IMG/VR virus record: IMGVR_UViG_3300035187_003154
Span: 1 to 26,503 of that record
Length of the DNA stretch: 26,503 nt
Direction: 5' to 3' (one strand)
Source of the DNA: a virus
How positions within the stretch are numbered: position 1 is the stretch's first letter; every line of letters begins with the position of its first letter. Below the pieces are notes generated by a model, which had not been told where the DNA came from, made no database searches, and worked only from the letters and a program-made list of their open reading frames with translations. A program made the position numbers and the translations under genes. Below are positions 1 through 26,503 of the stretch, one piece after another.

Positions 1-33
1 GCCGCCGCCCCCAACCCCGCCGCTGAGGAATAA
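1..33 (+). CDS. C-terminal end of an upstream tail gene (partial)
   Basis: The first 33 bases read in frame 1 as an Ala/Pro-rich tail (AAAPNPAAEE) followed by TAA, five bases before the tail tube start. Ala/Pro-rich C-termini are common in the tail-completion protein that normally precedes the tail tube gene. Only ten codons are visible, so the product cannot be identified and the reading is based on position alone. Confidence 0.5.
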   Translation, partial: AAAPNPAAEE

Positions 34-38
34 GCACC

Positions 39-1001
39 ATGCCCCGCCTGATTCGCAAAACCGCCATCCTGGTCAAAACCGAGGTCACCTACGGCGTTGA
101 CAGCGTGCCCACCGGCGCGGGCAACGCCATGCTGGTGAGCAACGCCACCTTCAATTTGGCCTACAACAACGTTGAAAGAAATTTCATCAGGCCATTTTTT
201 GGCGGGTCCGGCCAGCTCGCCGGCACGCGCTTCGTCGAAATCAACTTCGAGATCGAGCTCGCCAACAGCGGCACCGCCGGCACCGCCCCCGCCTGGGCGC
301 CGGTGCTGCGCGCCTGCGGCATGGCCGAAAGCGTCTTGTCCACGCCGGCCCGCGTGGAATACACGCCCGTTTCGGCCAGCTTCTCCAGCGTGACCATCTA
401 CTACCACCTGGACGGCGTGCGCCGCGTCGCCCTGGGGTGTATGGGCAACGTGGAAATCATGCTCAACGAAGGCGCCGCGCCCATGCTGCGCTTCAGCCTG
501 GTGGGCCTGGACGGTGGCCGCACCGCCACGGCAGACCCCAGCGTCACGCTCACCGCCTTCCGCGCCCCGCAGGTGGTCAGCGATGTCAACACAGGTGACA
601 TCAACCTGGGCTGCACCTACAGCGCCGGCGCGCTGGCCGGTGGCACCACGTACCCCAGCCGCGGCCTCAGCATCAACCTGCAGAACACCGTCAGCCGCAA
701 GGCCCTGCTGGGCGGCCAGGCCGTGCAGATCAGTGACCGCAACGTCCAGGGCAGCATGCAGCTGGACCTCACCGCCGCGCAGGAGGTGTCCTTCATGACG
801 GACATCAACAGCAACACCAACACCACGCTGGGCTTCACGCACCAGACGGGCGCCGGCGTGGGCATCATCCTGCACGCACCCCAGGTGCAGCGTATCGACC
901 CAAGTGACACCGAATACGAGGGCGACGTGCACATGGGCCAGAACCTGCGCTTTACTCCAACGACCGCCGGCAATGACGAGTTGCGACTCGTCTGCCTGTA
1001 A
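39..1001 (+). CDS. Phage tail tube (major tail) protein
   Basis: This 320-residue protein is rich in Thr, Ser, Gly and Asn, with alternating beta-strand patterns and no membrane segment. It matches the 'phage tail tube protein' type of lambda-like and Burkholderiales siphophages. It starts near MPRLIRKTAILVK and has a repeated two-half layout, with VEINFEIEL at about residue 65 and SMQLDLTAAQEVSF at about 240. It should polymerise into the inner tube that carries DNA. The assembly chaperone pair and tape measure follow directly, which is the canonical order and supports the call. The ATG at 39 follows the previous stop by five bases. Family assignment rests on overall resemblance and context, because there is no single diagnostic motif. 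Confidence 0.8.
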   Translation: MPRLIRKTAILVKTEVTYGVDSVPTGAGNAMLVSNATFNLAYNNVERNFIRPFFGGSGQLAGTRFVEINFEIELANSGTAGTAPAWAPVLRACGMAESVLSTPARVEYTPVSASFSSVTIYYHLDGVRRVALGCMGNVEIMLNEGAAPMLRFSLVGLDGGRTATADPSVTLTAFRAPQVVSDVNTGDINLGCTYSAGALAGGTTYPSRGLSINLQNTVSRKALLGGQAVQISDRNVQGSMQLDLTAAQEVSFMTDINSNTNTTLGFTHQTGAGVGIILHAPQVQRIDPSDTEYEGDVHMGQNLRFTPTTAGNDELRLVCL

Positions 1002-1015
1002 CCGGGGGCGCGCGC

Positions 1016-1354
1016 ATGGCATTCCGCCTGGTCATTTCCGACACCATCACCGTGCCCGTGGCCGGCCGCCTGCCCGATGCGGGCGGCCGCATGCTGCCCT
1101 TCGGCTTCACGCTCATCTGCAAGCGCCTGCCGGCTGACCAGCTCAAGGCCGAGGTGGAAAGCGACGAGCGCACCGTGCCCGAATTCCTCACCGGCGTGGT
1201 GCAGGACTGGACGGGCGTGCAAGACGACGCCGGCGCCGAGCTGGCCTTCCACCCCACGGCGCTGGCCGCGCTGCTCAACATCGTGGGCATGAGCGGGCTG
1301 ATCTTCAAAGCCTACATCGAGGCCTGCGGCGTCAAGGGCAAGGAAAAAAACTGA
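1016..1354 (+). CDS. Tail assembly chaperone, short form (gpG-like)
   Basis: This 112-residue protein lies between the tail tube and the tape measure, the fixed place of the lambda G gene. It ends in a Lys-rich stretch (GVKGKEKN) whose codons contain seven A residues just before TGA. That is the usual ribosomal slip site, so this is the unshifted product and a minority of ribosomes should make the longer G-T form. By analogy with lambda, the short form coats the tape measure during tail assembly and is absent from the virion. Function is inferred from position and the frameshift arrangement; sequence identity to lambda gpG is not expected. Confidence 0.8.
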   Translation: MAFRLVISDTITVPVAGRLPDAGGRMLPFGFTLICKRLPADQLKAEVESDERTVPEFLTGVVQDWTGVQDDAGAELAFHPTALAALLNIVGMSGLIFKAYIEACGVKGKEKN

Positions 1355-1773
1355 GAGAGGCGGCACGTCTGCTCGCCCGTGGTCAGCTGGTCCGAGGAAA
1401 AGATGACGACGCGCCGCCCGAATCCGATGACGAAGACCCCGCCAACGCTGACGACGAAACCGCCGCGGCGCTGGCCGCCTTCGGCCTTGTGGCCGTGGAT
1501 CAAGCGTCAACGCGTCGTCAGCCGCTGTTCTTCCTCTGGCCCGAGCACGAAGAAGTGCTTGGCGTCTTCGCCGCCTGCCGCACACAGTGGCGCGTGGGCT
1601 TCGACGGCCCCACGGGCCTCGACTACGCCGGCGTGGAGAGTCTCATCCGCATGCGCCGCCTGGTGCAGCGCCCCCGGGTGCCGGAAGTGCTGGCTGAGTT
1701 GCAGATCCTGGAAGACGAAACCCTTGCGGAGTGGCGCCGCCAGCGCCAGGCCAAGGAACGGAGCGCACGCTGA
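1016..1773 (+). CDS. Tail assembly chaperone, -1 frameshift product (gpGT-like)
   Basis: This is the predicted product when ribosomes slip back one base after codon AAC (1349-1351) and continue from CTG at 1351 to the TGA at 1771-1773. It has 112 residues plus 140 in the second frame, 252 in all. The second-frame part has no ATG in a suitable place; the first usable start is a GTG at 1489. It begins with LREAARLLARG, passes through an acidic linker (DDDAPPESDDEDPANADDE) and ends in a basic stretch before the tape measure start. The lack of a separate start, the open frame across the junction and the phased heptamer together support frameshifting. In lambda the T domain recruits the tail tube protein. 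Confidence 0.8.
1345..1351 (+). promoter_or_regulatory. Programmed -1 frameshift slip site A_AAA_AAC
   Basis: The heptamer is in the X_XXY_YYZ phase relative to the upstream frame (codons GAA AAA AAC, then TGA). This allows both tRNAs to re-pair in the -1 frame. It is the third-to-last codon region of the chaperone gene, exactly where tail chaperone frameshifts occur in siphophages. Confidence 0.85.
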
Positions 1774-4700
1774 TGGCCACCTCTGAAATCGGCATCAAGA
1801 TCGGCCTGCAAGGCGCTGAGGCCGTGCAGGGCGGCCTGCAGCGCGTGGTGGGCAGCATGGGCCAGCTCGGCGGCCAGGTGGACACGGTGCGCAACGCCCT
1901 GAACACCCTGGCCCCCACCCTGGCCGGCGCCCTGAGCGTGGGCGGCATCGCGGCCTTCGTGCGCGGCACGGTCAACGCCATAGACGCCATGAACGACCTG
2001 GCCGACGCCACCGGCGCCAGCATCGAGGAAATCAGCAAGCTCGACCAGGTAGCCCGCCGCAACGGCGCCACGCTGGACCAAGTGGGCGGCATGCTGGTCA
2101 AGTTCAACAGCGCGCTGAAGGAAGCGGATGGCAAGAACGGCGCCAGCATCGCGCTGGAGGCCATCGGCCTGCAGGCCGCCAAACTGCGCCAACTGGACCC
2201 GGCAGAGGCCCTGCGCCAGACCGCTGTGGCGCTGGCCGGCTTTGCGGACGATGCCAACAAGGCGCGCATCACGCAGGAGTTGTTCGGCAAGAGCGTGCAG
2301 CAAGCGGCGCCATTTTTGAATGACTTGGCCGCCGCTGGGAAAGTAAATGCCGGGGTCACATCGCAGCAGGCGGCCGAAGCTGAGCGCTTCAGCAAGCAGA
2401 TGGCGCAGTTGAGCACCAACATCACGGACGCCGCGCGTGCCCTGGTTTCAGACTTCCTGCCAGCGCTGAACGACAGCATTTCCATGATGCTGCGCTTCAG
2501 CGCCAACGGTGGCGTGCTGTCCGGTTTCTTCACGCTGCTGATGTCGCAATTCAAAGACGCACGCGTGCAGGCCACATTGGAGGAAATCGGCAGGCTGGAA
2601 GGCCGCCTGAGCAGCCCCAACGTCACCGGTTTTAACCGCTCCAGCCTGCAGAAGGAACTGCAGGACGCCCTCGACAAACTGCGCGAGCTGCAGGGCGAAT
2701 CCCTCAAAGCCCGCACCGCGCTGGACGCAGCCCTGGGCCGCCCCAACGCCGGCGCCGGCCGCGGCTTCATCAACCCGCCCAACGCCGTAGGCGCCCCGTC
2801 CGTCATCGACATCGCCGGCGAACAAGCCCGCCGCAAGGCTGCGGAGGATGCTGCCGCCGCCCAGCTCAAGCAGCAAGAGGCGTACGACAAGCTGCGCGTC
2901 AGCATCGAGGAGCGCATCAGTGCCGGCCAGCTGGAGCTGGAGCAGGGCACGGCGCTCACGGAGGCGCAGCGCCTGAAAATCAAGCTCGACGGTGACCTGG
3001 CCGCCGGCCTTATCAAGTTGACAGACCCGCAGAAGGCGGTGCTGAACGGCAAGCTTTCTGACCTGGCCGCCACCGAGCGGCAACTTATCGCCGACAAGGA
3101 AGCCGCCAAGGGCGCCAAGGCCCTGGCGGATGCGCGCGTGGAAGCCCGCCGCGCCGAAGAAAAGGCCATCGCCGACTTCGATAAAGAGCAGCGCGACGCC
3201 GCAGCCGCCGCGCTGGCCAGCGTGGACACGCGCATCAAGAGCCTGCAGGCTGAGGCCGAGGCATCAGACCTCTCCCGCGCCATGAACATCAGCCTGGCTG
3301 AGGCCATCGAGCTGGTGGCCATGGAGCGGCTGAAAGAGCGCCAGGCGCAATACCAGGAGGGCAGCGAGCCCTGGTTGGCCGTGCAGCGCGAGATTGAGGC
3401 CCGCCAGAAGCTGCGCGCCCTGATTGCCGACCGCGCCGTCATCGACGCCAACCAAAAGGCCGCAGACGAAGCCGCCCGCGACTGGCAGCGCACGGCAGAC
3501 CAGATCGGCCAATCCCTCTCTGACGCCCTGATGCAGGGCGGGAAGTCGGCCTGGGAATACATCAAGGGCCTTTTCCGCAGCATGGTGCTGCGGCCCGTCA
3601 TCCAGGCCATCGTCAACCCCATCGCCGGGGCGTTCACCAGTGCCATGGGGTTTGCAGGCTCCGCGTCTGCTGCCACGGGCGCGGCGGGTGCGGGTGGCGG
3701 CTTCGGCTCGCTGCTGAGCGCGGGCGCCAACCTGCTCAATGGCGGGCTGGGCAGCTCGCTGGGGCTGCAACTGGTCAACAGCAGCCTGGGGCAGAGCCTG
3801 GGCCTTTCCACGCTGCAGAACATCGGCGGCAACATGATCGCCGGCCCCACGGGCCTGGGCAGCATGGTGGGCTCAGGCCTGGGCATGCTGGGCAACGGCT
3901 TCATGGGCTACGGCATCAGCAAGGCCCTGTCAGGCGGCTACAGCGCCAGCGGCGCCGTCAACACCATCGCCGGCATCGCCTCGGCCATCCCCGGCATCGG
4001 CCCCCTCGCGGGCGTGGTGGGCGGCCTGGTCAACCGCGCCTTCGGCATGAAGGCCAAGGAAATGCGCGACAGCGGCATCGTCGGCTCCCTCAGCGGCGGC
4101 GCGGCCACGGGTCAGCAGTTCCAAGACTGGTTCCAGAAGGGCGGCTGGTTCCGCCGCAACCGCAGCGGCACCAACTTCAGCGCCCTGAACGACGACACCT
4201 CCGCAGCCCTGAACGCCGGCGCTGCGAGCGTGCTGGACAGCACCCGCGCCTGGGCGCAGGCCCTGAAGCTGCCGGGCGATGCGCTCAGCAGCGTGACCAC
4301 GCAGTTCAAGGTCAAGCTCACGGGCGACGCCACCAAAGACCAGGCCGAGATCCAGGCCCTGTTCTCCCGCTACGCCGCAGACCTGGCCAACACCTTCCAG
4401 GGCCAGCTTGCGCCCTTCCAGCGGGCCGGTGAAGCCATCTCTGACACCCTGCAACGCCTGGCCGGCCTGCAGAAGTTCAGCGAGGCCATCAACGAGTTCG
4501 GCGGTGTGTTCTCGCGCGTGGCCAACCTCAGCGTGGATGCGCGTGAGCAGCTGCTGGGCTTCGCCGGCGGCATGGAAGCGTTCGTGGCCAAGACGCAGAG
4601 CTTCGCCCAGAACTACTACGAAGAGGCCGAGCTGGCCGGCATCCAGGCCCGCCAGGTGCGTGACCAGCTCGCCGGCATGGGCATCAACGCCCAGATTTTC

Positions 4701-5090
4701 AGCCGTGCGGACTTCCGCCGCCTGGTGGAAGGCACCGATGTCAGCAACGAGCAAGGCCGGCAGCGCCTGTCGCAACTGTTGACGCTGGGCGAAGCCTTCG
4801 CGCCGGTGGGCCGCTTCCTGGAAAGCAACGGCGGCAGCCTGAACACCCTGGCCAACATGGCGCCCACCACGGGCGTGGTGCAGCAGCTTTTGGGCGGCAA
4901 CAGCATGGCCGGCCTGTCCTCGCTGACAGACGCCACAACGGCCGGCACCAACGCCACGGTGAGCACGCTGGAGCGCCTGATCGCCCGCGTGGGCGAGCTG
5001 GAAACCGCGCTGGTGAAGGCGCTCGACAAGAGCGGGCGGGCCGTGGCGGATTCGGTGTATTACGACCCGAGCTACGGGTTCAACGGCTGA
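1773..5090 (+). CDS. Tail tape measure protein
   Basis: This is a 1105-residue protein, the largest in the window. It has Ala/Gln/Glu-rich helical and coiled-coil stretches over its first ~570 residues. A hydrophobic Gly/Ala-rich segment (about residues 590-760) starts at SAWEYIKGLFRSMVLRPV, which resembles the lambda-type tape measure C-terminal domain. A further helical C-terminus follows. It should set tail length and help DNA passage at ejection. At the usual ~1.5 angstrom per residue, the tail would be about 165 nm (inference). The ATG at 1773 overlaps the chaperone stop (TGATG), giving tight coupling; a start 14 codons upstream is less likely. No lysozyme or peptidase motif was noticed. 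Confidence 0.93.
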   Translation: MATSEIGIKIGLQGAEAVQGGLQRVVGSMGQLGGQVDTVRNALNTLAPTLAGALSVGGIAAFVRGTVNAIDAMNDLADATGASIEEISKLDQVARRNGATLDQVGGMLVKFNSALKEADGKNGASIALEAIGLQAAKLRQLDPAEALRQTAVALAGFADDANKARITQELFGKSVQQAAPFLNDLAAAGKVNAGVTSQQAAEAERFSKQMAQLSTNITDAARALVSDFLPALNDSISMMLRFSANGGVLSGFFTLLMSQFKDARVQATLEEIGRLEGRLSSPNVTGFNRSSLQKELQDALDKLRELQGESLKARTALDAALGRPNAGAGRGFINPPNAVGAPSVIDIAGEQARRKAAEDAAAAQLKQQEAYDKLRVSIEERISAGQLELEQGTALTEAQRLKIKLDGDLAAGLIKLTDPQKAVLNGKLSDLAATERQLIADKEAAKGAKALADARVEARRAEEKAIADFDKEQRDAAAAALASVDTRIKSLQAEAEASDLSRAMNISLAEAIELVAMERLKERQAQYQEGSEPWLAVQREIEARQKLRALIADRAVIDANQKAADEAARDWQRTADQIGQSLSDALMQGGKSAWEYIKGLFRSMVLRPVIQAIVNPIAGAFTSAMGFAGSASAATGAAGAGGGFGSLLSAGANLLNGGLGSSLGLQLVNSSLGQSLGLSTLQNIGGNMIAGPTGLGSMVGSGLGMLGNGFMGYGISKALSGGYSASGAVNTIAGIASAIPGIGPLAGVVGGLVNRAFGMKAKEMRDSGIVGSLSGGAATGQQFQDWFQKGGWFRRNRSGTNFSALNDDTSAALNAGAASVLDSTRAWAQALKLPGDALSSVTTQFKVKLTGDATKDQAEIQALFSRYAADLANTFQGQLAPFQRAGEAISDTLQRLAGLQKFSEAINEFGGVFSRVANLSVDAREQLLGFAGGMEAFVAKTQSFAQNYYEEAELAGIQARQVRDQLAGMGINAQIFSRADFRRLVEGTDVSNEQGRQRLSQLLTLGEAFAPVGRFLESNGGSLNTLANMAPTTGVVQQLLGGNSMAGLSSLTDATTAGTNATVSTLERLIARVGELETALVKALDKSGRAVADSVYYDPSYGFNG

Positions 5091-5097
5091 CCCTGAC

Positions 5098-6570
5098 ATG
5101 CCCATCTCTGACGCCCAATACACCGCCTGGCTGCGCGCCGATAACCAGCGCCGCGTGGTGCTGGTGGAGGCCGAAGCCTACAGCGCGGGCGCCGTGGTCA
5201 CCCGCTACATGAGCACCCACGGCTTCGTCAGCGCCCCGGCCGATTCACCCGCCAGCACCGGGTATGACGACATCGTCCTCGATGTGCCCTGGGTGCGCAG
5301 CCAGATGGCCGAGGCCTTCCGCGGCCGCAGCCTCATCGGCTATGGCGACATCGACATCGACAACAGCAGCGGCGTGCGCGACGCCTGGCTCACCGATGCG
5401 TGGGACGGCCGGCCCGTGCGCCTGTACCTGGGTGACCCCACCTGGCCCAAGAGTGACTTCCGCCTGGTCTTCAGCGGCGCCATTGACGACATCCAGGCCC
5501 GCGACAGCGCCACGCTCACCTTGCGCATGCGTGACCGTCAGCACCTGCTGACCGTGCCGGCCTGCACCACGCTCATCGGCGGCACAGACACCAACAAAGA
5601 CCGCCGCCGCCCCGTGTGCTACGGCGAGTGCAAGAACGTCGCCCCCATGCTGATTGACGCCGCCGCCCGCCGCTACGCCGTGCACGATGGCCAGATCCAC
5701 GCCATTGACGCGGTATACGTCAACGGCAGCGCCACCGGCGGCTACACGGCAGACCTGGCCAACGGCACCATCACGCTCACGGGCGCGCTCACCGGCACCA
5801 TCACCGCCGATGTGCGCGGCAGCAAGACGGGCGGCACCTACGTCAGCACCGCGGCCGATGTGATGCAGCGCCTGGTGCTCGAGCGCACCACGCTCACCAG
5901 CGGCGACATCGACACCGCCAGTGTGTCGGCCATGAACACCGCCATCGGCGCCACCGTGGGCCTGTACGTGGACAACGACACCACCACCGTGCTGCAGGCG
6001 CTGGACACGCTGCTCACCGGCCTGGGCGGCTTCTACGCCTTCGACCGTGCCGGCAAGCTCACCGTGGGCCAGTTCAAGGCCCCCGCGGCGCCGGCCGTGC
6101 TGACGCTGGACGCGGATGACGTGGAAGAGAACAGCGTGCAGCTCGTGCGCCGCATCCTGCCCGCCAAAAGCGTGCGCCTGGGTTACGCCCGCTTCTGGAA
6201 CACCAGCACGAGCGGCGCCACCACCCTCACCGAAGCCCAGCGCGAGCGCCTGCAGACGCCGTACCTCGTGGCCAAGGCCACCAACAGCGTGACGGGCCAT
6301 CTGCTGGCCATTGACGAAGACCTGCAGCCCACCGCCCTGCTGGACGCCACCGCCGCCAACACCGAGGCCACGCGCCAGGCCGCCCTCTACAGCACGCTGC
6401 GCTACGTGTACCGCCTGGCCGGCTTCACCGCCGCGCAGCAGATCAAGCTGGGTGACGTGGTGGCCCTGAACCTCGGGCGCTTCGGCTTGAACAACGGCAC
6501 CCTCGCCCGCGTGGTGGGCCTGCGCGAAAGCCTCACTGGCGGGCGCATTGAACTTGAGGTCTTCGTCTGA
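5098..6570 (+). CDS. Tail-tip / baseplate-type structural protein
   Basis: This 490-residue protein follows the tape measure by seven bases, where distal tail and baseplate hub proteins are encoded. It begins MPISDAQYTAWLRADNQRR and is mostly beta-rich. It contains a Cys pair region around residue 155-180 (TVPACTT, RPVCYGECKN), which could bind metal or form a compact loop. The C-terminal third (GFTAAQQIKLGDVVALNLGR) looks like the final beta domain of a hub protein. No catalytic motif is apparent. It probably helps join the tail tube to the fibre, but the exact component cannot be named from sequence alone. It overlaps the next start as TGATG. Confidence 0.6.
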   Translation: MPISDAQYTAWLRADNQRRVVLVEAEAYSAGAVVTRYMSTHGFVSAPADSPASTGYDDIVLDVPWVRSQMAEAFRGRSLIGYGDIDIDNSSGVRDAWLTDAWDGRPVRLYLGDPTWPKSDFRLVFSGAIDDIQARDSATLTLRMRDRQHLLTVPACTTLIGGTDTNKDRRRPVCYGECKNVAPMLIDAAARRYAVHDGQIHAIDAVYVNGSATGGYTADLANGTITLTGALTGTITADVRGSKTGGTYVSTAADVMQRLVLERTTLTSGDIDTASVSAMNTAIGATVGLYVDNDTTTVLQALDTLLTGLGGFYAFDRAGKLTVGQFKAPAAPAVLTLDADDVEENSVQLVRRILPAKSVRLGYARFWNTSTSGATTLTEAQRERLQTPYLVAKATNSVTGHLLAIDEDLQPTALLDATAANTEATRQAALYSTLRYVYRLAGFTAAQQIKLGDVVALNLGRFGLNNGTLARVVGLRESLTGGRIELEVFV

Positions 6571-7406
6571 TGCCCAACCTGCGCGTCATTTCATCGAACG
6601 CCGTGGACGCGGCCACGCTCACCAGCGCAGACTTTGCCGCAACGCTGCCCGTCACCAACCTGCAGGTGGAAGGCCGCGCCCGCGTGGCCCGCACCAGCAA
6701 CGCCACCGGCACCAAAACCATCAACGGCAACTTCAGCGGCAGCACCCTGTGCAGCGCCCTGGTGCTGTACGGCCACAACCTCACCGGCACCGCCACCTGG
6801 CGCCTGCGCCTCTACAACGGCGTGAACCAGACCGGCACCGTGGTGTATGACTCAACCACCCTCACGCCGCTGACGGTGACGGGCTGGGGCTCTTTCCAGT
6901 GGGGCGTGGAACCCTGGGGCTCTGGCGTCTTCGCAGACTGGCAGCAGCCGTTCTACGTGCTCTGGTTCTCAGAGGTCTTCGCCCTGAGCTTCAAGCTGGA
7001 GCTGGTGGACACCCTCAACCCCGCCGGCTACCTGCAGGCCAGCCGCCTCATCATCGGCCGCTACCTCACGCCCTTCTACAACGCCGAATACGGCCTGGCG
7101 CTGACGTGGGACACCAACAGCGAGCAGCGGCGCACCCTGGGCGGCAGCGTCCGCACAGACCGCCGCGCCAGCTTCCGCCGCCTGTCCTTTGACCTGGGCC
7201 TGCTGGACGTATCCGAGCGCGCCCTCTGGCTGGACCTGGCCCGCAGCAGCGGCCTGCACCGCGAGTTGTTCATCAGCATCTACCCCCTGGCCGGCGCCGA
7301 GCTGGAGCGTGACCACAGCATGCTGGTCAAGTTCAGCCAGGCCGCGCCCAACACCCTGCCGGTGCCCAACCGGTGGGCTCAGAAATTCGAAATGATCGAG
7401 GTGTAA
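6570..7406 (+). CDS. Tail-tip associated protein, unknown exact role
   Basis: The 278 residues are beta-rich, with many aromatic residues (WGSFQWGVEPWGSGVFADW at about residue 107) and a jelly-roll-like pattern in the N-terminal half. This suggests a carbohydrate-binding-type or interface domain. Its start overlaps the stop of the preceding tail gene, so the two are translationally coupled. The tail fibre gene follows four bases after the stop. Position between hub and fibre suggests a structural adaptor. It is not assigned to a named family here. Confidence 0.55.
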   Translation: MPNLRVISSNAVDAATLTSADFAATLPVTNLQVEGRARVARTSNATGTKTINGNFSGSTLCSALVLYGHNLTGTATWRLRLYNGVNQTGTVVYDSTTLTPLTVTGWGSFQWGVEPWGSGVFADWQQPFYVLWFSEVFALSFKLELVDTLNPAGYLQASRLIIGRYLTPFYNAEYGLALTWDTNSEQRRTLGGSVRTDRRASFRRLSFDLGLLDVSERALWLDLARSSGLHRELFISIYPLAGAELERDHSMLVKFSQAAPNTLPVPNRWAQKFEMIEV

Positions 7407-7409
7407 ACC

Positions 7410-8330
7410 ATGGCCAGCCTTGCCCCCTACAACATTACCCTCGGCGGCACTGACTACCCCGCCAAATACGCCGGCATGCTGGCGTATATCGAGCCGTTTC
7501 TGACGAACCTGGAGACGTTTTCGTTTTCGGGGGGGAATGTCGGCCTGGGGGTGACGCCAGGGACGTGGACTGCGGCGGCCAAAGCTCTTGATTTCACCTA
7601 CCCGGCGTTTGGGCAGGACTCAGCTGGTTCTGCATTCATCTCGTTCAATGCCAGAGAAAGTTCTGCTGGCAATTGGGTCTACAAAACGACAGATGAAGCG
7701 GGTGTTTTTACAGCAACCACCGAAGGCGCATTCACTTGGCGGCGGGCTGCTTCCGGCACCGCAGGCAACGCGATCAGCTTCACGCAGGCGATGACGTTGG
7801 ATGCGAGTGGGAACCTGCTGGTGGGGAAGACCGCTGTTGGAACTGCGGTAGGCATCCAACTTATTCCTGACGGCAGCTCGCGCAACGTCATGACTGCATC
7901 TACAAACGCGACATCAACCCTTGAAGCCTATTCAACGGGCGCGGCGGCGTTCCGTTTTTATGTTGGTATGGCCGGTACGGTTTACGCTACTAACACCACC
8001 ATCACGGCAATTTCCGACCAACGCCTCAAAGAAAACGTCCGTGATCTTGACGCGGGCCTTCCCGAGATTATGGCGCTCAAGCCGCGCAGGTTTGACTGGA
8101 AACCCGGCAAGGGCAAGGACAAGAAGGGCGACCGTGGCTGGATCGCCCAAGAGTTTGAGCAAGTGTTCCCCGACATGGTGGACACATGGCAAGACCCGGC
8201 ACCAGAAGGCGAGGAGCCCTACAAGGCAGTCAACGCTGACCTGATCCCGGTGTTGGTCAAAGCCATCCAAGAACAGCAAGCCCTCATCACCGACCTCCGC
8301 GCCCGCGTGGCCGCACTGGAGGCCGCATGA
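7410..8330 (+). CDS. Tail fibre protein with C-terminal S74 self-cleaving chaperone
   Basis: This is a 306-residue host-recognition protein. Residues 1-45 form a short N-terminal anchor. Residues ~46-200 form a Thr/Ala/Gly-rich beta region with the 'DASGNLLVGKT' repeat-type motif seen in trimeric fibres. Residues ~200-306 are a Peptidase_S74 intramolecular chaperone with the hallmark SDQRLKENV at 202-210. In this family the Ser-Asp pair cuts the chaperone off in cis after trimerisation. The end (EQQALITDLRARVAALEAA) is a coiled coil. The middle of the gene (about 7500-8050) is visibly richer in A/T and uses more A/T-ending codons than neighbours, which suggests exchange of the receptor-binding part. 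Confidence 0.88.
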   Translation: MASLAPYNITLGGTDYPAKYAGMLAYIEPFLTNLETFSFSGGNVGLGVTPGTWTAAAKALDFTYPAFGQDSAGSAFISFNARESSAGNWVYKTTDEAGVFTATTEGAFTWRRAASGTAGNAISFTQAMTLDASGNLLVGKTAVGTAVGIQLIPDGSSRNVMTASTNATSTLEAYSTGAAAFRFYVGMAGTVYATNTTITAISDQRLKENVRDLDAGLPEIMALKPRRFDWKPGKGKDKKGDRGWIAQEFEQVFPDMVDTWQDPAPEGEEPYKAVNADLIPVLVKAIQEQQALITDLRARVAALEAA

Positions 8331-8530
8331 CCACCACTCAAGTCATCCTCGCCGCCCTGCGCTCCCGCACGGTGCAGTTCTCCATCGCCCTAGCGGTGCT
8401 GTCGCTGCTGCAAGGCTTCGTCCTTCAGCTTCCGATTCCTGCATGGGGCCACGCCATCGTGGGCAGTGTCGTCGCGGTGTGCATCGTGATCTTGCGAGCC
8501 ATCACCACCCAACCCTTGAGCGAGAAGTGA
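8327..8530 (+). CDS. Small two-TM membrane protein, possible holin or antiholin
   Basis: These 67 residues contain two hydrophobic segments (FSIALAVLSLLQGFVLQL at about 18-35 and GHAIVGSVVAVCIVILRA at about 41-58) joined by a short PIPAW turn and flanked by charged ends. It starts inside the fibre stop codon (ATGA). The gene sits just upstream of the endolysin block, where holins and antiholins are common. The size fits a small class II holin, but a second holin-type gene follows the endolysin, so which one triggers lysis cannot be decided from sequence. Confidence 0.6.
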   Translation: MTTTQVILAALRSRTVQFSIALAVLSLLQGFVLQLPIPAWGHAIVGSVVAVCIVILRAITTQPLSEK

Positions 8531-8531
8531 C

Positions 8532-8855
8532 ATGAACTGGACCATCACGCAACTCGACCGCTCACTGCCTGACGGCGTGGTCATGACGGCGCACTGGCGC
8601 CTGACCAAAGAAGCGGGGCCGGCCAGCGGCAGCGTCTACGGCACGATCAGCTTCCCAGCCAAAGACCCCGCAGAAGAAGGCTTCGTGCCCTACGACCAAC
8701 TGACGCAGCCGCAAGTGCTCGAATGGGTCAAAGGCGCCATGGGCGACGAGCTGGTCGCGGCACATGAGGCCAACGTCCAGGCGCAGATTGACCGGCAACT
8801 CCAGCCCCAAACCGCCAGCGGCTTGCCCTGGCAGACGGGCGCGGCGCAGCCATGA
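8532..8855 (+). CDS. DUF7936-like phage protein
   Basis: This 107-residue soluble protein begins MNWTITQLDRSLPDGVVMTAHWRL. The pattern W-x-I-x-x-L-x-R...G-V-V...W resembles a small family (DUF7936, recalled from memory) found next to tail fibre and lysis genes in many phages, with unknown function. The C-terminal part contains 'EWVKGAMGDELVAAHEANVQAQIDR', here split only for description into a helical segment ending near residue 88. It is coupled to the endolysin by an ATGA overlap. A helper role in tail fibre assembly is possible but unproven. Confidence 0.65.
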   Translation: MNWTITQLDRSLPDGVVMTAHWRLTKEAGPASGSVYGTISFPAKDPAEEGFVPYDQLTQPQVLEWVKGAMGDELVAAHEANVQAQIDRQLQPQTASGLPWQTGAAQP

Positions 8856-9328
8856 ACTTCGACACCGCCTTCGCCCTGCTGCTCGGCCACGAGGGCGACT
8901 TCTCCGACCACGCGGCAGACCTCGGCGGCAAAACCCGCTTCGGCATCACCGAAGCCGTCGCCCGCCAGGCCGGCTACACGGGCGACATGCGCGCCCTGCC
9001 GGTGGATCTGGCCAAGCGCATCTACCTGGACAGCTACTGGCGCCCCGTGCGCGCTGATGACCTGCCGCCCGGCGTGCGCTACATCGTCTTCGACGGCGCC
9101 GTCAACAGCGGCCCCGCGCAATCGGCCCTGTGGCTGCAGCGGGCGCTGGGCGTCACGGCCGATGGCGTCATTGGCCCCAAGACCCTGGCCGCCGCCTACG
9201 CCAAAGACGCGCAGCAGCTAAAAACCGCCATCCTCGCCCAGCGGCTGCGCTTCATGACCAGCCTGACCAACTGGCCCGCCTTCAGCCGAGGCTGGGCCCG
9301 CCGCATTGCAGACCTGATGGAGGCCTGA
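8852..9328 (+). CDS. Endolysin, GH108-type N-acetylmuramidase
   Basis: This 158-residue lysozyme has the GH108 signature: HEGDFSDHAADLGG with catalytic Glu14, then GGKTRFGIT at 25-33. A C-terminal peptidoglycan-binding type-3 domain follows, seen as VFDGAVNSG near residue 72 and GVTADGVIGPKTLAA near 95. The family cuts the MurNAc-GlcNAc bond in peptidoglycan. The usual family motif is 'EGGY'; here it is EGDF, a mild variation. There is no signal peptide or N-terminal membrane anchor, so export depends on a holin. It starts within the previous stop (ATGA), and the holin-type gene follows after three bases. Confidence 0.9.
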   Translation: MNFDTAFALLLGHEGDFSDHAADLGGKTRFGITEAVARQAGYTGDMRALPVDLAKRIYLDSYWRPVRADDLPPGVRYIVFDGAVNSGPAQSALWLQRALGVTADGVIGPKTLAAAYAKDAQQLKTAILAQRLRFMTSLTNWPAFSRGWARRIADLMEA

Positions 9329-9331
9329 CCC

Positions 9332-9847
9332 ATGGCTGACTTCGACTGGAAAAAGGTAGTCGGCGCCGTCGCCCCCGGCCTGGCCACGGCGCTGGGCGGG
9401 CCGCTGGCCGGTGCGGCGGTGGGCGTGCTCAGCCGCGAACTGCTGGGCCGCCCTGACGCCACCCAAGACGAAGTGGCCCAGGCCGTGCAGGCCGGCGGCG
9501 TGGACGTGCTGGAGAAGATCCGCACCGCAGACCAGGCCTTCGCCACCCGCATGCGCGAGCTGGACGTGGACGTCGACAAACTCCACCAGGCCGACCGCGC
9601 CAACGCCCGCGACCGCGAAGCCAAAAGCGGCGACGTCTGGACCCCGCGCCTGCTCGCCTTCGGCATCACCGCCGGCTTCTTCGGCGTGCTGGGCTGGCTG
9701 CTGGCCCAAGGCAAACCCGCAGAAGGCGGCGACGCCCTCCTGGTCATGCTCGGCGCCCTGGGGGGCGCCTGGGCCAGCGTGGTGGCCTACTACTTCGGCA
9801 GCTCAGCAGGGTCAGCGGCGAAGACGGCGATTCTGGCCAAGGGGTAG
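9332..9847 (+). CDS. Holin of the 3TM type
   Basis: The 171 residues begin MADFDWKKVVGAVAPGLATALGG. They contain one weakly hydrophobic Gly/Ala-rich helix near residues 8-35, a charged helical middle (about 40-105), and two strong membrane segments (LLAFGITAGFFGVLGWLLA at about 107-125 and ALLVMLGALGGAWASVVAYYF at about 134-155). This is the layout of the 'holin family / 3TMs phage holin' proteins found beside GH108 endolysins. No spanin pair was recognised in or after this gene. Confidence 0.75.
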   Translation: MADFDWKKVVGAVAPGLATALGGPLAGAAVGVLSRELLGRPDATQDEVAQAVQAGGVDVLEKIRTADQAFATRMRELDVDVDKLHQADRANARDREAKSGDVWTPRLLAFGITAGFFGVLGWLLAQGKPAEGGDALLVMLGALGGAWASVVAYYFGSSAGSAAKTAILAKG

Positions 9848-9976
9848 GGCTGCGGCTGGTGGCTCACCGCATGAGCCTGGACTGTGGGGATTTCTGCCCA
9901 ACTACCCCCTTCAAACGCCTGTTTTGCGCCTATTTCCCCAGGGCGCTTACCTCGTAGCGCGGGTGGCGCATAGGAT

Positions 9977-10035
9977 TCGAAATCCGGCGTACTGGTTCTC
10001 CAGTACCGAGGGTTCGAATCCCTCCCTTTCCGCCA
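9977..10035 (+). pseudogene. 3' part of tRNA-Ser(CGA): attachment core
   Basis: The segment has an anticodon loop with CGA at 9978-9980 and a long class II variable arm with a perfect 7-bp stem (GTACTGG 9989-9995, CCAGTAC 10000-10006). A T arm follows (GAGGG 10008-10012, CCCTC 10020-10024), then the acceptor 3' strand CCTTTCC, discriminator G and CCA (10033-10035). No matching 5' acceptor strand (GGAAAGG) or D arm lies upstream, and the anticodon stem is imperfect. It is therefore not a working tRNA but the half carried by the phage to restore the host gene after integration. Confidence 0.8.
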
Positions 10036-10045
10036 AAATCAACAA

Positions 10046-10074
10046 CTTAGCGCGCTTTCTGAAGTGACGCTAAG
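10046..10074 (-). terminator. Possible terminator behind the integrase
   Basis: Inverted repeat CTTAGCG (10046-10052) / CGCTAAG (10068-10074). Read on the minus strand it is followed by a T-rich run (TTGTTGATTTT). It lies 40 bases after the integrase stop. The loop of 15 bases is long, so confidence is modest. Confidence 0.45.
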
Positions 10075-10113
10075 GGGCCGAGGCAGCAGGCACTGTGGGG
10101 AAATCCTCCCAAG

Positions 10114-11067
10114 TCAGGCCCGCTTGCGGCCAATTTGGCCCACAGCGGCCGCCAGGGTGTCGGCATACAGGTGCGCGTAGCGCTGGGTGCTGACCGGGCT
10201 TTTGTGGCCCAGAACCTGGCCCACGGTGAACAGAGGCACGCCCGCGTTGGCCATTTCGCTGGCCGCGCTGTGGCGCAGATCGTGAAAGCGCACGTCCCCC
10301 AGCCCTACCTTGGCCGCAGCGCGGCTCCAGGCGGCCTGGACGCCGCGTTTGTGGCCCGTCAGGGGTAGGTGCTTGAGCAGGTGGCGGATGCGCGGGTGCG
10401 CGGGGATGATGCGCGGCTGGCCGTTCTTGCTGTCGGTCAGCACCAGCAGGTTGTCCTGCGCGGTCACGTGCCACAGCTCGCCCAGGCGCATGCCGGTGTA
10501 GAAGCACATGCGGATGGCGATCTGCGCCTGCCAACTGCCGCAGGCGCGGCAGGCCTTGAGCATGCCCTCGCGCGTGAGGTATACCTTGCGGGCGTTGCGC
10601 ACGGCCGGCATCAGCATGCGGGCGGTGGGGTCGGTGTCTGTCAGGCCGTGGCGCTTCCAGGCCCAGCGGCAGGCGGCCTTGAGCAAGGCCAGGCGGTTCT
10701 TGATGGTGGCCGGGCCGGCGTCTGCGGCCTTGATGACCTCTTGGGCCACTGTGGGCAGATCGCTCATCGGGCGGCCCTGCCAGGCCCAGGCGATGGCGCC
10801 CAGGTGCTCAGCGGCGCTCTTGTAGCTCTTGAGCGCTGTCTTGTCGGTGAGGTAGTGCTTGACGGCCTGGTCGATCAGGGGTTCGTCGCGGGCGATGCCA
10901 GATGCAAGGCCGTACAGGCGCGCGGTTTCAGCTCGGTCGAACGTGTCAGCCTGGGCTTGACTCCAGCCTTGCGGAAGCAGTCGAGTAAGTCGGTGTCGGC
11001 GGCCCGCAATGTAGCGGTCGAACTCAAAGCGCCAGCGCTTGTCAGCTTTTGACCAGTAGATCGACAT
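10114..11067 (-). CDS. int: Tyrosine-recombinase integrase
   Basis: This 317-residue phage integrase is ordered as follows: an N-terminal arm-binding region (about 1-60), a core-binding SAM-like domain (about 62-150) and a catalytic domain. Visible active-site residues are Arg194 (YTGMRLGEL), Lys214 (SKNGQ), His262 and Arg265 (HDLRH), His288 (LGHKS) and the nucleophile Tyr297 (QRYAHLY). All required residues are present, so it should be active. It lies directly beside the tRNA-Ser-derived core, which fits a tRNA-targeting enzyme. Its first ~190 bases overlap the upstream HTH gene in another frame. It is the last gene of the leftward operon. Confidence 0.95.
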   Translation of the reverse strand: MSIYWSKADKRWRFEFDRYIAGRRHRLTRLLPQGWSQAQADTFDRAETARLYGLASGIARDEPLIDQAVKHYLTDKTALKSYKSAAEHLGAIAWAWQGRPMSDLPTVAQEVIKAADAGPATIKNRLALLKAACRWAWKRHGLTDTDPTARMLMPAVRNARKVYLTREGMLKACRACGSWQAQIAIRMCFYTGMRLGELWHVTAQDNLLVLTDSKNGQPRIIPAHPRIRHLLKHLPLTGHKRGVQAAWSRAAAKVGLGDVRFHDLRHSAASEMANAGVPLFTVGQVLGHKSPVSTQRYAHLYADTLAAAVGQIGRKRA

Positions 11068-11225
11068 GATGCGAGGTAGCTCTCCACGTCAGCAGGGGCG
11101 AAGCGCATGGCGCCGTCGTTCGCGCCCACGCGGTAGCAGATGAGCCGCCCAGAATACGCCAGGTCGTACACGGCCCGGCGGCTGATGCCCAACTGGCGGC
11201 CCACGTCGCTTGCGGTAAGCAGCAT
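10875..11225 (-). CDS. Excisionase-like HTH DNA-binding protein
   Basis: This 116-residue protein has an N-terminal MerR/AlpA-type helix-turn-helix and wing: LTASDVGRQLGISRRAVYDL, then the wing with MRFAPADVESYLASCR. This resembles excisionases and binding proteins encoded next to tyrosine integrases. It would bend attP DNA and steer integration towards excision. The C-terminal ~64 residues (from about STGQKLTSAG) are encoded in DNA that also encodes the start of the integrase in another frame. Similar C-termini (TSAG..., FRKAG, LTRST) recur, from memory, in such proteins of Burkholderiales phages, so the overlap is probably real rather than a misplaced stop. The ATG at 11225 was chosen because the HTH starts there. 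Confidence 0.75.
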   Translation of the reverse strand: MLLTASDVGRQLGISRRAVYDLAYSGRLICYRVGANDGAMRFAPADVESYLASCRSTGQKLTSAGALSSTATLRAADTDLLDCFRKAGVKPRLTRSTELKPRACTALHLASPATNP

Positions 11226-11226
11226 G

Positions 11227-11532
11227 TCAGTGAATCCCGTGGTGCTGCTCAGTCGCCCGCACCAGCGCCAGGCCGCTGTGGGCGCGGGCCAGGGCGCGGG
11301 CTTGGTGGTCGGCCATGCGCTGCTGGCGCAGGTGCAGGGGCTCCCAGCCGTCGATGAGGGCCAGCTCGTGCTGCGCGGGCGGAAGCTGCAGGTACCGGTA
11401 CCAGCCCTGGCCCTTGACCAGCTTGCGCCAGGCGGCGGGCAGTTGCGGGTCGTCCGTGGTGGTGCGCAGCGCCTCGGCCTGGCGCTGCAGCTCGGCAATC
11501 TGGTGCTCGATGTGGGTGAGGTCTTGAGTCAT
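11227..11532 (-). CDS. Unknown early protein, helical
   Basis: This 101-residue protein starts at MTQDLTHIEHQIAELQRQAE with a short heptad-like coiled coil. A Trp/Tyr-containing middle (WRKLVKGQGWYRYLQ) follows, then a basic helix and a His-rich end. The ATG overlaps the upstream stop (ATGA) and its own stop is one base before the HTH gene, so it is translated within the same chain. No family is recognised. The coiled coil suggests oligomer formation or a protein partner. Confidence 0.65.
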   Translation of the reverse strand: MTQDLTHIEHQIAELQRQAEALRTTTDDPQLPAAWRKLVKGQGWYRYLQLPPAQHELALIDGWEPLHLRQQRMADHQARALARAHSGLALVRATEQHHGIH

Positions 11533-12494
11533 CACTTCGGCTCGGGCTGGGTGGTGGTGGTGGGTGGGGCGGCGTACAGCGGGCGCAGCGGGCCGTACAG
11601 CCGTTTCTCGGTGGCGGACTGGCGGTACAGGCGATGTTTCGGGTGGCCGGTGTTGTCGATCCAGGCTGCCGGTTCCATGTTCCCGCAATCTGTTTCGGGG
11701 ACATCCTTCTGCGGCTGCTGCTTCGCTTCGTACAGCGGCGTCTTGATCCAGTCGCCGCGATAGCCTTTGCGATCCTGGGTCCATTCAAGGTGCCGATTGA
11801 GCGGCTCATGGGCGTCGACGTACATCCAGGCCACTGGCTTCTGGCCTGCATCCCGGCGCGGTGGGTGCGGGTACAGCGCATGTTCCCGTCTTCCTGGTTC
11901 GCTCCAATAACGCAGACCATGACAGGTGCCGTCTTCCTCGATGTCGATCCACGCCACGGGCGTGGCCTGCTCCGGCTCGCGGCGGGGTGGGTGGGTGTAA
12001 AGAGGCGCCTCATGCCACTCGTCTGAGCCTCGGAGGTGGTCCATGCGCTGCACTACCGTCGCCTGTTTCCACGGTTCCGTTTTGTGCCTATAAAGCCACG
12101 CCACCGGCTCCTGCTCCGTCTGCTCCAGCGGGGCCTCGTCGCACACTTTGTCAAGCAACTGCAGCGCAGTGATTAGCTCTTCTTTCGTCGCCTTGATGCC
12201 GGGATTGCCTCCAGCGGCCTCCCATGCCTCTTGGACGGTTATGGTTGCCCGCTCCGGCTGCTCCCGCTTCTGCTCCATCGCAGCCCACCAACCCGCGCAG
12301 TAGGCGATCTTCTCGGCCTCGGTCTGGGCTTCTGGTGGGGGCTTCTGCTGCTCCAGCGCGGCGCGGAGGGCGGTGATGGCGTCAATGGTGCTGACATACG
12401 GCTTTACCTTGTGGTGCGCGTGCCAACTGTTCTCGTACTCCAACGCCTCCAGCACCTGCTGTAGCGTGGCGCGTGGTACGGTCACTTGATCCAT
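11532..12494 (-). CDS. Repeat protein with four 'PVAW...PLY' modules
   Basis: This 320-residue protein has an N-terminal helical region (MDQVTVPRATLQQVLEALEY; then STIDAITALRAALEQQ), common at the start of Burkholderiales phage early proteins. A Trp-containing middle follows (CAGWWAAMEQ). Four divergent modules of ~37-44 residues then begin with PVAW or PAAW and end in PLY or ALY, at about 129-172, 178-214, 219-258 and 274-311, followed by a Pro/Thr tail. Modules are joined by Pro/Arg/Gln-rich linkers. The pattern is related in style to small DUF551-type domains ending in W-x-PLP. The function is unknown; the multi-module build suggests ligand or protein binding. The start was chosen at MDQV because the preceding codons are not phage-like and overlap the small membrane gene. 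Confidence 0.75.
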   Translation of the reverse strand: MDQVTVPRATLQQVLEALEYENSWHAHHKVKPYVSTIDAITALRAALEQQKPPPEAQTEAEKIAYCAGWWAAMEQKREQPERATITVQEAWEAAGGNPGIKATKEELITALQLLDKVCDEAPLEQTEQEPVAWLYRHKTEPWKQATVVQRMDHLRGSDEWHEAPLYTHPPRREPEQATPVAWIDIEEDGTCHGLRYWSEPGRREHALYPHPPRRDAGQKPVAWMYVDAHEPLNRHLEWTQDRKGYRGDWIKTPLYEAKQQPQKDVPETDCGNMEPAAWIDNTGHPKHRLYRQSATEKRLYGPLRPLYAAPPTTTTQPEPK

Positions 12495-12610
12495 GCCCAG
12501 ATTCCCCAAATTGCAACCGCCAGCAAGGCGACCAGGCCGACGATGGCCAGCACTACCAGCAGGCGGCCGAAAAGCTCCAGGCCGTCCTCGTTTTCGATGT
12601 TGTTCCTCAT
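12482..12610 (-). CDS. Small single-TM protein (42 residues)
   Basis: This short gene encodes MRNNIENEDGLELFGR and then a strong membrane helix (LLVVLAIVGLVALLAVAIWG), ending IWAWIK. Its ATG is inside the upstream stop (ATGA). Its own stop lies 13 bases past the start of the repeat-protein gene, so it fits the overlap chain precisely. An acidic N-terminus before a single helix is typical of small phage inner-membrane proteins. Function unknown. Confidence 0.7.
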   Translation of the reverse strand: MRNNIENEDGLELFGRLLVVLAIVGLVALLAVAIWGIWAWIK

Positions 12611-12975
12611 GCAAAAAGCTCCAATTGAGGCGCCACCGGCTTGGCGGCTGGCGGTGGGGTGGTGAGGGTCATGGTGGGGGCTTGGTCGTCGTCATCGAGC
12701 CACTGCACCAGGGGGCCGGCGGGCTGCATGTCGTGCTCGCCGAACCAGTGGCCGAAGCCGGGCGGGGCGTTGGACCAGTCATGCTTCACCAGGTAGCAGC
12801 GCCCGGCCAGGCCTTCGTAGTCCTTGACGATGAGCACGGTGGCGCGGCCCCAGCGTGTTTCCACGCAGTCGCCCACGGCAAAGCGCGGGGGCGGCAGGTT
12901 GTGCGGCGGGTAGTGCTCCCACCAGGGGCCTTCCTGGCCCGGGAAGGGCCACAGGGGGGTGGCGCGCGTGGTCAT
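12607..12975 (-). CDS. Unknown early protein
   Basis: This 122-residue protein is rich in Pro, Trp and His at the N-terminus (PLWPFPGQEGPWWEHYPPHN). A small beta domain follows (FAVGDCVETRWGRATVLIVKDYEG, described here as a segment near 32-56), reminiscent of an SH3-like barrel of the 'G-D-x-V...G-x-A-x-V' type. It ends in APQLELFA. Such barrels often bind nucleic acid or protein, but this is inference from pattern only. It is coupled on both sides by ATGA overlaps. No named family is recognised. Confidence 0.65.
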   Translation of the reverse strand: MTTRATPLWPFPGQEGPWWEHYPPHNLPPPRFAVGDCVETRWGRATVLIVKDYEGLAGRCYLVKHDWSNAPPGFGHWFGEHDMQPAGPLVQWLDDDDQAPTMTLTTPPPAAKPVAPQLELFA

Positions 12976-13253
12976 GCTTGCCCCTTCGCCCGTGCAATGG
13001 CGGCGCGGGCTTCATCCTCCATCGCCGCATCAACGTATTCGTCTAGACACTCCATTGCATACAGGCTCAACTCAGGCGTGATGCAGTCTGATCTGTCGGC
13101 GTCGCGGATAAACCGATACCGTTCTGCATCCACCCGAAGCCGCTCGACCTCGGCATAAAGGCGTCGCAGTTCTGATGCGACCTCTTTGTCCCACGGGTTG
13201 CTGAACTTATCCAGCGAATCAGCCATCCGCAGGGCGGTAGGTTGTGTGGTCAT
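12972..13253 (-). CDS. Unknown early protein with coiled coil
   Basis: This 93-residue protein has a central heptad region (VASELRRLYAEVERLRVDAE) followed by RYRFIRD, a pattern often seen in small phage proteins of unknown role. The ATG at 13253 is preferred over a GTG at 13268 because AGGGG lies seven bases upstream. The GTG would overlap the previous stop as GTGA, so it remains possible. Acidic overall, no membrane segment. Its stop overlaps the next start (ATGA). Confidence 0.65.
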   Translation of the reverse strand: MTTQPTALRMADSLDKFSNPWDKEVASELRRLYAEVERLRVDAERYRFIRDADRSDCITPELSLYAMECLDEYVDAAMEDEARAAIARAKGQA

Positions 13254-13264
13254 GCTGCAGCCCC

Positions 13265-13549
13265 TCACCTCAACGCATGCCGCGTAATCCCCACGATGCC
13301 GTTCGGCAAGCCCTCCGCGCCCAGGTGCTTGACGTTCGCGTCTGGCGGGGTTTCGAGGAACTTGCTGCTGTCTTGGCCGGTCACCTTGAGGTAGTCAATC
13401 TCCACCTTCGCGGTGTCCACCAGCACGCCGGCCACCTGGGCGACGGCGCGGGCGCGGTCGGGCTCCATGGGGTTGTCGCGGTCGCGCAGGGCGGCCAGGG
13501 TGTCCATCAGGTGGCTGCGCAGTTGGTCGATGTGCGGTGATGCGCTCAT
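13265..13549 (-). CDS. Unknown conserved-type phage protein
   Basis: This 94-residue protein begins MSASPHIDQLRSHLMDTLAAL and includes RARAVAQVAGVLVDTAKVEIDYLK, a helical hairpin pattern. From memory, this type recurs in temperate phages of Proteobacteria beside HNH genes. It has no known function. The start overlaps the stop of the HNH gene (ATGA). The C-terminal part (PPDANVKHLGAEGLPNGIVGI) is probably disordered. Confidence 0.7.
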   Translation of the reverse strand: MSASPHIDQLRSHLMDTLAALRDRDNPMEPDRARAVAQVAGVLVDTAKVEIDYLKVTGQDSSKFLETPPDANVKHLGAEGLPNGIVGITRHALR

Positions 13550-14268
13550 GGGCGGGGTTCCTTCTGGCTGTCTTGCTGGGTGATGCGGTTGACCTGGCGC
13601 GTGATGGCGCCCTTGAGCTGGATGAGCCGCGCTACCTCGGGGTGCCTGACGGTGGGCGCGTTGCGGCGGCCGTTCTCGGCCTGGCTGATGCACTCCAGCC
13701 GGTCCACGGTGATCTGCTCCAGCACGTTGCTGAACATGCCGGGCCGGAAGACGACCAGGTGCCCGGGCGGAATGGGGCCGTGCGCGGCCTCCCACATGAT
13801 GCGGGCCACGGGCTTCCAGCGCCTGGCGGGCACCAGCGCGGGGTCGTCCGTCATCTTGCGCTCCAGGTACCCGTCTTTGCTCAAGCGGTGGCTGCCGATG
13901 GGCAGGTAGTTGCGCGCTTCCTCGGGCTTGCGGCCGGGCTTGAACTGTGTGGCGCGGCAGTTCGGGTGCAGGCCGGCGCTGCCGGGCACGCCCTTGTTGT
14001 GCGGCACCACGCCGGGCTTGAACTGCGTGGCCGTCATGCGCGGGTCACGCTGGCCGCGTTGAATGCGCCCGCTCAACTGGCTGGCCAGGAAGGCGGCAGA
14101 CTTGTGCAGGCCCAGCAGAGTGGCCTTGGAGTAAACAGGCCCCAGCGAGCAGCCCAGCGCCTGCGCCACGAGCTGGGCGGGCATGTCCGGGTACAGCTTG
14201 CGCAGCATCTGCTCACGCTCAGGCGTCCAGCGGAAGCGGGGGGCGTTGATGTGGCGGGATTTGGTCAT
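13546..14268 (-). CDS. HNH endonuclease with N-terminal HTH
   Basis: This 240-residue protein starts with an HTH/SANT-like segment (WTPEREQMLRKLYPDMPAQL; ALGCSLGPVYSKATLLGL) for DNA recognition. A linker with two TQFKPG repeats (about 81 and 107) follows, then an HNH_3-type nuclease core. That core shows HGPIPPGHLVVFRPG (His163, His170), 'TVDRLECIS' near 187-195 and NGRRN at 199-203. Members of this group cut DNA at specific sites and often behave as free-standing homing endonucleases in phages; some assist packaging. The location here in the early operon, far from terminase, favours a homing or host-DNA role. The start at MTKSRH overlaps the upstream stop. Confidence 0.82.
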   Translation of the reverse strand: MTKSRHINAPRFRWTPEREQMLRKLYPDMPAQLVAQALGCSLGPVYSKATLLGLHKSAAFLASQLSGRIQRGQRDPRMTATQFKPGVVPHNKGVPGSAGLHPNCRATQFKPGRKPEEARNYLPIGSHRLSKDGYLERKMTDDPALVPARRWKPVARIMWEAAHGPIPPGHLVVFRPGMFSNVLEQITVDRLECISQAENGRRNAPTVRHPEVARLIQLKGAITRQVNRITQQDSQKEPRP

Positions 14269-14837
14269 GGCGTCACCCGCTTGAACTCGATGACCCAGAC
14301 CCAGGGGTTGGTGGACCAGGAGTTGGAGCCGTTGATGGACTCCCAAAGCTGCGCAAAGCCAGCCTTGTGCGAACCCTCCTGTGGTGCACCGCAGGCCGCC
14401 CACGGCGCTCCTTCCGCAATGGCATCCGCCTCGCTGATGTCCTGCAGGCGCTCCACGCGCACGCCGGTCACCTCCAGCGTGATGCGGCTGGCCCAGCGGG
14501 GCATGTGGATGCTGGGCTTCCAGATTCGCTTCCACTCCGGGCGGTCCTCGCTGGCACGGTAGAGCGGCTTCATATGCTGATCCATGAGCGGCCAAGCACC
14601 GAGTGTTCGTGGTGCCCAAGTCTCACGCACCCACAGCCGGTCGCCGGGTTGCCGCCAGTACGGGCAGTGCGCCTCACGAATGCCAGTGGTTGCCGGTCCG
14701 GCACTGGCCATGCGCACAACGGCGCCGCCGCTGCTGATGAATAGGTCGGGCGCGAGCGCCCGCCGCGTCTGCGTCTTGGTGCCGGCCAGAATCGCGCGCA
14801 CCATCGGCGCGCTGAAGATGATCGGTCGTTCTTTCAT
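14265..14837 (-). CDS. ASCH-like phage protein
   Basis: This 190-residue protein has the N-terminal pattern RPIIFSAPMVRAILAGTKTQ-TRR, then PGDRLWVRETWA, and WKPSIHMPRWASRITLEVT with VERLQDISEADAIAEG. This layout is typical of ASCH-like proteins carried by many temperate phages. ASCH domains form a PUA-like barrel and are suspected to bind RNA or modified nucleotides. The biochemical role in phages is not known. It ends VWVIEFKRV, a common end for the family. The start ATG at 14837 has its own upstream overlap with the next gene of the chain. Confidence 0.78.
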   Translation of the reverse strand: MKERPIIFSAPMVRAILAGTKTQTRRALAPDLFISSGGAVVRMASAGPATTGIREAHCPYWRQPGDRLWVRETWAPRTLGAWPLMDQHMKPLYRASEDRPEWKRIWKPSIHMPRWASRITLEVTGVRVERLQDISEADAIAEGAPWAACGAPQEGSHKAGFAQLWESINGSNSWSTNPWVWVIEFKRVTP

Positions 14838-15091
14838 ACAGCCTCCCCCTCCAACGCCTCGGTCAGCATCTCCCTGATGCTCACCAACTGATGCCGCGTC
14901 TCCACCAGCTCCCCCAGCGTCTGGCCGTACACGCTCAGGTGCCGATCAATCGCCGCGCCCTGTTCCTCCAGCAGCGCCGCAGCGCGCACCAGGGTGGCCA
15001 GGTCTTTGGCGGTGACTTGGTGGCCGCGGTGGGCCACGATGCGCAGGCGCTGGGCCAGGGTGCTGGCGGCGGCGCGGTGGGGGGTGAGCAT
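14834..15091 (-). CDS. Unknown early protein, helical
   Basis: This 85-residue, largely alpha-helical protein begins MLTPHRAAASTLAQRLRIVA and ends SIREMLTEALEGEAV. A middle stretch (DLATLVRAAALLEEQGAAID) has coiled-coil character. It is translated through overlaps on both sides (TGATG upstream, ATGA downstream). No family is recognised. Its place among small early proteins suggests host takeover or regulation, without direct evidence. Confidence 0.6.
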   Translation of the reverse strand: MLTPHRAAASTLAQRLRIVAHRGHQVTAKDLATLVRAAALLEEQGAAIDRHLSVYGQTLGELVETRHQLVSIREMLTEALEGEAV

Positions 15092-15342
15092 CAGATGGCC
15101 TCCGGTTTGACAGGTGCTGCGGGCAGTGGCATCCAGTGCGTGACCTCGCGAATTCGCCAAGGTGATTCGTCGCAAGCCCAAACCCCGCCACGTGTGGTTC
15201 GGAGCCAAGTGCTGATGTCGACCGTGCCGGTAAGCCTCACAAATCGAAAAAGCGTGGACCGATACACCAGAACCCTCTCGCCATGCCCCGGCAAAATCTG
15301 CTTGCAGTCGCGCCACTGGTGGGCTGTGGAGTGATGGCTCAT
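15091..15342 (-). CDS. DUF551-type protein
   Basis: This 83-residue protein has the DUF551 layout. It opens with W-RDCKQILPGHGERVLVYR (Trp10, 'PG..ERVLV') and closes with VTHWMPLPAAP. DUF551 is a small phage-associated domain of unknown function, often present singly or as a C-terminal module. The start at MSHHSTAH overlaps the upstream HNH stop. The 'W-x-PLP' end resembles the PLY ends of the repeat protein downstream in the same operon, so the two may be related in fold. Confidence 0.78.
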   Translation of the reverse strand: MSHHSTAHQWRDCKQILPGHGERVLVYRSTLFRFVRLTGTVDISTWLRTTRGGVWACDESPWRIREVTHWMPLPAAPVKPEAI

Positions 15343-15914
15343 ACCCCCACCCCCCGCCAGGTGAACACGCTGGCCTGCGCCAGGTGCGGGGTGTGCACGG
15401 CGCCTTTCTTGCGCACGGTCCACACGGCGAACTGGCTGATGCCGAGTTCTTTTGCCAGGGCCTGCAGCGTCGCCTTGCTGGCCAGGATGTGCGCGGCCAC
15501 CTCGGGCGTGACCTTGCGGCCGCGCTTGTCCCACATGGCGCGGCTGGCCTTGCGCTTGCTCAGCAGGCCCTTGACCTTGCCGCTCTTGGTCAGGTAGCGG
15601 CCGTGGGCGTGACGGTCGCCCGATTGGCAGTGGGCGGGGTTCACGCAGTCGGCCGATGTGCAGCACAGGCGCGCATACGCCACGTGCCCGGCCGGCAGAT
15701 CACGCCCGCGCGCCAGCAGCAGGGCGGCGCGGCGGCCGCGCATGATGTGGCCGGGCCTGGGCAGGGCGGGGTGCGTGACGTGCACCTTGGGCACGCCGTC
15801 GCACTTGCTCAGGCGCCAGTGCCAGCAGCCGGTGTCGTCGTCCACCACGCAGCGCAGGCGCAGGTCGTCCAGATCGCGGATGCCGCCCAGATACGTTCCG
15901 TGCTTGTGGGCCAT
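15339..15914 (-). CDS. HNH endonuclease (Cys-containing) with C-terminal HTH
   Basis: This 191-residue protein contains CWHWRLSKCDGVPKV near 30-44. It then has the nuclease core AGHVAYARLCCTSADCVNPAH (His77, Cys84/85, Cys90, Asn92, His95), the pattern of phage HNH enzymes with a zinc-stabilised loop. A basic linker follows (LLSKRKASRAMWDKRGRK). A C-terminal HTH (AAHILASKATLQALAKELGI, then SQFAVWTVRKKG) is of the type that gives homing nucleases their sequence specificity. A second, unrelated HNH gene lies three genes downstream. Starts at the ATG that overlaps the previous stop region. Confidence 0.8.
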   Translation of the reverse strand: MAHKHGTYLGGIRDLDDLRLRCVVDDDTGCWHWRLSKCDGVPKVHVTHPALPRPGHIMRGRRAALLLARGRDLPAGHVAYARLCCTSADCVNPAHCQSGDRHAHGRYLTKSGKVKGLLSKRKASRAMWDKRGRKVTPEVAAHILASKATLQALAKELGISQFAVWTVRKKGAVHTPHLAQASVFTWRGVGV

Positions 15915-16432
15915 CAGGCGGGTTCCTGCTCAAGCGGTTGCACCAGGCGCGCGGCGGGCTCGGCCCCGGCCAGGGCGCGGCGCACGCGGTGCTGCACGGC
16001 TTCACCGGCCGCGAAGCGCTCGGCCTGGGTGATGCCGCTCATCAGCTCCACCCAGCCGGCGCGCAGGGCGTGCAGGGCGGCCAGCTCGGCGGCACGCGCA
16101 GCACGCACGCCGGTGGCGCGCTGACGGTCCAGGATGGCTTCGCAGGCGTCTTGCGCGGCCTGCACCAGGCCGTGCGGGTCTTGCGCCTTGCGCATGCGCA
16201 CCAGCTCTTCCACCAGGTTGACCGCGTCGAAAATCTCGCGCCAGTGCGCCTGGCTGGCCTGGCCCCGGGCCACGGCGCGCACGGCGTCGTCGATGTCCAG
16301 GGCCCACTTGACCTGATCGTCCTGGCTGAGCCAGGACACGCCTTGGATGGCCACCAGGTGGGCCTCGGGATTCACCGGGCGGGGCCGGTAAGCCTTGCGC
16401 CGTGGGCGTGCTGAGCCGTGCCTGTGGGCCAT
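15914..16432 (-). CDS. Unknown early protein, helical
   Basis: This 172-residue protein starts with a basic tail (MAHRHGSARPRRKAYRPRPV) ending in NPEAHLVAIQG. This opening is familiar, from memory, in small phage proteins of Pseudomonas and Burkholderiales. The rest is Ala/Arg/Glu-rich helix with no clear motif. Basic N-terminus plus helical body could suit nucleic-acid binding. The ATG lies 13 bases after the DUF2303 stop. Confidence 0.65.
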   Translation of the reverse strand: MAHRHGSARPRRKAYRPRPVNPEAHLVAIQGVSWLSQDDQVKWALDIDDAVRAVARGQASQAHWREIFDAVNLVEELVRMRKAQDPHGLVQAAQDACEAILDRQRATGVRAARAAELAALHALRAGWVELMSGITQAERFAAGEAVQHRVRRALAGAEPAARLVQPLEQEPA

Positions 16433-16445
16433 CTGGCGCGCTCCC

Positions 16446-17246
16446 TCAGACCTTGATGCCGCCGTTGAGCACCTGCATGCCCAGCTCGGCCTCGATGGCC
16501 TTCCACACGAAGCTCAGCGCGTCTTCCAGCACCTTGTGCGGGCGCAGCAGGTCAAACCACATGGTCATCTTGCCGCCGTCCGCGATGCGGTAGCGCAAGC
16601 GGGCCTCCACGTGGTAACGGTCACCACCCTCGAACACCGCGATGCCCAGCGCGAAGGTTTCAGGCACCATCAGTCGGCCCTTGGCCGCCGTGCCCTCGAT
16701 GCTTTCCTCATAGGTGATCTGGTGCTGGCCGTTGGACAGGCGCAGGCCCGATGCAAAGTTGACCTTCTTCTTGGCCTCCAGGCTGCGGCTGATCTCCAGC
16801 ATGTCGGCTGCGGGCGGATCGGCCACATCGGGGAGGTTGTCCTCGATGAAGCGAGCGAAGTCTTCCTGCGTCATCTGCTTGCCGCTGGCGGCCGTCCAGG
16901 TCTGCCACTCGCGGCTGAGGGGACAGTCGAACGTGGCGCGGTCGTCACGCCAGCCCGCATCCACGGCTTGGTGGTCGTTCAGCACGGCCACAAAGCCGGG
17001 CTTGGGCGTGTGGGTGCCATACAGCCGCGTGCCTTCGGTCTTGCGGTCGGCCACGTAGGCCACGAAAGACTTCTGGTCCCGCAGCTCTACCGTGCCGGCA
17101 GTGCGCATGGGTTGGGGCAGCAGCTTTTCCAGGCTGTGCACGCTGGCGTTGGCGGGCAGCAGCACGAAGGGCGTTTCGCCGGCCAGGCGCACTTCGCCGG
17201 CCAGCATGCCGGCTTCCAGCGCGGCTTGGGTGTCGCAGTTCCCCAT
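16446..17246 (-). CDS. DUF2303 (YfdQ-type) family protein
   Basis: This 266-residue protein starts MGNCDTQAALEAGMLAG. It has the DUF2303 pattern: ALLNDH-like segment FVAVLNDHQ, CPLSREWQTWTAASGK, MTQEDFARFIEDNLPD, VNFASGLRLSNG and FALGIAVFEGGDRYHVEARLR (the last as a segment near 215-235). DUF2303 proteins are common in temperate phages and linked to early DNA metabolism; their activity is unknown. The internal start was chosen because it follows the upstream stop by one base, and upstream codons overlap that gene. The 112-residue partner gene directly upstream is the usual companion. Confidence 0.85.
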   Translation of the reverse strand: MGNCDTQAALEAGMLAGEVRLAGETPFVLLPANASVHSLEKLLPQPMRTAGTVELRDQKSFVAYVADRKTEGTRLYGTHTPKPGFVAVLNDHQAVDAGWRDDRATFDCPLSREWQTWTAASGKQMTQEDFARFIEDNLPDVADPPAADMLEISRSLEAKKKVNFASGLRLSNGQHQITYEESIEGTAAKGRLMVPETFALGIAVFEGGDRYHVEARLRYRIADGGKMTMWFDLLRPHKVLEDALSFVWKAIEAELGMQVLNGGIKV

Positions 17247-17247
17247 G

Positions 17248-17586
17248 TCAGGCACCCCCCGCCACGCGCTTGAGTTCGCCCGTGGCCTTGTCCACGGTGC
17301 GCAGGCCTTCAATCTGCATCTGGCGCGGGTCTTCGCGCGTCAGGTTGCCTTCGGGCGTGGCGAACAGGATGGTGGAGCCGCGCTCTTCCTTCGGCAGCTT
17401 CACGCGGATGTCGTCAAACACCTCGATCTGGCCGCCCTTGCCGGGCTTGAGTTGCAGCTCCAGCGTGAGCTTGCCGCTGCGCCCGGTGTCGGCGCACTTC
17501 TGCGTCAGCTCGTGCAGGGCCTTGGTGAGGTCTTCGCTCAAGGTGCCGAACCTCATGTGGTTCAGCGTGTCAGTAAACGGCTTCAT
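17248..17586 (-). CDS. Companion of DUF2303, unknown function
   Basis: This 112-residue protein starts MKPFTDTLNHMRFGTLSEDL. It has alternating strands in the middle (GKLTLELQLKPGKGGQIEVF; DIRVKLPKEERGSTILFATP) and ends near LKRVAGGA. Proteins of this type sit immediately upstream of DUF2303 genes in many phages, and the two are separated here by one base. A joint function is likely. The start has GAAGGAG about eight bases upstream, a strong ribosome site. A 69-base gap and a small hairpin precede it, so it may begin a sub-operon. Confidence 0.75.
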   Translation of the reverse strand: MKPFTDTLNHMRFGTLSEDLTKALHELTQKCADTGRSGKLTLELQLKPGKGGQIEVFDDIRVKLPKEERGSTILFATPEGNLTREDPRQMQIEGLRTVDKATGELKRVAGGA

Positions 17587-17655
17587 GCCAGTAACTCCTT
17601 CAGGTTGTGCAGGTTTCAGGCCTGCGGGTGGGGGAACAGAACAGGGCGGGTCATG
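17587..17655 (-). promoter_or_regulatory. Leader with small hairpin before the DUF2303 pair
   Basis: This is the longest gap within the leftward operon after its first genes. On the minus strand it contains GCAGG-(7)-CCTGC and then a strong ribosome site (GAAGGAG) before the ATG. No convincing -35/-10 pair was seen. It may be an RNA processing or partial termination site. Confidence 0.35.
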
Positions 17656-18333
17656 TCAGAAATACGTGAACCCGGTATGCGCAGCCGGGTCTGGCGCGCG
17701 CAGGCTCATCGGCTCACGCTCACCTATGCACCAGCTCGCCATGGCGCCGTCCAGCAGGCCGTGCAGGCCGGCGAAGTGCTCGCCGTGGTTGTGGATGTCC
17801 ACATCGGCCTGCAGCGCCAGCACCTGGGCCTCACTGGCGTGGCTGCGAACGGCTGCGGCCTGGCGGCGGTGCAGGCGGATGACCTTGCCGCCCACCTGGT
17901 GAATCCACCCGGCCTCATTGGCGAAGCGGGTGTCGCTGATGACGATGCGGTCATGAACGGCCGTCTGATCGCCACACCTCTGCCCAAACACCGGCAGGCC
18001 CAGGCGCAGCGCCAGGTGCCGCACCCACACGTCCCGGTGAAGCTGGCGGCCCACCTCCGTGCCCAGGGTCTGCATCAACGCACGCCCACTGACGCCCAGG
18101 CCGGGGATGGGCTGCTCTTTGTGGGCTCGCTCGGTGAGCCAGCGGTGGTCGATGCCGGCTTCTTCCAGCATGAGCAGGGCCATCGAGCGGATCGGGTCTG
18201 CGAACGATGCCTGCACGAAGCCGTAACGCTCGACCAGGTACGCCGCAGCGGTGTCTTTGCCGGCGCCAGCATGGCCGGCGATGCCGATGACGATGGGGTC
18301 GGGCAGGGGGTGGATGTGGTGGGCTGGTGTCAT
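17656..18333 (-). CDS. Deoxynucleoside monophosphate kinase (P-loop)
   Basis: This 225-residue protein has a P-loop GHAGAGKDT at 20-28 preceded by a beta strand (IVIGIAG). SFADPIRSMA near 43 and GRALMQTLGTEVGRQ near 83-97 follow, then DRIVISDTRFANEAGWIHQVGG near 128-150. This is the dNMP kinase family of phages (T4 gp1-like fold), which phosphorylates dNMPs to dNDPs to feed DNA synthesis. It often accompanies unusual nucleotides, but no modifying enzyme was found nearby. It is linked by an ATGA overlap to the gene upstream. Length and motifs are normal for the family. Confidence 0.88.
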   Translation of the reverse strand: MTPAHHIHPLPDPIVIGIAGHAGAGKDTAAAYLVERYGFVQASFADPIRSMALLMLEEAGIDHRWLTERAHKEQPIPGLGVSGRALMQTLGTEVGRQLHRDVWVRHLALRLGLPVFGQRCGDQTAVHDRIVISDTRFANEAGWIHQVGGKVIRLHRRQAAAVRSHASEAQVLALQADVDIHNHGEHFAGLHGLLDGAMASWCIGEREPMSLRAPDPAAHTGFTYF

Positions 18334-18701
18334 GGGCTGGTGGTGGGTTCGGGGGTTGTGGGGCGCAGGCTTTCAAAGCGCACGACATCGCCGGCGGGCG
18401 TCGACACGTTGACGGCCTCCAGGCCGCGCACGTTCAGGGTGTTGGCCCGGGCGCAGTAGGTGACGGCCTGCCCTGTCAGGCTGATTGGCGCATCGCGCAC
18501 CAGTTCCCGCCGCACCTCAGCGGCGAGGCGCTCGCCCGCTTCGCCGTGGCCACACCACAGCACGCCCGTGACGAACGGCGCACCCGGGCGCACCTGGCGC
18601 ATCTGCACGGTGACCACCACCTGTGCAGGCTGACCAGCCTCGGGCCCGGTGCTCAGGCCGTGATAGGTGCCGGCGACGTGGCCGATGAGGTGGCAGCTCA
18701 T
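18330..18701 (-). CDS. Unknown early protein, beta-rich
   Basis: This 123-residue protein starts MSCHLIGHVAGTYHGLSTG. It has several predicted strands (AQVVVTVQMRQVR; PFVTGVLWCGHGEAGERLAAE; LTGQAVTYCARAN) and a central helix. The strand-rich small domain following 'IGHVAG' loosely recalls single-strand binding OB folds, but conserved aromatic contacts cannot be confirmed, so no function is assigned. The start was chosen at the ATG that overlaps the previous stop. It is coupled to the dNMP kinase. Confidence 0.6.
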   Translation of the reverse strand: MSCHLIGHVAGTYHGLSTGPEAGQPAQVVVTVQMRQVRPGAPFVTGVLWCGHGEAGERLAAEVRRELVRDAPISLTGQAVTYCARANTLNVRGLEAVNVSTPAGDVVRFESLRPTTPEPTTSP

Positions 18702-18913
18702 ATCAGCGCCACCCCAATGCAGATGACCACCGCCGCCAGCACCACGGCCAGGAACGCCTGGCCGGCCAGGCGCAAGGTGCTCTTGTCCAGCGCCTTCTCG
18801 CAGGATTGAGGGCACGGGCAAGCCACGCGGCCTTGCTGGCAAGGCCCGGTGCAGCACCGGCTAACGTGGGGCAGGATGGTCGGCTCGGTGCCGTCTTGAA
18901 AGTGGTGCTCCAT
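18698..18913 (-). CDS. Cys-rich small membrane protein
   Basis: These 71 residues have an N-terminal Cys-rich part (CCTGPCQQGRVACPCPQSC, six Cys in 19 residues, about 20-38) and one C-terminal membrane helix (AGQAFLAVVLAAVVICIGVA). The Cys spacing could bind a metal on one side of the membrane. It is linked by ATGA to the gene downstream. No signal peptide; tail-anchored topology is likely. Function unknown. Confidence 0.68.
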   Translation of the reverse strand: MEHHFQDGTEPTILPHVSRCCTGPCQQGRVACPCPQSCEKALDKSTLRLAGQAFLAVVLAAVVICIGVALI

Positions 18914-18914
18914 G

Positions 18915-19097
18915 TCACGCGCTCCACCAGTGCACCAGGGCCAGCGCCAGGCCGATGCCGATGGCGCTGGCCAGAAGGACGGAGCCCACGCTGTCCATGC
19001 GGCGGCTGCCGCGCTCGATGGCGTAGGCGTTGCGCGGGTCAGCCGGGAAGGCTTCGGCCAGCGTGCGGGGGAACTTGCGGACGGTGGGGGCGCTCAC
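18915..19097 (-). CDS. Small membrane protein (60 residues)
   Basis: A GTG-started 60-residue protein: RTLAEAFPADPRNAYAIER in the N-terminal half, then a membrane helix (SVGSVLLASAIGIGLALALV) and HWWSA. From memory, the 'AFP.DP..A.AIE' pattern recurs in early proteins of temperate Proteobacterial phages. The GTG overlaps the stop of the first gene of the operon (GTGA). Its stop lies one base before the Cys-rich gene start. Confidence 0.7.
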   Translation of the reverse strand: MSAPTVRKFPRTLAEAFPADPRNAYAIERGSRRMDSVGSVLLASAIGIGLALALVHWWSA

Positions 19098-19234
19098 AGC
19101 AGCGCCTCCCCAACGGATGCCAGGGCGCGGGCAAAGCCGGTGGTGCGCTGGTGGCGCGCGGTGTGGCGGGCGTGCTCGGCCGCGTCAGCGGCCAGGGCTG
19201 CGGCCAGGGCCGCCAGGCTGGTGTGCAGGTCCAT
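19094..19234 (-). CDS. First gene of the leftward operon, 46 residues
   Basis: This very short gene reads MDLHTSLAALAAALAADAAE followed by HARHTARHQR and GFARALASVGEALL. It is amphipathic and helical, without a membrane segment. GAGG lies five bases before the ATG, and the presumed promoter is ~45 bases upstream. Its TGA overlaps the next GTG. As first gene after the operator-controlled promoter it is well placed to be made early. No family recognised. Confidence 0.6.
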   Translation of the reverse strand: MDLHTSLAALAAALAADAAEHARHTARHQRTTGFARALASVGEALL

Positions 19235-19282
19235 CGCATCCTCGGCCCCCCGCAGCGCGGTTGTCTTGGGGCTTGGGTGCGG

Positions 19283-19312
19283 ACTTTAGCAATTGCGAAT
19301 GATCGTAGTCAA
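19283..19312 (-). promoter_or_regulatory. Leftward early promoter (PL-like)
   Basis: On the minus strand: TTGACT (19312-19307), 18-base spacer, then TGC-TAAAGT with the -10 at 19288-19283 and an extended -10 TG. Transcription would start near 19276, about 42 bases before the 46-residue gene. The -10 is covered by an operator-like dyad shared with the rightward promoter. Confidence 0.65.
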
Positions 19313-19325
19313 TAGCAGACGCTAA
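19286..19325. promoter_or_regulatory. Left operators (two sites)
   Basis: TTAGCAATTGCGAA at 19286-19299 contains the perfect 8-bp palindrome GCAATTGC. A weaker copy lies on the minus strand at 19325-19312 (TTAGCGTCTGCTAT). The first overlaps the -10 of the leftward promoter and the second lies over its -35. The same consensus (TTAGCNAYTGCGAA) recurs twice on the other side of the repressor gene. Confidence 0.6.
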
Positions 19326-19442
19326 TTTTTTCGAGTGCGGATGTGCAACACGGCTGCGAAGCGACAAAAGGGGGGTGGCAATCTGCCCCGCCCCTTGGTG
19401 CATGCTTGTAACTTTTGGCCTATTGACCGGCCGGACGCGGCT
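19326..19442. other. Non-coding part of the immunity region
   Basis: This stretch separates the left operators from the repressor terminator. It contains a G-run (AAAAGGGGGGTGGC) and GCCCCGCCCC but no open frame with a ribosome site. No regulatory element was confidently recognised. Confidence 0.4.
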
Positions 19443-19470
19443 TAAAAAGATACACGCGGGCTAGACCGCG
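19443..19470 (-). terminator. Terminator of the repressor gene
   Basis: On the minus strand CGCGG (19470-19466), loop spanning the TAG stop, CCGCG (19459-19455), then a T run (TCTTTTTAA). A short GC stem followed by U-rich sequence fits an intrinsic terminator that would isolate the repressor transcript from the leftward operon. Confidence 0.55.
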
Positions 19471-19934
19471 TGGCTCGGCCCCGTCTTTGCTTCTGGCAAG
19501 CGCACGCGCAGCAGGCTCAAGATGGGCTCGATGTAGCTGGCATCCCCGCCAGACATGGCGCAGGCCCGCAGCAGGCCGCCCAGCCCTTCGCGGCGCTCAG
19601 GCTCGGGCACCTTGGCAAGTTCTTCGCACAGGGCCTCCAGCGCCACGCGCAGGGCCGGCCTGGGCATGTGGAAGGGCAGGGCCACTACCGCCTCGCGCGT
19701 CACAAGCCCTTCGCGGCCGTTGTCGTGGACTAGGTCCATCCAGCCTGCGGGCTTGCCTGCCGCCTGCTCAATGGCGCGGGCTGAGTCCTCGTGGATGTCC
19801 CGATGGCCGCCCTTCCATTGCGATATCTGCGCGGCACTCTTGCCCATGCGCTTTGCCAAGGCGCTAGGCCGACCCTCGAAAAGGTCCCGCAGGATCAGCA
19901 GCAGGTTCTGACGCCGAAGTTCACCGAGTTGCAT
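19461..19934 (-). CDS. CI-type repressor without a cleavage domain
   Basis: This 157-residue protein has an N-terminal XRE-type HTH: LRDLFEGRPSALAKRMGKSA then AQISQWKGGHRDIHEDSARA (about 15-55). The rest is helical (RPALRVALEALCEELAKVPE near 91-110). It is divergent from the Cro/YdaS-type gene and lies between matched operators, the standard place of the prophage repressor. Unlike lambda CI it has no S24 peptidase part: no Ala-Gly cleavage site or Ser/Lys dyad region, and the length is too short. RecA-driven self-cleavage is therefore not expected. The ATG at 19934 was chosen because the repressor promoter lies just upstream. Confidence 0.82.
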   Translation of the reverse strand: MQLGELRRQNLLLILRDLFEGRPSALAKRMGKSAAQISQWKGGHRDIHEDSARAIEQAAGKPAGWMDLVHDNGREGLVTREAVVALPFHMPRPALRVALEALCEELAKVPEPERREGLGGLLRACAMSGGDASYIEPILSLLRVRLPEAKTGPSHAV

Positions 19935-19943
19935 CGTTGAAGG

Positions 19944-19961
19944 TTAGCCACTGCGAACATA
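19944..19961 (-). promoter_or_regulatory. Repressor promoter (PRM-like) with operator
   Basis: On the minus strand an extended -10, TGC-TATGTT (hexamer at 19961-19956), lies ~21 bases before the repressor ATG; no good -35 was found. The operator-like site TTAGCCACTGCGAA (19944-19957, 12 of 14 with the left site) covers the start point and -10 edge. The repressor would thus limit its own synthesis. Confidence 0.55.
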
Positions 19962-19969
19962 GCAGGGGC

Positions 19970-19998
19970 TTGCGTTTTTAGTTCGCAATCGCTAAAGT
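19970..19998 (+). promoter_or_regulatory. Rightward early promoter (PR-like) with operator
   Basis: TTGCGT (19970-19975), 17-base spacer, TAAAGT (19993-19998). The 14-bp site TTCGCAATCGCTAA (19982-19995) overlaps the -10. The block from the operator to GTCCGC is an inverted near-copy of the leftward promoter block, with one difference in 21 bases. Transcription should begin around 20005-20007, at the ATG of the Cro/YdaS-type gene, making its message leaderless. Confidence 0.65.
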
Positions 19999-20006
19999 CC
20001 GCCCCC

Positions 20007-20291
20007 ATGAACCACTCGGCACTCATCGACCAGCTCGGCGGCGTTTCAGCCGTGGCCCGCATGACGGGCGTCAGCGCCCCCACGGCCCACGCCTACCGCC
20101 AGCGCGGCATCCCCGCAGAACGCTGCCCCGCCATCGAGCGCGCCACCCAGGGCGCCGTGGCCGTGGAAACCCTGCGCTCTGACGTGCAGTGGAGCCGCAT
20201 CCCCGACCCCGCCTGGCCCCACCCGGCCGGCCGGCCCGTAATCGACGTGGCGCGGCCGCAGGTGGCTGCGCAGGAGGAAGCTCATGGATGA
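20007..20291 (+). CDS. Cro / YdaS-type transcription regulator
   Basis: This 94-residue protein contains LIDQLGGVSAVARMTGVSAP then TAHAYRQRGIPAERCPAIER: a YdaS-type HTH in which 'GG-V-S-A-VA' starts the first helix and 'IPAERC..IE' closes the domain. ETLRSDVQW and the last ~25 residues are typical of this group. In temperate phages such proteins are the Cro counterpart that shuts off repressor synthesis after infection. The ATG lies only nine bases after the -10, and no ribosome site precedes it, so translation is probably leaderless. It overlaps the next gene by eight bases. Confidence 0.82.
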   Translation: MNHSALIDQLGGVSAVARMTGVSAPTAHAYRQRGIPAERCPAIERATQGAVAVETLRSDVQWSRIPDPAWPHPAGRPVIDVARPQVAAQEEAHG

Positions 20292-20472
20292 ACAAGCCGA
20301 AGTGAACAAGCCCGCGCCCATCTCAGTGGACGAGGCGAACCAGATCCGCGAAGCGGTGTGCGCCGCAGTGGCCGCGGGGCAGTGCGACAGCCCCGACTGG
20401 CTTGCCGGGTCGATGATCGACGCCTTCCGGCGGATCAACGCGGCTGTGGCGTCTGAGTCAAGCCCTGCATGA
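20284..20472 (+). CDS. Small unknown early protein
   Basis: This 62-residue acidic protein starts MDEQAEVNKPAPISVDEANQ, followed by a helical section (IREAVCAAVAAGQCD) and SMIDAFRRINAAVASESSPA. AGGAGG lies upstream of the ATG, inside the end of the regulator gene. Its last 38 bases overlap, in antisense, the 3' end of the leftward gene that follows. No family recognised. Confidence 0.6.
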   Translation: MDEQAEVNKPAPISVDEANQIREAVCAAVAAGQCDSPDWLAGSMIDAFRRINAAVASESSPA

Positions 20473-20611
20473 GCGCCATGAGGTACTTCGCGTCTTGCTC
20501 GCCCGACTTTTCGGGTGTGGCGGCGCCCCTGGGGCCATCCAGCGTGATGGCCTTGGCCTCCAGTGCGGCCTTCACCAGGTTGTATGCCGCCTGTGCGCTG
20601 ATCTTTTCCAT
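20435..20611 (-). CDS. Small leftward protein with structured leader (gene A)
   Basis: This 58-residue protein reads MEKISAQAAYNLVKAALEAK, then AITLDGPRG and EKSGEQDAKYLMALMQGLTQ. It is helical and soluble, with no known family. AAGGAGG precedes the ATG but its last bases fall in a stem that ends at the ATG. It is transcribed against the surrounding rightward early genes and converges with the 62-residue gene. The same leader type precedes the zinc-ribbon gene 180 bases further right. Codon use is like its neighbours. Confidence 0.68.
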   Translation of the reverse strand: MEKISAQAAYNLVKAALEAKAITLDGPRGAATPEKSGEQDAKYLMALMQGLTQTPQPR

Positions 20612-20675
20612 GCCTGCCCTCCTTGGGCTCGATGCGGTTGTAGGGACTTGCATCGTAGACCAGGGCAGGGCAGGC
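20612..20675 (-). ncRNA. Structured 5' leader of gene A (two-stem RNA)
   Basis: On the minus strand GCCTGCCCT (20675-20667) pairs perfectly with AGGGCAGGC (20620-20612), which directly abuts the ATG and includes part of the ribosome site. Inside lies a second stem, CGATGC (20655-20650) with GCATCG (20635-20630), enclosing the loop AAGTCCCTACAACC. The same design precedes the zinc-ribbon gene with different stem sequences. Confidence 0.7.
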
Positions 20676-20722
20676 GCCCTTTTCGGATGTGCGGGCGGAA
20701 CTCAGCCTGCGCAGGAGGCTTG

Positions 20723-20995
20723 ATGGCCACCGCCCCCGACTGCACCCTGCGCCTGACCATGGACGCGGACGCCGTCCTGGCTGAGCTGCAGCTACTTGTT
20801 GAGGCGGCTGGCCGTCTTCCCAAGCTGTGCCAGGCTCTGCTCGACCTTGGCGACCTCTCGGCGGATTTTTCCTGGGTCCAGCGCGATGTCGCCACGGCAC
20901 CGGGGGCAGGCGAGGTTTGTCTTGTTCTTCAACTGCCCGAGCGTGTGCGTGAACTTGCCGCGGCAACTCGGGCAGGTGAGTTCGATGGCGTGTGA
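20723..20995 (+). CDS. Unknown rightward early protein
   Basis: This 90-residue protein starts MATAPDCTLRLTMDADAVLA, then a helix (ELQLLVEAAGRLPKLCQALL), RDVATAPGAGEVCLVLQLPE and a final helix. The arrangement (strand, amphipathic helix, 'TAPGAGE', strand, helix) looks like a small phage family I recall, without known function. A strong AGGAGG lies four bases before the ATG. However, 204 of its 273 bases are antisense to the zinc-ribbon gene. Third-position composition turns less GC-rich in that overlap, so this gene is the less secure of the pair. Confidence 0.5.
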   Translation: MATAPDCTLRLTMDADAVLAELQLLVEAAGRLPKLCQALLDLGDLSADFSWVQRDVATAPGAGEVCLVLQLPERVRELAAATRAGEFDGV

Positions 20996-21013
20996 GTCCA
21001 GATTGAGCTTCAT
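20792..21013 (-). CDS. Zinc-ribbon protein with structured leader (gene B)
   Basis: This 73-residue protein starts MKLNLDSHAIELTCPSCRGK and holds two CPxC knuckles (Cys14/Cys17 and Cys36/Cys39) around LGQLKNKTNLACPRC. A basic helical tail (GKIRREVAKVEQSLAQLGKT) follows. This is the layout of small YnfU-type zinc-binding proteins. Such ribbons bind nucleic acid or polymerase, but the target is unknown. AGGAAGGG precedes the ATG within the leader stem. It is transcribed leftward against the early operon and overlaps the 90-residue rightward gene. Confidence 0.75.
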   Translation of the reverse strand: MKLNLDSHAIELTCPSCRGKFTHTLGQLKNKTNLACPRCRGDIALDPGKIRREVAKVEQSLAQLGKTASRLNK

Positions 21014-21082
21014 GGGCGCCCTTCCTGAGGTTGGCATGGGGGTTGGTGGAGCTTCCATCATGCCGCACCAGGCAGGGCGCCC
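21014..21082 (-). ncRNA. Structured 5' leader of gene B (two-stem RNA)
   Basis: On the minus strand GGGCGCCCTGCCT (21082-21070) pairs with AGGAAGGGCGCCC (21026-21014), 12 of 13 positions, sealing the ribosome site right up to the ATG. An inner stem GGCATG (21064-21059) / CATGCC (21038-21033) encloses a 20-base loop with AAGCTCCACCAACC. The loop and layout match the leader of gene A while the stems differ in sequence and keep pairing. Confidence 0.72.
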
Positions 21083-21334
21083 GCCCTTCATCCGTTTCAC
21101 CCGCAAACCCTCGGACGGTGGCCCCCGTGCAGTGCCAAGCCACCGACCCTTTGCGCCAGGCTGGCCGGCCGCGATGCCGGCTGCTGGCCGTGCACGCCCT
21201 GCCGTTCCTCCTGCGGCAATCCGGGCGGCCGGCTGGCGGCGCGTTTTTTCTTCCCTGAGCTTCGTCACCGACCATGCCCGCCATGGTGCGGGCCGTGGCC
21301 GGGCCGATGCTGAGCATCCTCAAGGACTCAACTG
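21083..21334. other. Intergenic stretch before the replication genes
   Basis: No convincing gene is seen here. The rightward part has hairpins CCCGC-(6)-GCGGG (about 21278-21293) and GATGC-(3)-GCATC (about 21308-21320), then a ribosome site (AAGGA) for the 96-residue gene. A T run (GCGCGTTTTTTC, about 21239-21250) follows GC-rich sequence, but no clean terminator stem was found. It may hold the leftward promoter for gene B. Confidence 0.4.
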
Positions 21335-21625
21335 ATGGCAGGCCAACGTGTCAGCACCCAGGCCGCAGGCGGCCGCGCCGCGCCCACCGGGCGCAAGGTT
21401 GTGCAGTTCGAGGCGCGGATCGGCAACCTGTACCTCACCCGCATGGGCCGCGTGTGCAAGCTGCTGCGCATCGAGCCGCCCACGGCCGATCGGCCGGATT
21501 GCCTGCTGGGCTTCGGGTACGTCGACCAAGACAACCGCGTGCTGCGCATCGGGCCCAGCATCGACGGGTTCGACATGCACGAACGCATCGCCAGCCGGCT
21601 GCTGACGAGGATCGGCCAGCCGTGA
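21335..21625 (+). CDS. Unknown early protein upstream of the Toprim gene
   Basis: This 96-residue protein starts MAGQRVSTQAAGGRAAPTGR with a basic disordered tail. A compact domain follows with repeated strands (VVQFEARIGNLYLTRMGR; CLLGFGYVDQDNRVLRIGPS) and a helix at the end. It is linked to the Toprim gene by a GTGA overlap, so it is probably part of the replication module. No family recognised. Confidence 0.65.
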   Translation: MAGQRVSTQAAGGRAAPTGRKVVQFEARIGNLYLTRMGRVCKLLRIEPPTADRPDCLLGFGYVDQDNRVLRIGPSIDGFDMHERIASRLLTRIGQP

Positions 21626-22593
21626 ACGAACAGGACGTGGTTTCCCAGATGGTGCAGGCGGGCTTGGACATGCCCCCATCGCCGTTGAACCTGAATGGGA
21701 AGCGCGTCTACTTTGGCCCGAAGAAGAAGCAGTGGTACCGGCTGCACGAGATTCGCTCCAGGGTCAGCAACCGCGAAGTGGTGGTGGGTGACTTTGGCGA
21801 CTTCAAGCACGGCGTCTACTGCAAGGTGGACATCGACTGGAAGGGCATGGCCGCTGAGGAGCGCGAGCGCCTGAAGGAACAGCGTCTGCAGCAAGAGCAG
21901 CGGCAGAAGCAAGAGCGCGCCGCCGCCGCCGCCCAGGCCGCCATGACCGCCGCCGAGCTCTGGACCAGCGCCGCACGCGAGCCCCTGGGCCCCGTGCCCT
22001 ACCTGCAGCGCAAGGCGGTGCAGGCCGAGGGCTGCCGCTACCTGCGCGATGGCTCCATCGTCATCCCGCTGATCCGCTACGACCTGCCGCGTGACCAGGC
22101 GCTGAAGGCGCTGCAGGTCATCCGCCCGGATGGCACCAAGCGCTTCACCAAGGGCTTCGAGAAGCCGGGCTGCTGCCTGCGCCTGGGCCATGTGGTGGTG
22201 GGCGAGCCGCTGCTGATCTGCGAGGGCTGGGCCACGGGCCTGAGCCTGCGCATGGCCCTGGAGCGCAAGCTGCCCGTCTTCGTTGGTCTGGACGCCGGCA
22301 ACCTGCTGCCCGTGGCGCAGCTGCTGCGCGGCCTGTACCCGCAAAGCCCGCTGCTGATCTGCGCTGACGACGACTGGCGCACCGAGGGCAACCCGGGGCG
22401 CCTGAAAGCGCACCAGGCCGCCAAGGCGGTGTCTGAGTGCGCCTACACCTGGCCGGTGTTTCAGCGGCATCTGCGCGGGCCGAAGGACACCGATTTCAAC
22501 GACCTGGCGCTGCGCCAAGGCCTGAACGCCGTGCGACAGCAGATCCGCCAGGTGCTGCCGTTCATCGGTTCGGAAATTCTGAATGCTGCCTAA
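21622..22593 (+). CDS. Toprim-domain replication protein (primase-like)
   Basis: This 323-residue protein starts at a GTG that overlaps the previous stop. Residues 1-75 form an N-terminal beta domain (RVYFGPKKKQWYRLHEIRSR). A long charged helix follows (about 76-108), then a zinc-free primase-associated segment (GPVPYLQRKAVQAEGCRYL). The C-terminal Toprim core shows LLICEGWATGLSLRMAL (Glu201), VFVGLDAGNLLPVA and LLICADDDWR (Asp249-251). These acidic residues are the metal-binding set of Toprim enzymes. It should make primers with the helicase encoded next, which overlaps it by 11 bases. An upstream in-frame extension to 21274 was rejected because it overlaps the 96-residue gene. Confidence 0.85.
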   Translation: MNEQDVVSQMVQAGLDMPPSPLNLNGKRVYFGPKKKQWYRLHEIRSRVSNREVVVGDFGDFKHGVYCKVDIDWKGMAAEERERLKEQRLQQEQRQKQERAAAAAQAAMTAAELWTSAAREPLGPVPYLQRKAVQAEGCRYLRDGSIVIPLIRYDLPRDQALKALQVIRPDGTKRFTKGFEKPGCCLRLGHVVVGEPLLICEGWATGLSLRMALERKLPVFVGLDAGNLLPVAQLLRGLYPQSPLLICADDDWRTEGNPGRLKAHQAAKAVSECAYTWPVFQRHLRGPKDTDFNDLALRQGLNAVRQQIRQVLPFIGSEILNAA

Positions 22594-24040
22594 GCCTGAG
22601 AACGTCATCCGCATGAGCGAAGAACCGCCTACCCCGCCTGATGGTGGCGCCAAGCCGCCGCCCAAGGGGAAGGGGGGCACGCGGCGCAAGTCCACCATCA
22701 ACCTGGGCAACTACAGCACGCTGATGTCCGGCTTCGCGCTGATCTACGGCACGAAGACGGCATGGGACGACGAGAACCACCGCATCGTGCCCGTTGACGC
22801 GCTGCGCCTGGCGATGACCAGCGACAGCGTGAAGGCCTGGCTGAACTCGCCCAACAGGCGAATGGTCATGCCCGAGCAGTTGCTGTTCGAGCCGGGGCAG
22901 GAACTGCCCGAGGGCTGCGTGCAGCTTTTCGGCGGCATGGAGGTGGAGCCGCTGAAGTGCAAGCCGGAAGACGTCAAGCCCATGCTTGCCCTGCTGCGCC
23001 ACCTGTGCGGCGAGAGCGCAGACACGCCACAGGGCGTGGAGGATGTCATGCAATGGGTGCTGCGCTGGCAGGCCCTGCCGTTGCAGCAGCTGGGCACCAA
23101 GATGCAGACGGCCGTGGTGATGCACGGGCCGCAGGGCACGGGCAAGAACCTGTACTGGGACGTGTGGCGTGACCTCTTCGGGCGCTACGGCATCACGGTG
23201 GGCCAGACCGAGCTTGAAGACAAGTTCAACGGCTGGCTGAGCCAGAAGCTGGCCATCATCGGTGACGAGGTGGTGAGCCGCCAGGAGATGTACCACAACA
23301 AGAACCGGCTCAAGCTCATCGTCACGCAAGAGCAGAAGTTCCCCATCCGTGAGATTCAGCAGCCCACGCGCTGGGAGAGCAACCACGCCAATGTCGTCTT
23401 CCTGAGCAACGAGAGCCAGCCGCTGGCCCTGGAAGAGCGTGACCGAAGGTACATGGTGGTCTACACGCCGCTGGCGGCCGATGTGACGCTGTATGAGAGC
23501 GTCAAGACCTTCCTGGCCAACGATGGCGCCCGCAAGTGGCTGTGGTTCCTGCAGAACTACCCGCTGGGCGACTTCAACCGGCACACCAAGCCCATCCTGA
23601 CCAAGGCCAAGAACGACCTGATCCAAAGCGGGTGGCTGCCGGCGCAGCGTTTCGCGCATGAGTGGATGCAGGGTTATCTCCCGCTCCCTCTGCGTGTGTG
23701 CTCGGCCGAGCAGATTTACCGGGCCTTCAGCCGATGGTGCAGTGTGAACGGCGAAAGGTTCCCGCCTTCGCAGGGCAAGTTCACCAGCGAGGTGCAGCGC
23801 TGGCTGAAAGAGCACCAGGGCGCCGACGAGAAGGGCCCGCGCCTGGTCTACAAGGTGGTGGCCCTGGACAACCCTGGCGGCGTGCGCAAGGCCGTGCGCT
23901 GCTGGCTTCCCAAGGGCGCAGGGCCGAAGGACGGTGCCAGTGAGGGGGCCTGGGCCGGTGAAAGCGTGCGCAGTTTCGAGAACGATCTGCGCGGTTTCCT
24001 GCGCGACATCACCAGTGGAGAGGTGCCAGATGACGCCTGA
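22583..24040 (+). CDS. Replicative helicase, DUF5906 / SF3-like
   Basis: This 485-residue protein has a basic, Pro-rich N-terminus (to ~38). Its ATPase core shows Walker A GPQGTGKN at 182-189, Walker B LAIIGDEV at 223-230, a sensor-type strand VVFLSN at 271-276 and an arginine-finger region EERDRRYMVV at 284-293. This is the D5/DUF5906 group of phage and plasmid helicases, usually paired with a Toprim or primase protein as here. It would open the origin and drive fork movement. The C-terminal wing (SAEQIYRAFSRWCSVNGERF) resembles a winged-helix domain that could bind the origin. The GTTACGC array begins 21 bases after its stop. Confidence 0.87.
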   Translation: MLPKPENVIRMSEEPPTPPDGGAKPPPKGKGGTRRKSTINLGNYSTLMSGFALIYGTKTAWDDENHRIVPVDALRLAMTSDSVKAWLNSPNRRMVMPEQLLFEPGQELPEGCVQLFGGMEVEPLKCKPEDVKPMLALLRHLCGESADTPQGVEDVMQWVLRWQALPLQQLGTKMQTAVVMHGPQGTGKNLYWDVWRDLFGRYGITVGQTELEDKFNGWLSQKLAIIGDEVVSRQEMYHNKNRLKLIVTQEQKFPIREIQQPTRWESNHANVVFLSNESQPLALEERDRRYMVVYTPLAADVTLYESVKTFLANDGARKWLWFLQNYPLGDFNRHTKPILTKAKNDLIQSGWLPAQRFAHEWMQGYLPLPLRVCSAEQIYRAFSRWCSVNGERFPPSQGKFTSEVQRWLKEHQGADEKGPRLVYKVVALDNPGGVRKAVRCWLPKGAGPKDGASEGAWAGESVRSFENDLRGFLRDITSGEVPDDA

Positions 24041-24242
24041 GCACCGTTCGAGCCGCGTCTGTTACGCGGGCGTTACGCGGGCGTTACGCGCTAAGTCCTT
24101 GATGTTACGCATGTTACGCCGTTACGCGGCCCTCGCGTATGCGTGTGCACATGTGCGCGCACGCCCGCATGTGTTGACGGATCAAGGCGTAACAGGCGTA
24201 ACACGCGTAACAACGCGCCCTGTAGGCGTAATGCAGGCGTAA
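24030..24242 (+). CDS. Possible 70-residue protein encoded across the repeats
   Basis: The frame starts with ATG 11 bases before the helicase stop and runs through the repeat array as repeated V-T-R / G-V-T units (CYAGVTRALRA; GVTGVTRVTTRPVGVMQA). It is Cys/Arg/Val-rich and lacks a recognisable fold. The repeat DNA alone explains the peptide repeats, so coding function is doubtful. The overlap start is similar to real coupling elsewhere in this genome, which is the only positive point. Confidence 0.3.
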   Translation: MTPEHRSSRVCYAGVTRALRAKSLMLRMLRRYAALAYACAHVRARPHVLTDQGVTGVTRVTTRPVGVMQA

Positions 24243-24254
24243 CAGCCGCGTAAC
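24061..24254. repeat. Mirror-symmetric GTTACGC iteron array (putative origin)
   Basis: Six forward units GTTACGC start at 24061, 24072, 24083, 24104, 24113 and 24121. Six reverse units GCGTAAC start at 24187, 24196, 24205, 24226 (last base changed), 24237 and 24248. Start-to-start steps are 11, 11, 21, 9, 8 on the left and 9, 9, 21, 11, 11 on the right. Five of six pairs share the axis 24157.5, and the sixth differs by half a base. Spacers differ in sequence. Near the axis lies the imperfect hairpin GCGTGTGC (24141-24148) / GCGCACGC (24157-24164). Position behind the helicase and unit design fit an initiator-binding origin. Confidence 0.8.
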
Positions 24255-24298
24255 GCGCCCCTGTGCCCGCAGCGCATTCACCACCCATCACCAACACC

Positions 24299-24622
24299 AT
24301 GAAAAACCAGGAAGCGATGAAAGAGGAAGAAGGGGTGAAGAAGGGCGGCCTGCGCCAGGCCATGCCTGGTGCTGCGGCTTTGGTGGACGAGCTGCGGCAG
24401 GTGTTCGGCCAGGCCTGGGTGGATGCCGCGCTGCGCGAAGGCCTGCGCCTGCAGCGTGAGCACGCCAGGCGGGCCGCAGAGCAGGGCCAGGCTGCCGCAG
24501 ACCAATGGCTGGACGCCCAGCCCCTCAAGGCCCCCGCCATTCGCGTGGCTGAGGCCGGCAAGGTCGTGGGCGCCCTGGTGGGCAACAGGCCGGCACGGCT
24601 GGCTGCAAGGGGAAGAGCATGA
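24299..24622 (+). CDS. Small unknown protein after the origin array
   Basis: This 107-residue protein starts MKNQEAMKEEEGVKKGGLRQ. A segment GAAALVDELRQVFGQAWVDA follows, then ALREGLRLQREHARRAAEQG. The 'P-x-x-A-x-x-V/I-D-x-L/M-R-x-x-F-G' section is familiar, from memory, from short proteins that precede terminase-side genes in Burkholderiales phages; function unknown. A second ATG at 24317 has AGGA close upstream and could be the real start. It is coupled to the next gene by ATGA. Confidence 0.65.
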   Translation: MKNQEAMKEEEGVKKGGLRQAMPGAAALVDELRQVFGQAWVDAALREGLRLQREHARRAAEQGQAAADQWLDAQPLKAPAIRVAEAGKVVGALVGNRPARLAARGRA

Positions 24623-25425
24623 GGATCACCCTCGAATCCAACATCGCCCAGGTGCGGGCCCAGGTGGCGCAGTTCTCCGATCGACGCTTCAAAGCGGCCA
24701 TGGCCACGGCCCTGACGCGCACGGCAGTGCAGGTGCGCGCAGGCGTGCAGGCCGAGCTGCCCCGCGTGCTGGACCGGCCCACGCCGTACACCATGCGGCA
24801 GTTGCGCTACGTGGGTGCATCGGCTGACCGCCTGGCTGCAGCCGTGGGCTTCAACGTGGTGAGCGTCACTGATGAGCGCGGCGCCCGCATCGGCTTCCGT
24901 GACCTGGGCGAGGGCGAGACGCCGGCCGGCAACTACCTGCAGCCCAACATCGACGGCGGCACGCGGCGCGTGAAGCGGCTGGAGGAAGCCCTGCGCGCCC
25001 AGGGTGCGCTGCCTGACGGCTGGCTGGTGGTGCCAGGGCAGGGCGCCACCATCGACGCCTACGGCAACGTGGCGCGCAGCCAGGTGGTGCAGGTGCTGGC
25101 ACAGCTTCGCATCCAGCTTCTGTCGGGCACCACGCGCAACATGAGCTTCGACGCCCGCAAGCAGATCACTGCGCAGCGCAAGGCCGGTGGCCGCTTCTTC
25201 GTGATCCCTCCCGGCAAAGGCAAGCAGCAGCCCGGCATCTACCAGCGCGAGTTCAACGGCCGCAACATCACGCCGGTCTTCATCTTCGTGCGCGGCGCCA
25301 CCTACCGCCGCCGCTTCGACTTCGACTCGTTGGCCAAGCGCCTGGCCGACCAGACGCTGCCGGGCGAAGTGCAGCGGGCCGTGAACGAAAGCCTGGCGCG
25401 TCTGTCGGCCAGGTCAGGCGCATGA
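24619..25425 (+). CDS. Tail protein Z-like / virion morphogenesis protein
   Basis: This 268-residue basic protein includes RRFKAAMATALTRTAVQVRA near 22-41, the GG-R-RVKRLEEALRAQG section near 114-130, and RFFVIPPGKG and PVFIFVRGATYRRRFDFD near 215-236. The early 'A..A.N/T.T...V' helix and late 'P.FIF..G..Y..RF.F' strand resemble minor tail protein Z-type proteins that complete tail tips or block immature tails. The site just before terminase, away from the other tail genes, is unusual for lambda but seen in related Burkholderiales prophages (from memory). Its last bases lead into the cos-like region. Role inferred, not proven. Confidence 0.55.
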   Translation: MRITLESNIAQVRAQVAQFSDRRFKAAMATALTRTAVQVRAGVQAELPRVLDRPTPYTMRQLRYVGASADRLAAAVGFNVVSVTDERGARIGFRDLGEGETPAGNYLQPNIDGGTRRVKRLEEALRAQGALPDGWLVVPGQGATIDAYGNVARSQVVQVLAQLRIQLLSGTTRNMSFDARKQITAQRKAGGRFFVIPPGKGKQQPGIYQREFNGRNITPVFIFVRGATYRRRFDFDSLAKRLADQTLPGEVQRAVNESLARLSARSGA

Positions 25426-25545
25426 CCAGCCACCGCCCACCCCCCCGGTTCGGGTCCTCCCTGGCACCTGCCAGCGCGGGTAATTCGGACCCCGCGTTTT
25501 CGCTAGTTGGTCCCGTGCGGACTTTGTACGCCTAGGGGTTCGCTG
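25426..25545 (+). other. Putative cos region and terminase leader
   Basis: This 120-base gap precedes the small terminase gene. It contains inverted repeats GGGTCC (25452-25457) / GGACCC (25487-25492), CTGGC (25461-25465) / GCCAG (25470-25474) and GCGGG (25476-25480) / CCCGC (25491-25495). An A/T-richer stretch (GTTTTCGCTAGTTGG) follows, then AGGGG before the ATG. Dense dyads directly upstream of a lambda-type small terminase are where cohesive-end sites lie. The exact nick positions cannot be read from sequence. Confidence 0.5.
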
Positions 25546-26079
25546 ATGCCTGTCGGTACGGTCCAGCTCATCACCCAGGCCGAATACGCCCGGCGGCGCG
25601 GGTGCACCGAGGGCGCCGTGCGGCGCGCGGTGCGCGATGGGCGCATCAGCCTCATCAACGGCAAGATCGACCCCGTGGCCGCGGACGCGCAGTGGGCGCG
25701 CAATACGCGCGTGCGGGCGGGCAGCCGGGCCACCGACGACGTCAACCTCAGCGGCAGCGGCAGCACGGGCGGCACCGCTGGCGGTGACGATGACGACGAA
25801 GACAGCGCCACCGGCTACTGGAAGAGCCGCGCCAGGCGCGAGCGCGCCGAGGCCGAGCTGGCCGAGCTCAAGCTGGCCGAGATGCAGGGCCAGCTCGTGC
25901 GCGCCGATGACTGGGCTGCCGCCCTGGCCAAGCGCGCCGCCGCCTTCCGCGAAGGCCTGCTGCAGATCCCCGCCCGCCTGTCGGCCCAGCTTGCTGCGGA
26001 ATCTGACCAGGCGCGCATCCATGCCCTGCTCGAAGACGAACTGCGCCAGGTGATGTCGCAGCTCACCGCGGCCACCTGA
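25546..26079 (+). CDS. Terminase small subunit (Nu1-like)
   Basis: This 177-residue protein has an N-terminal winged-helix/HTH (LITQAEYARRRGCTEGAVRR, then AVRDGRISLINGKIDP). An acidic Gly/Ser/Asp linker follows (about 63-86), then a long helical part (ARRERAEAELAELKLAEMQG; LVRADDWAAALAKRAAAFRE) ending in LRQVMSQL. This is the DNA-packaging Nu1-type layout, in which the HTH binds cos and the helix pairs with the large subunit. AGGGG lies seven to eight bases before the ATG. The large subunit starts nine bases after the stop. Confidence 0.85.
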   Translation: MPVGTVQLITQAEYARRRGCTEGAVRRAVRDGRISLINGKIDPVAADAQWARNTRVRAGSRATDDVNLSGSGSTGGTAGGDDDDEDSATGYWKSRARRERAEAELAELKLAEMQGQLVRADDWAAALAKRAAAFREGLLQIPARLSAQLAAESDQARIHALLEDELRQVMSQLTAAT

Positions 26080-26088
26080 CCCCACACG

Positions 26089-26503
26089 ATGGGCGCCCGC
26101 GACCTCCCGCACCAGCTCGTTGACGCGCAGCAGCGCGTCGATGAAATCCTGCGCGAGTTCGCGGCCATGCCGGCGCGCATCGGCGTCTCCGATTGGTCCG
26201 AACGCTCCATCATCCTCAGCGCCAAAGACAGCGCCGAGCCCGGCCCGTACCGCGCCGCGCGCACGCCCTACGCCAGCGAGCCGATGGACTGCCTGAGCCA
26301 GCACAGCACCGTGGAAGAGGTGGTGCTGATGTGGGGCGCGCAGACCGGCAAGACCCGCATCGGCTCCAACTGGCTGGGCTACCTGGTGGACACCAACCCC
26401 GGGCCGGTGATGATCGTGCAGCCCACCATCGACATGGCCAAGCGCTACAGCCGCCAGCGCCTGGCGCCCATGATCGAGGAGAGCCCCGCGCTGCGCCGCA
26501 AGG
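26089..26503 (+). CDS. Terminase large subunit, GpA-type (5' part, cut by window end)
   Basis: The visible 138 residues start MGARDLPHQLVDAQQRVDEI. They contain WSERSIILSAKDSAEPGPYR (the 'WaE...l....s.epG..r' opening of GpA terminases), STVEEVVLMWGAQTGKTRIG with Walker A GAQTGKTR at 83-90, and VMIVQPTIDMAKRYSRQRLA. GpA-family ATPases drive DNA into the capsid and cut cohesive ends together with the small subunit. The frame is still open at the last base. Start chosen by the family-like opening; no strong ribosome site, so coupling to the small subunit is likely. Confidence 0.9.
   Translation, partial: MGARDLPHQLVDAQQRVDEILREFAAMPARIGVSDWSERSIILSAKDSAEPGPYRAARTPYASEPMDCLSQHSTVEEVVLMWGAQTGKTRIGSNWLGYLVDTNPGPVMIVQPTIDMAKRYSRQRLAPMIEESPALRRK

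What the first reader, a model, noticed from the sequence alone, without database searches (positions are those of the whole stretch)
24061..24254. Twelve-unit mirror-symmetric iteron array behind the helicase gene
Six GTTACGC units face six GCGTAAC units with matching spacing on both sides (11-11-21-9-8 and 9-9-21-11-11). Pairs 1/12, 2/11, 3/10, 4/9 and 5/8 all centre on 24157.5. Only the 7-bp units are kept; spacers keep length but not sequence, which argues for bound protein rather than a recent duplication. The 11-base steps place sites on one DNA face. A hairpin and alternating purine/pyrimidine DNA lie near the axis. Ordinary iteron origins have same-direction repeats; this one is built for two facing initiator assemblies, perhaps two opposed helicases. 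The most likely initiator is the helicase's C-terminal winged domain or one of the adjacent small proteins.
Basis: partly seen in the sequence, partly recalled or inferred. Interest (0 to 1): 0.87.

Follow-up and report, generated by a model that had tools for sequence, protein, structure and literature searches.

The report
Mirror-image phage replication start site
Directly behind a phage's DNA-unwinding (helicase) gene sit two facing sets of six short DNA tags, and relatives with quite different tag sequences keep the same layout, so this is very probably the landing pad where two copies of the helicase ring assemble face to face to start copying the phage genome.

Summary
The array is real. 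Eleven exact GTTACGC units and one ATTACGC form two facing sets of six at 24061-24254, starting 20 bp after a DUF5906 helicase gene. Five of six mirror pairs share one axis. All ten close IMG/VR hits (73-97% identical helicase) keep it, with an invariant 21-9-(8/9) | (8/9)-9-21 core. In 81 of 96 helicase lineages a repeat array follows the gene. Its unit has turned over into roughly 10-20 classes (GTGCGG, CAGACA, TGTTGGGT, GTGACG and others), while position, facing inner arms and a 9-bp pitch persist. Unit sequence tracks the helicase's C-terminal winged helix rather than its motor core, which points to the helicase as the binder. The fold is an SF3/D5-type hexameric helicase, nearest NrS-1 and SaPI5 Rep. 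Best reading: a replication origin on which two hexamers self-load head to head, as proposed for SaPI origins and resembling phage P4 crr. New are the scale, the unit/winged-helix co-evolution, and a centre of alternating pyrimidine-purine DNA (58 of 73 lineages), in the window without any AT-rich element. Replication itself was not tested. Verdict: a new variant of a known kind, a GC-rich mirror-symmetric rep-ori in ordinary temperate phages.

The parts
22583..24040 (+). DUF5906 (SF3/D5-type) replicative helicase, 485 aa; proposed origin binder and self-loading helicase
   Evidence: Pfam PF19263 E 5e-17; AlphaFold model pLDDT 90, closest to NrS-1 primase C-terminal region Z 27.8 and SaPI5 PriRep Z 18
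23696..23917 (+). C-terminal winged-helix domain of the helicase (residues 372-445); recognition helix about residues 397-411 (23771-23815)
   Evidence: Secondary structure of models; unit sequence tracks this region
21274..22593 (+). Toprim primase partner gene (longest ORF; true start uncertain and probably further downstream)
   Evidence: Pfam Toprim_3, PHROG DNA primase
24061..24067 (+). unit 1, GTTACGC
24072..24078 (+). unit 2, GTTACGC
24083..24089 (+). unit 3, GTTACGC
24090..24103 (.). left 21-step gap; in relatives it carries CTAAGT..TTG or AAACCCGCG, mirrored in the right arm
24104..24110 (+). unit 4, GTTACGC
24113..24119 (+). unit 5, GTTACGC
24121..24127 (+). unit 6, GTTACGC
24134..24164 (.). 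31-bp strictly alternating pyrimidine-purine (Z-DNA-prone) tract between the two arms
   Evidence: Longer than any same-length window sampled in the rest of the window, p<0.004
24187..24193 (-). unit 7, GTTACGC
24196..24202 (-). unit 8, GTTACGC
24205..24211 (-). unit 9, GTTACGC
24226..24232 (-). unit 10, ATTACGC (one mismatch)
24237..24243 (-). unit 11, GTTACGC
24248..24254 (-). unit 12, GTTACGC

Best explanation
The array is the replication origin of this temperate phage, lying directly behind the gene for its own initiator. SHOWN by computation: a conserved, position-fixed array of short units with facing inner arms follows the DUF5906 helicase gene, and the unit co-evolves with the helicase's C-terminal winged helix. 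INFERRED: each unit binds one winged-helix domain. Six units per arm recruit six subunits, so one SF3/D5-type hexamer self-assembles on each arm. The two arms face, so two hexamers load head to head around the roughly 60-bp centre. INFERRED, weaker: the centre is the site of initial melting, its alternating pyrimidine-purine DNA being easy to twist, flip to Z-form or unpair under negative supercoiling. The two hexamers then unwind in opposite directions, and the Toprim primase made by the upstream gene primes both forks.
For: Conservation: all 10 IMG/VR hits (73-97% identical helicase; L016 and L017 carry identical arrays) keep 6+6 facing units with core 21-9-(8/9) | (8/9)-9-21. Generality: 81 of 96 lineages exceed every shuffle for a 6-mer array in the 500 bp around the helicase stop; mean 9.3 copies against 4.0 in a control stretch of the gene. 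First unit is at a median of 14 bp after the stop. Five complete relatives have one cluster each. Reverse test: of 14 dense GTTACG arrays examined from a protein-blind search, 8 abut an ORF matching the helicase profile (E<1e-70). Binder: partial correlation of unit with winged helix given core 0.41 (0 of 500 permutations), with core given winged helix 0.16. In 42 non-overlapping sister pairs, C-terminal/core identity is 0.82 when the unit is kept (32) and 0.57 when it changed (10), p=2e-4. Two independent gains of Glu in the recognition helix accompany TTGGG to TAAGG. Fold: hexameric helicases NrS-1 and SaPI5 Rep. Precedent: SaPI Rep C-terminal domain binds iterons directly downstream of its gene, apparently as two hexamers (PMC7581432); SaPI repeats are opposed (PMC9894130).
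Against: No replication or binding experiment exists. The window has no AT-rich melting element (central GC 0.64, lowest 20-bp GC 0.50, p 0.41), unlike PICI origins. In two clades (GTGTTGGGT and TCAGACA types) the outer right sites point the same way as the left ones, so 6+6 is not universal. The correlation tests use related sequences, and the Glu test has only two independent events. GC skew in the 26.5-kb fragment shows no clear turn at the array. Some arrays of the same unit lie near other proteins.
Confidence: 0.82

Rival explanations
1. The array is a packaging (cos/pac) site read by the small terminase, whose gene lies 1.25 kb downstream.
For: Small terminase (phrog_57) at 25507-26079 and the start of large terminase follow; in phage S1 the small terminase gene starts about 70 bp after the array.
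Against: In H4907, PG1 and Mcat4 antitermination, lysis or other genes separate array and terminase by about 1.5-3 kb, while the helicase stays adjacent. The unit follows the helicase winged helix.
Confidence: 0.04
2. The array is an operator, enhancer or partition centromere bound by another phage protein that controls the late genes or segregation.
For: It lies at the early/late boundary in a non-coding gap; multi-site operators and centromeres also use iterons.
Against: No sigma-70-like promoter or terminator was found around it (weak test). The downstream gene differs between phages, so no other neighbour is shared as consistently as the helicase and its primase. Unit identity tracks the helicase C-terminus beyond its core.
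Confidence: 0.08
3. The array is a single-strand or hairpin element (cruciform, primosome or rolling-circle type origin), or a recent inverted duplication with no function.
For: The strand folds well as a whole (z -4.2), as any inverted array would.
Against: The centre folds no better than shuffles (window z -0.21; mean -0.45 over 73 lineages). Units but not most spacers are kept, and the geometry persists while units turn over. The helicase family is SF3/D5, not HUH Rep.
Confidence: 0.03
4. It is an origin, but only one hexamer is productively loaded (unidirectional or asymmetric firing), the second arm being accessory.
For: Outer arms are not mirrored in two clades; the alternating tract lies nearer the helicase-side arm in 52 of 73 lineages.
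Against: Inner arms face each other in nearly all lineages, and the window has an exact six-by-six mirror.
Confidence: 0.2

Closest known systems
SaPI / PICI rep-ori (staphylococcal SaPIs; Gram-negative PICIs)
   Same: Self-loading hexameric helicase initiator; origin directly behind its gene; two sets of short iterons about a centre; C-terminal DNA-binding domain; opposed repeats proposed to seat two head-to-head hexamers (PMC6092414, PMC7581432, PMC9894130). SaPI5 PriRep is among the nearest solved folds.
   Different: Here ordinary temperate phages rather than satellites; DUF5906 helicase with a separate or fused primase; no AT-rich centre in the window but an alternating pyrimidine-purine one; exact 6+6 mirror.
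Phage P4 alpha protein with crr and ori1
   Same: crr begins about 45 bp behind the alpha gene; short type I repeats in both orientations with 9- and 43-bp steps, steps also common here.
   Different: P4 has two clusters (crr and ori1) and crr is a 120-bp direct repeat with AT-rich stretches; the complete relatives here have one cluster. P4 lacks the alternating tract (longest run 7).
SV40 large T antigen / papillomavirus E1 origins
   Same: Opposed sites recruiting two SF3 hexamers head to head; E1 and the related parvovirus Rep40/Rep68 helicases appear among the fold matches.
   Different: Their origin-binding domain is N-terminal (PMC7581432); here the candidate is C-terminal. Eukaryotic viruses.
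NrS-1 phage primase C-terminal region and vaccinia D5
   Same: Closest fold: D5_N-DUF5906-Pox_D5 domain order (PMC9611036).
   Different: No origin array is described for them in the text read here.

Membership tests
SF3/D5-type (DUF5906) hexameric helicase | DUF5906 AAA+ domain and D5-like fold | tested here: met
   Pfam PF19263 E 5e-17 in the window and in 61 of 61 relatives; NrS-1 Z 27.8 over 362 residues
SF3/D5-type (DUF5906) hexameric helicase | C-terminal winged-helix (Pox_D5-like) domain | tested here: met
   Helix-helix-strand-strand winged-helix layout in the models; Pox_D5 matches in 23 of 61 members, best E 5e-4; the domain alone gives only weak winged-helix matches, Z 5-6
SaPI/PICI-type rep-ori | Iteron array directly downstream of the initiator helicase gene | tested here: met
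   Median 14 bp after the stop in 85 lineages; 20 bp in the window
SaPI/PICI-type rep-ori | Two iteron sets in opposed orientation about a centre | tested here: met
   6+6 facing in the window and its clade
SaPI/PICI-type rep-ori | AT-rich centre | tested here: not met
   Window centre GC 0.64, lowest 20-bp GC 0.50, p 0.41; met in 25 of 73 lineages of the family
SaPI/PICI-type rep-ori | Initiator C-terminal domain binds the iterons and the unit drives autonomous replication | not testable with these tools
   Indirect support from co-variation only
SaPI/PICI (element type) | Satellite lacking most structural genes of its own | tested here: not met
   Window holds its own tail, terminase and lysis genes
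P4 alpha/crr-ori1 | Type I repeats in crr behind alpha and again in a second, distant ori1 | tested here: not met
   Single cluster in five complete relatives; the window, a fragment, also shows only one

The most novel reading that the evidence does not exclude
These phages use a class of origin whose melting element is defined not by AT content but by strict pyrimidine-purine alternation. A GC-rich, Z-DNA-prone or torsionally soft tract is held between two head-to-head helicase hexamers and acts as the supercoiling-sensed initiation site, while the protein-read units turn over freely with the winged helix.
Probability: 0.35. Interest if true: 0.78.

Novelty: new variant of a known kind. Interest (0 to 1): 0.64.

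Why it matters
Double-hexamer self-loading has been studied mainly in SV40, papillomavirus, eukaryotes and staphylococcal satellites. Here is a large natural series of tailed-phage origins in which one geometry is kept while the recognition unit changes many times together with one small winged-helix domain. That allows the helicase-DNA recognition code to be read from sequence, origin specificity to be swapped between phages in the laboratory, and tests of how two opposed hexamers open GC-rich DNA without an AT-rich element. It also gives a simple rule for annotating replication origins in phages whose origins are unannotated; in records examined here the array is overlaid by hypothetical genes.

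Tried and rejected
Hairpin at the axis: rejected as the selected feature, since folding energy is not beyond shuffles. Packaging site and regulatory operator: considered, disfavoured (see rivals). Small downstream ORF as binder: rejected because different genes follow the array in S1, H4907, LPPA56 and the window clade. GC-skew turn at the array: none clear in this fragment. Exact mirror as a family law: rejected; gap-permutation p<0.05 in 33 of 85 lineages, and two clades have non-mirrored outer arms. AT-rich unwinding element in the window: not found. The genome scan found only three prophage relatives, so hosts are poorly sampled. Plasmid search gave four weak hits with no close relative. 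Foldseek search of the C-terminal domain alone gave no match below E 0.27, and the second-look alignment only Z 5-6 winged helices; the P4 alpha C-terminal domain was not among the rows shown, which shows nothing. Three core SaPI papers (Ubeda 2007, Ubeda 2012, Qiao 2022) were not held in the library, so SaPI details rest on PMC6092414, PMC7581432 and PMC9894130. The searches found no paper on origins of DUF5906 tailed phages, but the library is incomplete.

Full report
OBSERVATION. Chance would give about 1.2 GTTACGC in the whole window, and outside the array it holds one. Five of six mirror pairs share the axis 24157.5; permuting the observed gaps does so in 0.4% of trials.

SETTING. The window is a 26.5-kb IMG/VR virus record classed as linear, probably a fragment. 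The array fills the gap between a 485-aa helicase (22583-24040, Pfam DUF5906) and a small unassigned ORF, followed by a minor tail protein and the small terminase. A Toprim primase gene lies directly upstream. An integrase, a YdaS/Cro-like regulator and lysis genes mark a temperate phage.

CLOSE RELATIVES. Ten IMG/VR loci with 73-97% identical helicases all keep the array directly after the stop codon; two of them, L016 and L017, carry the same array. The inner steps 21-9-(8/9) | (8/9)-9-21 are invariant; the outer steps vary (19-20 and 12, or 11 and 11, on the left; 11-12 then 9, 11 or 20 on the right). Units drift within GTTWCG. In most of them the 21-step gap also carries an inverted AAACCCGCG/CGCGGGTTT; another subgroup carries CTAAGT..TTG. 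This refines the claim that spacers keep length only.

THE FAMILY. Annotated phages with 29-38% identical helicases have facing arrays of entirely different units in the same place: Stenotrophomonas phage S1 GTGCGG (six facing six), Halomonas phage H4907 CAGACA, Pseudomonas LPPA56, PG1 and pAN GTGTTGGGT, KT1 TGGTTA, Moraxella Mcat4 CAGGGT. A survey of 275 loci, 96 lineages at 90% identity, gives an array above every shuffle in 81. Unit motifs fall into about 10-20 classes depending on the cut. The first unit lies a median of 14 bp after the stop, and the commonest same-strand step is 9 bp. Mirrored units make up 59% against 40% for permuted gaps; 33 of 85 lineages are individually significant. 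The GTGTTGGGT and TCAGACA clades keep facing inner arms but direct outer ones. In five complete genomes the unit forms a single cluster.

REVERSE TEST. Of the 14 dense arrays examined, 8 abut an ORF matching the helicase profile at E<1e-70. Two (L357, L372) abut a Zn-ribbon/Toprim protein of P4-alpha type without a DUF5906 match, and the other four lie near other or cut-off genes.

WHO BINDS. The model of the window helicase (pLDDT 90) matches the NrS-1 helicase (Z 27.8), SaPI5 PriRep (Z 18) and poxvirus D5/E5 and ends in a winged-helix layout; the isolated domain gives only weak winged-helix matches. Unit similarity follows this domain: partial rank correlation 0.41 given the core (0 of 500 permutations), 0.16 for the core given the domain. 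In 42 non-overlapping sister pairs the C-terminal/core identity ratio is 0.82 when the unit is kept and 0.57 when it changed, p=2e-4; for example L055/L056 share 82% of core but 33% of C-terminus and use TGTGCGC and GTGCAGG. In the LPPA56 clade Glu replaces Ser/Thr in the recognition helix twice independently, with TTGGG units becoming TAAGG. In the window clade, YKV(V/I) helicases read GTTACG while YKQ/YRQ ones read GTCCCG/GTTCCG. These are correlations among related sequences; they make the helicase the best candidate but do not show binding.

THE CENTRE. Between the arms the window has 31 bp of strict pyrimidine-purine alternation (24134-24164). In 58 of 73 lineages the longest such run exceeds that of random same-length windows of the same locus (p<0.05 each); 37 of 73 also exceed dinucleotide shuffles, the stricter control. 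The letters differ; the alternation stays. AT-rich centres occur in 25, not in the window. Hairpin strength is unremarkable. The random windows are mostly coding DNA, so the shuffle figure should be preferred.

MECHANISM. Best reading: a self-loading helicase origin, with two SF3/D5 hexamers seated head to head, one on each six-unit arm, opening the central tract and leaving in opposite directions. Adjacency, conservation, geometry and co-variation are shown; binding, hexamer number, melting site and replication are inferred.

KNOWN KIND. This design is described for SaPI/PICI origins (iterons on both sides of an AT-rich region, PMC6092414; C-terminal domain binding, apparently two hexamers, PMC7581432; opposed repeats and head-to-head hexamers, PMC9894130). 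P4 crr, annotated about 45 bp behind alpha with 9- and 43-bp steps, is a second precedent. The window's element is not a satellite, has no AT-rich centre and no second cluster, so it is filed as a new variant, not as a SaPI or P4 member. Interest lies in the size of the series, the readable unit/winged-helix code and the alternating GC-rich centre.

Noticed in passing
L290 2454-2804 (phage S1 gp2); L291 27709-27825; L294 33388-33507: Annotated 'hypothetical proteins' in published phage records lie over or within the origin array and are probably not genes.
   Followed up: partly
window 24090-24103; L014, L018, L038, L041 in the same place: The 21-step gap holds a second inverted motif (AAACCCGCG or CTAAGT..TTG) conserved within subgroups; its reader is unknown.
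   Followed up: partly
L357 7769-8034; L372 5884-6149: A GTTACG array of the same architecture sits directly behind a Zn-ribbon/Toprim (P4-alpha type) protein with no DUF5906 match, so the layout extends beyond this helicase family.
   Followed up: partly
L332 651-940; L307 9573-9870; L362 4481-4778: Other dense GTTACG arrays near genes not matching the helicase profile; identity of their binder unknown.
   Followed up: no
window 24301-24622: Small ORF after the array with no Pfam or PHROG match, and a similar small ORF in the same place in several close relatives; function unknown.
   Followed up: no
L055 and L056; L065 and L078: Helicase pairs with about 80% identical core but 26-33% identical C-terminus and different units, suggesting replacement or fast evolution of the DNA-binding domain together with the origin.
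   Followed up: partly
window 24619-25425: A minor tail protein gene (phrog_1924) lies between the origin and the small terminase, ahead of the packaging genes.
   Followed up: no
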